From Verrucomicrobiales bacterium (GTDB taxonomy: Bacteria; Verrucomicrobiota; Verrucomicrobiia; Verrucomicrobiales; DEV007): a DNA stretch of 64,000 nt. Positions 1-64,000 of the stretch are shown piece after piece. Location: contig JARGOP010000017.1 in assembly GCA_029233965.1 (NCBI GenBank), positions 1 to 64,000 on the forward strand, given 5' to 3'. Numbering within the stretch: position 1 is the stretch's first letter; each line of letters begins with the position of its first letter. The notes beneath the pieces are model-generated. The model saw only the letters and a list, made by a program, of their open reading frames with translations, was not told where the DNA came from and searched no databases. The position numbers were made by a program, and so were the translations under genes.

Positions 1-183
1 CCATCTTTTTTTCAGATTTTTAGCCCACAACTGACCAGTCCTCTTGAAATGCTTTACAACAAAAGGTGGAGTATTCAGGAATCGTTAGGCTCCAGCGGCC
101 CTGCTCACCAATTTGAAAAGGCAGCCAGCCAGATTTCTTTGCCATACTCTTCCCCGAACAAAGAAACAGTACAAGAAGATTGA
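1..183 (+). CDS. 3' end of an unidentified upstream gene (partial)
   Basis: Reading from base 1, frame 1 is open for 60 codons and stops at TGA 181-183. The other two forward frames hit stops within the first 35 bases. The stop lies three bases before the ATG of the adenylation-domain gene at 187, the spacing expected for neighbouring genes in one operon. The peptide end contains segments such as SPLEMLYNKRWSIQE and matches no family I recognise. The start lies outside the window. A stretch this short could be open by chance, so the call rests mainly on its position. Confidence 0.45.
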   Translation, partial: PSFFQIFSPQLTSPLEMLYNKRWSIQESLGSSGPAHQFEKAASQISLPYSSPNKETVQED

Positions 184-186
184 GTA

Positions 187-2904
187 ATGAGCTGCGAATC
201 AATCGTTCTGGAATATCTACTCGAAGCCGCAAGTAAGAACAAAAGCGGACCAGCCCTTTCGCTTTCAGATGAAAGCTTGAGCTACGGAGAGCTGTTTGGC
301 TACGCAAAACAGATAGGAGATCAACTGGCGGAAAGCGAAACAACTGATATTACTCGCCAGCCTGTCACTGCAATCGTGGCGGACAAAACTTGGGTTTCCT
401 ATGCCGGAATTCTAGCGTGCTTGATGCGGGGGCATACGTTTGTTCCGCTGAACCCGAAATTCCCTTCGCAGCGAAACCTCGAAATTCTAAAGCGTTCGAA
501 AGCTTCCCGCATTATCTGCAACGATGATCTACGTAGCTCCTTTACCGAAGTGATCGATAGTGCCAGCCTTTCTGAAAAAGCCTCGATCCACTCCGTTTTC
601 GTCGCCGACGACTTAGTCGTCGAGGCGGCCAGGCCTGATTTTTTTGCGAGCACATGCGCTGACATGTTCAACGGACATGACTGCAATGAGCCGGAAGATA
701 TCATCTATATTCTCTTTACTTCCGGCAGTACCGGAAACCCCAAGGGCGTGCCTATCAAACATTCTAATTTGGCTCACTACGTAAAGATAGCCGGTGAGTT
801 GCTGGGGGCTACCAATGAAGATCGTTTTTCTCAAACTTTCGATCTGACATTCGATCTTTCCATGCATGACATGTTTCTTTGCTGGTCAAGCGGTGCTCAT
901 TTAGTTGTTCCAAGCCGGGAAGACCTGGTCAATCCGGCTAAATACATCAACACCCGAAGTATTACACAATGGTTCTCGGTCCCATCCCTCGCTTATCAGA
1001 TGCGATTGAAAGGCGATCTGAAACCCGGAGCCTTTCCACAATTGCGCACGAGCCTGTTCTGTGGCGAGGCACTCCCGTCTCTACTGGCTCAAGAATGGAT
1101 GGCAGCAGCACCAAACAGCCGGGTCGAAAACTGGTATGGACCAACCGAGGCAACGATTGCCTGCACCCGTTTCGAAATCCTCAAAAACAATAATGGAGCA
1201 GATATCGACGACTCAACCTTAGCACCGATCGGAACTGCCTTTTCCGGAATGGAGGCCATCGTCTGTGGACCCGATTTGATAGAGTTGGAAGATGGAAAAT
1301 CAGGCGAATTGTTTCTGGGCGGTGAACAAATTGCGCCAGGGTATTTGAATGATCCTGAAAAAACCAGCAAGGCATTTATGCCCCTCCCTGACAGAAATGG
1401 CCTCTACTACCGCACCGGAGATGGCGCAGTAAAATCCGGTGGCGAACTGCTGTTTCTCGGTCGATTGGACAATCAAGTCAAGGTGAGAGGTTTCCGAATT
1501 GAGTTAGGGGAAATCGAAGCCGCTCTGCGAAGTGCTGCAGGTGGGAACAACTGTGCAGCATTTTCCTGGCCGCCTGACAACGCCAGCGGAAGGTTTGTCA
1601 TCGCAGCTATAGAGGGAGATGAGCAAAATGCAGATGGTATTTTGGACGAACTCAGGTCGTCGTTGCCTAATTACATGGTACCAACCGATCTCGTTTTTCT
1701 AAATTCGTTTCCTACAAACTCCAGCGGGAAAGCTGATCGAAAAGAGATCGCCGACCTGATCCACGAGACTCTGCGGGCAAGGAACAGTAAGCGACCTTCC
1801 TCACAAAACCCTGATGAAACCAGATTCCTCAACTGCATTCTAAAGGCAAGCCCGGCGCTTTCGATCGAGCGTATTCACGAAGCGGAAAACCTGATTGATG
1901 CCGGCATGGATTCGCTTGCATTCATCAATTTGACCGTCCAAATCGAAAAAATATACAAGGTAGATTTGGATCAGGAACAGGTCGTTGCGCTTTCAATGAT
2001 GCCCTTTCAAAACATCGTGAGATTTCTAAAAGGGCAATCGGTTCTGGATTCCATGAATACCGGATTACAATCCCGGGCAAACCGGGTAATCCAATTCATC
2101 GAAGCATTTCCAGAACTTTTAAAACAAGGTGGACCGGAATTCTGTTTCGCTATCGGTTCATCCGGGACGATGAGCGCATTTTCTCCCGGAGCGTTTGATC
2201 AAACGGCCAAGGATACGGGCGTCAAGATTCGCTCAGTCAATATTGGCCTGGTTGCTGTAAGGGTTGATGGGATCTCCCGAATTTGCCAGTATATCCGCGA
2301 ATGTTGTGAGCAGGCAAAATTGCGTCCTGCAGCGGTGATCTACGAACTCGATCCAATGCACATATGCGCACTTCCGCCGAAGGGTGATATCAGTATCGAC
2401 GAGTCAATGTTTGGTAGAACAGCTCCCAAACCAAGTCAGATTGTCCATGCAGAGTTCCAGTGGTCGGCAGAAACACGAGGAACGTTCGAACGGGAGGAGG
2501 TTAAAAAGAGAAAAAGGCTCCCCCTAGTCCCAGGGTGGACCAAGAAACGGGACAGGGAAACCATAAACACCTTTTCAGGCAAAGTTGATTTTAACGAAAC
2601 TGCAATTCAAGCATGGATCAGAGGTGCGAACGAACTCCAGCAGCTATGCGATAGAGTAGTTGGATTCATTCACCCTTTAAAGCCGAATCAATACCCCGCT
2701 CCAGAAGACAAAGAGAAAAATAAGTATCTGAAAATGCTCAAACGAATCTCTGAAGAAACAGGAATATCATTCTACTCCGAAGACCAGTTTTCGCTCGAAG
2801 AGGATGATTTTATCAATATCAATCATATGACCCCGCAAAAAGGGAAACAGACTATTTCCAGGCAATTGGCGGAACTTTGCATCAAAGACAACCTTCTCGG
2901 ATAG
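187..2904 (+). CDS. NRPS-like adenylation / carrier / SGNH-like fusion protein (Dlt-type architecture)
   Basis: A 905-residue protein in three parts. Residues about 20-520 are an ANL adenylation domain with the A3 core TSGSTGNPKG at 178-187 and typical downstream motifs (NWYGPTEAT, YRTGD, GRLDNQVKVRGFRIELGEIE). Residues about 540-615 are a peptidyl-carrier domain with the phosphopantetheine site GMDSL, Ser576. Residues about 645-905 begin with GSSGT (657-661) and end with an NHMTPQKG segment (His880), which resembles the Ser and His blocks of SGNH/DltD-like hydrolases; the usual DxxH acid position is Asn877. There is no condensation or thioesterase domain. The order mirrors DltA, DltC and DltD joined in one chain, so activation of a small acid, loading on the carrier and transfer to an acceptor is a reasonable inference. 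The substrate is unknown. Confidence 0.85.
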   Translation: MSCESIVLEYLLEAASKNKSGPALSLSDESLSYGELFGYAKQIGDQLAESETTDITRQPVTAIVADKTWVSYAGILACLMRGHTFVPLNPKFPSQRNLEILKRSKASRIICNDDLRSSFTEVIDSASLSEKASIHSVFVADDLVVEAARPDFFASTCADMFNGHDCNEPEDIIYILFTSGSTGNPKGVPIKHSNLAHYVKIAGELLGATNEDRFSQTFDLTFDLSMHDMFLCWSSGAHLVVPSREDLVNPAKYINTRSITQWFSVPSLAYQMRLKGDLKPGAFPQLRTSLFCGEALPSLLAQEWMAAAPNSRVENWYGPTEATIACTRFEILKNNNGADIDDSTLAPIGTAFSGMEAIVCGPDLIELEDGKSGELFLGGEQIAPGYLNDPEKTSKAFMPLPDRNGLYYRTGDGAVKSGGELLFLGRLDNQVKVRGFRIELGEIEAALRSAAGGNNCAAFSWPPDNASGRFVIAAIEGDEQNADGILDELRSSLPNYMVPTDLVFLNSFPTNSSGKADRKEIADLIHETLRARNSKRPSSQNPDETRFLNCILKASPALSIERIHEAENLIDAGMDSLAFINLTVQIEKIYKVDLDQEQVVALSMMPFQNIVRFLKGQSVLDSMNTGLQSRANRVIQFIEAFPELLKQGGPEFCFAIGSSGTMSAFSPGAFDQTAKDTGVKIRSVNIGLVAVRVDGISRICQYIRECCEQAKLRPAAVIYELDPMHICALPPKGDISIDESMFGRTAPKPSQIVHAEFQWSAETRGTFEREEVKKRKRLPLVPGWTKKRDRETINTFSGKVDFNETAIQAWIRGANELQQLCDRVVGFIHPLKPNQYPAPEDKEKNKYLKMLKRISEETGISFYSEDQFSLEEDDFININHMTPQKGKQTISRQLAELCIKDNLLG

Positions 2905-2911
2905 TCCGGAA

Positions 2912-3088
2912 TCAAGCTGGATCAACTCCGCTCACTTTTGGTTTCTTGCCAACTTTGCGTATCCCGACCCGGTAGATACAATTGCGCTTTAGACGTCTCG
3001 AATAACCGGTCAAAACTCTTCTGAGATCAGGTGCCTTCTTTCTCACTTTTTCAAACTCTTCGCAATCCAGAGCCAGCTCCGGGCGATG
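2912..3088 (-). other. Stop-free minus-strand remnant without a start codon
   Basis: On the minus strand an open frame of about 58 codons ends at a TGA complementary to 2912-2914. It encodes a basic, helical-looking peptide (segments LALDCEEFEKVRKK and YSRRLKRNCIYRVG). An in-frame stop lies just upstream and no ATG is present, only an internal GTG. It sits between the adenylation gene and the hairpin at 3085-3130. It may be the remnant of a gene tail or chance. I assign no function. Confidence 0.2.
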
Positions 3089-3130
3089 TCCCTATGATCG
3101 TTACCCAGTTTTAACGATCATAGGGACATC
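3085..3130. repeat. Perfect 19-bp inverted repeat (hairpin)
   Basis: Bases 3085-3103 and 3112-3130 are exact reverse complements, separated by an 8-base loop (cccagttt). The structure lies 30 bases upstream of the sulfatase-GH2 start at 3161 and 180 bases after the preceding stop. There is no T-run on either side, so it does not look like a standard intrinsic terminator. It may be a factor-assisted terminator, an operator, or a palindromic mobile repeat. Confidence 0.8.
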
Positions 3131-3160
3131 CCCGAGTCCTGTTGGCTTTTCGCTATTTTC

Positions 3161-6100
3161 ATGAAAATCCTTTTTCAAATCCTCGTTGGCGCTGCCGTTC
3201 TGGCGGCTATTCCTGCTCTTTCCGCTGCGGCGGAGCGGCCTGACATCATTCTCATCATGGTGGATGACATGGGATTCTCGGATCTCGGCTATCAGGGCGG
3301 GGAGATCGAGACGCCGAATCTCGATGCCCTGGCTCATGGTGGCGTGAGGTTTTCTCAATTCTACAATTCCGGCCGCTGTTGTCCGACGAGAGCGACCTTG
3401 ATGACCGGGCTTCATCCTCACGAGACCGGAATTGGTCACATGACCGAATCTCCCAAGGGGGGGAGGAAAACGACAGAGCCTCCCGCTTATCAGGGGCACC
3501 TCAACGATCAGTGTGTCACCGTCGCCGAAGCGCTGAAGAGCAGCGGCTACGCAACTCTCATGGCCGGGAAGTGGCACCTCGGATTTTTCGATCGGGAGGA
3601 CTGGCCGATGCAGCGGGGATTTGACCAATTCTATGGCTGCATCACCGGAGCGACGCGCTTTTTCAATCCGGAAGGGGATCGTGGAATCTCGCTGGGCAAT
3701 GAGCTTCTCGAGGCACCTGAGAGCACGACGAATGAGGCATACTACACAACGGATGCATTCACTGACTACGCGATCCGTTTCATCGGAGATCATCGTCAGG
3801 GGGAGGCCAAAGAGGATCCGTATTTCCTCTATCTCGCCTACACCGCGCCGCACTGGCCACTTCAGGCTTTCGAAGACGACATTGCGAAGTATCGCGGAAA
3901 ATACAAAACGGGCTGGGAGAAACTGCGGGAGCAGCGCTACGCGAGGCAAATTGAACTCGGCCTCATCGATGAATCGTGGCCGCTCTCACCGAAGACGCCG
4001 GGCATTCCCGAATGGGATTCTCTCGATGCGAAGAAGCAGGATGAAATGGATCTCAAAATGGCGGTTTACGCGGCGATGGTGGATCGTGTCGATCAGAACA
4101 TCGGAAAACTCGTCGCGCACCTCAAGGAGGCGGGGACCTTCGAAAACACGCTGATTCTTTTTCTCTCCGACAACGGGGCCTGCCAGGAGGGTGGCATGTT
4201 AGGACGGGGTGAGTTTTACGATATTGAAAAGCGGAATTCGCAGGACTCAAACAGTTACGGTGAGGCCTGGGCCAATGCAGGGAGCACTCCTTTCCGATAT
4301 TATAAGCACTTCGCGCACGAAGGGGGTTCCGCGACACCGTTTTTCATGCACTGGCCGGAGCAGATCGAAGCCCGTGAAGACTGGTTTTCCGATCCGGCGC
4401 AGTTGATCGATGTGATGCCGACCCTTCTCGACGTGGCCGGGGCGGAACATCCCCGGGAGCGCGCCGGTAACGCGGTTCCGGCGCTCGACGGAATCTCCCT
4501 CCGTCCGGCGTTCACGAGTAGGCCTCTTGAGCGGGAAGAGCCGATCTTCGTCGAGCACGAGATGAATGCGTTTGTCAGGGACGGTCGGTGGAAGCTGGTG
4601 GGAAAAAACGTTTCCACGGTCAACGGGACTGATGCTTCCCAATGGGAACTCTACGATATGGTCGCCGATCGCACGGAGATGAAAGATCTCGCGCGGGTCG
4701 ATCCGTCGAAGGTTCGTGAAATGGCGGCAATGTGGGAGAAATGGGCGGAGCGGGTCAAGGTATATCCGCGCGGGAAGAGCAGTCCACGGCCGGGGGATCC
4801 GACTCCGGAAGCGATCACGCCGCAAATCGGCGGGCGTGAGTTCACGATCAGGGCGAAGGTGCGCGATGGAAAACCGAACGGGGTCGTTCTTTCCCAGGGC
4901 GGGAATGCCTTTGGATACTCTCTCTTTTTCGAGGCTGGGAAGCCCGCCTTCGCGTGGCGGAATCGTTCAAAGCTAACCGTGATTCGAGGCAGCGAGGCCT
5001 GCTCCGGTCCGACCGATCTGGTCGTGGAAGTGGAGAAGGACAAGCTGACTTTGAAAGTGAACGGAGAGGAAGTCGCGAGCACTCCGATCAGGGAGTTGAT
5101 GGGAGAACAGCCGGGGCTGGGAATGTTTGTCGGGGCGGATGGCGTTCACGCCGTCGCTGACTATAAAGTTCCAAACCGCTTCAACGGACGCATCATCCGG
5201 CACGAGGTGATTCCCGTAATTCCGAAAGTGGCGATGCGAACGCCCTGGGCGGCTGAGGTGATGGCGGAGAGCGTGTGGGACGAATACCCGCGACCGCAAC
5301 TTCGTCGTGACAACTGGACCAATTTGAACGGGTCGTGGGACTATGCGGTGACCGGAATGGAGGCAAAGCAGATGCCGGAGAAGGCGGACGGAAAAATTCT
5401 CGTTCCCTTTGCGATCGAGGCTCCGCTTTCCGGAGTTGAAGAGCGCTTCATGCCGGACGATGTCCTCTGGTATCGCCGCACCCTTGAGGTCGCGAAAAAG
5501 GAGGGCCTCCGCTACCGTTTGAATTTTGAAGCGGTGGACTATGAGTCGACGGTGTGGGTCAACGGGATCGAAGTGGGATCCAATACAGGAGGCAATCTGC
5601 CGTTCTCTTTCGACATTACGGATGCGATCCAGTCGGGGGAAAATGAGATCCAGCTCCGGGTCACGGATGCGACGGACAGCGCATACCAGCTGCATGGGAA
5701 GCAGCGCCTCAACCCGAAGGGGATCTGGTACACCCCGGTTTCCGGAATCTGGCAGACGGTGTGGCTGGAAGAGGTGGTCGACACTTATCTCACTGAGGTG
5801 AAGATCACGACGAAGACCAGCGGCCGTGTCCTTATCGAGCTCTCCAGCGAGGGGGGAGGACCGGCAAAGGGACGTGCTCTCGTCACGATGGGCGGGACTG
5901 AGATTGCCGGGTCCCGGATCAAAGGGGACCGCATTGAATTGTCGATACCGAATCCGCAGCTCTGGTCTCCGGATTCGCCAACGCTCTATGAGGTTCGCAT
6001 CGAGTTTGGTGAGGATGTCGTGGAGACCTATTTTGGAATTCGTGAAACCGGAATTGAGGAAGATGAAGCCGGAAACCTCCGCTTTACCCTCAACGGAAAG

Positions 6101-6952
6101 CCGATTTTCCACTGGGGAACGCTCGATCAGGGCTGGTGGCCGGACGGTCTCCTCACGCCGCCTTCGGAGGAGGCGATGGTTTCCGATATTGAGTTTCTGA
6201 AGAAAGCCGGCTTCAACACGATCCGGAAACACATCAAGGTTGAGCCGCGGCGGTATTACTATCAATGCGACAGGATCGGAATGTTGGTCTGGCAGGATCA
6301 AGTCAGCGCAAAGCGAAATGATGATCCGGAGTGGACCCGGCTCAAGCCGAATCCGCCGACATTGACCTGGCCGGCGGAAGCGCACGAGCAGTATCTGCGC
6401 GAGCACAAACTCATGATCGACACCCTTTACAGTCATCCTTCGATTGTGCAGTGGGTTCCCTACAACGAGCGTTGGGGACAACATCAGACGATGAAGACTG
6501 GAGAGTGGGTCGTGCCCTACGATCCGACCCGACAGATTAATATTGCGAGTGGGGGGAACTTTTTCCCGGTCGGACACATTGTCGATGCGCACCACTACCC
6601 GGATCCGGAATTCCCCCGGGAAGACGGGGAGGGTGGCCGCTTTGATGGATTTGTGAAAGTGATGGGAGAATTCGGCGGCCACGGTTTTCCAGTGGACGGC
6701 CACGTTTGGGACACCAATGCGAGAAACTGGGGATACGGCGGATTGCCTGAGAACAAAGAGGAATGGCTCGAGCGGTATCGCGTTTCGATTGAAAAACTCG
6801 TGGAGTTGAAAAAGCAGGGAATCGCTGCGGGTATTTACACCCAGACCACTGACGTCGAGGGCGAGATCAACGGACTCATCACCTATGATCGCAAAGTGCA
6901 GAAGATCGCACCGGAGGAGCTTTTCAAATTAAGCCGCCCACTCTTCGAATAG
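3161..6952 (+). CDS. Exported bifunctional sulfatase - GH2 glycoside hydrolase fusion
   Basis: A 1263-residue protein with a signal peptide (about 1-24). Residues 25-540 form a sulfatase: the metal-site motif is MVDDMGFSDLGYQG, and the formylglycine site is CCPTR with Cys73 as the residue to be matured. A linker of about 540-680 looks like a beta-sandwich. Residues from about 695 to the end match glycoside hydrolase family 2: sugar-binding domain (RDNWTNLNGSWDYA), immunoglobulin-like domain, then the catalytic barrel. The predicted acid/base is Glu1103 in PYNERWG and the nucleophile is Glu1170 in GEFGG. Both active sites look intact. The enzyme would remove a sulfate ester and cleave a beta-glycoside from the same glycan, outside the cytoplasm. 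The substrate is not predictable here. Confidence 0.9.
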   Translation: MKILFQILVGAAVLAAIPALSAAAERPDIILIMVDDMGFSDLGYQGGEIETPNLDALAHGGVRFSQFYNSGRCCPTRATLMTGLHPHETGIGHMTESPKGGRKTTEPPAYQGHLNDQCVTVAEALKSSGYATLMAGKWHLGFFDREDWPMQRGFDQFYGCITGATRFFNPEGDRGISLGNELLEAPESTTNEAYYTTDAFTDYAIRFIGDHRQGEAKEDPYFLYLAYTAPHWPLQAFEDDIAKYRGKYKTGWEKLREQRYARQIELGLIDESWPLSPKTPGIPEWDSLDAKKQDEMDLKMAVYAAMVDRVDQNIGKLVAHLKEAGTFENTLILFLSDNGACQEGGMLGRGEFYDIEKRNSQDSNSYGEAWANAGSTPFRYYKHFAHEGGSATPFFMHWPEQIEAREDWFSDPAQLIDVMPTLLDVAGAEHPRERAGNAVPALDGISLRPAFTSRPLEREEPIFVEHEMNAFVRDGRWKLVGKNVSTVNGTDASQWELYDMVADRTEMKDLARVDPSKVREMAAMWEKWAERVKVYPRGKSSPRPGDPTPEAITPQIGGREFTIRAKVRDGKPNGVVLSQGGNAFGYSLFFEAGKPAFAWRNRSKLTVIRGSEACSGPTDLVVEVEKDKLTLKVNGEEVASTPIRELMGEQPGLGMFVGADGVHAVADYKVPNRFNGRIIRHEVIPVIPKVAMRTPWAAEVMAESVWDEYPRPQLRRDNWTNLNGSWDYAVTGMEAKQMPEKADGKILVPFAIEAPLSGVEERFMPDDVLWYRRTLEVAKKEGLRYRLNFEAVDYESTVWVNGIEVGSNTGGNLPFSFDITDAIQSGENEIQLRVTDATDSAYQLHGKQRLNPKGIWYTPVSGIWQTVWLEEVVDTYLTEVKITTKTSGRVLIELSSEGGGPAKGRALVTMGGTEIAGSRIKGDRIELSIPNPQLWSPDSPTLYEVRIEFGEDVVETYFGIRETGIEEDEAGNLRFTLNGKPIFHWGTLDQGWWPDGLLTPPSEEAMVSDIEFLKKAGFNTIRKHIKVEPRRYYYQCDRIGMLVWQDQVSAKRNDDPEWTRLKPNPPTLTWPAEAHEQYLREHKLMIDTLYSHPSIVQWVPYNERWGQHQTMKTGEWVVPYDPTRQINIASGGNFFPVGHIVDAHHYPDPEFPREDGEGGRFDGFVKVMGEFGGHGFPVDGHVWDTNARNWGYGGLPENKEEWLERYRVSIEKLVELKKQGIAAGIYTQTTDVEGEINGLITYDRKVQKIAPEELFKLSRPLFE

Positions 6953-6964
6953 GATTCTCTCAAA

Positions 6965-7333
6965 TCAGGATTCGAGAGCCCGTCGGATGCGTTCGCGCGT
7001 CTTGCGGGGATGCCCTTTGACGACGAGCTCAAAGGAATGATCAATCAGTTCAAGAACGAGGTCATCCGGTAGAGAGCCATCCAGCACGAGGGTATTCCAG
7101 TGCTTCTTGTTCATGTGGTACCCGGGAATGATCGCCTCGTGTTCGTCACGGAGTGCGATTGCCCGATCCGGATCACATTTGAGATTGAGCCTCGGAGGAA
7201 CCTCTTCGGGGATGAGGAGGGCGAACATTTTGTCGACGACCTTGTAAACCGCCACCTCGGGTCCAAAGGGAAATCCTTCGGTCGTTTCGACCCGGTTCAG
7301 CAGGTTGAGGTGGATGGTCTGGAGATCGTTCAT
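6965..7333 (-). CDS. MmcQ/YjbR family protein
   Basis: A 122-residue protein of the usual length for the MmcQ/YjbR (CyaY-like fold) family. Diagnostic segments are an early TTEGFPFGPEVAVYKV, a central RLNLKCDPDRA and HMNKKHWNTL, and a C-terminal LVLELIDHSFELVV. The family is often annotated as DNA-binding, but its role is unproven. The gene converges on the sulfatase-GH2 gene with a 12-base gap and is probably monocistronic. Confidence 0.88.
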   Translation of the reverse strand: MNDLQTIHLNLLNRVETTEGFPFGPEVAVYKVVDKMFALLIPEEVPPRLNLKCDPDRAIALRDEHEAIIPGYHMNKKHWNTLVLDGSLPDDLVLELIDHSFELVVKGHPRKTRERIRRALES

Positions 7334-7575
7334 GGCTTCCTCATCTGCATAATAACTTACTGATGAGGAAGAAAAGGGTTTAAACTCTTCAGGGATGCCG
7401 CAATATCAAACTCGTAGTCATTGCCTACCCCAAAATAGCATTCCTCATTTCGCTCTTTGCTTTTTCTCAGGAAAATGCCCCGGGGCAGGTCAACGGGGAG
7501 TCGATTGCGACCTGTATTGCTCAGGATTCCGGCAATCTTCTTAAGCAGTACCTAGAGTATGGATACAAGCTTGCG

Positions 7576-8001
7576 ATGACGCTGAAACTGCTCACGCTGC
7601 CACAGCTCGCCCGGGTTTTCGGGAAAGCGACCAACGTCGTCGTCCCCGAAACGTTGAATCAGTTGCTGGAAATGGGGGACGTCAATTTCGAGGGCGGCTC
7701 CGCATCGCTGTCACCGGATGCACTTCAGGAACTGGATAAAGCGGCCAATGATCCGGCCTTGAACCTGAAAGCAAAAATTTCAATCGAGGGCCATGCCTGG
7801 TATCACAACAACCGGGCCCGGTCCCTTTCTGAAGAGAGGGCAATGGCTGCGATGAATTACCTCACGAGCCTTGGGATCGCGGCGGACCGGATTGAGACAG
7901 CCGGCTATGGAGCTTCACGCCCGTTTGTCGCGGGTTCGCGCTCGGAGACGACCGCAAACCACTACCACTGCATTGAGATTCGAGTCGTCGAAGACGAATG
8001 A
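7576..8001 (+). CDS. OmpA-like C-terminal domain protein, likely longer at the N-terminus
   Basis: From the first ATG this is a 141-residue protein with an OmpA/MotB peptidoglycan-binding fold: a VNFEGGSASLSP strand, IEGHAW in place of the usual GHTD, then RSLSEERAMAAMNYL and RIETAGYGASRP. The frame stays open upstream to 7384 and encodes a convincing signal peptide (AFLISLFAFSQ) from about 7405, but no ATG, GTG, TTG or CTG precedes it. An AGGGA at 7391-7395 is ideally spaced from ATC AAA at 7405. The full protein would be about 198 residues and periplasmic. Either a rare start codon is used or the start has mutated. Confidence 0.75.
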   Translation: MTLKLLTLPQLARVFGKATNVVVPETLNQLLEMGDVNFEGGSASLSPDALQELDKAANDPALNLKAKISIEGHAWYHNNRARSLSEERAMAAMNYLTSLGIAADRIETAGYGASRPFVAGSRSETTANHYHCIEIRVVEDE

Positions 8002-8003
8002 TC

Positions 8004-9338
8004 TCAGGAGGTTGCTGAGTAACTGCGTGAACCGGAAGAACGACGGTTTCCGCCTCCTCCGCTTCGACGGCGATTTCCGCCGCCCTGTCCCCCACCGCCA
8101 CTGCGCCGCTGATTTCCGCCTCGTCCGCCGCCACGACCTCCACGTCCGCCGCCCTGACCCCCGCGAGGGGGAGTGGCATTTCTTTCCTCATGGCGAGGTT
8201 CACGGTGAAAGGGATGCTCGAGATCGACAGGAATTTTCGTGCGGATATTCTTTTCGATCTGGGTGAGCAGTCCATTGCTTTCCTCGTCACAGAATGAAAT
8301 TGCGCAGCCTTCAGCGCCGGCACGAGCGGTTCGACCGATACGGTGTACATAGGAGTCGGGTTCGTTGGGGAGGTCGTAGTTGATGACGAGATCGACGCCT
8401 TTGACGTCGATTCCGCGAGCGGCGATGTCCGTCGCGACGAGCACTCGAATCCGGCCGCTGCGGAAATCCTCCAGCGCCCGGACGCGGGCGGACTGGGATT
8501 TGTTTCCGTGGATCGCGGCTGCGGGGATCCCTGATTTTTCAAGATGCTCGGCAATTCGGTTGGCGACGTGTTTCATGCCGGTGAAGACGAGGGCGAGTCC
8601 CCCCGGATTCTCTTCGAGGCAATGCTGAAGGAGGTCTCTTTTGTTCCCTCCTCCGACATGGCAAACGGTCTGCCGGATTTTCTCCACCGTGGTCGCCGGA
8701 GGAGTGACTTCGACATGTTTCGGGTTTTGCAGGATTGAGCCGGCAAGTTCGATGATGGAATCCGGCATCGTGGCGGAGAAAAAGAGGGACTGTCTCTTAC
8801 GGGGGAGCTCGGCAATGATTTTCTTCACATCGTGAATGAATCCCATGTCGAGCATGCGGTCCGCTTCATCGATGACGAAAATCTCGAGTTCTCTCAGATT
8901 GATGTGTCCCTGCCCGATGAGGTCGAGAAGGCGGCCCGGAGTCGCAACGAGGACTTCGATTCCCCGGCGGATTGCCTGGACTTGAGGATTTTGTCCGACT
9001 CCGCCAAAAATTACTGCTGACTGATGGCGGGTGTGAGTTCCATAGGCGCCGAAGCTGTCGTGGATCTGGATCGCAAGTTCACGGGTTGGCGCGATGACAA
9101 GGACGCGGGGTGATTTCGGGGTGCGGGATTTCGGACGATTCGTGAGGTGCTCGAGAATCGGCAGGGCAAAGGCCGCCGTCTTTCCCGTGCCGGTCTGAGC
9201 GCAGCCCATGACATCGTGCCCCGCGAGAACATAGGGGATAGTTTGCTCCTGAATCGGAGAGGGAGTGGTGTAGTCGCGATCCTTGAGGGCACGTTGGAGA
9301 GGTTCGCCAAGAGCGAGTTCGGAAAAGGAAATAGACAT
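8004..9338 (-). CDS. rhlE: DEAD-box ATP-dependent RNA helicase RhlE
   Basis: A 444-residue DEAD-box helicase. Visible motifs include the Q motif (FSELAL with TPSPIQ at 25-30), motif I AQTGTGKT (47-54), PTRELA, TPGR, motif II DEAD (157-160), motif III SAT (188-190), and the second RecA lobe with ATDIAARGID and HRIGRTARAG. The tail after about 385 is rich in Gly, Arg and Ser with RGG-like repeats, typical of RhlE RNA-binding tails. It would unwind RNA in ribosome assembly or mRNA turnover. Its stop lies three bases from the OmpA-like gene stop, so the two converge. Its leader may form a three-stem RNA structure (9401-9452). Confidence 0.95.
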   Translation of the reverse strand: MSISFSELALGEPLQRALKDRDYTTPSPIQEQTIPYVLAGHDVMGCAQTGTGKTAAFALPILEHLTNRPKSRTPKSPRVLVIAPTRELAIQIHDSFGAYGTHTRHQSAVIFGGVGQNPQVQAIRRGIEVLVATPGRLLDLIGQGHINLRELEIFVIDEADRMLDMGFIHDVKKIIAELPRKRQSLFFSATMPDSIIELAGSILQNPKHVEVTPPATTVEKIRQTVCHVGGGNKRDLLQHCLEENPGGLALVFTGMKHVANRIAEHLEKSGIPAAAIHGNKSQSARVRALEDFRSGRIRVLVATDIAARGIDVKGVDLVINYDLPNEPDSYVHRIGRTARAGAEGCAISFCDEESNGLLTQIEKNIRTKIPVDLEHPFHREPRHEERNATPPRGGQGGGRGGRGGGRGGNQRRSGGGGQGGGNRRRSGGGGNRRSSGSRSYSATS

Positions 9339-9400
9339 ACAAATAAGTTGGTTTTCTAATGGAAAGGCACGAGCGCGCGGAATTGGAATGAATCCACAGG

Positions 9401-9452
9401 ATCGAGTGTCCCGACGGGACTTGAGAGCCGCTGGTCAGCGGTAGGACTCGAT
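9401..9452 (-). ncRNA. Predicted three-way-junction RNA structure in the rhlE leader
   Basis: Three nested helices are visible: a closing stem 9401-9407 with 9446-9452 (7 bp), a hairpin 9408-9412 with 9416-9420 (5 bp, 3-base loop) and a hairpin 9428-9432 with 9437-9441 (5 bp, 4-base loop). All pairs are Watson-Crick, so it can fold from either strand. On the minus strand it lies 63-114 bases upstream of the rhlE ATG. I do not recognise it as a known riboswitch. A leader element controlling the helicase is inference. Confidence 0.4.
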
Positions 9453-9590
9453 GAAATAAAATAAGCCCGGAACAATTCTCACCGAAGAAACCGAGAGGGC
9501 GGACCGGGGTGCGAAATGCCGTTTGACCCGGTTGTAGACGCTGGAGAGTCGTCGAAACATCCGGCTTTGCAAGGAGTTTCCGCGATCCAT
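9435..9590 (-). CDS. Possible small basic protein upstream of rhlE
   Basis: A 51-codon minus-strand frame with an ATG at 9590 and TGA at 9435. The product is Arg-rich at its N-terminus (MFRRLSSVYNRVKRHF) with a hydrophobic end (PGLFYFIESYR). Third codon positions are roughly two-thirds G or C, in keeping with coding DNA here. No clear ribosome-binding site is present and no family is recognised. It would precede rhlE by 96 bases and overlaps the folded leader region. It may not be real. Confidence 0.25.
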   Translation of the reverse strand: MDRGNSLQSRMFRRLSSVYNRVKRHFAPRSALSVSSVRIVPGLFYFIESYR

Positions 9591-9690
9591 GATGTTGACT
9601 CAAGGCATCGGGTTTGTTCGAGAAAGGCCGATCCAGCTGCTATTTTCGTAGGATTCGAGCCCCGAAATTCATGAATTGTAATCTCCGTAT

Positions 9691-10622
9691 TTGAGTGGAA
9701 GAGGAATTTCTGCACCGAGCCAGCGCTATCCTCAGAAAGATTTACGTGGTCCTTTCATCCAGGTTGCGAACGAGATCCTGCAGAGTGCGGTCGATGAAGC
9801 GAACGGTGATTATGGATCCTTTGTCCGGATGGATTGGAGAAAGGGCTCGCTGAGGATGGTGGCGACCGTGGGTAGATCGTGGACGAGTGAGCGATCAAAG
9901 CTTCTCTTGCAGGTTGGAGTTGGGATCAGAGAAAAATTGCGCTGACCGGAAAGACCTTTTGTTGCGACAATGTGGAAGACGATCCCGATTTTGTCTCTGT
10001 GATCGACGCGGTAAAGAGCGAGTTGGCCTTTCCCGTGATGATCGACGGTCGGGTTTGGGCGGATTATTAATTTGGATGCGGATCAGGTTGTTCAATCCGG
10101 GAAAGCTTCTGTTCCGCGGATAGAGCTTCTCGCAGAGCTGGTCGCTTCTGCGATCGGGTTTCGATTGCGGATGGAGCGGAAAAGGAACTGTCTGCTTCCT
10201 TGATGAAGGCAGAAAAGCTTTCAGCCATGGGGCACCTTGTGGCTGGAATCGCACACGAAGTCAATAATCTTGCTGACGGCCATACTCGATTGCGCAGAGC
10301 TGTTTTCCAGAGAGACCGGTGAGGAAAATACCAAAGTTTCCACTGACGTTCTTTGTAAGCAGGCGAAACGGGCGGGCGAACTCGCGTGAAGCAGCTCCTC
10401 ACTTTTGCACGCATGGGCAGCCCGGAGAATCGTGAGATCCTGACCATCGGGAGGTTGATCAGCGAAGTCGACAATATGATGAGGCCCTCGCTCAAAACGG
10501 AGGGTATCAAGTTGGATTCCTATTCTGAAGAGATCGAATTGGCCCGCGAAGGAAACCGCGTTCAAATTCAGCAGGTGTTTATGAGATGCGCTGAGCCTTT
10601 CCCGGATGATCCTGAAAGATAG
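9691..10622 (+). pseudogene. Decayed GAF / HisKA sensor histidine kinase
   Basis: Kinase sequence is spread over several frames. A GAF domain begins around 9745 (FIQVANEILQSAVDEA). It changes frame near 9940 and continues as KIALTGKTFCCDNVEDDPDF, then SELAFPVMIDGRVW. It changes frame again near 10068 into LNLDADQVVQSGKA. The phosphoacceptor helix appears at 10203 as EKLSAMGHLVAGIAHEVNN, with the His in the expected AHEVNN context. A further shift near 10275 gives AILDCAELFSRE, and another near 10386 gives KQLLTFARMGSPENRE. It ends at VQIQQVF, where a kinase normally continues into NLxxNA, and no HATPase domain follows. At least four frameshifts and loss of the catalytic domain mark it as dead. 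Confidence 0.85.
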
Positions 10623-10647
10623 AAAGATGTGCCTGGATTGAGCGTCT

Positions 10648-13080
10648 ATGCGGACGCAGTCCTGCTTGAATCTGTGTTGCTTTTCGCGAAGCTACGGGGT
10701 GAGAACTCCTGTTCAACCCAATCGCCTTTTTTCGGCCGTACTCTCGCTGCTGGTAGGCAGCGTAGTGTCTTCTTCCGGGAACGAAGGAGTGCTCAGGAAA
10801 ATGGACGCATTTCTCGCCACGCACTGCTACGAGTGCCACGATGATCTGACCTCGGAAGCCGACCTGGATTTGACGAACCTGGATTTCGATCTCAAATCAC
10901 CGGCCACGTTCAGCGCCTGGGATTTGGTTTTCCGACGTGTCGAAGACGGCGAGATGCCGCCCCGGAAGCAGGCGCGTCCTGAAGCGGGAGAACTCAAAGA
11001 GTTCCTCGAAACGCTGAAGGCTCCTCTGGTGAAAGCGGATCGTGAGTTTCTTGACCGGTATGGACGGGTCCATGGAAGGCGGCTGACCCGGATTGAGTAC
11101 GAGCATGCCATCCACGATTTGCTGGGGATCGATATCCCGCTGGCGGACGGGCTGCCGGCTGACGACGTCATTCACGGATTTGAAACGGAAGCGGATCAGC
11201 AGCAACTCAGCCACTTTCACCTCGATCAATATCTCAGCGCGGCCAACAAGGCGCTCGACCATGCTTTTGAGCGGGCCCTCGAACCTGAGCCCGCTTTTGA
11301 GAACACGTATCGGGCGAAAGAATTGACTCATCGCACTGCCGGCAACTATCGGGGACCTGATTCCCGTGACGGCAAGACGATCACCTGGAGGCTGACGCTT
11401 CAGTTTTTCGGGCGGATGCCAAAGACGGCAGTTCCGGAATCGGGCTGGTATGAGGTGACGATCAAGAACCTTCAGGCGATCAATCCCGGGGATGACGGCA
11501 CGGTGTGGGGAACGCTGCGCAGTGGGGCCTGCGCCTCGAATGAGCCGATTCTCTACCCGCTGGGACTTGTTGAGGCGACAGCAAAACCTGCCACGCAGAC
11601 TTTCCGGGGCTGGATTCGGAAAGGGCACATGCTGGAATTTAAGGTCGGTGACGCCACCGAAAAGGCTGCTCCGACCGGCGCGACTGGCGGAAATGTTTCG
11701 TTCAAAGGGCGTGACCTGAAGAAGGAGGGCTTTGCCGGAATTCAGTTCGATTCGATACACGTGAAGCGAATCTATCCGAACGGTTCCCGCTGGCAGGTTC
11801 GGAACAGCCTTTTCCCGGGTTCGCTCAAAGACAACAAATTTGCGGTGAAGAAAACGCCGGAAGAGTTGAATCGTCTCATTGCCGACTTCGCAACGAGGGC
11901 CTTCCGCCGTCCTCTTGGAGAGGGGCAGATTGATCCCTATGTCGGACTCGCCCGGGGTGAACTCGAGAAGGGAAAGCCCTTCGAAGAGGCACTCAAGGTC
12001 GGGTATCGTGCCGTGCTTTGTTCTCCCCGTTTTCTCTCTTTTGTCGAGCCGGTCGGAAAACTTGATGATCATGCACTCGCGTCACGGCTCAGTTTCCTGC
12101 TCTGGAGCAGCCTTCCTGACAAATCGCTCATGAAGTTGGCCAATCAGGGCAGGTTGAGCGAACCGGAAATCCTCGCGAGCGAGGTGGATCGACTGCTCGA
12201 TGATCCAAAGTCGGAGCGGTTCATCGCGAATTTTACCGATCAGTGGCTCAATCTGAAACAGATCGATTTCACGACCCCGGATCCCCGTCGTTTCCGAAGT
12301 TTCGACTCGGTGGTGCAGGAATCGATGCTCGCCGAGACACGGGCGTTTGTTTCCGAATTGATTCATCAGAATCTCAGTGTGCGGAACCTCGTTGACTCTG
12401 ACTTCGCAATGCTCAACGGACGATTGAAGGATCACTACGGAATCAAAGAGGCCGCAGTAAAGCCGGGTGGAGGTTTGCAGCGCGTCAGCCTTCCGGGCGA
12501 TGCGCGGAGTGGTCTTGTGACTCAGGGCGCGGTGCTCAAAGTGACGGCTGATGGCTCGGTGACATCCCCGATCCTCCGCGGCGTCTGGGTGAATGAGCGA
12601 ATTCTCGGGCTCAAGACGCCACCGCCGCCTCCCAATGTCCCGGCGGTGGAGCCGGATATTCGCGGAGCGGTCAGCATTCGGGATCAACTCGCGAAGCACA
12701 GCTCTGATGAATCATGTGCGGCTTGTCATGCCAAGATCGATCCGGCCGGTTTTGCTCTGGAGACGTACGATCCGGTGGGGCAGTGGAGAAGTGCCTACGG
12801 AACGAGTAAGGATTCAGCCAAAGTCGATCCGAGCGGCGTGACCCCGGACGGTGTCCCGTTTCAGGGCATAAAATCCTGGAAGCAGATCTACGCGGAACGG
12901 CCCGCGATGCTTGCGCGCACTTTTGCCAGGCATCTATTGACGTATGGAACGGGGGCATATCCGCGCTTTAGCGATTCCGAATATCTGGATGATATTGTCG
13001 AAAGTGCTGCCAAAGACGACTACGGCTTGAAGTCCATACTCCAGGCCTGCGTTTCCAGTCCCATTTTCCAATCCAAGTAA
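10648..13080 (+). CDS. DUF1592 family planctomycete-type cytochrome c protein
   Basis: An 810-residue exported protein. It carries an N-terminal c-type haem motif CYECH (Cys60, Cys63, His64), then DUF1587 (RRLTRIEYEHAIHDLLGID), a middle beta-rich part, DUF1595/1592 (FATRAFRRPL; SFLLWSSLPD), DUF1588 (GLVTQGAVLKVTADG, ending in a second motif CAACH at IDPAG) and DUF1585 at the C-terminus. Such proteins are thought to act in periplasmic electron transfer or oxidation, but their reaction is unknown. The start is uncertain: ATG at 10648 or GTG at 10699, with the signal-like core LFSAVLSLLVGSVV just after the latter. The partner DUF1552 gene follows four bases after the stop. Confidence 0.88.
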   Translation: MRTQSCLNLCCFSRSYGVRTPVQPNRLFSAVLSLLVGSVVSSSGNEGVLRKMDAFLATHCYECHDDLTSEADLDLTNLDFDLKSPATFSAWDLVFRRVEDGEMPPRKQARPEAGELKEFLETLKAPLVKADREFLDRYGRVHGRRLTRIEYEHAIHDLLGIDIPLADGLPADDVIHGFETEADQQQLSHFHLDQYLSAANKALDHAFERALEPEPAFENTYRAKELTHRTAGNYRGPDSRDGKTITWRLTLQFFGRMPKTAVPESGWYEVTIKNLQAINPGDDGTVWGTLRSGACASNEPILYPLGLVEATAKPATQTFRGWIRKGHMLEFKVGDATEKAAPTGATGGNVSFKGRDLKKEGFAGIQFDSIHVKRIYPNGSRWQVRNSLFPGSLKDNKFAVKKTPEELNRLIADFATRAFRRPLGEGQIDPYVGLARGELEKGKPFEEALKVGYRAVLCSPRFLSFVEPVGKLDDHALASRLSFLLWSSLPDKSLMKLANQGRLSEPEILASEVDRLLDDPKSERFIANFTDQWLNLKQIDFTTPDPRRFRSFDSVVQESMLAETRAFVSELIHQNLSVRNLVDSDFAMLNGRLKDHYGIKEAAVKPGGGLQRVSLPGDARSGLVTQGAVLKVTADGSVTSPILRGVWVNERILGLKTPPPPPNVPAVEPDIRGAVSIRDQLAKHSSDESCAACHAKIDPAGFALETYDPVGQWRSAYGTSKDSAKVDPSGVTPDGVPFQGIKSWKQIYAERPAMLARTFARHLLTYGTGAYPRFSDSEYLDDIVESAAKDDYGLKSILQACVSSPIFQSK

Positions 13081-13084
13081 GCTC

Positions 13085-14365
13085 ATGAAAAGCGTCTACA
13101 TTAACACCGGAGCCCATCTTTCCCGCCGAACCGTCCTGCGTGGTGCCGGCATTGCCCTCGGACTGCCCTGGCTCGATGCGATGAATCCGGCCTTCGGTGC
13201 CTCGGCACCGACCGCGCCAAAGAGATTTGTCGGGATCAGTCTTTCGCTGGGATTGCACAACCCGAATCTGGTTCCCGAAGGGGAGGGCCGGAATTACAAG
13301 CCGTCGCGCTATCTCAAATCCGTGCAGGACCTGAGGGATCAGTTTACGGTCGTGTCAGGATCTTCACACCCCGGCGTAACCGGTGGTCACACCGCCGAGG
13401 GAAGCATTTTTTCGGCCTGTCCGAATGCACGCGGCGCGACGAGCCGAAATACCATTTCGATCGATCAGTTGCTCGCGAAGCATCTGGGGCACGAGACCCG
13501 TTTTCCGTCTCTCGTCCTCAATACCGGGAACGAGCGCAGCCCCTCCTACACAGAGAATGGTGCCATGATCCCGGCGATTTCGGATCCGAAAAAACTTTTC
13601 GCGAAGCTTTTCATAGATGATTCCAAAGAGGTGAAGAAAACGGAGGCCGAACTCGTTCGCGGTGGAAAATCGATCATGGATATCGTGGGAGCCGAGGCGA
13701 AGTCACTGGAGCGCGAAGTTGGCGCCGGGGACAAGGCCAAGCTCGATGCGTGGTTCACGAGCGTGCGTGAACTTGAGCAAAGACTCGAAGCGGACGAAGC
13801 CTGGATTCATGAACCGAAGCCGCAGGTGAAGGAAAAGATTCTTCCGGGCGATCGCAACAACGCTGCCGACCTGAAGCGGGCGATGCTCGATGTTGTTTTC
13901 ATGGCTCTGCAAACGGACTCGACTCGTTTTGTGACCCTGCACTGCACGGGAAACACCGTAAACGCGCTCGAAGGCGTTGATCAAAGTTACCACGGTCTCA
14001 GTCACCATGGACTGGACGAAGAGAAGCTCGAACAACTCGCGATTGTCGAACAGGCCATGATCGATGAGTGGGGGAACTTCCTTCGTAACCTCAGAGGTGT
14101 TGACCAAAATGGAAATACCCTTCTCGACGACACGATGGTGCTCCTGACTTCAAACCTGGGGAACGCTTCCTCCCATGACAACAAGAACATGCCGGTTCTC
14201 TTCGGTGGCGGAGGATTTGATCACGGAAAGCATCTTGCGTTTGATCAGAAAGACAACTACCCGCTCCCGAATCTTTACCTGAGCGCAATCCACCAGGCCG
14301 GGTTGGCCTTCGATTCTTTCGCTACGAGCGAGGACGAAATGGATGGTCTTACGAGTCGCGTTTGA
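13085..14365 (+). CDS. DUF1552 family Tat-exported protein
   Basis: A 426-residue protein with a twin-arginine leader (LSRRTVLRGAGIALGLPWLDA) and the DUF1552 body, including RFVGISLSLGLHNPNL, SGSSHPGVTGGHTAEG and the C-terminal GNASSHDNKNMPVLFGGG. This pairing with a DUF1592 protein is a recurrent PVC arrangement; Tat export suggests it folds, perhaps with a metal, before crossing the membrane. It starts four bases after the DUF1592 stop, so the two are surely cotranscribed. The biochemical function is unknown. Confidence 0.9.
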   Translation: MKSVYINTGAHLSRRTVLRGAGIALGLPWLDAMNPAFGASAPTAPKRFVGISLSLGLHNPNLVPEGEGRNYKPSRYLKSVQDLRDQFTVVSGSSHPGVTGGHTAEGSIFSACPNARGATSRNTISIDQLLAKHLGHETRFPSLVLNTGNERSPSYTENGAMIPAISDPKKLFAKLFIDDSKEVKKTEAELVRGGKSIMDIVGAEAKSLEREVGAGDKAKLDAWFTSVRELEQRLEADEAWIHEPKPQVKEKILPGDRNNAADLKRAMLDVVFMALQTDSTRFVTLHCTGNTVNALEGVDQSYHGLSHHGLDEEKLEQLAIVEQAMIDEWGNFLRNLRGVDQNGNTLLDDTMVLLTSNLGNASSHDNKNMPVLFGGGGFDHGKHLAFDQKDNYPLPNLYLSAIHQAGLAFDSFATSEDEMDGLTSRV

Positions 14366-14418
14366 AGTTCAGGCGGCGCAGTCTGAACGGTTCACCTCCA
14401 AAGTGAGTTTCTAAATGC

Positions 14419-17400
14419 ATGGCGAATCACCCGATATCCCGAAAGCGGTGCATGGCATTGTTTCTCCTGTTCTTTTCGGGCTTTTACGGAATTCTATTAT
14501 CGGCGGAGCCCTTTCCTGAGATTTACAACAGTGAGCCTGACCTTGCTGCGCGGCCACCATCGGCTGCAAAGGCTCTGGAAATGCTCGAACTGCCGGAAGA
14601 ATTCGAGGCCACTCTTTTTGCTTCCGAGCCCGAAGTTCAAAACCCGATTGCGATGGCATGGGACAAGCGGGGGAGGATGTGGGTTGCCGAAAACTACACT
14701 TACGCGGAGAGGTCGATGCGGTTCGATCTGTCACTGAATGACCGTCTCGTTATTCTCGAGGACACGGACTGGGATGGAGAGGCCGACCGGCGCATTGTTT
14801 TCTGTGATCAGTTGAAAATGCTCACGAGCGTCGAGCCTGGCGTGGACGGAGTCTGGGTGATGTGCCCTCCTCAGTTACTCTTCATTCCGGATGCAGATGG
14901 TGACGATGTCCCCGACGGTGACCCCGAGGTGATCCTCGATGGCTTCACCGTCGCGCAGAGCAACTACCACAATTTCGCGAACGGCCTGCGCTGGGGGCCG
15001 GACGGATGGCTTTACGGCCGCACCGGGCACTCCTGTCCGGGTAGGGTCGGAACGCCGGGAATGCCGGACGGGGAGCGCATTCCGATCAAGGGCGGGATCT
15101 GGCGATTTCATCCGGAGACGAAGGTTTTCGAAGGCATCACCCACGGGACGACGAATCCCTGGGGGCACGATTGGGACCGTCATGGTGAGCTGTTTTACAT
15201 CAACACCGTGAACGGCCACCTCTGGCACGGCATCGCCGGGGCGCACTTCACGGAAAGCTTCGGGGTGGATCCAAATCCGTTTGTCTATGAACGCATCGAC
15301 ACCCATGCCGATCACTATCATTACGACAGAACGGGCAAGTGGTCGGACTCCCGCGACGGGGCTGCGAATGAGTTCGGTGGGGGGCACGCCCACATCGGGA
15401 TGATGATTTACCAGGGCAAAGACTGGCCGGAGAGATTCCATGACCGCCTCTTCACGATCAACATGCACGGGCGGAGAACGAACGTGGAGCGCCTCGACCG
15501 CGAGGGGAGTGGATTCGTGGGACGTCACGAGCCTGACATTTTCCTCATGGGGGATGAATGGTTCCGCGGGATCGAGATCCAGCCCGGGCCGGATGGATCG
15601 GTTTTCATGATCGACTGGAGTGATACCGGTGAATGTCATGACCACACGGGTGTTCACCGGACGAGCGGACGGATTTATCGAGTGAGCTACGGTGAGGTTT
15701 CGAAGCCCGTCTTTCCCGATTCCCCGGAGGATTGGCTTTTTCATGAAAATCCCTGGTATGCCCGGAGTGTGAGGCGCGGTGGATTTGAGTTGGATCGTTC
15801 CGCCCTTCTCGCCACGGCGAGCACCGGCGCAACGGCGGAGGATCGACTCCGCGCGATGTGGGCGCTTCATCGGGCCGGGGAAGCGCCGCTTTTCTGGACA
15901 GCGTTTCTGGAGGACGATCACGAATCCGTGCGCGCCTGGGCGATTCGGTTGCTCCTTGATGCCGAGCCGATCGACACGATCACCGGACCTCGTGACAATG
16001 CAATGCCTTCAGCGCAGCCTGCCGGGGTCATGACGAAATTTGAGAGCATGGCCCGCGAGGATGAGTCTGGTTTGGTTCGCCTCGCTCTCGCTTCCTCGCT
16101 CCAGCGGCTGCCACTTGAGCAACGCTCCGCGCTCGGCCTCGCGCTGGCCTCACGGGGAGAAGATGCGTTCGACCGCAATTTGCCGTCGATGGTTTGGTAT
16201 GGTGTCAGTCCGCTCGCAGACTCTGATCCGGGTGCGCTGGTGAAAATCGCGGGCGGCTCTTCCTGGCCCAATTTGGTCCGCTGGATTTCCCGCAGCCTTT
16301 CCAGTCAATGGCAGGAAACCCCGGCAGCTCTGGAGGCGCTTCTCACGGAAGCAAAAGGAATGTCCCCGGCCTTGCAGAGCGCTGTCCTCTACGGTGTCAG
16401 TGACGGTTTTCAGGGCTGGAAGAAAGCGAAGAAACCGGAATCCTGGGATTCGCTTGTCGCGGGAATGGAAGACGGGGACGGTCTCTCGCTGGTGCGTGAT
16501 CTTGGTGTTCTCTTTGGTGACGGACGGGCGCTGGATGAAATCAAGGCAGTCGTCCTTGATCGGGAGGCTGATCCCGCGATGAGAAAGGCCGCCCTCGAAA
16601 CGCTCATCGAGAACAAGCCGGATGACTTGAGGGAGCTTTGTGAATCACTCCTCAATGACCGCCTCGTCAATGCTGTGGCCGTGAAAGGACTGGTCCTCTT
16701 CGATGAGCCAAAGCTGGGGCAGTTGCTCGCGAAAGAGTATCGCCGGTTCTACCCGAATGAGCGGCCCTCCGTGATCGAGACGCTGGTTTCCCGTCCGGCC
16801 TGGGCGGAGGCGCTGCTTCTCGAGATGAAATCGGGATCGATTCCCAAAACGGATCTCACCGCTTTCCAGGCCCGTCAGATCAATGCCTTCGGGGACCGGG
16901 AGCTGAGCGAATTGCTCGCGGGCGTCTGGGGAGAGGTTCGGGAGTCGGATGAAGCGAAGCGGAAGTTGATTGAAGACTGGACTGCAAAGCTGGATGAAGA
17001 GACTCTCTCTGAAGCCGACCTCGTGAAAGGCCGTCAACTCTACGCCGGAATCTGTGGCGCCTGTCATCTCATGTATGGGGAAGGAGGACAGATCGGGCCG
17101 GATTTGACCGGGTCGGGAAGGTCTGATTTGGGGTATTTGTTAGAAAATATCTTCGACCCGAATGCGGTCGTGAGCACAGACTATCAGATGTCTATTTTGA
17201 CGATGAACGATGGACGCGTTTTGACCGGAGTGGTTTCCGCAGAGACCGGGAAGACGGTGAGCCTTCGTCAGACGACTGATGAGCTGACTCTCGAAAGGAG
17301 CAATATTGAGAAGCGGGAGGTGTCGCCGGTTTCGATGATGCCGGAAGGGCTCCTGCTGGCCTTCGGAGAGGAACAGGTCAGAGATCTCATCGCTTATCTC

Positions 17401-17439
17401 ATGCACCCGGTTCAGGTTCCGCTTCCTGAGAATCAGTGA
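14419..17439 (+). CDS. PVC-type haem-binding membrane-bound dehydrogenase family protein
   Basis: A 1006-residue exported protein. Residues about 55-430 form a six-bladed-propeller-like dehydrogenase domain (PEEFEATLFASEPEVQNPIA, ANGLRWGPDGWLYGR, HDWDRHGELF). Residues about 450-830 are helical repeats of HEAT/PBS-lyase type. The C-terminus is a c-type cytochrome domain with CGACH (Cys879, Cys882, His883), GGQIGPDLTGSG and a terminal ISYLMHP-like helix (LIAYLMHP). The family is linked to sugar or polyol oxidation in PVC bacteria, but its substrate is not known here. It follows the DUF1552 gene by 53 bases in the same direction and probably shares its electron-transfer role. Confidence 0.88.
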   Translation: MANHPISRKRCMALFLLFFSGFYGILLSAEPFPEIYNSEPDLAARPPSAAKALEMLELPEEFEATLFASEPEVQNPIAMAWDKRGRMWVAENYTYAERSMRFDLSLNDRLVILEDTDWDGEADRRIVFCDQLKMLTSVEPGVDGVWVMCPPQLLFIPDADGDDVPDGDPEVILDGFTVAQSNYHNFANGLRWGPDGWLYGRTGHSCPGRVGTPGMPDGERIPIKGGIWRFHPETKVFEGITHGTTNPWGHDWDRHGELFYINTVNGHLWHGIAGAHFTESFGVDPNPFVYERIDTHADHYHYDRTGKWSDSRDGAANEFGGGHAHIGMMIYQGKDWPERFHDRLFTINMHGRRTNVERLDREGSGFVGRHEPDIFLMGDEWFRGIEIQPGPDGSVFMIDWSDTGECHDHTGVHRTSGRIYRVSYGEVSKPVFPDSPEDWLFHENPWYARSVRRGGFELDRSALLATASTGATAEDRLRAMWALHRAGEAPLFWTAFLEDDHESVRAWAIRLLLDAEPIDTITGPRDNAMPSAQPAGVMTKFESMAREDESGLVRLALASSLQRLPLEQRSALGLALASRGEDAFDRNLPSMVWYGVSPLADSDPGALVKIAGGSSWPNLVRWISRSLSSQWQETPAALEALLTEAKGMSPALQSAVLYGVSDGFQGWKKAKKPESWDSLVAGMEDGDGLSLVRDLGVLFGDGRALDEIKAVVLDREADPAMRKAALETLIENKPDDLRELCESLLNDRLVNAVAVKGLVLFDEPKLGQLLAKEYRRFYPNERPSVIETLVSRPAWAEALLLEMKSGSIPKTDLTAFQARQINAFGDRELSELLAGVWGEVRESDEAKRKLIEDWTAKLDEETLSEADLVKGRQLYAGICGACHLMYGEGGQIGPDLTGSGRSDLGYLLENIFDPNAVVSTDYQMSILTMNDGRVLTGVVSAETGKTVSLRQTTDELTLERSNIEKREVSPVSMMPEGLLLAFGEEQVRDLIAYLMHPVQVPLPENQ

Positions 17440-19197
17440 TCAGGTCTCCGGCTTGATCAGAGCTGTTTCGAAGGGGGCGAGACGATTGGACTCCTCTTCC
17501 GATCTCCAGATGACTTTCCCTGCCGGGAGTGGGTTGGGCTCCGGGCCAAGGTTGAAGCAACAGCGTATTTCATCGCGCTCAATGAGGAGGAGCTCTCTGC
17601 CGGGGGCTCCGGCTAACTCGACTTCGCCACGGTTGCTGCCGTCTCTCAAACCGGAATGAGACTTTCGCAGTTGAATGAGTTCACGGTAAAGCTCCCGCAG
17701 TCGGGCTCTCTCGAGGTCGTTCCAGTCCCACGAAACGACACTGTCTCTGAAAGAGGTTTCGGCTTGAGGATCCGGAATGTTTCCGCGCAGTCCGTAGTCC
17801 CGTTTCCGCCCCCGCCGGACACCTTCGATCAGTTGCCGGTCCCCAAAGGAGCAGAAGAAGAGAAAGGGATTCGTTTCGCCATATTCCTCTCCCATAAAAA
17901 GCATCGGGATGAAAGGGCTGAGAAGCGTGAGGCAGGCGCCAAGCCGAAGTTGCTTCGATGAAACCAGCGAAGCTAATCGGTCTCCGCGAGCGCGATTGCC
18001 GATGTGATCATGATTGTGAAGGGAAATTACGAAGCGATCCGTAGGGAGGTCGTGGGCAGGTCGTCCCCACGTCTGTCCGTAGAATTCCGAATGCTGTCCC
18101 GTGAGATGAAAGGTGTTTCGCATCACGGTGGCGAGGGTTTCGATTCCCCGGTAGTCCACGTATTTGCCGTGTTCCTCGTCGGTCATCCATGCGCTTACGG
18201 CGTGGTGAAAATCCTCGTTCCATTCGGCGTCGAGCCCGAGGCCGCCCTGGTCGGTCGAGGTCACTATCGTGGCATCATTCAAGAGACTTTCCGCGATGAT
18301 GATCGCTGCGCCACCCCGTTCCCGAGCTGCGGTATCTGCGGTTTCTTTGATTTCTGTCAGGATGTGTTTCGGCGAGGCGTCATGCATCGCGTGAACGGCA
18401 TCGAGCCGGAGCCCGTCCAGTCTGAAGTCGTGAATCCACTGCCAGGTGCATTCGAGAGCCCAGTCGCGGACCGGGCGCGAATTGCGTCCGTCGAAATTGA
18501 AGGCCGGTCCCCACGGGGTCGGATAGCGCTCCGTGAAGTAGGGGGCGAATTCATTGAGGTAGTTTCCCTCCGGCCCGAGATGATTAAACACAACATCCAG
18601 AAAAACGGCGAGACCATGACTATGCGCTTCGTCGATGAAGCGCTGGAATGCTTCGGGACCACCATAGCTGTGCTGCGTCGCCATGGGATGGACCCCGTCG
18701 TAACCCCAGTTTCGACCGCCCGGAAACTGTGCGACGGGGAGAATTTCAATCGCGTTGATTCCCAGCTCGACGAGATCGGGGAGGCGTTGGAGCGCCGCCG
18801 CAAAGGTTCCTTCCGGGGTGAAGGTGCCGATGTGCAGTTCGTAGAGGATCAAATCGCTCCGTTGGATTTCCGGCGCGGGATGCTTCCATGAATAGTCTGC
18901 CGGAGAAAACAGGGCCGACATTTGATGAACACCCTCCGGCTGGGAAACCGTCGCCGGGTCGGGACGGACCGGTCCGCCGTTGAGAGAGTACCCGTAGCGC
19001 TCTCCGCTGTGGTGATCCGGAAGAGTCATCGTGTAGAAGCCGTCTTCTTCAGCATTCATCGCAATCCTCTCTTCGGACGAAGATCTTGAAAGAACCAGTT
19101 CGACGTTTTCAGCCCGGGGTGCCCAGACTCTCCATGTGACTGCGTTTTCTTGAAAAATCGGGCGGCAGGATTGGAAGGGGAGAGAGCTGGCTGGCAT
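17440..19197 (-). CDS. treZ: Maltooligosyltrehalose trehalohydrolase (GH13)
   Basis: From the ATG at 19197 the protein has 585 residues. The N-terminal beta-sandwich (TWRVWAPRAENVELVL) is followed by a GH13 barrel with YELHIGTFTPEGTF, DVVFNHLGPEGN, the nucleophile Asp266 in DGLRLDAVHA, the acid Glu303 in IIIAESL and the transition-state Asp in HNHDHIGN. It releases trehalose from maltooligosyltrehalose. The frame extends to an ATG at 19317, but that would overlap the divergent thioredoxin gene and add a basic, non-conserved stretch, so the later start is preferred. No treY or glycogen gene is nearby. Confidence 0.9.
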   Translation of the reverse strand: MPASSLPFQSCRPIFQENAVTWRVWAPRAENVELVLSRSSSEERIAMNAEEDGFYTMTLPDHHSGERYGYSLNGGPVRPDPATVSQPEGVHQMSALFSPADYSWKHPAPEIQRSDLILYELHIGTFTPEGTFAAALQRLPDLVELGINAIEILPVAQFPGGRNWGYDGVHPMATQHSYGGPEAFQRFIDEAHSHGLAVFLDVVFNHLGPEGNYLNEFAPYFTERYPTPWGPAFNFDGRNSRPVRDWALECTWQWIHDFRLDGLRLDAVHAMHDASPKHILTEIKETADTAARERGGAAIIIAESLLNDATIVTSTDQGGLGLDAEWNEDFHHAVSAWMTDEEHGKYVDYRGIETLATVMRNTFHLTGQHSEFYGQTWGRPAHDLPTDRFVISLHNHDHIGNRARGDRLASLVSSKQLRLGACLTLLSPFIPMLFMGEEYGETNPFLFFCSFGDRQLIEGVRRGRKRDYGLRGNIPDPQAETSFRDSVVSWDWNDLERARLRELYRELIQLRKSHSGLRDGSNRGEVELAGAPGRELLLIERDEIRCCFNLGPEPNPLPAGKVIWRSEEESNRLAPFETALIKPET

Positions 19198-19274
19198 TTT
19201 GGAAAGATTGCGAATTCCTCCTGTAAGGATTAACAGACAAAGTGGTCTTATAAAGTGAAACAACCCATGTAGAG

Positions 19275-19613
19275 ATGAAATCCATTGAATTGACCTCCGA
19301 AAATTTCGACGAAACACTCGCGAATGCGACGACTCCCGTCCTCGTCGATTTCCATGCCTCCTGGTGTGGTCCCTGTAAAATGCTCAGCCCTGTCATTGAG
19401 CAAATTGCCGAAGCCAAAGAGGGCGAAGCTGTCGTTGCGAAAGTGGACATTGAAGCGGCCCGCGATATTGCGCAGCGCTACAAGATCACTTCGGTTCCGA
19501 CTTTGATTGTTTTCAAGGATGGAGAACCGGTCGTCGGAGTGCGGGGCATGCAGTCCCGGGTGGCGATCGAATCGATGATTGCTCAGGCTGGCGGCACCAG
19601 TGCTGAGGTCTGA
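19275..19613 (+). CDS. trxA: Thioredoxin
   Basis: A 112-residue protein of normal thioredoxin length with the active site WCGPCK (Cys31, Cys34), the preceding VLVDFHASW strand, and the conserved cis-proline segment ITSVPTLIVFKDGE. It lacks a signal peptide, so it is a cytoplasmic disulfide reductase. It is divergent from treZ and followed by a 188-base gap in which I see no convincing gene. Confidence 0.95.
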   Translation: MKSIELTSENFDETLANATTPVLVDFHASWCGPCKMLSPVIEQIAEAKEGEAVVAKVDIEAARDIAQRYKITSVPTLIVFKDGEPVVGVRGMQSRVAIESMIAQAGGTSAEV

Positions 19614-19801
19614 CTTCAGTCGATTTTTGCGTTCAACGTGCAGACTTCCGCTGCCGGGTCACAGACCCCGCCGACTGGGATGATGCCCGTGGCCGGCGTT
19701 TGTGGCTCCCGGCTGCGCGTGCATCTGATACGGAGGCGTGCAACCGGGGTGGATGAAATTTCCTGTTCGCCAATACGCGGGAGAGTCTTTAGCTTGTTGG
19801 A

Positions 19802-21157
19802 ATGAGATTCTTGCGGCAATGGATGATCCTTTTTCATTTTTTATGGTTGCTCCCCTCCCATGGCGATGACGACTGGACTCTGCATTCGATAGCTCCCGGG
19901 CCTGAGGCGGAGGGGATGCCGGGACAGGATGACGACGTCCTCGGGCTTGCCGCTCCGGATGAGGAAGGAGCGAACGGGTATTGGATGAAGTCCTTTGAGG
20001 TCGAAGGGGGCAGCTGGGTGGAATTCAGCGCAAAACGAAAGACGACACGAATCCCGCACCCGCGACGCTCCTGTGTGGTCCGGATCGAGTGGTATGGAGC
20101 GGACGGACGTCCCGTCACGAGTCGCGAAAAAGTGAATCCGACCTATTTCGGTTCCGAATCGACGATCGCCCGCCCTGATTTTCCCCGCGACAAGGAAGTG
20201 GATCTCGAAGGTTGGACCACGGTTTCCGATCGGTATCCTGTTCCGGCTGACGCCGTCAAGGCGGTCGTGCAGCTCCATCTTCGATGGGCACCGGGAGGTG
20301 AGGTGTTGTGGAAGGCGCCAAGCTTGCTCGCTGCGGAGCCCTTACCGGAGCGCAAGGTTACCCTCGCGGCGGTTCACACCCAGCTCTCCGGAGGGGATCG
20401 GACAATCGAAGAAAATCGTGAGCACCTTCGAACGCTCATCGAAAAAGCAGCGGCGCAGGGAGCGGACCTTGTCGTGCTTCCGGAGTTGATGAACTGCAAG
20501 GGAATCACGCATGACTATGTTTCCGCCGCAGAAAAAATTCCGGGCGGGACCACCCAATTCTTCGGTGCACTGGCCCGGGAGCTTGATCTCTACGTGGTCG
20601 TGGGGATGGCGGAGCGCCTCGAAGGGCAGGTTTTCAACAGCGCGGTTTTGTTAGGGCCGGATGCCTCGATTGTCGGCATCTACCGGAAGGTCACGCTTCC
20701 CCGCGAGGAAATCGCCCGCGGAATTTCCCCGGCCGATGCATACCCTGTTTTCAAGACAAGATTCGGAAAGGTCGGAATGATGATCTGTTATGACGTTTTC
20801 TTTCCGGAAGTGGCGAGGGAACTGGCGATGAGAGGGGCGGAGATCATCGCGGTTCCGATTTGGGGCGGGAACCCGGCTCTCGCCAGTGCGAGATGCATCG
20901 AGAACGGGGTTCATCTTGTCACCTCAACCTACACCGATCACGACACAAACTGGATGAAAACTGCGATCTGGGATCGAGAGGGGCGGAAGGTGGCGACAGC
21001 CACCGCATGGGACACGGTAGTCACGGCAACCGTGGATTTGAATCAGAGAACCTACTGGCACGGGCTCGGAGATTTCCAGGCCCGCATTGCCAGAGAAGCC
21101 CCGGTGAGGAAAATGGAACCGGTTTTCCATCGGCGGGAAGGGAGTGAGACGCCATAG
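19802..21157 (+). CDS. Exported carbon-nitrogen hydrolase (nitrilase superfamily)
   Basis: A 451-residue protein with a signal peptide (about 1-21) and a 160-residue N-terminal beta-rich domain (VEGGSWVEFSAKRKT), followed by a nitrilase domain. The catalytic triad is visible: Glu228 in VVLPELMN, Lys296 in YRKVTLPREE and Cys329 in MMICYDVFFPE. It would hydrolyse an amide or nitrile, probably in the periplasm. The N-terminal domain is unusual for the family and may bind carbohydrate. Its last 14 bases overlap the next gene, which implies translational coupling. Confidence 0.88.
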   Translation: MRFLRQWMILFHFLWLLPSHGDDDWTLHSIAPGPEAEGMPGQDDDVLGLAAPDEEGANGYWMKSFEVEGGSWVEFSAKRKTTRIPHPRRSCVVRIEWYGADGRPVTSREKVNPTYFGSESTIARPDFPRDKEVDLEGWTTVSDRYPVPADAVKAVVQLHLRWAPGGEVLWKAPSLLAAEPLPERKVTLAAVHTQLSGGDRTIEENREHLRTLIEKAAAQGADLVVLPELMNCKGITHDYVSAAEKIPGGTTQFFGALARELDLYVVVGMAERLEGQVFNSAVLLGPDASIVGIYRKVTLPREEIARGISPADAYPVFKTRFGKVGMMICYDVFFPEVARELAMRGAEIIAVPIWGGNPALASARCIENGVHLVTSTYTDHDTNWMKTAIWDREGRKVATATAWDTVVTATVDLNQRTYWHGLGDFQARIAREAPVRKMEPVFHRREGSETP

Positions 21158-22037
21158 GTGGCAGGGGATGAGAGTCGTGAAATTTCTCGGCCGGGCGATG
21201 CAGCGCTGGATGCGGGCGGATGGACCGGGGCAGGCGGCAGCGGTCTCGTTCTATGCTGTGTTCGGGATGGCCCCGCTGCTCGTGTTTGCCGTCGTCGTCG
21301 CTTCGAAGGCGCTGGGACCGGAGCGGGCGAAAGAATCAGCGGTCAACTGGCTCGCTGACATGATTCCCATGGAGGCCGCAGAAACCCTCGTCTCCATTGT
21401 GCATGTGAAGTTACTCGCCGACGGGCCCTGGTGGTCCAATCTGGTCTCCGGGGGCGTCTTGATCTGGGCGGCTTCTTTGATTTTTATGCGGCTCGTGGTG
21501 GGAACGCGGACGATATTCGGTGAAGCGATCGAAACGGCGACGCGTCGTATCCGGCAAAACCTGATCGGACGGGGGATCGCATTGGCCTTCGCTGTCTCCG
21601 TTGGCTTGCTGGTCTGCCTCGTCTTTGTGGTGTCTTCCGTCGCTACCCCGATGGTTCGTGAATGGCCCGTGGGAACGAAGACACTCCTCGGAATGGGGAA
21701 TGCATTGATTCTCATGCTCGGTGGCGTCGTCCTGCTTTGCGTCGTGACCCCGTTCCGGTTGCAGAAAAGGGCACTTACCTCAACTGCAGTCTTCCTCTTT
21801 GTCGCTTTCATGGTCGGGCGCGTCCTCTTTCAGAGTTACATTACCCACAGTGTCATTTCGTCGGCGTATGGGGTGGCCAGTTCGGTCGTTGTTTTCCTCG
21901 TGTGGATTTACTACATGGCCTGCGGCTACTTTATCGGGGTGGCCATTTGTGCCGAATTCCGGTGCAGCGAGAAGAAAGACAAACTCATCTATGCTGCGGA
22001 TTCCGCAGCGGACGTAACGGACTCTGATGATTGCTGA
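21144..22037 (+). CDS. YihY/virulence factor BrkB family membrane protein
   Basis: A 297-residue integral membrane protein of the YihY/RNase-BN-like family, which is no longer thought to be a nuclease. About six membrane segments are seen, together with the family signatures RWMRADGPGQAAAVSFYAVFGMAPLLV near the start (residues about 21-47) and VVVFLVWIYYMACGYFIGV near the end. It begins inside the nitrilase gene; an internal ATG at 21168 is an alternative start. It overlaps the next gene by 11 bases. Confidence 0.88.
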   Translation: MRRHRWQGMRVVKFLGRAMQRWMRADGPGQAAAVSFYAVFGMAPLLVFAVVVASKALGPERAKESAVNWLADMIPMEAAETLVSIVHVKLLADGPWWSNLVSGGVLIWAASLIFMRLVVGTRTIFGEAIETATRRIRQNLIGRGIALAFAVSVGLLVCLVFVVSSVATPMVREWPVGTKTLLGMGNALILMLGGVVLLCVVTPFRLQKRALTSTAVFLFVAFMVGRVLFQSYITHSVISSAYGVASSVVVFLVWIYYMACGYFIGVAICAEFRCSEKKDKLIYAADSAADVTDSDDC

Positions 22038-22479
22038 CATTCTAATCCGCTACCTTCATTTTATCTCGCTCATTCTGCTGATGGCTGCGGTCTTAGGGCA
22101 GCATTTGCTGCTGAAGAAGACGATGAAGCGGAGCGAGGTCGCTTTGGTTCAGCGTCTCGACATTGTCTACGCGGTTATGGTCGTGCTCGTCCTCGCGACC
22201 GGTTTTGCGCAGTGGTTCTGGGTTGGGAAACCGGCGGACTTTTATTCCGGCAATCCGGTCTTTCATGTGAAGGTGACGCTCTTTCTCATTGTGGGCGTCG
22301 TCTCGGCCTACCCGAGTGTTTTTCTGGGAAAGAATAAAAAAGGTGACCCCGGTGAATCGGTGGAGGTTCCGAAGCTGGTGATCTGGAGTGTCAGGATCGA
22401 GTTGTTGCTTCTTTTCCTCATGCCGCTTCTCGCCAATCTCATGGCCCGTGGAATCGGGATTCCCCTGGCGAGTGAATGA
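22027..22479 (+). CDS. DUF2214 family membrane protein
   Basis: A 150-residue protein with four membrane segments, including YLHFISLILLMAAVLGQHLL, VYAVMVVLVLATGFAQWFW and LLLLFLMPLLANLMARG. The pattern RYLHFISL at the start and a GNPVFHVKVTLF loop fit the DUF2214 family, whose function is unknown. It overlaps the genes on both sides (11 bases upstream, 4 downstream) and is therefore part of the same operon. Confidence 0.82.
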   Translation: MIADILIRYLHFISLILLMAAVLGQHLLLKKTMKRSEVALVQRLDIVYAVMVVLVLATGFAQWFWVGKPADFYSGNPVFHVKVTLFLIVGVVSAYPSVFLGKNKKGDPGESVEVPKLVIWSVRIELLLLFLMPLLANLMARGIGIPLASE

Positions 22480-23354
22480 GTCTCATTCATTTAGAGCACG
22501 AGATTCCTTTCGAAGAAGCCGTCGCGGAAGTTCCGAAGGACGAGTTCCTCGAGGTGGACGGCCAGTCGGTCTACGTCAAAGACATCGGGACGGGGCCGGC
22601 GATCGTCATGCTGCATGGTTTTGCTTCGAGTTCTTATTCCTTCCGTGAGCTGTTCGGTCCTCTTTCGGAATCGTTTCGAATCCTCGCGATCGATCTCAAC
22701 GGGTTCGGTCTCACGCAGCGTCCGCAGAAAGCAACGGCCTACCGGATCGAGAGTCAGGCTGACCTCATTGTCGAAATCCTGAAGAAAAAAGGGATCGCTG
22801 AAGTGGTTATGTTAGGGCATTCCTACGGATCTGCGGTCAGTGCGGTTCTTGCGGCCCGGCATCCTGTATTGGTTTCCAAAGTTGTCCTCGTGAGTCCTCC
22901 GTCGGAGTTTGCCGGGAAACCGCCGTGGTATGTCAGGAACGCTCTTGGAATCCGGGTCGCCTTTTTTCTGATCCGGGCGCTGCTTTCCAATCCGGAGAAA
23001 TTTCGCGAACTTTCCTCGAAGGCGGTTCATGTCGAGGGTGTCCTCACTCCTGAGGTTTCCGAAATCTACCGGCGCTCGATGCTCATCGAAGGACTCAAGA
23101 GCGCCTGCTTCGGGTATGCGAAAGCGTTCGGTGGAAACGGAGCCGCGTCGATTCGTTATGACGCGATTTCACAACCGACACTCGTCATCGTCGGGGAACA
23201 GGATGGGGTGGTTTCGCCGGAGAGTTGCACGGCGGTTTCCTATTCGATTCCAGGGAGCCAACTCACGGTGATTCCTGAATGCGGTCATTGTCCTCCCGAG
23301 GAGCGACCCGCCGAAGTGCTGGAGGCGGTGGGCGGGTTTCTTCAGGGCGGGTAG
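22476..23354 (+). CDS. Alpha/beta-fold hydrolase
   Basis: A 292-residue alpha/beta hydrolase without a signal peptide. The oxyanion motif is MLHGFASSS, the nucleophile elbow is GHSYGS with Ser116, an Asp lies in VIVGEQDGVV and the His in ECGHCPPEERP. The sequence resembles epoxide-hydrolase or haloalkane-dehalogenase-like esterases, but the substrate is unknown. It shares an ATGA overlap with the DUF2214 gene and ends the four-gene set that begins with the nitrilase. Confidence 0.9.
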   Translation: MSLIHLEHEIPFEEAVAEVPKDEFLEVDGQSVYVKDIGTGPAIVMLHGFASSSYSFRELFGPLSESFRILAIDLNGFGLTQRPQKATAYRIESQADLIVEILKKKGIAEVVMLGHSYGSAVSAVLAARHPVLVSKVVLVSPPSEFAGKPPWYVRNALGIRVAFFLIRALLSNPEKFRELSSKAVHVEGVLTPEVSEIYRRSMLIEGLKSACFGYAKAFGGNGAASIRYDAISQPTLVIVGEQDGVVSPESCTAVSYSIPGSQLTVIPECGHCPPEERPAEVLEAVGGFLQGG

Positions 23355-23738
23355 GGACGGTCGCGGTGAGGTGGGGTGAGGATTAGGCAAAGCCTCGCAG
23401 AATCGATGGAATCCCCGTTCAATCTTTCTAACGCCATGCCGGATGCTGCCGCAGTTGTGCCGACTGCATGGATAGGACATGGATTAGAGGGATTTCATGG
23501 ATTCTCTGAATTGGCTTGTAGCATCCTCGTGAGAGCCACTTTCGCGCAGTTTGATCGGGCTCAACCACAGCGGTTGAGGGAAAATTCGACCTCGAAACTA
23601 CGATGAAAAGACTGTCTTTTTCCACCATTGAGGAAATTTGATGTTCTTGATTGTCTTGAAAACAGGTCTGTCGCACCCCTTCTTTTTACTGTTTTTCTGA
23701 TGGCTTCGATGCGGTCGATATTCCCGTTCCTTGAGAAG
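23355..23738. other. Intergenic stretch with short near-repeats
   Basis: No convincing gene is seen in these 384 bases. At 23466-23506 three copies of catggat occur in a tight row. The forward frame opened by an ATG at 23376 has no family features. Confidence 0.5.
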
Positions 23739-24035
23739 TTATCGCACGGAGCGGGAGTAGTTCCCGTCCATGAAAATTTTGAGACCGATTTCATCGCGGC
23801 CTTCAGTCTGAGCGGGAAACGAATCGGACCAGAGCACCTCCCAGTGTGCTTTGTCGCCGAACGATGCCTTTTTGTAGCGCATGTCGGCAATAAAGATTTC
23901 GGTCTGCAAACCGCGATCATCGAGGTCCTTCTGAGCAATCGCCGCAGCCTGGGGAGCGAGGAGCGGAGGAGTGTTCGCGAGAACGAGAGCGGGCAGGGCG
24001 AGGGCAAGGAGGGCGAGAGCGACAAGTGATTTCAT
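23739..24035 (-). CDS. Small secreted protein of unknown function
   Basis: A 98-residue protein with a clear signal peptide (MKSLVALALLALALPALVLA, cleavage after about residue 20). The mature part has GLQTEIFIADMRYKK, an aromatic segment HWEVLWSDSFPAQT and a C-terminal GLKIFMDGNYSRSVR. No family is recognised. An AGGACC precedes the ATG closely. It lies alone on the minus strand between the hydrolase and the aldo-keto reductase. Confidence 0.65.
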   Translation of the reverse strand: MKSLVALALLALALPALVLANTPPLLAPQAAAIAQKDLDDRGLQTEIFIADMRYKKASFGDKAHWEVLWSDSFPAQTEGRDEIGLKIFMDGNYSRSVR

Positions 24036-24165
24036 GGTCCTGGAAGTGAAAGTGGTTCAAACTGCATTCTAGCGCCCCCGTCGTGGAAACGTCAACTGAC
24101 AGAAATTTGATCTTCCTGATGGCGGGACTTGATTGATTGGCTCCTCTCGCTAAGGCTATGGAAAG

Positions 24166-25155
24166 ATGAGCAAATCCCTCGAAACTCTCGCTACCTATGA
24201 TGGCGGCCAATTCCCGACGATCGGCCTTGGAACCTGGAAAATCCCTGATGAGGTGCTTCCCACTCTCATCCCCGATGCGGTGGAGGTGGGCTATCGTCAT
24301 TTTGATTGCGCCTGCGACTATGGCAACGAGCCGGCGGTCGGGGAGGGAATCAAAAACGCGATCTCCGGAGGAAAGGTCAGCCGTGATGATCTCTGGATTA
24401 CTTCGAAATTGTGGAACACCTACCACGAGCCGAAGCATGTCCGGGCGGCCTGCGAGCGATCCCTGAACGACCTCGGGCTTGAGGAACTCGATCTTTACCT
24501 CATCCATTTTCCCATCACGCTCGCCTATGTGCCCTTCGAAGAGCGTTATCCTCCGGGTTGGTTCTTTGATCCTGAGGCGGAGAACCCTTCCATGAAGCAC
24601 ATCGATGTGCCTTACGCGGACACCTGGGGCGCAATGGAGGAACTGGTCGATGCGGGGCTCGTGAAGAGGATCGGCGTCTGTAATCTTGGCACCGCGATGC
24701 TCCGCGATCTCAAGTCATACGCCCGGATCCAACCTGCGGTGAACCAGGTCGAGATGCATCCATACCTCACTCAGGATAACCTCCTGCGCTATTGTCAGGA
24801 TGCCGGTATTGCGGTGACGGCATTTTCCCCTTTTGGCGCGAGCTCGTATGTTCCGCTCAGTATGGCGGACGAGAATGAATCCCTCTTTGATGATCCCGTC
24901 ATTCAGGAGATCGGGAAAGCCCATCGTAAAACCGTCGGTCAGGTTGCGCTTCGTTGGGGCGTCCAGCGCGGTACTGTCACGATTCCGAAAACGCAGACCG
25001 TGGCTCACTTGAGAGAGAATCTCGACATTTACGATTTTGAATTGAGCGAAGGTGAAATGCTCACGATCGATCAGATGAATCGCGATCGGAGATTTAACGA
25101 TCCTGCCGAGTTTGGTGAGGCGGCGTTCAATACGTTCTATCCGATCTTCGATTAA
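24166..25155 (+). CDS. Aldo/keto reductase
   Basis: A 329-residue NADPH-type aldo/keto reductase. The N-terminal GLGTWKIP leads to the catalytic tetrad Asp47 and Tyr52 (FDCACDYGNE), Lys81 (SKLWNTYHEP) and His114 (YLIHFPI). The C-terminal part has TIPKTQTVAHLREN for cofactor binding. The insertion after His114 (VPFEERYPPGWFFDPEAENP) is typical of aldose-reductase-like enzymes. It would reduce an aldehyde sugar or similar. It lies 46 bases before a sulfatase in the same direction, which suggests a role in sugar catabolism. Confidence 0.93.
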   Translation: MSKSLETLATYDGGQFPTIGLGTWKIPDEVLPTLIPDAVEVGYRHFDCACDYGNEPAVGEGIKNAISGGKVSRDDLWITSKLWNTYHEPKHVRAACERSLNDLGLEELDLYLIHFPITLAYVPFEERYPPGWFFDPEAENPSMKHIDVPYADTWGAMEELVDAGLVKRIGVCNLGTAMLRDLKSYARIQPAVNQVEMHPYLTQDNLLRYCQDAGIAVTAFSPFGASSYVPLSMADENESLFDDPVIQEIGKAHRKTVGQVALRWGVQRGTVTIPKTQTVAHLRENLDIYDFELSEGEMLTIDQMNRDRRFNDPAEFGEAAFNTFYPIFD

Positions 25156-25201
25156 AGCGCAATTTGGGGGGCAATTTCCGCAGAAGCGGGAGTATCTCAG
25201 T

Positions 25202-26596
25202 ATGCGGATCCTTGTTTTTTCCTTCCTCCTCTCCGGACTTTGCCTCACTCTTCGGGCCGAAGAGAGGCCGCCGAATGTTGTCATTATCTTCATTGATGAC
25301 CAGGGCTATTACGACCTTGGCTGCTACGGAGCGACCGAGGTAAAGACGTCGCGGATTGACCAACTCGCCAGCGAGGGAATCCGTTTCACCGATTATTACG
25401 CCGCTGCGCCGATCTGCAGTCCGTCGCGGGCCGGGCTTTTGACGGGGGCTTATCCCCGTCGCATCGGGATGGAAACCTGGGTGCAGCGTGCGGATTCGAC
25501 GCGGGGAATTCATGCTGATGAGGTGACTCTGGCGGAGCTTTTCAAGGCCAATGGCTACGCGACGGCCTGTGTCGGGAAATGGCACCTGGGTGACAAGGAT
25601 CCTTTTGTTCCAAAGGCTCAGGGCTTCGATTATCATTTCGGCATGTATTCCAATTTAGACCCCGTCGAGACGGTCTACTTTGGCGAAGAAGGAGTGCCGC
25701 TTTTGAGGAACGGGGAAGTCGTGAAGCGCCCCGCTGACCCGGCTGAGTTGACGCGTCTCTACACCGATGAGGCGATTGCTTTCGTCGAAGAGAAAAAAAA
25801 CGAGCCATTCTTTCTCTACCTGCCTCACACAATGCTGCACAATCCGCTCGGGGTGAGTCCCGAATTTCAGGGGACTTCGGAGTGGGGGGAATACGGCGAT
25901 GCGATTCAGGAACTTGATCATCATGTCGGTCGCTTTATGGACAAGTTGACGGAACTGGGAATCGCGGAAAACACCGTCGTTGTCTATGCTTCCGACAACG
26001 GCCGGGGGGCGGGACGGAATTCTCAGCAGCCCATGAAAGGAACGAAGCTCACGACCTGGGAATGCGGGATTCGGGTTCCGGCGATTGTCTGGGGGCCCGG
26101 CCTCGGAATTTCCGAAGGCGTCGAAAATGGTGAGATCGTGCATGCGCTCGACTGGTTCCCGACGCTGGCGACGGCAGCCGGTGTGAAAATTCCGGAGAAC
26201 CATCCCATTATCGACGGGCGTGATCTTTGGCCGATGCTGATGGGTGAAGTGGAGGGCATCCCGTCTCCTGCTGCGGGGCTTTCATTAAACGCGAAAGTGG
26301 TTCTGAACCGTCGCTGGGAACAGGGACTGGAGTGGTCGGACTACTTCGATCAGGAGGACTATGTGAATGCTTTTTTCTACCACGGAAGTCACGGCGCACT
26401 CGCTGCGGTTCGCTCCGGAAAACATAAACTCTACCTGAACCCGCAGCTGACCGTCTACGATCTCGAAGCCGATCCCGGTGAGACAAAGCCGGTCAGAGAA
26501 AAGGATCTCCTCCGAAAATTGCGCGGCATGGCCGTCATGTTTCAGGAGGAAATGAGCCGAGATGCCCGCCAGGCCGGAGAAGCGGTTGCTCACTGA
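25202..26596 (+). CDS. Exported sulfatase
   Basis: A 464-residue sulfatase from the ATG at 25202, which gives a signal peptide (RILVFSFLLSGLCLTLRA) and sits after a GGGAG site; the frame also has an earlier ATG at 25112 inside the reductase gene. Metal residues lie in FIDDQGYYDLGCYG; the formylglycine site is CSPSR with Cys72, followed by AGLLTGAYPRR. GKWHLGD and YASDNGRG complete the active site. It hydrolyses a sulfate ester, probably of a sugar. Confidence 0.92.
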   Translation: MRILVFSFLLSGLCLTLRAEERPPNVVIIFIDDQGYYDLGCYGATEVKTSRIDQLASEGIRFTDYYAAAPICSPSRAGLLTGAYPRRIGMETWVQRADSTRGIHADEVTLAELFKANGYATACVGKWHLGDKDPFVPKAQGFDYHFGMYSNLDPVETVYFGEEGVPLLRNGEVVKRPADPAELTRLYTDEAIAFVEEKKNEPFFLYLPHTMLHNPLGVSPEFQGTSEWGEYGDAIQELDHHVGRFMDKLTELGIAENTVVVYASDNGRGAGRNSQQPMKGTKLTTWECGIRVPAIVWGPGLGISEGVENGEIVHALDWFPTLATAAGVKIPENHPIIDGRDLWPMLMGEVEGIPSPAAGLSLNAKVVLNRRWEQGLEWSDYFDQEDYVNAFFYHGSHGALAAVRSGKHKLYLNPQLTVYDLEADPGETKPVREKDLLRKLRGMAVMFQEEMSRDARQAGEAVAH

Positions 26597-26674
26597 GGGG
26601 TGTCTCTTTTTCACAAAAAATTGTCCGGTGTCGTACAGAAATGACGTCGACAGACGGACCGGATCGCGGGCACC

Positions 26675-28768
26675 ATGTCTGTCATGATTCGCCGCCTTTT
26701 CGTTCTCGTCGCTTTTCTACCGCTCGTTCTCTTTGCCGCTCCGGAGATCACCCGTCCCAACGTCATCCTTATGATGGCAGACGACATGGGCATGGGGGAC
26801 AGCAGCGCGTATCAGGATTTCACGGGCAATGCTGACGAGGTGCAGGTCGCGACTCCGAACATGGAGAGACTCGCGGCGATGGGGGTTCGTTTCACGGATG
26901 CTCACACGACCTCTTCACGCTGCTCACCGTCGCGCTATGGTCTCCTCACGGGTCGCTATCCCTGGCGGAATCGACTCAAACACTGGGTGCTTTTCGGGGC
27001 ACAGGGAGATCCGATGATCGAGAGGGACCGTCCCACACTGGCGACCCTATGTCAGGACGCCGGTTACGGGACGGCGATGGTAGGGAAGTGGCACGTCGGG
27101 TTGCGCTATCGTCGTTCTGATGGAACCCCGGCCGCTGCCTGGGCAGATGCGGATCTTACGCGGCCGCTCTTTGATACTCCAGTCGATCATGGCTTTGATT
27201 TTGCCCGTTTCACGGCAAGATCTCACGGCACCTCAGGTCCGGATGCCGGAGCGGTGAATCCTGAAAAGTTCAATCATTCGAAGCAGAAAAAGGGGCCGGG
27301 CCATCTCCATGAGCGGACCGCAATCGGGGCCACCGGAGACGGGAAAGCACTCGTGGCCGGGGGGCCCGGGGCATACGTCTTGTCAGAGCTTGGCGGGAGG
27401 CACTCGGACGATGCGATCGAGTATTTATCGAGCCATCTCATCGGAGAAGAGAATGCGGAGCATCCTTTCTTTCTCTATTATCCTTCTCCGTCGAACCATT
27501 CTCCCTATACGCCGGATGAAGAAATCGGCGGAAAGCCAAGCCGCGGCGCTTCGCGAACGAAGTCGGGCGGGCCGATGGATCTGCGGCATGATTTTATCTA
27601 CGAAAACGATCTCATCCTCGGGCGTTTTATTGATTGGTTGGAAACGAATGACGACCCCCGGAATCCCGGCTCCAAACTGATCGGGAATACCATCGTCATC
27701 TTCACGAGTGACAACGGGGCGGAAAAGGACAGCGACATCGCAACCGGTCCGTTTCGAAGCAACAAATCGTCGAGCTACGAGGGTGGGCATCGCGTTCCGT
27801 TTCTGATTTCGTGGGCGGCCGGTGGAGTCGGCGATGGCGATGCGCAATCGCCGGGCCTCACCAACGCGACCCCGATTTGCCAGGTCGATACCTTCGCGAC
27901 TCTCGCTGAAATACTGGGCAAGCCGCTTCCCGATCTGCGTGCAGGCGGGAAAGGAGCTGAAGACAGCGTCAGCATGCTTGCGATCTGGAAGGGGACGCAA
28001 ACATATCGGGAGAACCCCATGTTTGCGCACGATCACAAAGAAGCGAAGCCGGATCCGGCGATTGCTGCGGTAAGACTCGACGATCCCGAAGTTGATGGCA
28101 AAGTCCTCGCCGGTCAGTGGAAGGTCCTATATGACCCGAGCCTGCTTCGGGCCGGGGAGACGGTGCCGTTGGAGCTTTACGAACTCGGTTCCGATCAGAG
28201 GGAAGAGAACAACCGGATCAGCGAGCCTGAGTTGCAGGGCCTGGTCGAGCACCTCAATCGGGTTTCAAGATTGCATCGGAACGTCGGCGGACATCGTCTC
28301 GCCGGGCTCCCGATGGGAGAGGAGGCGATTTTTGAACTGAGTGGCGGAGAAGCGAATTATCCGGAGATGGTCCTCATCCGGGACGGTGTTGAAATGACGA
28401 TACTGCCTTCGTCTGGTGAGCTGCATTTGAACCCTCGCGGCCTTGGCGTGACGACAGGAGGAGTGAAGCAGGTTGACGGCGGCGAAACGCTGACGATCAC
28501 CTTCGACCGGGATGTCATTCTCCAGCACTGTGCCATCGTCGCAGGCAACGGCGAGTGCGGCGGATTTTACCGGATCGGAGAAGACGCTCCGCTCGCGATC
28601 TACTGCGTCGACGGTGACATCGATGAGAAAGATCAGTCCGGCGTCTTGAGCGATCTCGGGGTGGTCAAAAAAGGGGAGAAAGTCGTCCTCAGCAGCGCCC
28701 CCCATTACGGCTCCGAAACACCGGGCCGCTGGCGCCTCAAAACGGTTTCTGTGAGGGCTTTGGAGTAA
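26675..28768 (+). CDS. Exported sulfatase with C-terminal extension
   Basis: A 697-residue sulfatase with a signal peptide and the metal motif MADDMGMGDSSAYQ. The formylglycine site is CSPSR with Cys83, followed by YGLLTGRYPWR. GKWHVG and IFTSDNGAEKDSD are present. The N-terminal 550 residues are a long version of the family; a further domain of about 130 residues follows, beta-rich and starting near FELSGGEANYP, which I do not recognise. Same direction as its neighbours, 78 bases after the previous sulfatase. Confidence 0.92.
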   Translation: MSVMIRRLFVLVAFLPLVLFAAPEITRPNVILMMADDMGMGDSSAYQDFTGNADEVQVATPNMERLAAMGVRFTDAHTTSSRCSPSRYGLLTGRYPWRNRLKHWVLFGAQGDPMIERDRPTLATLCQDAGYGTAMVGKWHVGLRYRRSDGTPAAAWADADLTRPLFDTPVDHGFDFARFTARSHGTSGPDAGAVNPEKFNHSKQKKGPGHLHERTAIGATGDGKALVAGGPGAYVLSELGGRHSDDAIEYLSSHLIGEENAEHPFFLYYPSPSNHSPYTPDEEIGGKPSRGASRTKSGGPMDLRHDFIYENDLILGRFIDWLETNDDPRNPGSKLIGNTIVIFTSDNGAEKDSDIATGPFRSNKSSSYEGGHRVPFLISWAAGGVGDGDAQSPGLTNATPICQVDTFATLAEILGKPLPDLRAGGKGAEDSVSMLAIWKGTQTYRENPMFAHDHKEAKPDPAIAAVRLDDPEVDGKVLAGQWKVLYDPSLLRAGETVPLELYELGSDQREENNRISEPELQGLVEHLNRVSRLHRNVGGHRLAGLPMGEEAIFELSGGEANYPEMVLIRDGVEMTILPSSGELHLNPRGLGVTTGGVKQVDGGETLTITFDRDVILQHCAIVAGNGECGGFYRIGEDAPLAIYCVDGDIDEKDQSGVLSDLGVVKKGEKVVLSSAPHYGSETPGRWRLKTVSVRALE

Positions 28769-28792
28769 GGGCTCCAGGCATTGACGGGAGGA

Positions 28793-28881
28793 ACCACGGA
28801 AAACACAGAATACACTGAAGGAGAAGCAGAAGAGCTGGTCAGCATTTAGAGCCTTTCAGTGTATTCCGTGTTCTCTGTGGT
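28793..28881. repeat. Imperfect 27-bp inverted repeat before the GxxExxY gene
   Basis: Bases 28793-28819 and 28855-28881 are reverse complements at 24 of 27 positions, separated by 35 bases. The arms read like accacggaaaacacag and its partner. They lie between a sulfatase and the GxxExxY gene at 28950. No T-run follows the second arm. Confidence 0.75.
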
Positions 28882-28949
28882 CAAAAATGCATTGCCCCTG
28901 TTCTCAGTTTCTGTTTGCATTGATAGTTGAAAAGTGTTCTTTAGAACAC

Positions 28950-29327
28950 ATGAATAGATTCCTCTTCGAAAAGGAAAGTTATCAGATTCGGGGAGCCTGT
29001 TTCGAAGTCTATCGTGAGAAGGGCTGTGGTTTTGTCGAGTCTGTTTATCAGGCTTGCCTTGAGATGGAACTGAGTGATTCAAACATCCCCTTTCAGTCGC
29101 AGCCTGCGATCAAGCTTTCCTACAAAGGTCGCGAGATTGAGCCTTCGTTTCAGCCTGATCTCATCTGTTTCGAGTCGGTCGTTGTTGAACTAGAAGCCGT
29201 GACTGCGTTAGGAGACGCACACCGTGCTCAGGTGCACAATTACCTCCGAGCAACCGGTCACCGGCTTGGCCTGCTCGTAAATTTTGGCCACTACCCGAAA
29301 GTGGAAATCGAAAGAATTGTTCAATGA
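28950..29327 (+). CDS. GxxExxY family protein
   Basis: A 125-residue protein of the GxxExxY family, named for the motif seen here as GCGFVESVYQACLEMEL. Other signatures are YQIRGACFEVYREKG, the PDLICFESVVVELEAV core (a PD-(D/E)XK-like arrangement) and AQVHNYLRATGHRLGLLVNFG. The start at 28950 gives the usual family N-terminus; an ATG at 28887 in frame adds an unlike stretch that runs through the repeat region. The function is unknown. The last four bases (ATGA) overlap the next sulfatase start, so the two are translationally coupled. Confidence 0.88.
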   Translation: MNRFLFEKESYQIRGACFEVYREKGCGFVESVYQACLEMELSDSNIPFQSQPAIKLSYKGREIEPSFQPDLICFESVVVELEAVTALGDAHRAQVHNYLRATGHRLGLLVNFGHYPKVEIERIVQ

Positions 29328-31051
29328 TCAAAAAACTCATTCTCTTCCTCGTCTTGCTTGCCTCTTCTGCTCAAGCGCAGCCAAACATCATCATCGTGAT
29401 GCCCGATGACATGGGCTATGGAGATATCGGAGCGACTGGGAATACGGTGATTCGTACGCCGAATCTGGACCGCCTTGCCGCCGGGGGTGCCGAGCTTACG
29501 GATTTCTACGTGTCGCCGGTTTGCTCGCCGACTCGCGCCTGTCTCATGACAGGGCGTTACAATTTCCGGACGCGCTGCATCGACACTTTCAAGGGCCGTT
29601 CCATGATGGACCCGGAGGAGTACACCATGGCGGAAATGTTGAAGGAAGCCGGATACGCGACGGGCATTTTCGGCAAATGGCATCTCGGCGACAACTACCC
29701 GATGCGCCCGCAGGATCAGGGATTTGATGAAGTCCTCATTCACCGGGGCGGTGGTCTCGCCCAGCCTTCCGAGCCAATCGAGAATGAGGACCGATACACG
29801 GATCCAATCCTTTTTGAAAACGGGAAGCAGGTAAAAAAACAAGGCTACTGCACGGACATCTATTTCGACGAGGCGATCGAGTTCATGGAGGAGTCGAAAA
29901 AAGCCGGGAAGCCTTTCTTTGTTTATCTCCCGCCGAACGCTCCGCACGGTCCGTATCACGATGTGCCTGAGGATTTGCTGGCCTATTATCAGTCAGTCGA
30001 CCTCACTCCGATTCTGAATGGACAGGAAAATGAGAAGCACATCGACACCGTTGCCCGCGTTTCTGCGATGATTGAGAACATCGATCAGAATATGGGGAAG
30101 ATGGATGCCTACCTCAAAGAGAGCGGCCAGTTCGAAAACACCATTGTGATGTTCTTCACCGACAACGGCCCGAACACGATGCGTTACGTGGGTCCGTTTC
30201 GTGGCATGAAATCTCACGTTCATGAGGGCGGAATCCGCACGATGTTTTACGCGCGCTGGCCTGAAATGCTGGAGGCGGGAACAAAAAGCGATCGCATTGC
30301 GGCCCACATCGACATCCTGCCGACGATGGCGGAAATCGCAGAAGCCAAACTTCCCGAAGGCCTCTCACTTGACGGGCGAAGTGTTCTTCCATTGTTGAAG
30401 GGGAAGGTTGAGGGCTGGAAAGACCGTGCGCTTTTCATTCAATCCCACCGCGGAAATGAGCCGGTCGAGTTCCACCATTTCGCGATGCGGGAGCAGGATT
30501 GGAAGCTTGTCCGCGGGACCGGGTTCGGAAACGAGGAGATTAAAAATCCACTGCCGTTTGAGCTCTATCAGATCAGCAAGGACCCCGGGGAGGAGAATAA
30601 CCTCGCAGCGGAAAAGCCGGAGAAGGTGGAGGAAATGAAAGCGGCGTATTCCGCATGGTTGGCGGATGTTTCTTCGACCCGCCCTGATAACTATGCGCCT
30701 CCCCGCATCGTGATCGGAGATGACGCGATGACTCTGACCGATCTCTCGATCCAGGACTGGCGCGTGCCGTCCGGAGCTGCGGGATGGGGCGTCGGGGGAG
30801 TATGGAAAGTCCAGTTCGCACAGGACGGGAACTATGAGGCAGCGGTAAAGTGGACGAATCCGATCGGTGCAAGGGATGTCGTCCTCAAGGTGGGAGACGA
30901 TCTTTTTGCCGGAAAACTGTCTGAAGATTCGTCGGAACTGGTATTCCCGAACCTCAATTTGAAGGCTGGAAACACCGATCTTTCGGTGGAAGTCAGCGGA
31001 GAGATCAGGAGAGACGAACTCCTTCGCTTTGTGACGATTGAACGAAAGTAG
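29324..31051 (+). CDS. Exported sulfatase
   Basis: A 575-residue sulfatase with a signal peptide (IKKLILFLVLLASSAQA), metal motif VMPDDMGYGDIG and formylglycine site CSPTR with Cys67, followed by ACLMTGRYNFRTR. GKWHLGDN and FFTDNGPN are intact. The last 100 residues form a beta-rich tail (DLSIQDWRVPSGAAGWGVG), perhaps a carbohydrate-binding or lectin-like module. It begins within the stop codon of the GxxExxY gene. Confidence 0.92.
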   Translation: MIKKLILFLVLLASSAQAQPNIIIVMPDDMGYGDIGATGNTVIRTPNLDRLAAGGAELTDFYVSPVCSPTRACLMTGRYNFRTRCIDTFKGRSMMDPEEYTMAEMLKEAGYATGIFGKWHLGDNYPMRPQDQGFDEVLIHRGGGLAQPSEPIENEDRYTDPILFENGKQVKKQGYCTDIYFDEAIEFMEESKKAGKPFFVYLPPNAPHGPYHDVPEDLLAYYQSVDLTPILNGQENEKHIDTVARVSAMIENIDQNMGKMDAYLKESGQFENTIVMFFTDNGPNTMRYVGPFRGMKSHVHEGGIRTMFYARWPEMLEAGTKSDRIAAHIDILPTMAEIAEAKLPEGLSLDGRSVLPLLKGKVEGWKDRALFIQSHRGNEPVEFHHFAMREQDWKLVRGTGFGNEEIKNPLPFELYQISKDPGEENNLAAEKPEKVEEMKAAYSAWLADVSSTRPDNYAPPRIVIGDDAMTLTDLSIQDWRVPSGAAGWGVGGVWKVQFAQDGNYEAAVKWTNPIGARDVVLKVGDDLFAGKLSEDSSELVFPNLNLKAGNTDLSVEVSGEIRRDELLRFVTIERK

Positions 31052-31154
31052 CAGGATTTGCGTAGTGAATCTTTCACTTTGGGGGAGGATTTCCGGCACG
31101 TTGATACGCCGGTGCCGCTCCTTCCATCGGAGCGTAACCTCCAGAGGAAATATC

Positions 31155-33539
31155 ATGTTTAAAGCCACCATCCGTTTTTGCGCTCTGAGTTGCACCCTGA
31201 GTCTCTTTAGCTTCGGTGCCGGCGCTGCTGAAAAGTCAGCGGCTGAAAAGGAGTTCGATGCCGTCGAGCCGATTCTCATGACCTTTTGTTATGACTGTCA
31301 TGGCGACGGCATGGATAAGGGCGACTTCATGATGGACGACTATGAGACGGTCGCCGCTCATCTGAAGAATTTTGATGTCTGGTATGAGACGTGGAAAAAC
31401 GTTCGCAGCAATTTGATGCCCCCGGCGGATAAGAAACAGCCGACGGATGAAGAGCGCGAGAAGGTGCTCGCCTTTATTGAGAGCCGCGTTTTTCAAATCG
31501 ATCATGAAAATCCCGACCCCGGTCGCGTCACGATCCGGCGGCTGAACCGTGAGGAATACCGGTATACGATCAAAGATCTTCTCCAGATCGATTTCAATGT
31601 GAACGACATACTCCCGGTGGATGACACCGGCTACGGCTTCGATACGATCGGCGATGTTCTGAGTATTTCGCCGCTCTTGATGGAGAAATATCTTGAGGCG
31701 GCAGATATGGTGGTCGAGGAAGCCGTGCCGACAGATGGTCCTGAGATCGTCGAATGGTGGCTGAATTTAAAGGACTTTCGCGACGAGCGAAGCGAGTCGT
31801 GGTCGACCGAATGGATGCCCTTTGAGCATGCCCGGAAAATGGAGAGCAATCCATGGGTGAACTTTGACGGTGAATACGAAATTGCGGTCGATTTCCGCAT
31901 CGCGGGGTCCGGGGAGGCATCCTCTCACAGTGCGACTTTGAAAGTGGGAGTCGATGATAAAGAACTCACCGCACGAAAATTGGGATGGGACAACTCGAAG
32001 CGACTCACGCTCAAGACCAAAGCGACGCTGAAACAGGGGCGTGAACAGAAGATCTGGCTCGCGACCGAGACCGGTGATCCGCCTCAGGAAGGGGAAAATA
32101 AGCTGGGGATCGATGTGGAGTCGGTTCGAATTCGGGGTCCACTCGACGGGAGTCAGAAAGACTATCCGTGGAATGTCCGCTATTTGTTTTCCGAAGGGCC
32201 TCCGTCTCCTGACGAAGATGCTCGCGATCCCTATCGGAAAAAAATTCTTCAGACCTTTGCGACGCGGGCTTTCCGCCGTCCCGTTGATGACGAGACCCTG
32301 GGGCGCCTTGTTGCGATTGCCCGTCAGGTTGACAAGCAGCCGAACAACAGTTTTGAGGACGGGATTGCGATGGCGATCAAGGCGATTCTCGTGAGTCCCC
32401 GTTTTCTCCTGCGGGCCGAGATTCAGCCGGAACCGGACAACCCCGGGAAAATTGTTCCGATCGATGAATATGCGCTTGCTTCGAGACTCTCTTATTTTCT
32501 CTGGAGCTCGACTCCTGATGAAGAGTTGATGCGACTCGCGGGGGAGGGGAGACTTCGTGTGGAACTGCGGAATCAGGTGGATCGCATGCTCAAGGACGAG
32601 AAGTCTTTCCGTTTTGTGGCGAACTTTGTGGGTCAGTGGCTCATGGCCCGCGACGTCGAAACCGTTCACATCGATGAGCGACGCGTCCTGAACATCAAGG
32701 ATCTCGGCGAGGCGCGCCGGACCTTCAGCGGAAGACTCCGTCAGGCGATGCGGAAAGAGAGTGAAAACTTTTTCGATTACATCCTGAAAAACAACAAGCC
32801 GGCGACCGATCTTCTCACCGCGAACTATACCTTTCTCGATGAAACCCTCGCCGAGTGGTACGGGATCGAAGGGGTCAAGGGAAGCCACATGCGCCTTGTC
32901 GATTTGCCGAAAGATTCAAAGCGTGGCGGCCTTCTTTCACAGGGCACCTTTCAGGTCGTGACCTCCAACCCCACGCGGACTTCTCCGGTGAAGCGCGGGC
33001 TCTTTGTTCTCGAAAATTTCCTCGCGACTCCGCCGCCACCCGCAGTGCCGGATGTTCCGCCTCTTGAAGAAGCGGCCAAGGGTGACGCCAGGAATCTTCC
33101 TCTCCGCGACCTCCTCGCGCTTCATTCGGAGCAGGCGATGTGTGCGTCCTGTCACGCCCGGATGGATCCGATCGGGCTGGCGCTCGAAAATTACAATCCG
33201 GTGGGCCTCTGGCGCGATACTTACAACGGCCAACCGATCGATGCCGCCGGAAAGCTCATGACCGGTGAGCAGTTCGGGAGTGCGAAGGAACTCAGCCATA
33301 TTCTCGCGACAGCCCGCTATCGTGACTTTCATCGGGCTCTTGCCGAGAAATTGCTCACCTATGCGGTGGGGCGCGGAATCGAATACTACGATGCCCCGAC
33401 GATCGACAAGATCGTCAACGATATTGAGACACACGGGGCGACGCTGAAAGAAATTGTCTATGGGGTCATCGAAAGCGCGCCTTTTCAGAAGCGCCGCGGT
33501 GATGGCGACATGTTTGCCGGTCCGGCCGGAGGGCATTGA
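31155..33539 (+). CDS. DUF1592 family planctomycete-type cytochrome c protein
   Basis: A 794-residue protein from the ATG at 31155, preceded by AGAGGA with good spacing and giving a signal peptide (RFCALSCTLSLFSFGAGA). An in-frame ATG at 31038 overlaps the sulfatase and is less likely. It has CYDCH (Cys45, Cys48, His49), DUF1587 (RRLNREEYRYTIKDLLQID), DUF1595/1592 (FATRAFRRPV; SYFLWSSTPDEE), DUF1588 (GGLLSQGTFQVVTSN with the second motif CASCH) and DUF1585 at the end. Unlike the copy at 10648, no DUF1552 partner follows; the next gene is a sulfatase. Confidence 0.88.
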   Translation: MFKATIRFCALSCTLSLFSFGAGAAEKSAAEKEFDAVEPILMTFCYDCHGDGMDKGDFMMDDYETVAAHLKNFDVWYETWKNVRSNLMPPADKKQPTDEEREKVLAFIESRVFQIDHENPDPGRVTIRRLNREEYRYTIKDLLQIDFNVNDILPVDDTGYGFDTIGDVLSISPLLMEKYLEAADMVVEEAVPTDGPEIVEWWLNLKDFRDERSESWSTEWMPFEHARKMESNPWVNFDGEYEIAVDFRIAGSGEASSHSATLKVGVDDKELTARKLGWDNSKRLTLKTKATLKQGREQKIWLATETGDPPQEGENKLGIDVESVRIRGPLDGSQKDYPWNVRYLFSEGPPSPDEDARDPYRKKILQTFATRAFRRPVDDETLGRLVAIARQVDKQPNNSFEDGIAMAIKAILVSPRFLLRAEIQPEPDNPGKIVPIDEYALASRLSYFLWSSTPDEELMRLAGEGRLRVELRNQVDRMLKDEKSFRFVANFVGQWLMARDVETVHIDERRVLNIKDLGEARRTFSGRLRQAMRKESENFFDYILKNNKPATDLLTANYTFLDETLAEWYGIEGVKGSHMRLVDLPKDSKRGGLLSQGTFQVVTSNPTRTSPVKRGLFVLENFLATPPPPAVPDVPPLEEAAKGDARNLPLRDLLALHSEQAMCASCHARMDPIGLALENYNPVGLWRDTYNGQPIDAAGKLMTGEQFGSAKELSHILATARYRDFHRALAEKLLTYAVGRGIEYYDAPTIDKIVNDIETHGATLKEIVYGVIESAPFQKRRGDGDMFAGPAGGH

Positions 33540-33637
33540 GGGTGGCATCAGATTCAGTAAACGGCGTGTCCGTTGCGTTGATGAAAAGGCATCATCGCGC
33601 TGCAGCCGGAGTGCGCTGTATTCGATAGGGTTCCGTC

Positions 33638-35428
33638 ATGAGATTGACCCTCCTTTTTCTCCTCGCGGTTGCGTGGGTACAAGATTCGCCGGCGGCGGAT
33701 CAACCCAATATCGTGCTCATCTTCACCGATGACCACGGTTGGTCTGACATCGGCGCGGCGGGGATCCACGACGATCTCAAGACCCCGCATCTCGATCAGC
33801 TCGCCGCGGACGGAGTTCGCTGCACAAATGGATACGTGACCGCTCCCCAGTGTGTTCCCTCGCGCGGAGGTCTTCTCGCGGGCAGGGACCAGAGTCGTTT
33901 CGGACTGGAAACAAACGGAAGCGGTCTCGAGGGTTTCAATGCGGAAATGACGATCGGGGAACGGCTTCAAAAGCAGGGCTACAAAACAGGGCAGATCGGG
34001 AAATGGCACCTCGGGCCGGGCCCGCAAATTGTGAGCCACGGCTTTGATGAAGTCTACAACAGGAATTCGGCAAGGCCCGCCTGGGCCACCTATCATCTCG
34101 ATGGGAGAGACCGGGAGCCCGGTTTCGATGAAACGGATACCTATCATCTCGATGCCTGTTCTCAGGCCGCGCTTGCCTTCATCGATCGTCATGGTGACGA
34201 TCCATTCTTTCTCTATCTCGCCTACCGTGCGCCCCACGTGCCTCTGGATGCCCCGGAGAAATATCTTTCCCGATTCCCGGGTAAGATGCCGGAACGACGT
34301 CGGCAGGCACTGGCGATGATCTCCGCGATGGATGATGGCGTCGGTCAAATTCGTGAGAAGCTGGAGGAGAAAGGCCTCACGGAGAAGACGCTTCTCTTCT
34401 TCATCGGCGACAATGGCGCTCCCCTCAAAATTCACAAAGTGGACGCGCCCGGAGGAGGGCCGGGATGGGATGGATCCCTGAACGAGCCGATGAACGGCGA
34501 GAAGGGAATGCTCAGCGAGGGCGGGATTCGCGTTCCTTTCCTCGTTGCGTGGCCGGGCAGAATCCCTCCCGGACAGGTGTATGAGAAACCGGTCATTTCA
34601 CTCGATGTCGCCGCTACGGCTACCGCCCTCGCGGGTCTTCCGGAAGATCAAAGCCTTGATGGAACCAATTTGATTCCGTTCCTCACGGGAGCGAACAACA
34701 CGGCCCCGCACGAAGCGCTCTTCTGGAGATGGTCGAGCCAGTCTGCGATTCGGGTCGGTGATTGGAAATTCCTTCGCGGAGGCAGTCGCGAGTATCTCTT
34801 CGACATCGTGAAAGACCCTTACGAAACCACTAACCTTCTTCAGGAGAAGCCGGAGAAGGCAGGCGAGCTTCGTTCCCGCCTCCGCGCGTGGACGCAGGAG
34901 CTGGATCCGCCGGGTTTCATTGGCGGGCAAATGCCGGAAGTCTGGGAGAATTATTTTGATCATTATCTCGACGGGAAGAAATTGACCCGGGAGAGCGTGG
35001 AAAAGCTGGCTGAGCCGGAAAACGTCGACGGATGGATCGCGCGAAATTCGGTGATCAAAGTGGAAGATGGTGTGCTCAAACTCCTCGATCCCGATGGCGG
35101 GAAACGGCTCACTCCGTTCCTCGCAAACAACCGGGTGGAGTTCGACGGGCCATTTCAGGTGTCCGTTGAGCTTGAGAAATCGATTACCGGTGATCTCGGG
35201 GTTTCGTGGCGTGAGGACGGGCAGAAGGATTTTTTTTCCGGAACAGTCACGCTTGCTGAAGAAACGGGGATACCGCCTCGGTTCAAGGGCACGGTTCCCT
35301 CAACCAACAAGGTCATTCATTTGCGAGTTTTGTTCCCGAATGGAAATGCGGGGATCAAATCCATTGAAGTCATCTCAATCGACGGAAAGGTTGTCAAACG
35401 ATGGGGATTTCAGGGGAGCCGGAAGTAA
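33638..35428 (+). CDS. Exported sulfatase
   Basis: A 596-residue sulfatase with a signal peptide and metal motif FTDDHGWSDIGAAG. The formylglycine site is CVPSR with Cys72, followed by GGLLAGRDQSRFG. GKWHLGPG and FIGDNGAP are present. The final 140 residues are beta-rich (VIKVEDGVLKLLDPDGGKR) and may bind glycan. Its end overlaps the possible early start of the following SnoaL-like gene. Confidence 0.92.
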   Translation: MRLTLLFLLAVAWVQDSPAADQPNIVLIFTDDHGWSDIGAAGIHDDLKTPHLDQLAADGVRCTNGYVTAPQCVPSRGGLLAGRDQSRFGLETNGSGLEGFNAEMTIGERLQKQGYKTGQIGKWHLGPGPQIVSHGFDEVYNRNSARPAWATYHLDGRDREPGFDETDTYHLDACSQAALAFIDRHGDDPFFLYLAYRAPHVPLDAPEKYLSRFPGKMPERRRQALAMISAMDDGVGQIREKLEEKGLTEKTLLFFIGDNGAPLKIHKVDAPGGGPGWDGSLNEPMNGEKGMLSEGGIRVPFLVAWPGRIPPGQVYEKPVISLDVAATATALAGLPEDQSLDGTNLIPFLTGANNTAPHEALFWRWSSQSAIRVGDWKFLRGGSREYLFDIVKDPYETTNLLQEKPEKAGELRSRLRAWTQELDPPGFIGGQMPEVWENYFDHYLDGKKLTRESVEKLAEPENVDGWIARNSVIKVEDGVLKLLDPDGGKRLTPFLANNRVEFDGPFQVSVELEKSITGDLGVSWREDGQKDFFSGTVTLAEETGIPPRFKGTVPSTNKVIHLRVLFPNGNAGIKSIEVISIDGKVVKRWGFQGSRK

Positions 35429-35433
35429 AGGGG

Positions 35434-35838
35434 ATGATTCGCGAGTGGTTTGAGCGGGTCTGGAATCAGCTCGATCTCACGGCGGTGGATGAACTGATGC
35501 ACGCGCAGGGCGAGATTCTCGGGCTGGGAAACACCGTTGTCGGCAGGAGTGGCTTCAAGGAAGTTCACCATTCCTTCACGGCTTCGTTTGATCAGATTCA
35601 CGTCGAGGTGGTGGATCTTGTCGCGGAAGGCAACGAAGTGGCCGGGCATTCCCGTTTCGCGGCGCGCCACCGTCAGTCGGGACGTGAGGTCGATTTTATG
35701 TTCAGTTTCCATGGCCTTTACGAGGATGGCTTCCTTCGAAAAGTCCGGAATGTCCTCGATTATACTTCGCTGATGGCGCAACTGAACTTGCTCGAGCCCG
35801 AGCGAATGCAGATGATCTTTGATGCTCCTGATCGTTAA
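35434..35838 (+). CDS. SnoaL-like / ester cyclase family protein
   Basis: A 134-residue protein with the SnoaL/NTF2-like fold: an N-terminal helix REWFERVWNQLDLTAVDEL, a strand region VVDLVAEGNEVAGHSRFAARH and a final FSFHGLYEDGFLRKV. From the ATG at 35434, GGAAG lies eight bases upstream; another ATG at 35401 would overlap the sulfatase by 28 bases. The family includes cyclases and isomerases, but no specific reaction can be assigned. It lacks a signal peptide. Confidence 0.75.
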   Translation: MIREWFERVWNQLDLTAVDELMHAQGEILGLGNTVVGRSGFKEVHHSFTASFDQIHVEVVDLVAEGNEVAGHSRFAARHRQSGREVDFMFSFHGLYEDGFLRKVRNVLDYTSLMAQLNLLEPERMQMIFDAPDR

Positions 35839-35874
35839 TCTCAAAAAAAACCGTCCTCTTCCAACTCCTGTTTT

Positions 35875-37617
35875 ATGAAGCGTTGTCTCCACCTCTTCGT
35901 TTTTACTCTTCTTGTTCCGATCGCAGTGATTGTTGCTGAGGACGAATCGTATCCGACTCATCCTGACATGGTAAAAAAAGAAGGGGTTCCGGAAGGAGTG
36001 ATTCAGAAAGGTGTCTTTGACTCCAGTTCGATTTATCCCGGTACTTCGCGGGACTACGCTGTGTATGTTCCTGCTCAATACGACGAAACACAGCCCGCTG
36101 CCCTGATGGTCTTCCAGGACGGGATGAGCTATCTCAAGACGGTTCCGGTCGCATTTGATAATTTGATTCATCAGGGAGACATGCCCGTTACCGTCGCTCT
36201 CTTTGTGAATCCCGGAGTGGTGCCGGAACTTTCGCAGAACGCCCTTCCGCGTTTCAACCGCTCTTTCGAATATGACGCCGCTGATGATCGCTATTCCCGT
36301 TTCCTGCTTGAAGAAATGATGCCGCTGGCACTGAAGGATTTGAACATTACGGAGGATCCGAATCTCCGTGGTCTTTGCGGTTCGAGCTCAGGAGGAATTG
36401 CCGCCTTCATGGCCGCCTGGGAGCGCCCGGATCAGTTTCGCCGGGTCTACACCACGGTCGGAACGTATGTGGGTCTGCGAGGAGGAAATGAGCTGCCGGT
36501 GCTTGTTCGGAAAATCGAACCGAAGCCGATTCGGATTTTTCTCCAGGATGGCAGGAACGATAACAATCTCTATTGCGGGAGCTGGTGGGTTGCGAACCAG
36601 GACATGCTTGCCTCGTTTCAATGGGCGGGCTACGAAGTAAATCACGAGTGGGGTGAAGGCGGTCACAACCGGAAGCACGGAAACGCGATCTTTCCGGAGG
36701 TGATGCGTTGGCTGTGGGAGGGTTGGAAGAGTGATCCTGTTGTGAAGACTCATCCGGATCAATCGAGCAGCAAGGCAAACGAGTTTCTCATCGAAGGCGA
36801 AGATTGGGAGTTGGTGAGTGACAGTCATCAGTTCACCGAAGGTCCCGCGATCAATGCGGACGGGGATTTATTTTTCACCGATCTGGAAGGCAGCAAAATC
36901 TGGCGCCTTGCAGGGAGTGGGGAGAAAACTCTCTTCAAAGACGAGACCGGGGGAACCAATGGTCTCGCATTCGCCCCGGACGGGAAAACGCTCTACGGCT
37001 GTCAGCGTGAGCCCGGAAGACTGGTGTCGTGGAACATCGATACCGGTGCCATGACCGTCCATGCGGAAGGGGTGAAGCCGAACGATGTCGTCGTCGCGCA
37101 TGACGGCACGGTCTATTTTTCCGAACCGCGGCAAAAGGCGATCTGGGTGATCCCTCCCGGAGGCGAGCCGCGGATTGCGAACGCAGACTTCAGCGGGGTG
37201 AATGGCGTCGCTCTCAGTACTGATCAATCGCTGGTTTATGCGGCGGACTACGTCGGAAGATTTGTCTGGTCCGGACAAAGGAGAGCGGATGGAACGCTTG
37301 CGTATGTGCAGCCTTATTATCATCTGCATCTTCCGCCGGCGTCGATCGATATCCGGAGTCATGCGGACGGCATGGCGGTGAGCGAAGAGGGGTGGCTGCT
37401 CGTTGCCACGGCGATGGGAGTTCAGATTTGCGACCAACCGGGCCGTGTTCATCTCATTGTTCCCCCTCCGATTGGCGAAAGGCATCCTTCAAACGTCTGC
37501 CTTGCGGACGATATCCTGTATGCGACCTGCGGCGAAAAGGTGTTTCGCCGGAAGGTGAAACTCAAGGGAATTCAAGCCTGGGCTCCCCCTCTCAAACCGG
37601 CGAAACCGCGTCTTTGA
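35875..37617 (+). CDS. Exported esterase fused to an SMP-30/gluconolactonase-like propeller
   Basis: A 580-residue protein with a signal peptide (about 1-21). Residues about 45-290 form an alpha/beta esterase of enterochelin-esterase type (YAVYVPAQYDETQPAALMVFQDG), with the nucleophile Ser171 in GSSSG, an acid in LQDGRNDNN and a His in GEGGHNRKHG. Residues about 300-560 form an SMP-30/gluconolactonase-like beta-propeller (EGPAINADGDLFFTDLEG, GTNGLAFAPDGKTLY, NGVALSTDQSLVYAADY). The pair could cleave an ester and then open a sugar lactone, which is inference. It is followed 19 bases later by the DUF5722 gene. Confidence 0.88.
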   Translation: MKRCLHLFVFTLLVPIAVIVAEDESYPTHPDMVKKEGVPEGVIQKGVFDSSSIYPGTSRDYAVYVPAQYDETQPAALMVFQDGMSYLKTVPVAFDNLIHQGDMPVTVALFVNPGVVPELSQNALPRFNRSFEYDAADDRYSRFLLEEMMPLALKDLNITEDPNLRGLCGSSSGGIAAFMAAWERPDQFRRVYTTVGTYVGLRGGNELPVLVRKIEPKPIRIFLQDGRNDNNLYCGSWWVANQDMLASFQWAGYEVNHEWGEGGHNRKHGNAIFPEVMRWLWEGWKSDPVVKTHPDQSSSKANEFLIEGEDWELVSDSHQFTEGPAINADGDLFFTDLEGSKIWRLAGSGEKTLFKDETGGTNGLAFAPDGKTLYGCQREPGRLVSWNIDTGAMTVHAEGVKPNDVVVAHDGTVYFSEPRQKAIWVIPPGGEPRIANADFSGVNGVALSTDQSLVYAADYVGRFVWSGQRRADGTLAYVQPYYHLHLPPASIDIRSHADGMAVSEEGWLLVATAMGVQICDQPGRVHLIVPPPIGERHPSNVCLADDILYATCGEKVFRRKVKLKGIQAWAPPLKPAKPRL

Positions 37618-37636
37618 TCTGACCTGTCCTGACTCT

Positions 37637-39640
37637 ATGCGAATCTTATTTCTCACCCTGTTGATTTGCTCAAGCAGCGTTCTTGCCGAGATTCCACTGC
37701 AAATGGGACCGGTCTCGCAGTTGGAGATGAAGAAGCTCCCGAACGGGGCGGTCGATCTTTCGATCACGGGAGTGAATCCTCACTTCTGGACTTCGGTTGT
37801 CCCGGAGTCTTTCGACCCGGAGAAGGACACGATCCTGACATTCGACTATTTTTCGCCTTCAGGGATCAGTGCCTTTTCAGTGCGCTATCGACAGAACGAC
37901 GAGTCCATGGTCCTTGCCGCGACCAGCCCGATCCCGCTTGCCGAAACGTGGCAGCCGATCGCCTTTGACCTGTCGGAAGCGGAACCGGCCCTGACTCCTC
38001 CGGATGACAAATCACGGTTTCATTTTGCGCTCAAATACAAGCCGAATACCGGTCTTCAGATCCGGAATATTCGACTCCGGGAGCCGAATGAGAAGGAGCG
38101 GATCGCCGTGCAGGAACGTGAGCGGATCGCCGCTGAAAAGGAGGCGGATGCCCGGGCTGTTCTGGAGTATTTCAGAAGTGACTATCCCGGTCAAATCGAT
38201 GAGGTTGTCGTCGGGAAAGAGAACATCACGGTCCGTGGTTTTCATGAGGGACTGATTGAACTTCGGGAGCTCCGCGAGGTCCATCCATCGCATGTCACGG
38301 ATGTTCCTGAGGCCACTATCCGAAAAGGGTTGATAGGAAATTTCGAGATCGAGATTCCCCGCTTCGCGGCGCCGAACAAACGGGACCGGGCTTTCTCGCG
38401 ATGGCGTCTCGAAACGGCGGGTGGCGAAATCGCCTCGCTTGCCCGGTGGGGGACGATCGGGGAAGGGGTTGCGAAAGATCTCCCTGAGCTGAAGTCGAAT
38501 CATCAAAAGGGCCTCGGTGGAATTCCGCTGATCACCTCACCGGATCACGAGATCTTCGAACTGGGCATCGGGCACGCGACTGTCAATTTTGTGGTCGATG
38601 CCTTGCTTTCGGACAAGCCGCGACCGGGAAATGAAAAAATCATGTTCGAGGGCAGGCCCTACTATATGAACCGGAAGTTTCTCCAGCAGCGTGAGATGAC
38701 GGTTTCGAATCTCTGCTCGCAGAACGTGATCGTGACGGCAATCCTCCTCGTGGGGAACCATGGGAATTCGATCATGGCGCATCCGGAAGCCGAGGCGCGC
38801 GGGACCTATGCAATGCCGAATCTGAAAAACGGAGAGGGGGCAGACCTCTACCGGGCCGCGCTTCACGTCATTGGCAATCATTTCAATCAGCCGGAGAAGC
38901 GGATCGTAAACTGGGTGATTCACAATGAGGTCGATCAGGCGGGAACCTGGACCAACATGGGAGAGCAGCCCCTCGCGCGCTACCTGGAAACCTATCATCG
39001 TTCGGCACGTCTCGTGTATCAGACGATGCGATTGCATGATCCGAACGCGCGCGTCTTCATTTCCCTGACGCATCACTGGGCAAAACGAAGTCTCGGTGCG
39101 GGGACCTACACCGTGAACGAAATGCTTCCGCTCTTCAATGAAATGGGGAGGGCGGAAGGGGACTATGAGTGGGGCGTCGCTTATCACCCCTATCCCCAGT
39201 CGTTGCGGAATCCTGACCACTGGAATGACAGTGATGTCCGTACGACGTTTGACACGCCCTACATTACGCCGAAGAATTTTGAGGTGCTGCCCGATTATCT
39301 GGCGCAGGACCATTACCGGTACGAAGGGGAGCCCCGGGGTATTTTGTTTTCTGAACAGGGCTGGAATTCACCGACCCTGAGCATTGAGGATCAGTCCAGG
39401 CAGCTTGCCGGGTTGGTGGAATTTTTTCGACGTCTCCCGGAATATCCCGTGATCGAAGCGTTTCATCTTCACCGTTATCAGGATATGCCGGACAGGGAAG
39501 GGGGGCTTCGACTCGGGATCATCGACGAGCACGGAAACCGGAAGCTGGCCTGGCATGCCTATGAGGCAATCGAAACGGACGCGATGGGACCATTTGAGGC
39601 GATGGCGGATCAAGTCATCGAATCGAGACCGGCGGAATAA
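37637..39640 (+). CDS. Exported DUF5722 protein, probable glycoside hydrolase-like barrel
   Basis: A 667-residue protein with a signal peptide (RILFLTLLICSSSVLA). The N-terminal 140 residues are a beta-sandwich. The rest matches DUF5722. Two acidic residues lie in the contexts used by clan A glycosidases: Glu431 in WVIHNEVDQAG and Glu573 in ILFSEQGWNS, at the ends of predicted strands. I infer a retaining TIM-barrel hydrolase. The preceding helix (EKERIAVQERERIAAEKEAD) is coiled-coil-like. No substrate can be named. Confidence 0.75.
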   Translation: MRILFLTLLICSSSVLAEIPLQMGPVSQLEMKKLPNGAVDLSITGVNPHFWTSVVPESFDPEKDTILTFDYFSPSGISAFSVRYRQNDESMVLAATSPIPLAETWQPIAFDLSEAEPALTPPDDKSRFHFALKYKPNTGLQIRNIRLREPNEKERIAVQERERIAAEKEADARAVLEYFRSDYPGQIDEVVVGKENITVRGFHEGLIELRELREVHPSHVTDVPEATIRKGLIGNFEIEIPRFAAPNKRDRAFSRWRLETAGGEIASLARWGTIGEGVAKDLPELKSNHQKGLGGIPLITSPDHEIFELGIGHATVNFVVDALLSDKPRPGNEKIMFEGRPYYMNRKFLQQREMTVSNLCSQNVIVTAILLVGNHGNSIMAHPEAEARGTYAMPNLKNGEGADLYRAALHVIGNHFNQPEKRIVNWVIHNEVDQAGTWTNMGEQPLARYLETYHRSARLVYQTMRLHDPNARVFISLTHHWAKRSLGAGTYTVNEMLPLFNEMGRAEGDYEWGVAYHPYPQSLRNPDHWNDSDVRTTFDTPYITPKNFEVLPDYLAQDHYRYEGEPRGILFSEQGWNSPTLSIEDQSRQLAGLVEFFRRLPEYPVIEAFHLHRYQDMPDREGGLRLGIIDEHGNRKLAWHAYEAIETDAMGPFEAMADQVIESRPAE

Positions 39641-39755
39641 ACGCGGTGTGTGGAGAGGGTCGTCCGGAGTGGTCGTCTTTAATAGTGGACGGCTTTTCAC
39701 AGAAATTCATTGTCGGCTTGTGAGGCTGGTAAATTGCGTGCAGTTTTCATTATTC

Positions 39756-40211
39756 ATGGAAGGAACTACCGAGAGCTATGAGTTGAATGATCTGCCGTTT
39801 CAGTTGGCACGGTCGTACCATGCGTTTCGGCATTTTGCGGTGAAGACGCTCACCAGCGAAGGTCTCTCCGATCATGTGAAACCCGGTACGGGTGGGCTGT
39901 TCCTCGCGATCGCGAAGGAGGAGGGTTGTCATGTAAAATATCTATCCGAGCAGTTTCGACTGCCCAAGGCGACGATTACCGGTCTCCTGCGAACCCTGGA
40001 GGATGACGACCTTGTGCGACGCGAGAAGGATCCGGAAGATGCCCGGGCCTTCCGCCTGTATCTCACTGCGAAGGGGCGTGATCTGCTCCCTTCGATGATT
40101 CATCGTCACCATCGCGTGCTTGGCACACTGCATGAAGGATTGGATGAGGAAGAAGTCGAGGCGCTGAAGCGGATGTTGCGGCGGGTGCTTGACAATATTG
40201 CGAAGTCTTAG
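39756..40211 (+). CDS. MarR family transcriptional regulator
   Basis: A 151-residue winged-helix regulator. The start at 39756 gives a normal MarR length; a longer frame begins inside the DUF5722 gene. The recognition helix and wing are in VKYLSEQFRLPKATITGLL and RREKDPEDARAFRLYLTAKG. Flanking helices form the usual dimer interface. It may control the array of glycan genes or itself; no clear palindrome was found in the 115 bases upstream. Confidence 0.88.
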   Translation: MEGTTESYELNDLPFQLARSYHAFRHFAVKTLTSEGLSDHVKPGTGGLFLAIAKEEGCHVKYLSEQFRLPKATITGLLRTLEDDDLVRREKDPEDARAFRLYLTAKGRDLLPSMIHRHHRVLGTLHEGLDEEEVEALKRMLRRVLDNIAKS

Positions 40212-40258
40212 CGCGTTTCCCTCCATTGAAAATGGGATTCGATCAGCGATATTCGGTC

Positions 40259-41353
40259 ATGAATTTTCGCTTTGCCATCACTGGATTGGCTGTCTTTCTC
40301 GCGACCGCAGTTCCTGCCTCATCTCAGGAGATCGCCTTCAACGACCTCGCCCGGTTCGTATCCGGAAAGCCGGTCCCGGCAGGCAGTCCGCTCAATCAAT
40401 TGATGGGCTACCACTCTGTTCGAAAGCACTACGCGGAAACGATTGCGCTCTCCGAAAAATGGCAGGAAGCCCGCCTGAGTAAGATCCAGCAGTGGGCTGC
40501 GACCGAGCTGCAGCCGCAACTGACGCGCCCGGCTACGGTGAAATACATGTTCGGCGGGCCGGACTTTGTGCACGTCGTGTCCGTCTTCCCCGGCGTGCCG
40601 GAGTACATTCTCGCAGGTCTCGAGCCACTCGGAACGATTCCGGATTTTTTCTCGATGGATGAGCCGACCCTCGATCGCTATCTCACGCATCTCAACTACA
40701 CGCTACGGAGCATCTCGCGCCGGAATTTTTTCATCACTACAGAGATGAGGGAAGATTTCGGGAAGGAGGGAATCGACGGGGTTTTTCCGGTGTTACTCTA
40801 TTTCGCGGCGTTGACAGGGCATGAAGTCATCAATGGCGATTATGTGAAGCTCGAGGCAGACGGCAGTGCCGTGATTGCCCCGGCGTCCGGGGCATCGGGA
40901 ATCTGGTTGAGGATTCGGAAAGAAAATGCGGGGGTGAATGATCCGCCGGAGCAGAATCTTTACTATTTCAAGACCGACCTTTCGAACAACGGCTTCAAAG
41001 GTGGTTCCCCTTTTCACAATTTTCTCTCGGCCCGGCCTGACAGCGTCGCCTACCTGAAAGCGGCCTCGTTTCTCATGCACACGGAGAATTTCAGTAACAT
41101 CCGGAACTTCATGGTAGGGGACAGCAAGTGGATTCTTCAAGACGCGTCCGGTATTCCCGCCGAGTTTTTGAATCTTTATTTCAATTTGAAGTTCTACGGC
41201 AACTACGTCGGTCCGATCGACATGTTTTCGGAATACGATCAGCCCTGGCTGCGGCAGGTGTATGGATCGGGCATTGCGAAACCGCTTCCCTTCGGAACCG
41301 GGTATCGGATGAAGGACTCTGATTCGATTCAGATTTTTGGCGTAAGGAAGTAG
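40259..41353 (+). CDS. Exported protein of unknown function
   Basis: A 364-residue protein from the ATG at 40259, which gives a clean signal peptide (NFRFAITGLAVFLATAVPASS). Earlier in-frame starts are TTG 40226 and ATG 40232. The body is globular: VKYMFGGPDFVHVVSVFPG, then GVFPVLLYFAALTGHEV with a hydrophobic helix, a beta-rich middle (YYFKTDLSNNGFKGGSPFH) and RNFMVGDSKWILQDASG. No family is recognised. It follows MarR by about 48 bases, so MarR may be its regulator. Confidence 0.75.
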   Translation: MNFRFAITGLAVFLATAVPASSQEIAFNDLARFVSGKPVPAGSPLNQLMGYHSVRKHYAETIALSEKWQEARLSKIQQWAATELQPQLTRPATVKYMFGGPDFVHVVSVFPGVPEYILAGLEPLGTIPDFFSMDEPTLDRYLTHLNYTLRSISRRNFFITTEMREDFGKEGIDGVFPVLLYFAALTGHEVINGDYVKLEADGSAVIAPASGASGIWLRIRKENAGVNDPPEQNLYYFKTDLSNNGFKGGSPFHNFLSARPDSVAYLKAASFLMHTENFSNIRNFMVGDSKWILQDASGIPAEFLNLYFNLKFYGNYVGPIDMFSEYDQPWLRQVYGSGIAKPLPFGTGYRMKDSDSIQIFGVRK

Positions 41354-41377
41354 TGGCGGGTCATTGCGGAGACCGCT

Positions 41378-42931
41378 ATGCTCGGGGCTCAGATGATGAA
41401 ACTCCCGACTTTTCTTTGCCTCTTTTCGCTTTCCCTGCTCAGTTTTTCCCCCGGTGAGGGGCGAAAGCCGAACGTCATCGTCATCATGGCCGATGACCTG
41501 GGTTACGGGGACCTTTCCTGCTACGGTGCGAAGGATTTTGAGACTCCCTACATTGATCAGCTTGCGGCCGAGGGAATCCGATTCACGAACGGCTATTGCA
41601 GTGCCTCGACCTGCACTCCGACGCGTTACTCCTTTCTTACAGGAACATACGCGTTCCGGAAGCCGAACACGGGAATCGCTCCACCGAGCAGCCCTTCCGT
41701 GATCCCTGCGGGAACGCCGACGATCGCTTCGATGTTGAATGACGTCGGCTACAGCACGGCAGTGATCGGAAAATGGCACCTCGGCCTTGGCGGGGAAGAC
41801 GGCCCGGATTGGAACGGGGAATTGAAACCCGGGCCACTGGAGTTCGGATTCGATCACTGCTTTCTCCTTCCAACAACGAACGACCGGGTGCCTCAGGTGT
41901 ATGTGGAAGATCATCGCGTTTTGAACCTCGATCCCAATGATCCACTCTGGGTGGGGAACAAAAAACCGAGTGAAGATCATCCCACCGGGATCACTCACCG
42001 CGAGACCTTGAAGATGGATTGGACGCACGGCCACAACTCCACGATTCACAACGGCATCAGCCGCATTGGGTTCTACACCGGCGGGCATTCCGCCCGTTTC
42101 AGAGATGAAGATCTCGCCGACAAGTGGGTCGAAAAATCAGTCGAGTGGATCGAAGCGAAGAAAGAGGAACCGTTCTTTCTCTTTTTTGCCTCCCATGACC
42201 TCCATGTGCCGCGGATCCCGCATGAGCGGTTTCAGGGAGTCACGCCACTCGGATTTCGTGCGGACTCGATTGTCCAGCTGGACTGGTGCGTCGGCGAGCT
42301 CATGAAAGCGGTCGATCGTCTCGGTTTGGCCGAAAACACGCTTTTCGTGTTTTGCTCCGACAACGGGCCGGTCATGGATGACGGCTACGCGGACGAAGCG
42401 CTCGAAAAGCTGGGTGACCATAAGGCGGCCGGTCCGTACTCCGGCGGAAAATACAGTATTTACGAAGGCGGGACGAGGACGCCACTCATCACCCGCTGGA
42501 AAGGTACGATTGAGCCCGGGGTATCTGAGGAGCTGGTCACGACGATTGATTTGTATGGCAGCCTCGCCGCATTGACCGGTGGCGAAATTCCCGAAGAAGG
42601 AGCTCTCGACAGCTTCGATGTCATGGGTGCTTTTCTCGGGGAGGCGGAGGCGAAAGGGCGCGATCATTTTGTCCAGCAGGACAACGGAAAGGGCGGGAAC
42701 TACGGTTTCCGATCCGGCGACTGGAAGCTTCAGCGACATGATTCGAAGAAGACGAGGAACCTCGTCGTCGAGAAGCTCCTCGAAAATTCAACTGTCCCGA
42801 GGTTCCAGCTCTTCGATCTTTCAAAGGATCCTGCCGAGAAGAACAATGTAGTCGACCAGTATCCTGAGGTCGCGGAGGAACTGAAAGCACAGCTCGAAGA
42901 GATCATCACTTCAGGACGTTCCCGGAAGTGA
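41378..42931 (+). CDS. Exported sulfatase
   Basis: A 517-residue sulfatase. The metal motif is MADDLGYGDLSCYG and the formylglycine site is CTPTR with Cys79, followed by YSFLTGTYAFRKP. GKWHLGLG and FCSDNGPV are present. GGAG lies six bases before the ATG at 41378; in-frame ATGs at 41393 and 41396 would give a tidier signal peptide (KLPTFLCLFSLSLL). It is the last gene of the co-directional array. Confidence 0.92.
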   Translation: MLGAQMMKLPTFLCLFSLSLLSFSPGEGRKPNVIVIMADDLGYGDLSCYGAKDFETPYIDQLAAEGIRFTNGYCSASTCTPTRYSFLTGTYAFRKPNTGIAPPSSPSVIPAGTPTIASMLNDVGYSTAVIGKWHLGLGGEDGPDWNGELKPGPLEFGFDHCFLLPTTNDRVPQVYVEDHRVLNLDPNDPLWVGNKKPSEDHPTGITHRETLKMDWTHGHNSTIHNGISRIGFYTGGHSARFRDEDLADKWVEKSVEWIEAKKEEPFFLFFASHDLHVPRIPHERFQGVTPLGFRADSIVQLDWCVGELMKAVDRLGLAENTLFVFCSDNGPVMDDGYADEALEKLGDHKAAGPYSGGKYSIYEGGTRTPLITRWKGTIEPGVSEELVTTIDLYGSLAALTGGEIPEEGALDSFDVMGAFLGEAEAKGRDHFVQQDNGKGGNYGFRSGDWKLQRHDSKKTRNLVVEKLLENSTVPRFQLFDLSKDPAEKNNVVDQYPEVAEELKAQLEEIITSGRSRK

Positions 42932-43237
42932 GGGCGGCGCTGGATTCGGTTTCTTTTCGTGGAAGAGTAATCCTGTGGCTCCTGCGAGGAGCAGGATGAG
43001 CGACGTCAGGCCCGGAGAGAAAAACGGAACGGCTACGAAGAGGACCAGTTGACCCGGAAAACTCGTAACGGGATCCGTTTCTGGGGTCACGAAGCAATTG
43101 GCGAAAATGGCGATGATTCCGCCAACCCCGTGAACGGCTCCGACTCCGAGTCCGGCGACAATGGGGAGGAGCAGTCCCGGGTGAAGGGCGTTTCTCGATG
43201 AAGAGGTCACAGTAATCTCAGACTCAGGAGTTGCCAT
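42911..43237 (-). CDS. Small membrane protein, last gene of the GAF/subtilase/transpeptidase operon
   Basis: A 108-residue protein whose ATG lies inside the last codons of the L,D-transpeptidase gene (14-base overlap). Three hydrophobic segments are visible: LLLPIVAGLGVGAVHGVGGI, FPGQLVLFVAVPFF and GLTSLILLLAGATGLLF. The ends are polar. A longer in-frame start at 43324 would run through the transpeptidase gene and is unlikely. I recognise no family. Its 3' end also overlaps the convergent sulfatase by 21 bases. Confidence 0.6.
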   Translation of the reverse strand: MATPESEITVTSSSRNALHPGLLLPIVAGLGVGAVHGVGGIIAIFANCFVTPETDPVTSFPGQLVLFVAVPFFSPGLTSLILLLAGATGLLFHEKKPNPAPPSLPGTS

Positions 43238-44456
43238 CCTGCGGGATGACCTGGGCCACGAGCATGTCCTCTCGCGGGGCGCCCTGTTGGAGTTCCTGCT
43301 GGTCCCAGTTATCGAGAACTTCAACCGTCACTCCGCTGGCGGTGTGGGCGAAGAGAATCGGGGCGACACTTTGTGGAAGCCGGATACAGCCGGCCGATGC
43401 CGCATAGCCGGGCAGATCCCCGACATGCATGCCGATTGCACTGCTGTCGAGCCGCTGCCAGTAGGGGAGATCACATCCGTAAATGGTGGAAGTTTTCCCT
43501 TCGGCGACGCGCTGGGTGATCTTGAATGTTCCCCGTGGTGTTTCTTTCCCGGCACGGGCTGTCGAGACAGCAGTGTCAATCGCGACCATGTTATCGATGA
43601 GAAGATAGGCCCGCTGGGTCGCCACATCGACGATGACCTTCTTTTCGCCGGTTTCCCCGCGCGCTTCGAGGAGTGGGTGATTCACGAAGTGATCCCGGTG
43701 AACGTCCTGATAACCTGAGCGTGAAGCCTGCTGAACCGGAGCCGGTGCTTCGACGATCATCTGTTGGTGATTGATCTGAGCAATCCGCATCTCCTTCTTC
43801 GCCTTCATCTTCTTGAAAAGACCGGCCTCGGCTTCGGTGGTCGCTCCGAGAGTGATCCCGACGAGAGCCAGCACCGTGAGGGCTTCGCGAACTCCGTGCG
43901 CTTCCACTTCGGCATCTTCAAAGATCAGCCCGACATTGCCGTCATTTGTCCGGCAGAGTTTTTCGAATTGATCATCGTTCGCCATGAGAACACCGAGAAG
44001 CTGGACGCGGGCGGAAGAGCCGTCTTCAGCGGCTTCCCACCGGATCATGGGGAGCCTGGCTCCATCGTGCTGCAGGGAAGGATCATCGAGGGAGGATCCC
44101 AGGACCTCAAGAAAACGGCGAACATAGTCTTCCGGCTCCGAGGCGTCGGAAAGAGTTGAGAAGGCGGCACGATTGCTCACCAGTCCCTGCAATTGCAGTT
44201 CAAACGCATTGGCCCGCCACAGCAGATAGGGCTCGTCTTCCTCTCCGTCGAGGTGCACATCAAATTGCTGGAAGATCTCTGTCGCCTGCGGATTCGCATG
44301 CATCATGACGCCATCCTCGGAAACATCGAAAAGTAAGGACGAATCAGAGAACAGAGACGCGCAGAAATCGACCTCCGAGTTCAGGTTAAGCTCTTTATCC
44401 GCCCCTTCGGCGGGAAGTTGGTTCACGGGCCCGAGAAAGGTGGCGCGGGTGCTCAT
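43224..44456 (-). CDS. L,D-transpeptidase with a PAS-like N-terminal half and internal membrane segment
   Basis: A 410-residue protein. The C-terminal part is a YkuD L,D-transpeptidase domain: KKVIVDVATQRAYLLIDN, then His344 and the SAGCIR motif with Ser354 and catalytic Cys357. It would cross-link peptidoglycan or attach proteins to it. Residues about 30-190 lack a signal peptide; SLLFDVSEDGVMMHANPQA looks like the start of a PAS domain. A single hydrophobic stretch (ALTVLALVGITLGATTEAEAG, about 195-215) precedes the transpeptidase, so the N-terminal half may be cytoplasmic and the enzyme outside. It starts 42 bases after the subtilase stop and overlaps the small membrane protein. Confidence 0.85.
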   Translation of the reverse strand: MSTRATFLGPVNQLPAEGADKELNLNSEVDFCASLFSDSSLLFDVSEDGVMMHANPQATEIFQQFDVHLDGEEDEPYLLWRANAFELQLQGLVSNRAAFSTLSDASEPEDYVRRFLEVLGSSLDDPSLQHDGARLPMIRWEAAEDGSSARVQLLGVLMANDDQFEKLCRTNDGNVGLIFEDAEVEAHGVREALTVLALVGITLGATTEAEAGLFKKMKAKKEMRIAQINHQQMIVEAPAPVQQASRSGYQDVHRDHFVNHPLLEARGETGEKKVIVDVATQRAYLLIDNMVAIDTAVSTARAGKETPRGTFKITQRVAEGKTSTIYGCDLPYWQRLDSSAIGMHVGDLPGYAASAGCIRLPQSVAPILFAHTASGVTVEVLDNWDQQELQQGAPREDMLVAQVIPQDGNS

Positions 44457-44498
44457 CGTTGTCAGTATGCGTTAGTCAGTGGTTCAATGTCAATGCTG

Positions 44499-45299
44499 TC
44501 ACCAGTCAGGGCTCAAGCCGGGATGCCATGGCTCGGCGATTGAGGAGACTAAGGCGTACATCATTGAAGGAGGTATTCCGGGGTAGACGGACAGGATTCG
44601 CGCGATATGCGCAGAAATTTTCGGAGCAGCAAAACTCGTTCCGGTTTGCCTTTGAATTCCACCGTTCAACCAGGCGACTTCGACGTTTTCGCCCCGCGCC
44701 GAAAAACTAACGAGATGTTCCGGGCGGTAATATATTTTCTCCTCTTCAGTTTCGGCGAGATCGACTCCGAAGACAGGGGCAAAATGAGAAGGCCACTCCG
44801 CTTCGTCGTTGTCAGTGTTGCTGCAGGCGGCAACGACGTGAACACCTTTGAGCCAGGCTTCGTCCGACCACTCTTTGTGGGGGAGAATAAACTTGGCCAT
44901 GCCCCGGCAGCCAAAGCTGCAGTTCAGAATGTGGTAGCCACGTCTCATTGCCTCGCGAACGCCGGCGCAGATGAGGTGCGTCCTGGAAACACTTCGGGCA
45001 TCAATGACACGAAAGCTTCCAATCTCAGCCTCGGGTGCATTCCGGTGAATGATGTCTGCGACTGCGGTTCCGTGACCGAAAGAATCGTCGGCATTTTCCT
45101 CGACAACCTCCACGACTCCGTGGCGCTCTTCAAAGGCCACCAGGTCGATAATCGAGGCGTTGGCAAGGCGGGGATGGTTCGCTTCGATACCGGAGTCAAT
45201 GACAGCCACTTTCACCCCGCGTCCGGTGCCACTTTCTGACGCCTCCCTCACTTGCGCGAGCGTTGGGAAAGCGGATCGGTCGCTGATGCGATGGCTCAT
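44499..45299 (-). CDS. Cytoplasmic subtilisin-like serine protease
   Basis: A 266-residue S8 peptidase with an intact triad: Asp35 (VAVIDSGIEANHP), His76 (SFGHGTAVADI) and Ser222 (GTSFAAPKISA); Asn161 (AACSNTD) would be the oxyanion residue. There is neither a signal peptide nor a propeptide, so it probably acts in the cytoplasm, which is uncommon for S8 enzymes. Its ATG overlaps the end of the GAF gene (ATGA), and the transpeptidase follows. The substrate is unknown; one of its operon partners is the obvious guess. Confidence 0.9.
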   Translation of the reverse strand: MSHRISDRSAFPTLAQVREASESGTGRGVKVAVIDSGIEANHPRLANASIIDLVAFEERHGVVEVVEENADDSFGHGTAVADIIHRNAPEAEIGSFRVIDARSVSRTHLICAGVREAMRRGYHILNCSFGCRGMAKFILPHKEWSDEAWLKGVHVVAACSNTDNDEAEWPSHFAPVFGVDLAETEEEKIYYRPEHLVSFSARGENVEVAWLNGGIQRQTGTSFAAPKISAHIARILSVYPGIPPSMMYALVSSIAEPWHPGLSPDW

Positions 45300-45868
45300 A
45301 GCTCAAGATCCAATAACGAAGTGAGCATCCGGTAGTTCACAAGCCGTTCCATGACCGTGGAAAGTCGTCGCACACGATTCATGTTTCGTGCGCTGAAGCC
45401 GGAAGGGTTTGGCTCAGCGGGGTTCGCCTTGAGCTGAACGCAGCTGATAACGCCCCTCAAATTTCCCGCGATGTAAAACGGGGTCGCGATCATTGCGTAG
45501 GTAACTTGCCCGAGAGCTTCGTCAGCCTTTTTTGAGTGGTTGGCGTTCAGGTAGACTTCGTTCTCGCAGAGACATTGCCCGGACGCATAAACGAGCCCTA
45601 TCAGACCTTCGTCGAGGGATTGCTGCCACCCGAGAAAATCGGGGTCGGGTTCCGTGTGGGTTACGGTGAGATGCGTCTCATCGCGATCAGCGAGCCAGAC
45701 GGAAAGGGAATCCGCTTTCAAAGAGTCCATCGCCGATCTGAGAACTGAGAGACCGGGTGCTCCGATCAGGCCCGTGAACTCGTCGGGGGGTAGCGCCCGC
45801 GCGATTCGGTTGAGCGATTGCTCAAGATGGGCGGCATGGGGTGAGATTTCGGGGTCAGGTTGAATCAA
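45296..45868 (-). CDS. GAF domain protein, first gene of the subtilase/transpeptidase operon
   Basis: A 190-residue protein composed of a helical N-terminus and one GAF domain: SLSVWLADRDETHLTV, GWQQSLDEGLIGLVYASGQ, YAMIATPFYIAGNLRGVISCVQL, and a closing helix with RRLSTVMERLVNYRMLTSLLD. There is no output domain and no membrane segment, so it is a soluble sensor. Two Cys (QCLCENEV) sit in the ligand-side loop and might sense redox. It opens a four-gene operon; 284 bases without a gene lie upstream. Confidence 0.82.
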   Translation of the reverse strand: MIQPDPEISPHAAHLEQSLNRIARALPPDEFTGLIGAPGLSVLRSAMDSLKADSLSVWLADRDETHLTVTHTEPDPDFLGWQQSLDEGLIGLVYASGQCLCENEVYLNANHSKKADEALGQVTYAMIATPFYIAGNLRGVISCVQLKANPAEPNPSGFSARNMNRVRRLSTVMERLVNYRMLTSLLDLEL

Positions 45869-46152
45869 AACAGCTCCTTTCGCGGGGAAAGATCTACCCG
45901 AACTGTCCGGTTCGCAACGAAACCATTGCTACTTCGCTATCCCGCCGGTGGCCGTCATTTCATGAGAGGTATTTTGGAGGTCGTCGGATTTTGCAGTCAG
46001 TTCTTCAAGCTGAAGTCTGGAAGCGTGAGATGTCTGTCAGATTTCTTTAATGCGGTTGGTTGGCTTCATCTAACAAAGGTTGCAAACGTCGGCGCGGGTT
46101 GGATTCATTTCCGTCTATTGACTAATTTTCCCGGCGGCCAAAATCGTGAATC

Positions 46153-46700
46153 ATGAGTCGTATTATCAGCCTTCTCTCCATCGCTATTTCTGCAGTCGCC
46201 TTTGTTGAGGTAAGGAATCCTAATGTGCTCATAATCCTCGTCAATGACATGGGTTTTGGTGACCTCGGAGCCTGCAATCCGAACTCGAAAATTGTGATTT
46301 CGTATCTCAATGAGCGCGCTGCCGGAAGATGAAGTTCACGGATGCGCACGTGCCCGGTCCGCTTTGCCATCTCTCGCGCTACGGGCTCATGACGGGAACC
46401 TTTCCGTTCCGTATTGATGTCACAATCTGGCTGACGAAGCCAGCTATTAGGGAAGATGAACTCACGATTGCTGAGTTGTAGCTGCGCCATGACTATCGCA
46501 CCGCCATCGTCGGGAAATAGCACCTCGGATTTGATGAAAGGAACGGCTCCGAAAACCCTCTCCCGGGCGGACCGGTCGATCAGGGATTCGAGCGCTACTT
46601 CGGGATTCGCGCCTCGAATGAGATTCCTCCCTATTTACACCTCCGGGATGACAGGGCCGTGATCTTCTTCGGTGCACCGGGCTTCTGCCCGCCTTACTAG
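46153..46700 (+). pseudogene. Decayed sulfatase
   Basis: Sulfatase sequence is recognisable but broken. A signal-like start (ISLLSIAISAVAFVEV) leads into NPNVLIILVNDMGFGDLG, then an early stop at AAGR. The reading resumes in another frame with KFTDAHVPGPLCHLSRYGL, where the CxPSR site has become CHLSR, then LMTGTFPFR. A stop replaces a codon after TIAEL, and the KWHLG motif reads K-stop-HLG (tgg to tag). The rest ends around GFCPPY at 46698. It is about one third of normal length. It overlaps by four bases the intact sulfatase that runs towards it. Confidence 0.85.
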
Positions 46701-48625
46701 TCGCTGATCCGGTTCACATAGACGTAATAAGCTCCTACGATTTGTTGGTTGTTAGAATCACCAAACCACGTATACAAACGCTTTGGCCCGGGATTCAGGT
46801 GGCCGGTGAACTTCACGAAAGGTGAGTTTTTACCGATCACCTTCCGGGCCTTGAAGTTTCCAATTTGAATGCGTGCGGTGTGGATATCGAGTGCGACGCC
46901 GGGAAGAAGTTTGCCGTCAGTGATGGGAGTTGCGTCGAGACCCTCACGAAGCGCGAGGCCGGACTCTACGGGCCAGCGGCGAAGCTCAAACTCGTAGGTT
47001 CCCGCTTCTGCGACATCAAGCTCCCAGTAGCCGTTCTTGAGATCGGCGCGGCGCACCTGCTGCTGCTGATCGATAAAAACGTCGAGCCACTCGCAGGCGG
47101 TGAGCATCATCGGGTTTTCCGCTTCGTGCCCGATGATAATGCGCTGAGGTTCGTTGGCGATGTCCTTCACCCCGTCCCACCAGTCATTCAGCGTCGCGCG
47201 CATCTTTTCAGCGACCTCCGGATGGTCGGTGATCACATTTGTGGTCTGCATCGGATCCTTGTTGAGGTCGTAAAGTTCCCTGTCCTCAAGGAGTCGCCAC
47301 CGCTTCCAGAGAACGCCGGACATTTCTTTCCGCATGATCGACGGGGAATCCGGAGCGGGGTATTCGAATCCCTGTGGCATCCTGCTGTAGTTGATCACGA
47401 GCATTCGTTCCGGATCTACCATGTCTTCGCCCCGCAGCATGCCGGAGAGATCGATTCCGTCGAAATCAGGCCGGTCGACTTCGCTGCCGGTGAGCTTAAG
47501 GAGGGTCGGGAGAAGGTCCTGCGCCTGGGTCAGGCCGCTGACGTCGCGCCCCTGATTCAGCCCTCCGGCAGGCCAGCGAATGAAACAGGGGACCCGGTGA
47601 CCACCTTCCCAAAGTTGGGTCTTTTTCCCACGCATCCCGGCCGGGTAATAGGTCTCCGCGAGGGTGCTTCCGTTGTCGGTCAGGAAAATGAGAATCGTAT
47701 TTTCAAAGAGACCTGACTTTTTGAGAAACGCGTCCAGTTTCCCGACGTTATCGTCGATGTTTTTGATCATGGCGAGAAACTGAATGAGATCCTCACGCTT
47801 GTGAGCGGGATTCACTTCGACCCCGCCGGCAGCCTCGACTTCTTCGAAGCGCTTTCGCATTGCTTCCCTGTATTCGATCGGTTCCCAATAGGGCGTGTGA
47901 GGCGCGTTCGTGGGAAGGTAAGTAAAGAACGGTTTGCCGGATTCGGATTGCTGCTTCATCCAACTCATCGCTTCCGCAAAAAAGACGTCGGTACAATAGC
48001 CCGCGTACTCCCTCAGTTCGCCGTTGCGGCGATAGGTGTCGTCGAAGTAGTCGTTGTCCCAGACGTCGGGGACCGAGTTGATGTGCGAGGAAGGAAACCA
48101 GAGCGTTTCCTCGAAGCCACGGTCTTCGGGGCGGAAGGGGTAGTTATCCCCGAGATGCCACTTTCCGAAAATTCCCGTCGCATAGCCGTCTGCTGCGAGA
48201 AGATCCGCCATCGTTGCGAGTTCAGGTCGCAGGAGCGTGCGCCCACTGCTGACGTTGATCGCTCCGTTGCGTGCTGCATCGAGTCCGGTGAGAAGCTGCC
48301 CCCGCGTCGGGGTGCACATCGGAGCGACGTGGAAATCGGTGAGTCGTGAACTGTGGCGATGAATCGCGTCGAGGTGCGGCGTTTGAAGGACGGGATTGCC
48401 GTGGGCGGAGAGTTCCGGGTAGCCCTGGTCATCTGTCATGATGACGATGACGTTTGGTTTCTCCCGGGTTGCCCCGTAAAGTGGTAGGCATAAAGAGAAG
48501 ATGAGTAGGGCGATCAACAGGCAGTAGCCGCGGGCGTGAGCGAGTGGAACGCAGGAGTTTTCGCTCACGCTCAAACCTACATCGCGATTCAACAGGGTTG
48601 ACTGGATGAGTGAAGAGGGTTTCAT
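46697..48625 (-). CDS. Exported sulfatase, last gene of the transporter operon
   Basis: A 642-residue sulfatase with metal motif MTDDQGYPELSAHG and formylglycine site CTPTR (Cys104), followed by GQLLTGLDAARNG. GKWHLGDN and FLTDNGST are present. The 36 residues before the hydrophobic core (LLIALLIFSLCLPLYG) are unusual for a signal peptide, and the true start may be further in. A C-terminal 130-residue tail is beta-rich (GYWELDVAEAGTYEF), like a lectin module. Its ATG overlaps the stop of the preceding sulfatase by four bases. Confidence 0.9.
   Translation of the reverse strand: MKPSSLIQSTLLNRDVGLSVSENSCVPLAHARGYCLLIALLIFSLCLPLYGATREKPNVIVIMTDDQGYPELSAHGNPVLQTPHLDAIHRHSSRLTDFHVAPMCTPTRGQLLTGLDAARNGAINVSSGRTLLRPELATMADLLAADGYATGIFGKWHLGDNYPFRPEDRGFEETLWFPSSHINSVPDVWDNDYFDDTYRRNGELREYAGYCTDVFFAEAMSWMKQQSESGKPFFTYLPTNAPHTPYWEPIEYREAMRKRFEEVEAAGGVEVNPAHKREDLIQFLAMIKNIDDNVGKLDAFLKKSGLFENTILIFLTDNGSTLAETYYPAGMRGKKTQLWEGGHRVPCFIRWPAGGLNQGRDVSGLTQAQDLLPTLLKLTGSEVDRPDFDGIDLSGMLRGEDMVDPERMLVINYSRMPQGFEYPAPDSPSIMRKEMSGVLWKRWRLLEDRELYDLNKDPMQTTNVITDHPEVAEKMRATLNDWWDGVKDIANEPQRIIIGHEAENPMMLTACEWLDVFIDQQQQVRRADLKNGYWELDVAEAGTYEFELRRWPVESGLALREGLDATPITDGKLLPGVALDIHTARIQIGNFKARKVIGKNSPFVKFTGHLNPGPKRLYTWFGDSNNQQIVGAYYVYVNRISD
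48534..48570. repeat. 10-bp perfect inverted repeat at the sulfatase 5' end
   Basis: Bases 48534-48543 and 48561-48570 are exact reverse complements, with a 17-base loop. It lies in the first 100 bases of the sulfatase frame starting at 48625, between the annotated start and the hydrophobic signal core. It may be a palindromic element inside the poorly conserved leader. Confidence 0.6.
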
Positions 48626-50031
48626 GGATTTGTCAGGATTTCATCGAGGTGTTTCCGCAGTCGGGGCAGCTCGGGGTGATCATCGAGTGCGAGATTGGTC
48701 CATTCGTCAGGGTCCGTTTCGTGATCGTAAAGTTCCTCGCTGCCGTCGACATAGCGGATGTAGCGATAGCGGTCTGTCTTCAGGGCATGGTGCTCGCTGA
48801 AGGTCGTGACTGCAGCGTGAGGCCAATCGTCGCGCTGTGGATCTTTGAGCAGGGGACGCAGGGAGGCTCCTTCAAGACGATGAGGCGCTTTTACGCCGGT
48901 TAAGGAAAGAATCGTCGGGTAGAGGCTGAGCAGTTCGACGGGCGCGTGACTTACTTTTCCTTTGGAGATTCCGGGGCCCGCCACGATCAGCGGCACCCTG
49001 GTGGTTTGTTCCCAGAGCGCGGCTTTGCCCCAGTGCTTTTTTTCTCCGAGGTGCCAGCCATGATCGGAACAGAGGAAGACGTAAGTGTTTTCCCGATGGG
49101 GGCTTTCCCGAAGCGCCGTGAGAATGCGACCGACTTGTTCATCTGCGTAGGAGGTGCAAGCGAGGTAGGCCCGGACGATGTCGCGCCGGCAGTCATTCTG
49201 CACGACCCATTCATGATTCCAGAGCCCGGGAGCCTCGATGTCCATTTCTCTCCGGGGCTTCGAACCGAAGTAGGGCAGGTCGGTATTGTCATCCTCGCGG
49301 ATGCGGGGAAGATCCACTTCGTCGGCGGGGAAATGATCGAACCACCGCGATGGGGCGTAGAGGGGGGTATGAGGTCTGAAGATTCCACAGCCGAGAAAAA
49401 AGGGACGGTTGTGAATGTCGCCGAGGAACTCGATCGCGCGGGTGGCGATGTCCTCGTCGAAGGCAGTCATGTCAGGATGAGAAGGTTGGGGGCCTCTTCG
49501 CAAACCGGGATCCCCGGGGGGAGTGCCCCAGTCAGACAAACGGTCCCCCTCGCGATAGTTCAGGTGCTCGTTCAATAGCGGGCCATAGCCGTAGTTCCGA
49601 TGCTGTTCCCAGTCGGGCCACTTTTTATTTCCGTGCCCGAGGTGAAAGAGTTTCCCGAAACCTGTTGTGGAGTAGCCGGCGCGGGAGAGCGCCTGCGGAA
49701 GAGTAACGATCTCACGATAGTCGGGCTTGTCGCGAAACCAGCCGGACGGGTTCGTCGTGATACCGGTCGTGGTCGGCCGAAGCCCCGTCCAAATCGATGC
49801 GCGTGAGGGATTGCACACCGGCGCATTGCAGTGGGCGTTCGTGAAGAGGATGCCTTCCTTCGCGAGGGCGTCGAGGTTCGGGGTGTAGGCGTCCGGGTGC
49901 CCGCCGAGGCAGCCGACGTAGTCGTTCAAGTCATCGATGACAATGAGCAGGATGTTAGGGCGGTCGGTGGATTGACCCGCAGTCCCGAGGAGAGAAACCG
50001 CAGCGAGGATGGGAAAAATGAAGCGTTTCAT
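48622..50031 (-). CDS. Exported sulfatase, iduronate-2-sulfatase-like
   Basis: A 469-residue sulfatase with signal peptide (RFIFPILAAVSLLGTAG) and metal motif VIDDLNDYVGCLGGHP. The formylglycine site is CNPSR with Cys73, followed by ASIWTGLRPTTTG. CSDHGWHLGEKKHWGK and the FGKLFH pattern in place of GKWH are typical of the iduronate-2-sulfatase branch. It shares four-base overlaps with the genes on both sides, within a single six-gene transcript. Confidence 0.92.
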   Translation of the reverse strand: MKRFIFPILAAVSLLGTAGQSTDRPNILLIVIDDLNDYVGCLGGHPDAYTPNLDALAKEGILFTNAHCNAPVCNPSRASIWTGLRPTTTGITTNPSGWFRDKPDYREIVTLPQALSRAGYSTTGFGKLFHLGHGNKKWPDWEQHRNYGYGPLLNEHLNYREGDRLSDWGTPPGDPGLRRGPQPSHPDMTAFDEDIATRAIEFLGDIHNRPFFLGCGIFRPHTPLYAPSRWFDHFPADEVDLPRIREDDNTDLPYFGSKPRREMDIEAPGLWNHEWVVQNDCRRDIVRAYLACTSYADEQVGRILTALRESPHRENTYVFLCSDHGWHLGEKKHWGKAALWEQTTRVPLIVAGPGISKGKVSHAPVELLSLYPTILSLTGVKAPHRLEGASLRPLLKDPQRDDWPHAAVTTFSEHHALKTDRYRYIRYVDGSEELYDHETDPDEWTNLALDDHPELPRLRKHLDEILTNP

Positions 50032-50996
50032 GGTTTTCCAGGCTGCGCCGCGAGGAGTTCACCAATGATATCCGTCAGGATTCCGGGATGCTGTTTGATG
50101 ACTACGTAGCGATGGTTCTTCGGGCGATCATGGCGCCACTCGGTTCCACCGTCGGAGTCAATAAGGACACGGCCTTTTTCCACGACAGTCCAGTGCTCAG
50201 GCTGAGGCCCGCGAACGGCGAGAAGGACGGTCGCGAGATCGTGATTCGGCTTACCCCGGTCGAGTGAATTGCCGCCGCGGAAGGGGCGAAGTTCGTAGGC
50301 GCGGCGGACGGGATTCTCCTTCGGCGCGTCGATCAGTTCCTGACCGTTGTACATCGCGTTTCCAACCTCAAATCCCTGCCAGGTGATCGGGGTGGGCCAT
50401 TCGTTGGTGACGGTGACGGCCGCGGCAGGGTCGAGCCGAATGTTCGTTTCAAAGCGGTGGGTGCGGGGAAAGCCTCCCCCCATGACGCAGAGTTCTTTGA
50501 CTTTGGCTTGAATCAGTTCCTTATCAGCGCGAACCAGATCCTCCAGGTTGCTGAGGGCTCCGACGCTGCAGATGATGACTGACCCGTCGGGCTGGGCACG
50601 TAGCGTTTCGAGGTAGACGTCGAGTGCATCCGGCAATTCGTCGTCGCCGGGAGCGTCGTTGGGAAATTCCTCGTGGAGGATGGAGGTGTAGCTGCTTGGA
50701 TTGTTCCATTGCGGCGGGGTTTTTGCTCCATCTTTATCGGTTCCCAGCGGAATGTCAGGGCGACCGTACCAGGTGTTGATCGCGTCCGCGGCTCCGGCGG
50801 ATGAGTTTCCCGGGCACTTCCGGTTCGTAACGACGGCGAGAATTTCCACTTCACCCCGATCCGCGAGCGCATGGAGCACCGCGAGCGCGCCGGCATCGTC
50901 GCAGTCGCTCGCCATGTCGGTATCAAAAATGACCTGTACCGGTTCCGCCTGGAGGAGAAGGGGGAATGCCGCCAGGCTGAAAAAAAGAGCTTTCAT
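50028..50996 (-). CDS. Exported nucleoside hydrolase-like protein
   Basis: A 322-residue protein with a signal peptide (KALFFSLAAFPLLLQA) and the inosine-uridine nucleoside hydrolase (IUNH) fold. The calcium-site motif is seen as DTDMASDCDDAGAL, followed by AVVTNRK. Further matches are VIICSVGALSNLEDLV, CVMGGGFP and the C-terminal DLATVLLAVRG. It would cleave an N-glycosidic bond outside the cytoplasm, which is unusual because most IUNH enzymes are cytosolic. It overlaps both neighbours by four bases. Confidence 0.88.
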   Translation of the reverse strand: MKALFFSLAAFPLLLQAEPVQVIFDTDMASDCDDAGALAVLHALADRGEVEILAVVTNRKCPGNSSAGAADAINTWYGRPDIPLGTDKDGAKTPPQWNNPSSYTSILHEEFPNDAPGDDELPDALDVYLETLRAQPDGSVIICSVGALSNLEDLVRADKELIQAKVKELCVMGGGFPRTHRFETNIRLDPAAAVTVTNEWPTPITWQGFEVGNAMYNGQELIDAPKENPVRRAYELRPFRGGNSLDRGKPNHDLATVLLAVRGPQPEHWTVVEKGRVLIDSDGGTEWRHDRPKNHRYVVIKQHPGILTDIIGELLAAQPGKP

Positions 50997-52015
50997 CTGG
51001 CCGGTGCGGGGGGCTGTGTGCAGAGCTGAACGTAAGCTTCCTGAAGCCGGGCCGCCTGGTCGTTGCTCATGATGAGGTAGACATCTTTACCGCCTTCTTT
51101 GGCCGGTTTGAAATCAGTGCGACCTTCGTCGTTGACGGTCACGGCGCCGGGAGGAGAGAGGTAGAAATAGTCCCGGTCCGGATAGATGGCATAGATCACG
51201 CAGCTCAGATCCCAGGTGGGGCGATCGTGTGGTTTCGAGGGCACGTAGGCGAGGTAGCTGTCCTTCAAAAGGTGATTCTCGATGTAGTTGTAATCCTCCA
51301 CCATGCTCTTCCAGGGATAGGTCGAATGAATCCCGATTTCAAAGCCGCTCCAGACCACGCGCGTGGGCCAGTCTTTCGCCAGTTTCTGTGCGGAGGGGAT
51401 ATCTTTGACCACGTTGTATTCGAGATGCTGCGTTCCGTATCGGATCGTCTGAAAGGCACCGGCCATGATGACCAGCTCTTTGACTTTGGCCTCGATGAGA
51501 GCTTTGCCGTCGAGATCGGAATGCTCGTCCGGCCCGGAGTCGAGCAATCGGGAATAGTTCGTGAAAAAGCCGACCTGCACGAGCATGACTGAGTGGTCGG
51601 GTTGTGCCGCAAGAGTTTGGCGGAGAAGGGCGACGGCCTCGGGAGCGTCGTCGCCGGACTTGAGGTCGTGCGGGTAAAGGAGGTTGCCCTCATCATCGGT
51701 CTTTGTGGCGAAGCCGTTGTAGCGCCCCTCTTCAGGAGTGGCTCCGTTGCGGACCACGCCGATCGGAATATCGGGGAATCCATAGTAGGTGTTCAGTGCA
51801 TCGATGTAGGCGGCGGAAAGGGGATGATCTTTGGTGGAGGTGACCGCGAGAAGGTCAACCGCACCGCGTTTCGCGAGGTTGTGGATCATGACCAGGGCCA
51901 TGGCATCGTCGATGTCATTTCCCATATCGGTGTCGAAGATCATCTTGACCGGTTCCGCGTGCAGCGCGGCCGACAGGAATCCTAACAGGGTAGCAATGAG
52001 GAGGTTTTTTTTCAT
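50993..52015 (-). CDS. Exported nucleoside hydrolase-like protein
   Basis: A 340-residue protein from the ATG at 52015, whose stop-overlap with the permease gene (ATGA) and signal peptide (KKNLLIATLLGFLSAALHA) favour this start over 52048. The calcium-site motif DTDMGNDIDDAMAL and later LVIMAGAF match the IUNH fold. It is a paralogue of the next gene, but its central part differs, suggesting a different nucleoside or glycoside substrate. Export suggests breakdown of nucleosides or similar compounds before uptake of the sugar. Confidence 0.88.
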   Translation of the reverse strand: MKKNLLIATLLGFLSAALHAEPVKMIFDTDMGNDIDDAMALVMIHNLAKRGAVDLLAVTSTKDHPLSAAYIDALNTYYGFPDIPIGVVRNGATPEEGRYNGFATKTDDEGNLLYPHDLKSGDDAPEAVALLRQTLAAQPDHSVMLVQVGFFTNYSRLLDSGPDEHSDLDGKALIEAKVKELVIMAGAFQTIRYGTQHLEYNVVKDIPSAQKLAKDWPTRVVWSGFEIGIHSTYPWKSMVEDYNYIENHLLKDSYLAYVPSKPHDRPTWDLSCVIYAIYPDRDYFYLSPPGAVTVNDEGRTDFKPAKEGGKDVYLIMSNDQAARLQEAYVQLCTQPPAPAR

Positions 52016-52983
52016 GGTTTGAGGCGTTTCATTTTTCCGGCGCGCCACGCGTCAACGATGACCGCGACGACGATGACGATGCCAGTGATAAGAAGTTTGA
52101 CCGGTTCGGAGGCGCCGATCTGGGCGAGTCCCGTTTCGAGGGTGGCCATGATGAGGACACCGATGAAACTGCCGATGATAGAGCCGCGGCCACCCATAAG
52201 GCTGGTGCCTCCAATGACGACGGCGGCGATTGCGGAAAGTTCAAGGCCGACGCCTGCGTTGGGATCCACCGAGGCGAGTTTCGAACTCGCAAAGGCGGCG
52301 CCAAGTCCGGCGAGAGCCCCGGCGATGACGAAGACGGAAATCTTAACGGGACGAGTGTTGATTCCCGAAAAAGTCGCGGCCTCTTCGTTCGCCCCGATCA
52401 CCCTGACATATCGACCAAAGACCGTGCGGCTCAGGACGAGCTGACCGGCAATGACGACGAGCACCGCAAAGAAAAAGGCCCGGGAAATGCCGATGCCCGG
52501 AATAGGGGCGCCCAGCCACTCGACCGGGGCGCCGATGTATTTCGTCTGGGAATCGGTGCCGAGGTAAGCGAGGCCGCGGGCCATCTGCATCATGCCGAGA
52601 GTGACAATGAAACTGGGGACAGCGAGGCGGACCGAGACCCAGCCGTTCGCAAAACCACAGAGCGCGCCGGCGAGCATAGCGAGGGCCAGCGCCGGAAGCA
52701 GCGGCCATCCCCAGTCCGCCATCGAGAGCCCGAGCATCGCGCCCGCAAAGCCGAGGACCGAGCCGACCGAAAGATCGATCCCGGCCGTGATGATGACAAA
52801 GGTCATCCCGACGGCGATAACGGCGAGAGCCGGGACCTGATTGGCAATCTGATTGAAGGTTGACGCCGAGAAAAATCGATCGCTGATGAGAGCGAATACC
52901 GCGATGAGAAGCAGGAGCACGGCGATGAGGCCAAGGGACTCTCCGTAGCGTGCGAGGGCATTCGTCCTTGTGGAGGAAGACAT
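52012..52983 (-). CDS. Ribose-type sugar ABC transporter permease
   Basis: A 323-residue integral membrane protein of the RbsC/AraH/XylH type, taken from the ATG at 52983 directly after the binding-protein stop. About eight to ten membrane segments are seen. Signatures include ITAGIDLSVGSVLGFAGA, VRVIGANEEAATFSGI and ASSKLASVDPNAGVGLELSAIAAVVIGGTSL (about residues 218-248). No ATP-binding subunit is encoded nearby. Context points to import of a pentose or related sugar released by the neighbouring exported hydrolases. Confidence 0.93.
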   Translation of the reverse strand: MSSSTRTNALARYGESLGLIAVLLLLIAVFALISDRFFSASTFNQIANQVPALAVIAVGMTFVIITAGIDLSVGSVLGFAGAMLGLSMADWGWPLLPALALAMLAGALCGFANGWVSVRLAVPSFIVTLGMMQMARGLAYLGTDSQTKYIGAPVEWLGAPIPGIGISRAFFFAVLVVIAGQLVLSRTVFGRYVRVIGANEEAATFSGINTRPVKISVFVIAGALAGLGAAFASSKLASVDPNAGVGLELSAIAAVVIGGTSLMGGRGSIIGSFIGVLIMATLETGLAQIGASEPVKLLITGIVIVVAVIVDAWRAGKMKRLKP

Positions 52984-52984
52984 C

Positions 52985-53953
52985 TCAGAGGGCGTCCAGA
53001 GTGACGAGATCCACCGGCGTTTTCTGATCGGTCGGCCGGCCTTCGCCCGAAAGAATCTTGAGGGCGGCATCGATTCCGAAGACGGCGAGTTTGTCACCGT
53101 GCTGGTCAGCCGTGGCGAGGATACGACCGTCTTTGATCATGCTCTGAACCGCCGAAATGTTATCGAAGCCGACGATCTGGACTTCGTTCTCTCTGCCTGC
53201 GGCGCTCACCGCAGCGGCTGCTCCCAGGGCCATGCTGTCGTTGCTTGCGAGAATGGCGCTCAGATCGGGATTGGCAGTGAGGATCGCGGCAGTCACTGTG
53301 TTCGCTCTCTCCATTTCCCACTGGGCACTTTGCACCGTGACCACTTCCGCTCCGGCTGCTTTCATCGCATCTTCGAAACCGGCGCGGCGCTGCCGGGCGT
53401 TGAAAGCGGTGGGGACGCCTTCGAGAATTGCGACCTTGTCTCCCTTCTTGAGCGTTTTCGCCAACTCTTCGCCGACGAGACGAGCTCCTTCGCGATTGTC
53501 CGGGCCGACAAAGGGGATTTCGACGGAGGCTTCCGCGAGGACTTTCTCATCGAGCTTGTTGTCGATGTTGATCACCGTGATTCCTTCGGCCTGAGCCCGC
53601 TTTAACACGGAGATCAATGCCTTGGAGTCAGCCGGGGCGATGACGATCGCATCGACGCCGCGGGCGATCATTTGTTCGACCAGGGCAACCTGCTGGGCGA
53701 GGTCCGTCTCGTTTTTGATACCGTTCACAATAAGATCAAACTGATCCGCGTTTTCCGCCTCATAGGCTTCCGCCCCGTCCGCCATCGTCTTGAAAAACTC
53801 GTTGGCGAGCGACTTCATGATCAAAGCGATTTCCGGCTTTGCGGAGTGATCGGCAGCGGAGGAATCGCCGGAGCGGTCCGGTTCGGAGCAGGAGGAGAGT
53901 CCGACGGCGAAAATTCCGGCGCAAAGAAGGGGCGAAAAGCGTGGGGTTTTCAT
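52985..53953 (-). CDS. Ribose-type sugar ABC transporter substrate-binding lipoprotein
   Basis: A 322-residue binding protein from the ATG at 53953. The lipobox LSSC gives a lipid-anchored mature protein. The periplasmic-binding-protein fold 1 pattern is clear: PEIALIMKSLANEFFKTMADG, ARGVDAIVIAPADS, FVGPDNREGARLVGEELA and ASNDSMALGAAAAV. It resembles RbsB. It is the first gene of the operon, and a LacI-type palindrome lies 28 bases upstream. Confidence 0.93.
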   Translation of the reverse strand: MKTPRFSPLLCAGIFAVGLSSCSEPDRSGDSSAADHSAKPEIALIMKSLANEFFKTMADGAEAYEAENADQFDLIVNGIKNETDLAQQVALVEQMIARGVDAIVIAPADSKALISVLKRAQAEGITVINIDNKLDEKVLAEASVEIPFVGPDNREGARLVGEELAKTLKKGDKVAILEGVPTAFNARQRRAGFEDAMKAAGAEVVTVQSAQWEMERANTVTAAILTANPDLSAILASNDSMALGAAAAVSAAGRENEVQIVGFDNISAVQSMIKDGRILATADQHGDKLAVFGIDAALKILSGEGRPTDQKTPVDLVTLDAL

Positions 53954-53980
53954 GGTAATGAGCGCCAGAATGGCAGAAAA

Positions 53981-53990
53981 CAAACGTTTG
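53981..53990. promoter_or_regulatory. LacI/PurR-type operator
   Basis: CAAACGTTTG is a perfect 10-bp palindrome with flanks resembling the LacI/PurR family site (GCAAACGTTTGC-like). It lies 28 bases upstream of the binding-protein ATG at 53953, on the expected promoter side of the six-gene operon. A LacI-family repressor is therefore likely, but none is encoded in this window. Confidence 0.6.
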
Positions 53991-54039
53991 CGCCAATGTT
54001 TTTCGCTGATTTCTGATGACGTCTTCGGGGAGCTCAGCC

Positions 54040-54465
54040 TCAGCCGTATCCGCGGAAAATTTGCTCCAGATATTTCCTGAATCCTGGGGCGAAGAACTCT
54101 TCATCGGACCTGGATTTCGCGTGTCGGTAGATCGACGGGCTGTGCCCCAGAGAGAGGAGATAGACAAAATCCAGCGTTTCCCCGAAGCGGATCCACGGAT
54201 GAGGGGCGAGGCAATCGTCACGGATCACCTCCCACTGCGGAAGCGGCAGGACCGGCCAGATCTCGCCGCGCTGCGCTTCGAGGCCGTCCGACTGCAGGAG
54301 GTAGGAGCGAATTTCATCGGGGAGGGAAACATCTTTCTCATTCTCCCAGGCGAGGAGCTTCTCTTCCGGGACAGGAGGAAAGAAGGAGGCGTCGCATTTC
54401 CGCTCGCGGGCAGCCTGTTGCTCGGTCAGGGAAATGATGTGGGCTTTCCAGAGAAACTGGCTCAT
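54040..54465 (-). CDS. SMI1/KNR4 (SUKH) family protein
   Basis: A 141-residue protein with a SUKH-type core: LLAWENEKDVSLPDEIRSYL, then SDGLEAQRGEIWPVLPL. SUKH proteins are often immunity factors, but many occur as stand-alone proteins of unknown role. No toxin gene is seen beside it. It follows the DUF3253 gene by six bases, so it ends that operon. Confidence 0.75.
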   Translation of the reverse strand: MSQFLWKAHIISLTEQQAARERKCDASFFPPVPEEKLLAWENEKDVSLPDEIRSYLLQSDGLEAQRGEIWPVLPLPQWEVIRDDCLAPHPWIRFGETLDFVYLLSLGHSPSIYRHAKSRSDEEFFAPGFRKYLEQIFRGYG

Positions 54466-54471
54466 GGGAAA

Positions 54472-54723
54472 TCAGGAGGGCTTGCGGAGTCGGATCGGGC
54501 CTTTGAATTGAAAATTTTCGACAGGATTTCCCCCCTGGCAGATTTCGATGGCGTTTGTTTCCGCGAGCTGAATCGCGGCGTCCCGGGTTCTCTTCATGTA
54601 GCTGCGCCAGTTTTCCGGAAACGCAAGTCGGGCCGCTTCGGAGGGGCAGATACTCTTGCCCGGTTCCCTTTGATCCAAGAGGGTCAGGATTGCCTCGCGC
54701 AGTGCCGTGAGCGCTTCATCCAT
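54472..54723 (-). CDS. DUF3253 domain protein
   Basis: An 83-residue protein with the DUF3253 pattern: an early helix [40 protein letters not shown] and a C-terminal [22 protein letters not shown]. It is a compact winged-helix-like domain whose function is unknown. The ATG at 54723 overlaps the end of the oxidoreductase gene by eight bases. A longer frame upstream to 55035 is not conserved-looking and runs inside the oxidoreductase. Confidence 0.8.
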
Positions 54724-55954
54724 GAGACGAAAGAATATGGTCGGCTGTTCTGAGTCCGGAAATGATCGCGCCTTCGATCGAGCCGCTGGTGGTGAAGTCG
54801 CCGCAGCGGTAGACGGGCCCGTTTTCGGGGGATTCGGAAAGATGGCCCGGAGGATCGATGGGGAGCGCTTTGCGAATGTGCCCGGTGCGTAGATGCTCCC
54901 AGGACTTCGCGCTTTCCCCGAACCAGTCGACGAGTTCGCGTTGCACTTGTTTGGTGAGTTCGTGATTTTTCCGATGATCTCCGAGGACGGAGACGGAAAT
55001 GAGGGCGCGGTCTTCAGGGGAATACCCGGAGGCAATCTCCGAGGGAACGCAGCAGTTGTTGATGAGACCGTCGCGATCTCCCTTCAAGGCGATGACCGGA
55101 TCCGACCAGGGAGCGCTTTCCGCAGAGAAATAGAGGCAGGCCGTGCTGTTCCATTTCGGTTCAGGGAGCCCCGGCAACAGCTGTGAGGCAGTACTCCCAT
55201 CGGTCGCGAGGACGATGTTCTCCGGTGAAAGGGTGAGCTGCTCTGTTTCAACTGACGTGCCGCAGACAGCCGTCACGGGGGAATGAAAGTGAATTGTGTC
55301 GGCGGGGAGGCGGGCGGCGAGTTGGTCGGGGATCGCCTGCATTCCTCTGGCGGGAAGAGTGGCCGAACCGAGCGAAAACATCTTGAAGGTGAACTCAAAG
55401 ATCCGGCTGGAGGTGACGAGAAGATCTTCTAGAAAAATGCCTCCGTAGAAGCCGCGGAAAAAGTCATCGATGATGCGGTCGGAGAATCCGAACTGCCTGA
55501 GGTATTGCCCGGTTGTCTGCTCCGGGGTGGACCAGATTTCATCGATCGGTTTCCTGATGAGACGGGCACGAAGCTTGGCGACGAGCAGTTTGTCAAAGAT
55601 CGATCCGATCGGTTGAAAAGCCGAAGAGAACAGTTTTGAGGGGCGACGGAAGACGTCCATGACCGGCCTGAGTTTTTCGTTTTTCCAAACGAGAGCGCCC
55701 GGTTCGAACGGCTGGAGATCGAGTGCGTCGAGATCGAGAAAATCTCCTGCCTCGGGATAGGCGTCGAGGTAGACCTGGAAGCCACGGTCGAGGAGGAACC
55801 CGTCGACTCTGTCGGTCCTGACACGACCACCCACGCCGTCGGAGGCTTCGAGGATGCTGACCTTGCGACCCGCTTCGTGAAGCCGGACCGCACAGCTCAG
55901 CCCGGCGAGCCCGGCGCCAATGACGAGTGTTTCCGGATGCGAGGGGGGATTCAT
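54716..55954 (-). CDS. FAD-dependent oxidoreductase (amine oxidase / protoporphyrinogen oxidase-like)
   Basis: A 412-residue flavoprotein with the N-terminal dinucleotide motif [21 protein letters not shown], then [13 protein letters not shown], and a C-terminal [18 protein letters not shown] typical of FAD binding. It belongs to the NAD(P)-binding, amine-oxidase-like group (protoporphyrinogen-oxidase and carotenoid-desaturase relatives). The substrate is unknown. It shares an ATGA overlap with the TIGR01777 gene and overlaps DUF3253 by eight bases. Confidence 0.9.
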
Positions 55955-57330
55955 GACTCAGGTGTCATTCGACCCAGTACGTGCGAAAGCGCCGAGGTCA
56001 AATCCGGATGTCGAAACTCGTAGCCGAGAGACTGAAGTTTGCGCGGAACTGCGACAATGTCTGCGAGGATGGTTTCCTCCGCCATCTCACCAAAGGCCAG
56101 TTTCAGGGCAGCTTCGGGCGCCGGGAGAAAGGCCGGTCGACGCAGGGTTGCGGCGAGGGTGGTCGTAAACTCCTCATTCGTGACGACTTTCGGCGCAGTG
56201 AGATTGATTGGTCCCTCCCAGGTTTTTTCAAAGAGTGAGCGGTGGAAAACGTCGATGAGGTCATCCATGCTGATCCAGGAAAGGTGCTGTTTTCCATCGC
56301 CGATCGGGCCGCCGAGTCCGCTCAGAAAAAGCGGAACCAGCTTCTTCAGGGCCCCGCCTGCGGGAGTGAGGACCACTCCGATGCGGGGGTGAACGACACG
56401 AATTCCCGCAGCGCGGGCTGCCTCCGCTTCTGATTCCCACACCTCGCAAACCCCGGCGAGAAAGTGGTCGCCCCTGCGGCCGGTTTCATCATGGATCTGT
56501 CCGTCGTGGGGATAAAACCCGGAGCCGGAAGCACTGACGAGCACGGAGGGAGGCTTCGGGAGCCTCGCGATCGTTTCTGAAATGAGCCGGGTTCCGAGGC
56601 GGCGGCTTTCCAGGATGTGACGTTTCGTCTTAGCAGACCAGCGACCGTTCCCGACATTTTCCCCGGCAAGATGAATGACTCCATCGATGTTGATGTCAGC
56701 AGGCAAATCAATCTCCTGAGCTTCCGGGTTCCAGCGGATATCGCCCGCGCTCTTCGGGGAGCGGGTTACGGGAATCACGGTGTGTCCCTGCGTTTGCAGA
56801 TAGCCTGTAAGGGCCCGGCCAATGAGGCCGGTCGCACCGGTCATGAGAATGTTGAGCGGTCGTGGCGGCGGATTCTTCTGCCGACGTTCCAGATCCGACC
56901 CGGTCACAGCATGGCGGTAACGAAACATTCGCTCCAGTTTCGCCCTCACGAGCGGACTGCCGAAGGTCTTTCCGAGGATTCCCAGAGGGAGCCGATAGGA
57001 GATGGAATCAGTGAGGCGGCTCGTTCCGTTTTCGGCTTCTTCAAAAAGATGACGGTGCTCCCAACTCGCGAAGGGACCGGAGATCTGCCGGTCGAGAAAT
57101 CCCCCTTCGATGATTTCATGATCGGCGATCCATCGTTGTTTGAGAGGACCCATCCCGACTTCGATGACAGCGCGGGCTCCGTCCTTCAGTTCGGTGAATG
57201 ATTCGACAACTTCGGCATTTTCCCAGGGCGGGTTGAGGCGGAGAAACGCCCCTTCGCGGAAGTGCCAGTCGCGGAGCTCGTTGACGGGTGCGTGGATGAG
57301 GGAGGATCGTTGGAAAGTGTCGTCGCGCAT
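55951..57330 (-). CDS. TIGR01777 family epimerase-like protein with N-terminal SRPBCC domain
   Basis: A 459-residue protein. Residues about 1-150 form an SRPBCC (START-like) ligand-binding domain ([32 protein letters not shown]). Residues about 158-450 are an extended SDR of the TIGR01777/YfcH type with [39 protein letters not shown] and [13 protein letters not shown]. The fusion is common in this family. Its substrate is unknown. It overlaps the FAD gene. Confidence 0.9.
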
Positions 57331-57372
57331 TCACTGAGGGTTACGTTTCGCGTCGCGACCTGCGTTGGAGAA

Positions 57373-58110
57373 TCAAGCGCTGCGCGGGATGAGCATGTGA
57401 CCGTCGAGATCATCGCCCAGGACTTCACTTTTTTCGCCATGGTATTTGAGGTGACGATAAGCAATCGCGGCGCAGAGAATCGAGTCGACCTGGTCTTCGA
57501 TATTCTTCGTCCAGGGGAGCGAGAGAAGCTGGCAGTGAGGCCCGGAGTCTGCGAGCCAAGGCATTTCCTCAGCGAGAAATTCGGCAAGGTAATCCTGATA
57601 GCGGGAAAACTCAGCACGCTTCTGAGCGACTTTCCCTTTCTTGTATTTGATCGTTTTTTCGAGCCCGAAGAGACGAATCGTCGCGGGGTGGGGATAGACT
57701 TCAGAGACGAAGCGCGGCGTCCCGGGATCAGTCGTGAGGACAAAACCTTCCTCCTCGAAGCGCTGCGCGACGCGGAACGGGCGGGCACAGAGCCGGCGAT
57801 TCACGGGGTGACAACCCGCTTCGTAGCGACGGTATTCACGGGTGCACTCCTGATCGACAGGGCGGGAGCCCTCTTCGTTTCGACAAATCGTCGGAGCATC
57901 GATCGCGACCATGACGCGATCGCAGATCGTGAAGGGTTTCGTCTTTCCGAACAGCTCGTCATCGCCCCGGGTCAGCACGGTTTCCATGTGAGTCGGGGGA
58001 TTTTCCAGCCCCCCGGAAAACTCGAGAATCGTGAAGCCGTCGGGATTTTTCTCACCCCAGGCGAGATCGATTCCGAGGATGGCGACTGACTCGTCGGGAG
58101 GGGATGACAT
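57373..58110 (-). CDS. DUF429 family protein
   Basis: A 245-residue protein with the DUF429 pattern: the opening AILGIDLAWGEKNPDG, VMVAIDAPTICRNEEGSRP, EVYPHPATIRLFGL and a late IEDQVDSILCAAIAYR. The conserved acidic residues suggest an RNase-H-like fold, perhaps a nuclease, but no activity is known. It lies 42 bases upstream of the TIGR01777 gene in the same direction and is divergent from the radical SAM gene. Confidence 0.85.
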   Translation of the reverse strand: MSSPPDESVAILGIDLAWGEKNPDGFTILEFSGGLENPPTHMETVLTRGDDELFGKTKPFTICDRVMVAIDAPTICRNEEGSRPVDQECTREYRRYEAGCHPVNRRLCARPFRVAQRFEEEGFVLTTDPGTPRFVSEVYPHPATIRLFGLEKTIKYKKGKVAQKRAEFSRYQDYLAEFLAEEMPWLADSGPHCQLLSLPWTKNIEDQVDSILCAAIAYRHLKYHGEKSEVLGDDLDGHMLIPRSA

Positions 58111-58180
58111 CGCGAAGCTTAACCAATCTTAAGAAGTTGAAAAGAGTCATTTTTTGAATACTGTTCGTAAGTGCAATGTA

Positions 58181-59467
58181 ATGGACCTGCAAAAGAAACT
58201 CGAAATCCTTGCTGACGCCGCGAAGTACGACGCCTCGTGCGCGAGTTCGGGAGCGAAGCGTCGGGACTCGTCGAATGGTAAGGGTGTCGGCTCAGCGGGC
58301 GGGAGCGGGATTTGCCACTCGTATGCGCCGGACGGGCGATGCATTTCGCTGCTGAAGATTCTCCTCACGAACGTCTGCATCTACGACTGCCACTACTGCA
58401 TCAACCGGCGCTCTTCGGATATTCAGCGGGCGAGAATGACGCCGGAGGAGGCGGTCAAGCTCACGCTGGACTTCTACAAGCGGAACTACATCGAAGGGCT
58501 CTTTCTCAGCAGCGGCATCGTCCGTGATGCGGATTACACGATGGAGCAGGTCATTCGGGTCGCGCGGGAGTTGCGGGAAACACACGATTTTCGCGGCTAC
58601 ATTCACCTCAAAACGATTCCCGAGGCTTCTCAGGCTTTGATCGAAGAAGCGGGAAAATATGCGGACCGGATCAGTATCAATATCGAGCTGCCGGGCGAGG
58701 AGGGTTTGCGGAAACTCGCTCCGGAGAAAGATTTGCGCCGGACGCAGGAAGCCATGGGCGGTATTCGAAACCGGATTCAACTGGGGAGGGAAGAGCGGAA
58801 AGATCGTCGCAAGGTGAGTGGGAGGACTCCGAAAATTTACGCGTCGGGGCAGAGCACGCAGATGATCGTGGGAGCGGACGGCTCGAATGATGAAACGATT
58901 CTGAACCGTTCGGATCTCCTCTATCGAAGCTACCGCCTCAACCGCGTTTATTATTCGGCCTTCAGTCCGATCCCGTCGTCATCTTCCATTCTACCGCTGA
59001 AGTCTCCGCCGCTTGTTCGGGAGCATCGACTCTACCAGGCCGACTGGCTGTTGCGTTTCTACGGGTTTCAAGTTGGCGAGTTGACGCCGAATGAGGGAGA
59101 ACTGCAGGGACAGCTCGATCTTGATCTCGATCCTAAGCTCGCGTGGGCCTTGCGTCACCGGGAGCAGTTTCCGGTGGATCTGAATCGTGGCTCACGGGAG
59201 GAGTTGCTCCGGATTCCCGGGCTCGGTGTCCGCACTGTGGATCGGGTTCTGCAGTTGCGCCGCTGGACCCGCATCCGCCTCGATGATCTCACGAAGCTGC
59301 GTGTCAGCCTGAAGAAATGCCTCCCGTTTCTCATCACGGCGGACCATCATCCGGCGAAGGCCGGACTCGACAGCGATCGACTTCGAGCGCGCTTTGCGCC
59401 GCCGCCGGAACAGTTGGAGTTCGATTTTGCGGAGACGAAACGAAGTGCCCTGACCGGGGAGGTATGA
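58181..59467 (+). CDS. Putative DNA modification/repair radical SAM protein (TIGR03916 type)
   Basis: A 428-residue protein from the ATG at 58181 (an in-frame TTG lies at 58154). The radical SAM cluster motif CxxxCxxC is Cys66, Cys70 and Cys73 in NVCIYDCHYCINRR. Other family features are KKLEILADAAKYDASCAS at the start, LFLSSGI, YIHLKTIPEAS and a C-terminal helix-hairpin-helix LLRIPGLGVRTVDRVLQ. It is normally paired with a UdgX-type protein, as it is here 36 bases downstream. It presumably acts on DNA, but the reaction is unknown. Confidence 0.92.
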   Translation: MDLQKKLEILADAAKYDASCASSGAKRRDSSNGKGVGSAGGSGICHSYAPDGRCISLLKILLTNVCIYDCHYCINRRSSDIQRARMTPEEAVKLTLDFYKRNYIEGLFLSSGIVRDADYTMEQVIRVARELRETHDFRGYIHLKTIPEASQALIEEAGKYADRISINIELPGEEGLRKLAPEKDLRRTQEAMGGIRNRIQLGREERKDRRKVSGRTPKIYASGQSTQMIVGADGSNDETILNRSDLLYRSYRLNRVYYSAFSPIPSSSSILPLKSPPLVREHRLYQADWLLRFYGFQVGELTPNEGELQGQLDLDLDPKLAWALRHREQFPVDLNRGSREELLRIPGLGVRTVDRVLQLRRWTRIRLDDLTKLRVSLKKCLPFLITADHHPAKAGLDSDRLRARFAPPPEQLEFDFAETKRSALTGEV

Positions 59468-59503
59468 TGTTGGAAGTTGGAAGTTGGATTTTGAGCGTAG
59501 CTG

Positions 59504-61006
59504 ATGCTTGAGACCGTAGAGATCGAGCCGACGTTTGCGTCATGGCGGGTGAAGGCCCGTGAGTTGCTGGAGGGCGGGGTCTCCCCGGAGGATTTGATCT
59601 GGAGGGATCGATCCTGCGGGCAGGAGGATCTCTTCGGGGAAGTTGCCCCGGTTCCGATGAGGGTTCGTGAATTGAATTTTACGGTGCCGAAAGCGTTTTT
59701 CCCCCTCGCGGAAACGGTGGCATGTCATTCCGCCGAAAATCGATGGGCCTTGCTCTATCGAATTCTCTGGCGACTGACCCATGGAAAGGAACGTCAGCTC
59801 CTCTTCGTTTCCACAGACGACGACATTCGCCGTGCTTCTTATCTCGCGAAGGAGGTGAGAAGAGACTGTCACAAGATGCGCGCCTTCGTCCGCTTTCGGA
59901 AAGTCGGCGAATCGGAATCCGGTCGGGAGCAGTTTGTTTCCTGGTTTGAGCCAATGCATCACATCGTGCGCTACAACGCTCCGTTTTTTCAAAAGCGGTT
60001 CACGGGAATGGACTGGTCTATTTTGACGCCGGACGAATGCGCGCATTGGGATGGGGAAATCCTCAGCTTTTCCGAAGGTGTCTCCCCGCAGGAGGCCCCG
60101 AATGGAGATGCTCTTGAAGAGCTTTGGCGCAGTTACTACAAAAGCATCTTCAATCCTTCACGTTTGAAGCTCAAGGCAATGCAGGCGGAGATGCCCGTTA
60201 AATACTGGAAAAATCTTCCCGAGGCATCGCTCATTCAGGAACTCGCGGTGAAGGCCTCGATACGTCGTGACCGGATGATGGAAAGGGAAACGAAGGCGCC
60301 GACCCCGGCCCCGAAGAACCTGTATCTGCAGCGCCTGCATCATCAGAACACGGTTCCTGCGGTTCGGGAAACCGATGCGGTATCCATGCCGGAAACGCTC
60401 GAAGAAATGCGGGAGCTGGCCTCTTGTTGCCGCGCCTGTCCCTTGTGGGATCGAGCGACTCAAACCGTTTTTGGTGAGGGAAATCCCGATGCGGAAGTCA
60501 TGATCATCGGCGAGCAGCCGGGGGATCAGGAGGATCTTGCCGGACACCCTTTTGTCGGGCCGGCGGGTCAATTTCTCAACGAAGCCCTCCGGGAAGCAGG
60601 GCTGGACCGGAAGGCGCTCTACGTGACCAATGCGGTGAAGCATTTCAAATGGAAGCCGGCGGGCGCGATCAAAGGCGGGCGTGGGCCCCGTCGCCTCCAT
60701 GACAAAGCAAACCGTGCGGAGAGGAAAGCCTGTCGCCCCTGGTTGCTGGGAGAGATTGCAAGAGTGAAGCCACGGGTGCTGGTGACCCTGGGAAACACCG
60801 CGGCGGAAAGTGTGATCCGCCCCGGGTATCGGATTCTCAAAGAACGGGGTGAAGTTACGGGGCCGAATGAAATCGGATTCGAGGGACGAATTATTGCGAC
60901 GGTTCACCCTTCCTATCTCCTGCGGCTCCGGGACGGGGACGAAAGAAACGCCGCAAGAGAACGCTGGATTGAAGATCTGAAAATCGCCGCTGATGCGCTC
61001 GGGTGA
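59504..61006 (+). CDS. UdgX-type uracil-DNA glycosylase with TIGR03915 N-terminal domain
   Basis: A 500-residue fusion. Residues about 1-270 match the putative DNA-metabolism domain TIGR03915 (FVSTDDDIRRASYLAKEVRRD, VSWFEPMHHIVRYNAPFF, KYWKNLPEA). Residues about 300-500 are a family-4-like uracil-DNA glycosylase with iron-sulfur Cys in SCCRACPLWD, catalytic GEQPGDQEDLAGHPFVGPAGQ (about 340-360), and the UdgX insertion with His399 in GPRRLHDK, where UdgX uses His to bond covalently to the DNA. HPSYLLR ends the active site. It is in an operon with the radical SAM gene. Confidence 0.93.
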   Translation: MLETVEIEPTFASWRVKARELLEGGVSPEDLIWRDRSCGQEDLFGEVAPVPMRVRELNFTVPKAFFPLAETVACHSAENRWALLYRILWRLTHGKERQLLFVSTDDDIRRASYLAKEVRRDCHKMRAFVRFRKVGESESGREQFVSWFEPMHHIVRYNAPFFQKRFTGMDWSILTPDECAHWDGEILSFSEGVSPQEAPNGDALEELWRSYYKSIFNPSRLKLKAMQAEMPVKYWKNLPEASLIQELAVKASIRRDRMMERETKAPTPAPKNLYLQRLHHQNTVPAVRETDAVSMPETLEEMRELASCCRACPLWDRATQTVFGEGNPDAEVMIIGEQPGDQEDLAGHPFVGPAGQFLNEALREAGLDRKALYVTNAVKHFKWKPAGAIKGGRGPRRLHDKANRAERKACRPWLLGEIARVKPRVLVTLGNTAAESVIRPGYRILKERGEVTGPNEIGFEGRIIATVHPSYLLRLRDGDERNAARERWIEDLKIAADALG

Positions 61007-61054
61007 ACGCTGGAGTTTTCGCCTCAGGGCTCTTATGATCCGGGACGCGAGAGC

Positions 61055-62191
61055 ATGAGTAGAACGATCGAGACCCTTTCATCACTGGTCGCCATGAACA
61101 GTGTCAACCCAACCTGGGGAGGCCCGGGCGAAGCGGAAGTGGCGTCTTTTCTCCGGGACGCGCTTATTGCGGCCGGGATGGAAACCGTAACCGATGAAGT
61201 GCTTCCGGGGCGTCACAATGTCATCGCGAAGATACCGGGCCGGATATCGGATCGCGCCATTGCTCTCGAAGCACACATGGACACTGTTTCTGTCGGGGGC
61301 ATGACGATCCCACCCTTTGATCCGGTGATCTGCGAAGGGCGCATGTTCGGGAGAGGCTCCTGCGATACCAAAGCCGGTCTCGCCGCGATGCTGGAGTCGA
61401 TCCTTCATTTGAAACGTGAATCGCTGGTCCCTCCCTGTGATGTCTACTTTTTCGCCGTCGTCGACGAGGAGCATGCTTTTCGTGGTGCCCTGCGGGCAAT
61501 CGAGTGGTTGAATGAAACCAAGATTCCTCTGGAATCTGTCGTCGTATCGGAGCCGACAAGCCTGCAGCTGGTCACGGCAAATAAAGGGGTTCTGAGATTT
61601 CGAATCGAGACAAAGGGAAAGGCAGCGCATAGCTCGAAGCCTCATCTCGGCATCAACGCGATCAGTAAGATGGGAGGAGTCATCACGAAGGTGGAAGAGT
61701 TTCACTCCAGTCTGGGGAAAAAGGTTCACTCGCTCCTCGGCCCCGCGACAGGATGTATCAGTTTGATCGAAGGGGGTGATCAGATCAATTTTGTCCCCGA
61801 AAGTTGCCTCCTTTCGATCGATCATCGGCTCCTCCCGGGTGAGGGCGCGGAGGATGTCATGCGGCGCTATCGTGACCTTTTCAGGGATGACCCCGATTCA
61901 GTGATCGTCCGGGATCCTGATCTGGTCGATGAAGCGATGGAAACGAACGCAGAGGCCGATGTGGTCAAGGTGGCGGGTTCCGTCCTCGCCAAAATGGGAT
62001 TGCCAAATGAACCGGTCGGCGTTCCTTTCGGCTGCGACGTCACCAAGTTTTCACGAGCCGGGATCGACGGCATCATCTTTGGACCCGGATCGATCGACCA
62101 GGCGCATGGCGCGGTTGAGTTCGTGGACCTTGAAGAAGTGGATAAGGCGTTTGATTTCTACACGCAATTTTTGATGAACTACAAAGCATGA
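61055..62191 (+). CDS. M20 family metallopeptidase (ArgE/DapE-like)
   Basis: A 378-residue M20 peptidase. Metal ligands appear as EAHMDT (His74, Asp76), GRGSCDTKAG (Asp104) and VDEEHAF (Glu138, Glu139). The dimerisation domain begins near KAAHSSKPHLG. It resembles ArgE/DapE, with no signal peptide, so it would deacylate an N-acyl amino acid or peptide in the cytoplasm. It overlaps the next gene by four bases. Confidence 0.92.
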   Translation: MSRTIETLSSLVAMNSVNPTWGGPGEAEVASFLRDALIAAGMETVTDEVLPGRHNVIAKIPGRISDRAIALEAHMDTVSVGGMTIPPFDPVICEGRMFGRGSCDTKAGLAAMLESILHLKRESLVPPCDVYFFAVVDEEHAFRGALRAIEWLNETKIPLESVVVSEPTSLQLVTANKGVLRFRIETKGKAAHSSKPHLGINAISKMGGVITKVEEFHSSLGKKVHSLLGPATGCISLIEGGDQINFVPESCLLSIDHRLLPGEGAEDVMRRYRDLFRDDPDSVIVRDPDLVDEAMETNAEADVVKVAGSVLAKMGLPNEPVGVPFGCDVTKFSRAGIDGIIFGPGSIDQAHGAVEFVDLEEVDKAFDFYTQFLMNYKA

Positions 62192-63108
62192 AAAAACTTT
62201 CGCGAAGAGCATTTCTGGGAACAACAGCCGGTGTAACCGGGGCGGCCGTGGCTGGCCATTCCGCGGATTTGGAAAAAGGATGGATCGATGCCCACGTGCA
62301 TGTCTGGACTTCGGAATTTTCAACCTATCCGATCTCACCGAACTTTCTCGATCATGAACCGGTTCCTGCGACTTTCATGCCGTCGGAGTTATTCGAAATT
62401 CAGGAGGGAACCGGGGTCCGTCGCACCGTTTTGGTGCAGATGAGTTTTTATGAATTCGGAAATCAGTTCATGCTCGATGTCATGGATAACTTTCCGGGGC
62501 GCTTCGGAGGCATCGGGATTGTAAATCACCAACTGAACAATGTCGGAACCGTGATGACCCGCATGGCTGAAAAAGGAGTCAGGGGGTTTCGACTCTATGC
62601 TTTTCCGGACCGGGTCAAAGAGTGGGAGACCTCACCCGGTATCAGGAAGATGTGGAAGACCGGCGGTGACGAAGGTCTCGCGATGTGTTGTCTCGCCAAT
62701 CCGGAAGTGTTGCCGGTGATCCGGAAAATGTGTGAGACCTACCCGGAGACACGGGTTGTCATTGATCATTTTTCGCGGGTGGGAATGAAAGGCTCGATTG
62801 ATCAGGGAGAACTCGATGCCTTGCTGGGATTGGCGGAGTTCTCCAACGTCTTCGTGAAAACTTCAGCGTTCTATGCCCTTGGGGCAAAGTCTCCGCCGTA
62901 TCTGGATCTGTTGCCGATGTTTCAACAGGTGCGCGACGCCTTCGGCGCAGAACGCTTGATGTGGGGCTCGGATTGTCCTTATCAGGTCCAGGGTGAACAC
63001 ACCTACGAAGCCTCTCTCGCCCTCGTGACGGAGCATGCTGATTTCCTGTCGAATGACGAGCGGGAGCAGATTCTGGGGGGGACAGCTGAAAGATTGTTCT
63101 TCAGCTAG
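62188..63108 (+). CDS. Tat-exported amidohydrolase family protein
   Basis: A 306-residue protein with a twin-arginine leader (KLSRRAFLGTTAGVTGAAVAG) and an amidohydrolase-2 type barrel: WIDAHVHVWTSEF, VRGFRLYAF, RVVIDHFSRVG and the C-terminal MWGSDCPYQVQGEHTY and ILGGTAERLF. The family covers dehydratases, lactonases and decarboxylases. Export suggests action on an external sugar lactone or similar. It overlaps the peptidase gene by four bases and its end overlaps the convergent aminotransferase by eight. Confidence 0.88.
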   Translation: MKKLSRRAFLGTTAGVTGAAVAGHSADLEKGWIDAHVHVWTSEFSTYPISPNFLDHEPVPATFMPSELFEIQEGTGVRRTVLVQMSFYEFGNQFMLDVMDNFPGRFGGIGIVNHQLNNVGTVMTRMAEKGVRGFRLYAFPDRVKEWETSPGIRKMWKTGGDEGLAMCCLANPEVLPVIRKMCETYPETRVVIDHFSRVGMKGSIDQGELDALLGLAEFSNVFVKTSAFYALGAKSPPYLDLLPMFQQVRDAFGAERLMWGSDCPYQVQGEHTYEASLALVTEHADFLSNDEREQILGGTAERLFFS

Positions 63109-64000
63109 TCCGTTGAAACTCCTCCAGCGCTGCGAGAAGTCGGCTGATATCCTCTCCCGTATTGTAGCCATGCACAGCAATCCGGATGCGCCCGGCTTGA
63201 TGCATCACGTGGATGTTTCGTTCACGAAGAAATGCGTTGAGCCTGGCGTCAGACTCGGATTGAAACGAGACAATCCCGGATGAGTTGCCGGGCTGATGGG
63301 GGGACATGGTTGGAATTCCCAACTGTTGAAGCCCTTCATGGAGTTGCGAAACCAATTGGTCTCCGCGGGCGGCGATGGCTTTGACTCCGACGGAACGGAT
63401 CAGATCCATGCCGTGCTTCAGGGAGTAAATCGCGGGAAAGGAGGGCATGCCGACCGCAAATCCGGCGGCGCCGGGAAAGGTTTCCGCGCGCTCGAATCGA
63501 TCTTCATCAAACGCATTGGAAAGGTGATACCATCCGCCTGCTTTGACAACGAGCCGGTGAGTGCTGCTCTTTGGAATTGCGACGAGACAACTCCCGTGGC
63601 TACCGAGCAGCCATTTGTATCCACTGGCAAAAAGGCAGTCGGCATCAAGGCAATCGAGTGCAACCCGACCCGCCGCCTGCGTGACATCGACGGAAAGGAC
63701 CGCTTGTGGAGATTTCTCTCTGACAAGGTCTCGAATCGTCTCCCACTCCAGCCGGTAGCCGGTTAGAAAACTCACCAGCGAAACCTGGACGAGACGGGTT
63801 CGTTCGTTCAGGAGTTCCTTGAGGTCATCGGCCGCCAATTCCCCGTTGCGATGCTTCCAGAGACGAACGGTCGGCTTGTCAGGATGTCGAAGCCACGGAG
63901 TTGCCCCGGAGGGAAAGTCCAGATTGGTGAGGATGGCTTCCGCGCCGTCCGGGAAATCAATCGCGGTGGCGAGGAGGTTGTATGCTTCCGAGGTCGAGGA
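63101..64000 (-). CDS. Aminotransferase class V family protein (5' end beyond the window)
   Basis: The minus-strand frame runs open from 64000 to its stop at 63101, so the start is off the window; at least 299 residues are seen. It is a class V PLP enzyme of the cysteine desulfurase/isopenicillin-epimerase type: DVTQAAGRVALDCLDADC, the PLP lysine in SGYKWLLGSHGSC, and the C-terminal GIVSFQSESDARLNAFL and RIAVHGYNTGEDIS. The role cannot be fixed from the part seen. Confidence 0.88.
   Translation of the reverse strand, partial: SSTSEAYNLLATAIDFPDGAEAILTNLDFPSGATPWLRHPDKPTVRLWKHRNGELAADDLKELLNERTRLVQVSLVSFLTGYRLEWETIRDLVREKSPQAVLSVDVTQAAGRVALDCLDADCLFASGYKWLLGSHGSCLVAIPKSSTHRLVVKAGGWYHLSNAFDEDRFERAETFPGAAGFAVGMPSFPAIYSLKHGMDLIRSVGVKAIAARGDQLVSQLHEGLQQLGIPTMSPHQPGNSSGIVSFQSESDARLNAFLRERNIHVMHQAGRIRIAVHGYNTGEDISRLLAALEEFQRTS

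Follow-up and report, generated by a model that had tools for sequence, protein, structure and literature searches.

Gene Organization and Conservation of the Locus

The window, by which the whole analysed stretch of 64,000 nucleotides is meant, contains on its minus strand three overlapping or abutting genes, coding for a GAF-domain protein of 190 amino acids (45296..45868), a short subtilase of the S8 family with 266 amino acids (44499..45299), and an L,D-transpeptidase (LDT) of 410 amino acids (43224..44456). A small membrane protein is encoded downstream on the same strand (42911..43237). In an earlier note on this DNA, the four reading frames were described as one operon in which neighbouring frames overlap by 4 or 14 bases or lie 42 bases apart, and on re-check these coordinates were exact.

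Of the orthologous loci inspected first within the genus, 13 of 13 showed the order GAF-S8-LDT. When the sampling was widened, six further loci came from the genus and four from other genera of its family, and the same order was also present in two other families of the same taxonomic order. Since the arrangement is kept across the genus, other genera, and other families, the co-occurrence of the three genes is far beyond chance. Throughout the genus the locus occupies a single genomic place, flanked by household genes; the neighbours of the window subtilase are the GAF and LDT genes and sulfatases. A model of the protease gave a match in 84 of the 289 genomes sampled from the order, and among the matches listed in a cross-phylum scan, the named members of the group belonged to Akkermansiaceae or Verrucomicrobiales.

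The earlier note had staked its four-gene unit on recurrence in places other than this one, which was found for three of the genes but not for the small membrane protein, missing from nearly all orthologous loci. This protein matches the C-terminal ~80 residues of an ammonium-transporter gene of 425-462 amino acids, which is present as a whole at the same place in the relatives L042 and L170. As a non-conserved C-terminal remnant of an ammonium-transporter-family gene it was rejected as a fourth component and placed outside the system, while GAF, S8, and LDT remain as a unit of conserved order. The open-licence literature contained nothing relevant on GAF, subtilase, and LDT or MNIO jointly, consistent with the remark in the note that no system with this gene set had been described.

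The GAF-Domain Protein

The GAF gene starts with TTG, and GTG is used in most orthologues. The window protein shows weak similarity to Pfam GAF_2 (5.6e-05; 23.8 bits, gathering score 28.6) and GAF (0.0011; 20.0 bits, gathering score 22.4), both just below the cut-offs, and a homologous GAF neighbour at a paralogous locus of the same genome, C95, exceeds both. The orthologues are 52-85% identical, and in the LDT loci the GAF gene is always located directly upstream of the S8 gene. It is a steadier neighbour of the protease than any single substrate type. Because the GAF gene is nearly always the one just before the S8 gene, it is plausible that the protease is sensor-driven, with the GAF protein as its putative sensor or adaptor.

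The Short Subtilase

The window protease is an S8 protease, with a match to PF00082 (3e-24, 86 bits) and an alignment to subtilisin BPN' at 3e-28. The triad D35/H76/S222 and the oxyanion residue N161 were identified and are invariant in alignment A2; one LDT-linked protease, L173, is devoid of the oxyanion Asn. Neither a signal peptide nor a pro-domain nor an N-terminal hydrophobic stretch was found in the window protein, which bears out the earlier description of a complete triad in a protein without export signal.

The genome of the window encodes only three S8 peptidases, each of which is short, has no signal, and is preceded by a GAF gene. In a phylogenetic tree, a fully supported split sets the GAF-linked proteases apart from the long subtilases that were sampled; a long-branched outgroup row, L113, groups with the GAF-linked proteases, its placement being unsure. 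The LDT-linked proteases are found at two places of this tree, separate from each other.

A hit of the PADLOC model 'subtilase' (3.1e-23), together with weak matches to IetS, would allow the operon to be read as a defence or toxin-like module similar to IetAS, in which a subtilase effector is combined with a sensor. While the subtilase is the feature in common with IetAS, no IetA ATPase is encoded beside the window subtilase, the score for the IetS equivalog is far below its cut-off, and the fixed place between household genes, with the LDT as constant partner, also speaks against a role in defence, which is extremely improbable.

The L,D-Transpeptidase and Its N-Terminal Leader

The window transpeptidase is a YkuD-type LDT. 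Its catalytic domain (residues 272-380; 43317..43643, minus strand) was identified with 1.4e-12 and 48.9 bits against a cut-off of 23.4, the residues H344, S354, G356, C357, and R359 are invariant, and the domain can be superimposed on solved LDTs with a Z-score of 15.4 (4xvo) and 1.8 A over 113 residues. The protein contains a single hydrophobic segment at about residues 192-208, preceded by some 190 residues which do not look secreted, and in this respect the layout described in the earlier note, with a non-secreted N-terminal half before the only membrane segment, was found again.

The N-terminal leader of ~187 residues begins with an alpha/beta domain with a confidently predicted fold (residues 1-170; 43947..44456, minus strand). 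Residues 1-177 alone were predicted by AlphaFold with a pLDDT of 81.9 and a pTM of 0.79, and residues 171-231, including the motif described below and the hydrophobic segment, were predicted to be disordered. For the leader domain, no match in the PDB was found by Foldseek (best E-value 0.18) or VIA-align (best Z-score 2.9), and a fold like that of type III chaperones was unsupported in this comparison. Near its start lies a conserved box, FLGPVNQLPAEG (residues 7-18; 44403..44438, minus strand), of the form PxxxLPxEG, in which P10, P15, E17, and G18 do not vary among 26 sequences, drawn from three families; this box is a possible docking site. Among the divergent LDTs, conservation amounts to 2.94 bits for the box, 3.14 for the motif, 3.17 for the AxA|G site, and 3.20 for the catalytic domain, with leader residues 21-170 being loose at 2.08 bits. 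Among 387 sampled genomes of the phylum, no leader-bearing LDT was identified outside the Verrucomicrobiales beyond one other family.

Two LDT paralogues without an S8 partner are encoded in the same genome, L005, which has the same EAG|LF.K junction, and L006. Both start directly with the signal, and in neither of them was the leader domain or the motif found; therefore, the leader goes with the protease.

The hydrophobic core and the AEA|G signal peptidase site of the Sec signal comprise residues 192-211 (43824..43883, minus strand). A209, A211, and G212 are invariant, and an AxA-type site is present in 25 of 25 LDTs. In these 25 proteins, the 20 residues preceding the hydrophobic core have a median net charge of -4, and the 15 residues following the AxA site one of +4. 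From these values it would be expected that the uncut LDT is a poor candidate for N-in/C-out insertion or Sec export. The predicted cut after His or Arg leaves G-x-R-E, a sequence of about +1 together with the new N-terminus, and on the basis of the charges before and after cleavage, the cut is proposed to unmask the signal.

In an alternative reading, the LDT is inserted N-in/C-out with its domain in the cytoplasm, and the protease later trims or degrades this domain at the motif as a switch, without licensing export. A single hydrophobic segment behind a folded cytoplasmic domain, with the motif on the cytoplasmic side, is what such a topology would look like. However, flanked by charges of -4 and +4, the segment is ill-suited to insertion in this orientation before any cut, and conservation of the AxA|G site matches that of the catalytic domain, as in a cleaved signal, so that this topology is considered rather unlikely. 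A folded domain ahead of the signal might also serve as a lasting N-in anchor in the membrane, which is a point against the proposed cleavage.

Other Loci with a GAF-S8 Gene Pair

The GAF-S8 pair recurs with changing partners. A partner type which is common in the order consists of a sigma-70-like gene and a protein of 71-79 amino acids (the 73-aa type). C95 is of this sigma type and continues with a membrane protein that has a marginal PqqD-like match (0.0074), far below the cut-off. The third pair of the window genome is part of the C23 locus, a cluster for a ribosomally synthesized and post-translationally modified peptide (RiPP) with genes for a radical SAM enzyme, an MbnB/TglH/ChrH enzyme, a precursor, GAF, and S8; the radical SAM protein scores 433 bits for the GrrM/OscB family, above the cut-off of 310. 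A RiPP modifying enzyme is thus present at this paralogous locus, and none was found at the window locus. The GAF-S8 loci L076 and L077 have ABC exporters as neighbours, and in Actinobacteria and Chloroflexota S8 genes were identified with a GAF gene just upstream.

A Motif Shared by Unrelated Neighbours of the Protease

In all S8-linked LDTs (27 of 27), the linker directly before the Sec signal contains the motif [DE]-[VIA]-x-[AG]-[HR]. In the window protein it is present as EDAEVEAHG (residues 180-188; 43893..43919, minus strand), and a cut after His187 is predicted; other LDTs contain EIQAHG, EVEGRG, or EAEGHG. All LDT motifs end in His or Arg, at the position corresponding to P1. The background frequency of the motif was 0.147 per 1000 amino acids in unrelated neighbours, and it occurred in 1 of 120 small proteins. 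A scan of 25 genomes of the genus returned mostly the LDT site and a few unlinked matches. The shorter DNA pattern for DVE[AG]H was too common to be informative, and a search of the literature for the strings DVEAH and DVEGH gave unrelated matches only.

Beside other GAF-S8 pairs, the motif recurs in proteins unrelated to the LDT, namely the 71-79-aa proteins, RiPP precursors, and Actinobacterial peptides. In the 71-79-aa family it reads PDVEGH or PEVSGR, with H, R, and L at the last position in 16, 18, and 1 of the 35 sequences; it is degenerate in several of these proteins, 14 of 35 failing the strict pattern. In the GrrM/MbnB-type RiPP precursors, represented by C23, DVEAH is located at the border of leader and core ('...GDVEAH|GWCWRRN...'), and the core just after it is rich in Trp, Cys, His, and Arg. 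Peptides of 67 and 87 amino acids from Phycicoccus and Micropruina contain EDVEGH and DDVEGH, respectively, the gene for the Micropruina peptide being located ~4.5 kb from the protease gene. As the families are internally homologous, independent support for the motif amounts to three or four unrelated protein families and is not given by the number of sequences.

By its composition, the motif fits a P5-P1 site of a subtilase, with an aliphatic P4, Ala or Gly at P2, and a basic P1. The residue at position 166 of BPN' was shown to set the P1 preference, Asp at this position favouring Lys (PMC3378952). The BPN' Gly166 position, at the bottom of the S1 pocket, corresponds to Glu168 of the window protease (codon 44796..44798, minus strand), and Glu is found there in every LDT-linked protease and in nearly all 73-aa-type proteases. 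Such a Glu would suit His or Arg at P1. The RiPP-type proteases have Gly at this place, though their motif also ends in His.

The motif ending in His or Arg could instead be a binding site and not a cut site. It might be where the GAF protein or some other partner docks, the LDT then being regulated through binding while the protease has its target elsewhere. The constancy of the GAF neighbour compared to any one substrate type and the second conserved box at the extreme N-terminus of the LDT are compatible with docking. The subtilase-like P4-P1 grammar with a matching Glu in S1 and the location of the motif at the leader/core border of the RiPP-type precursors, the place at which one would expect a cut, argue for cleavage and make docking improbable.

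It is also conceivable that the genes share a promoter for historical reasons and that no relation of protease and substrate exists, as the link drawn between them here comes from sequence comparison. Plain co-transcription is very improbable in view of the shared motif, the confinement of the leader to S8-linked LDTs, and the fact that the LDT is the partner of S8 proteases from two separate places in the tree.

Proposed Role in Leader Removal and Export

The recurrence of one motif beside the same gene pair suggests that the LDT has to be cut inside the cell before export. In the preferred reading, to which a probability of about 0.57 is assigned, GAF and S8 form a cytoplasmic sensor or adaptor and a leader peptidase, with the LDT as substrate and the cut licensing its export. 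In the precursor, a folded N-terminal domain would be joined by a flexible linker, with [DE]-[VI]-x-[AG]-[HR] at its end, to the Sec signal and the YkuD domain. As long as the leader is attached, the hydrophobic core would be internal and follow ~20 strongly acidic residues, and export would be poor. Cleavage by S8 after His187 in the cytoplasm would remove the 187-residue leader with its acidic end, and the new N-terminus, GVRE-ALTVLALVG...AEA|G, would resemble an ordinary signal peptide of 24 residues and license export by the Sec system. After export, the LDT would be cut by signal peptidase and take part in wall cross-linking. The GAF protein may gate or target S8, so that the supply of LDT in the periplasm would follow a cytoplasmic cue. 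The earlier proposal, with the cytoplasmic half of the LDT as target of the protease, is thus retained as a prediction and extended by a putative site at the end of this half and by the S1 Glu, which fits the P1 residue.

A wider version, to which we attach somewhat less than even odds, is that a general module of GAF sensor and cytoplasmic subtilase reads [DE]-V-x-[AG]-[HR] in unrelated cargo, the cut in the LDT unmasking a Sec signal. If the proposal is true, a cytoplasmic protease, perhaps under the control of a small-molecule sensor, times the export of a wall cross-linking enzyme, and leader removal in the style of RiPPs has been put to a second use, in ordinary enzymes and in small proteins next to sigma-like factors. 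With a recurring five-residue site, it would become possible to predict the substrates of this protease family from sequence alone. Cytoplasmic S8 leader peptidases are known, and what would be new is the class of cargo; the use of a single site across many kinds of cargo, governed by a GAF sensor, would, if shown, be the wider novelty.

Comparison to Known Systems

QhpE, the subtilisin-like protease in the maturation of quinohemoprotein amine dehydrogenase, cleaves off an N-terminal leader in the cytoplasm, ahead of translocation, and acts in a single turnover (PMC7876137), and by this comparison it is judged the nearest precedent for a cytoplasmic cut followed by export. The motif and topology of the window LDT agree with a cut of this kind. 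The window protease is likewise short and devoid of signal and pro-domain, and QhpE is the top NCBIfam model for it and among the best for its relatives. However, the window protease is not QhpE, either by the curated cut-off (95.4 bits compared to 165 for equivalog NF049966) or by its operon partners: the window operon lacks QhpC and the radical SAM protein QhpD and has a GAF partner instead. Further, QhpC exits through an ABC exporter, whereas the candidate substrate in the window is a Sec-type LDT.

ElxP, a cytoplasmic S8 leader peptidase for epilancin 15x, recognizes [DE]-[LV]-x-x-Q (PMC10885120). The predicted LDT site has the same [DE]-[LV]-x-x-P1 shape, the comparison being one of sites and not of sequences, but P1 is Gln for ElxP and His or Arg in the LDT motifs, so that recognition of the ElxP type is not present. 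In addition, the substrate of ElxP is a lanthipeptide, and a GAF partner is not reported for it.

The GrrM/OscB cyclophane RiPP clusters share with the window locus a paralogous GAF-S8 pair, found in the same genome with a precursor containing DVEAH. The window locus differs in having neither a radical SAM nor an MbnB-type enzyme, and its cargo is an enzyme and not a peptide. Compared to other YkuD LDTs, the window protein has the catalytic domain, the C357 motif, and the fold in common; it differs by the leader of ~187 residues, which is predicted to be cytoplasmic and to carry a protease-like site. A further difference is that in this genus SAGC replaces SHGC.

Gene sets containing GAF and S8 genes

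In the genome containing the window, a RiPP-like cluster was identified on contig C23 (locus L055, C23 58000-72000; cluster at 7273-12096 of the locus), comprising genes for a GrrM/OscB radical SAM protein, an MbnB/TglH/ChrH enzyme, a precursor, a GAF-domain protein and the short subtilase (S8). The core of the precursor is preceded by DVEAH, a form of the predicted protease site. Since a DNA pattern scan revealed two DVEAH-coding sites spaced 155 bases apart, the sequence suggests two copies of the precursor. Related clusters (L158-L162) encode precursor cores such as GWCWRHNHFCNHWRRNCWRNHCHH.

Widespread in Verrucomicrobiales is a set in which the GAF and S8 genes accompany a sigma-70-like gene and a gene for a protein of 71-79 aa (L054 4008-6617; likewise L058, L069, L152-L157 and L177-L203). 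This small protein, encoded beside the sigma-70-like gene, carries PDVEGH or PEVSGR and had no match in any library searched; it may be another substrate of the S8 protease. Cys-rich peptides of 69-77 aa also adjoin GAF-S8 genes (L189:4732-4965 and L165:8036-8536) and are possible further cargo of the protease. In L189, where a piece of an ABC transporter is also present, the peptide contains EVGGR followed by a C-terminal half rich in Cys.

A membrane protein encoded after GAF-S8 on contig C95 (L054:4008-4871) has a weakly PqqD-like N-terminal region (E 0.0074 against the ScmD model, far below the cut-off). The 154-aa protein adjoining S8 at L157:6219-6683 looks like a putative type III secretion chaperone.

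Unlinked motif matches and gene remnants

The DNA pattern for E[DE]xE[VIM]x[AG][HR]G also gave unlinked matches in the window genome, at C28:32924-32949 and C148:9845-9870, which could be protease substrates in trans or chance matches.

Flanking the window operon, short plus-strand frames at 46153-46523, with the GAF gene on one side and the sulfatase at 46697 on the other, resemble the N-terminal part of a sulfatase and are probably a decayed sulfatase gene. The ammonium-transporter gene remnant at 42911-43237 overlaps the end of a convergent sulfatase gene by 21 bases.
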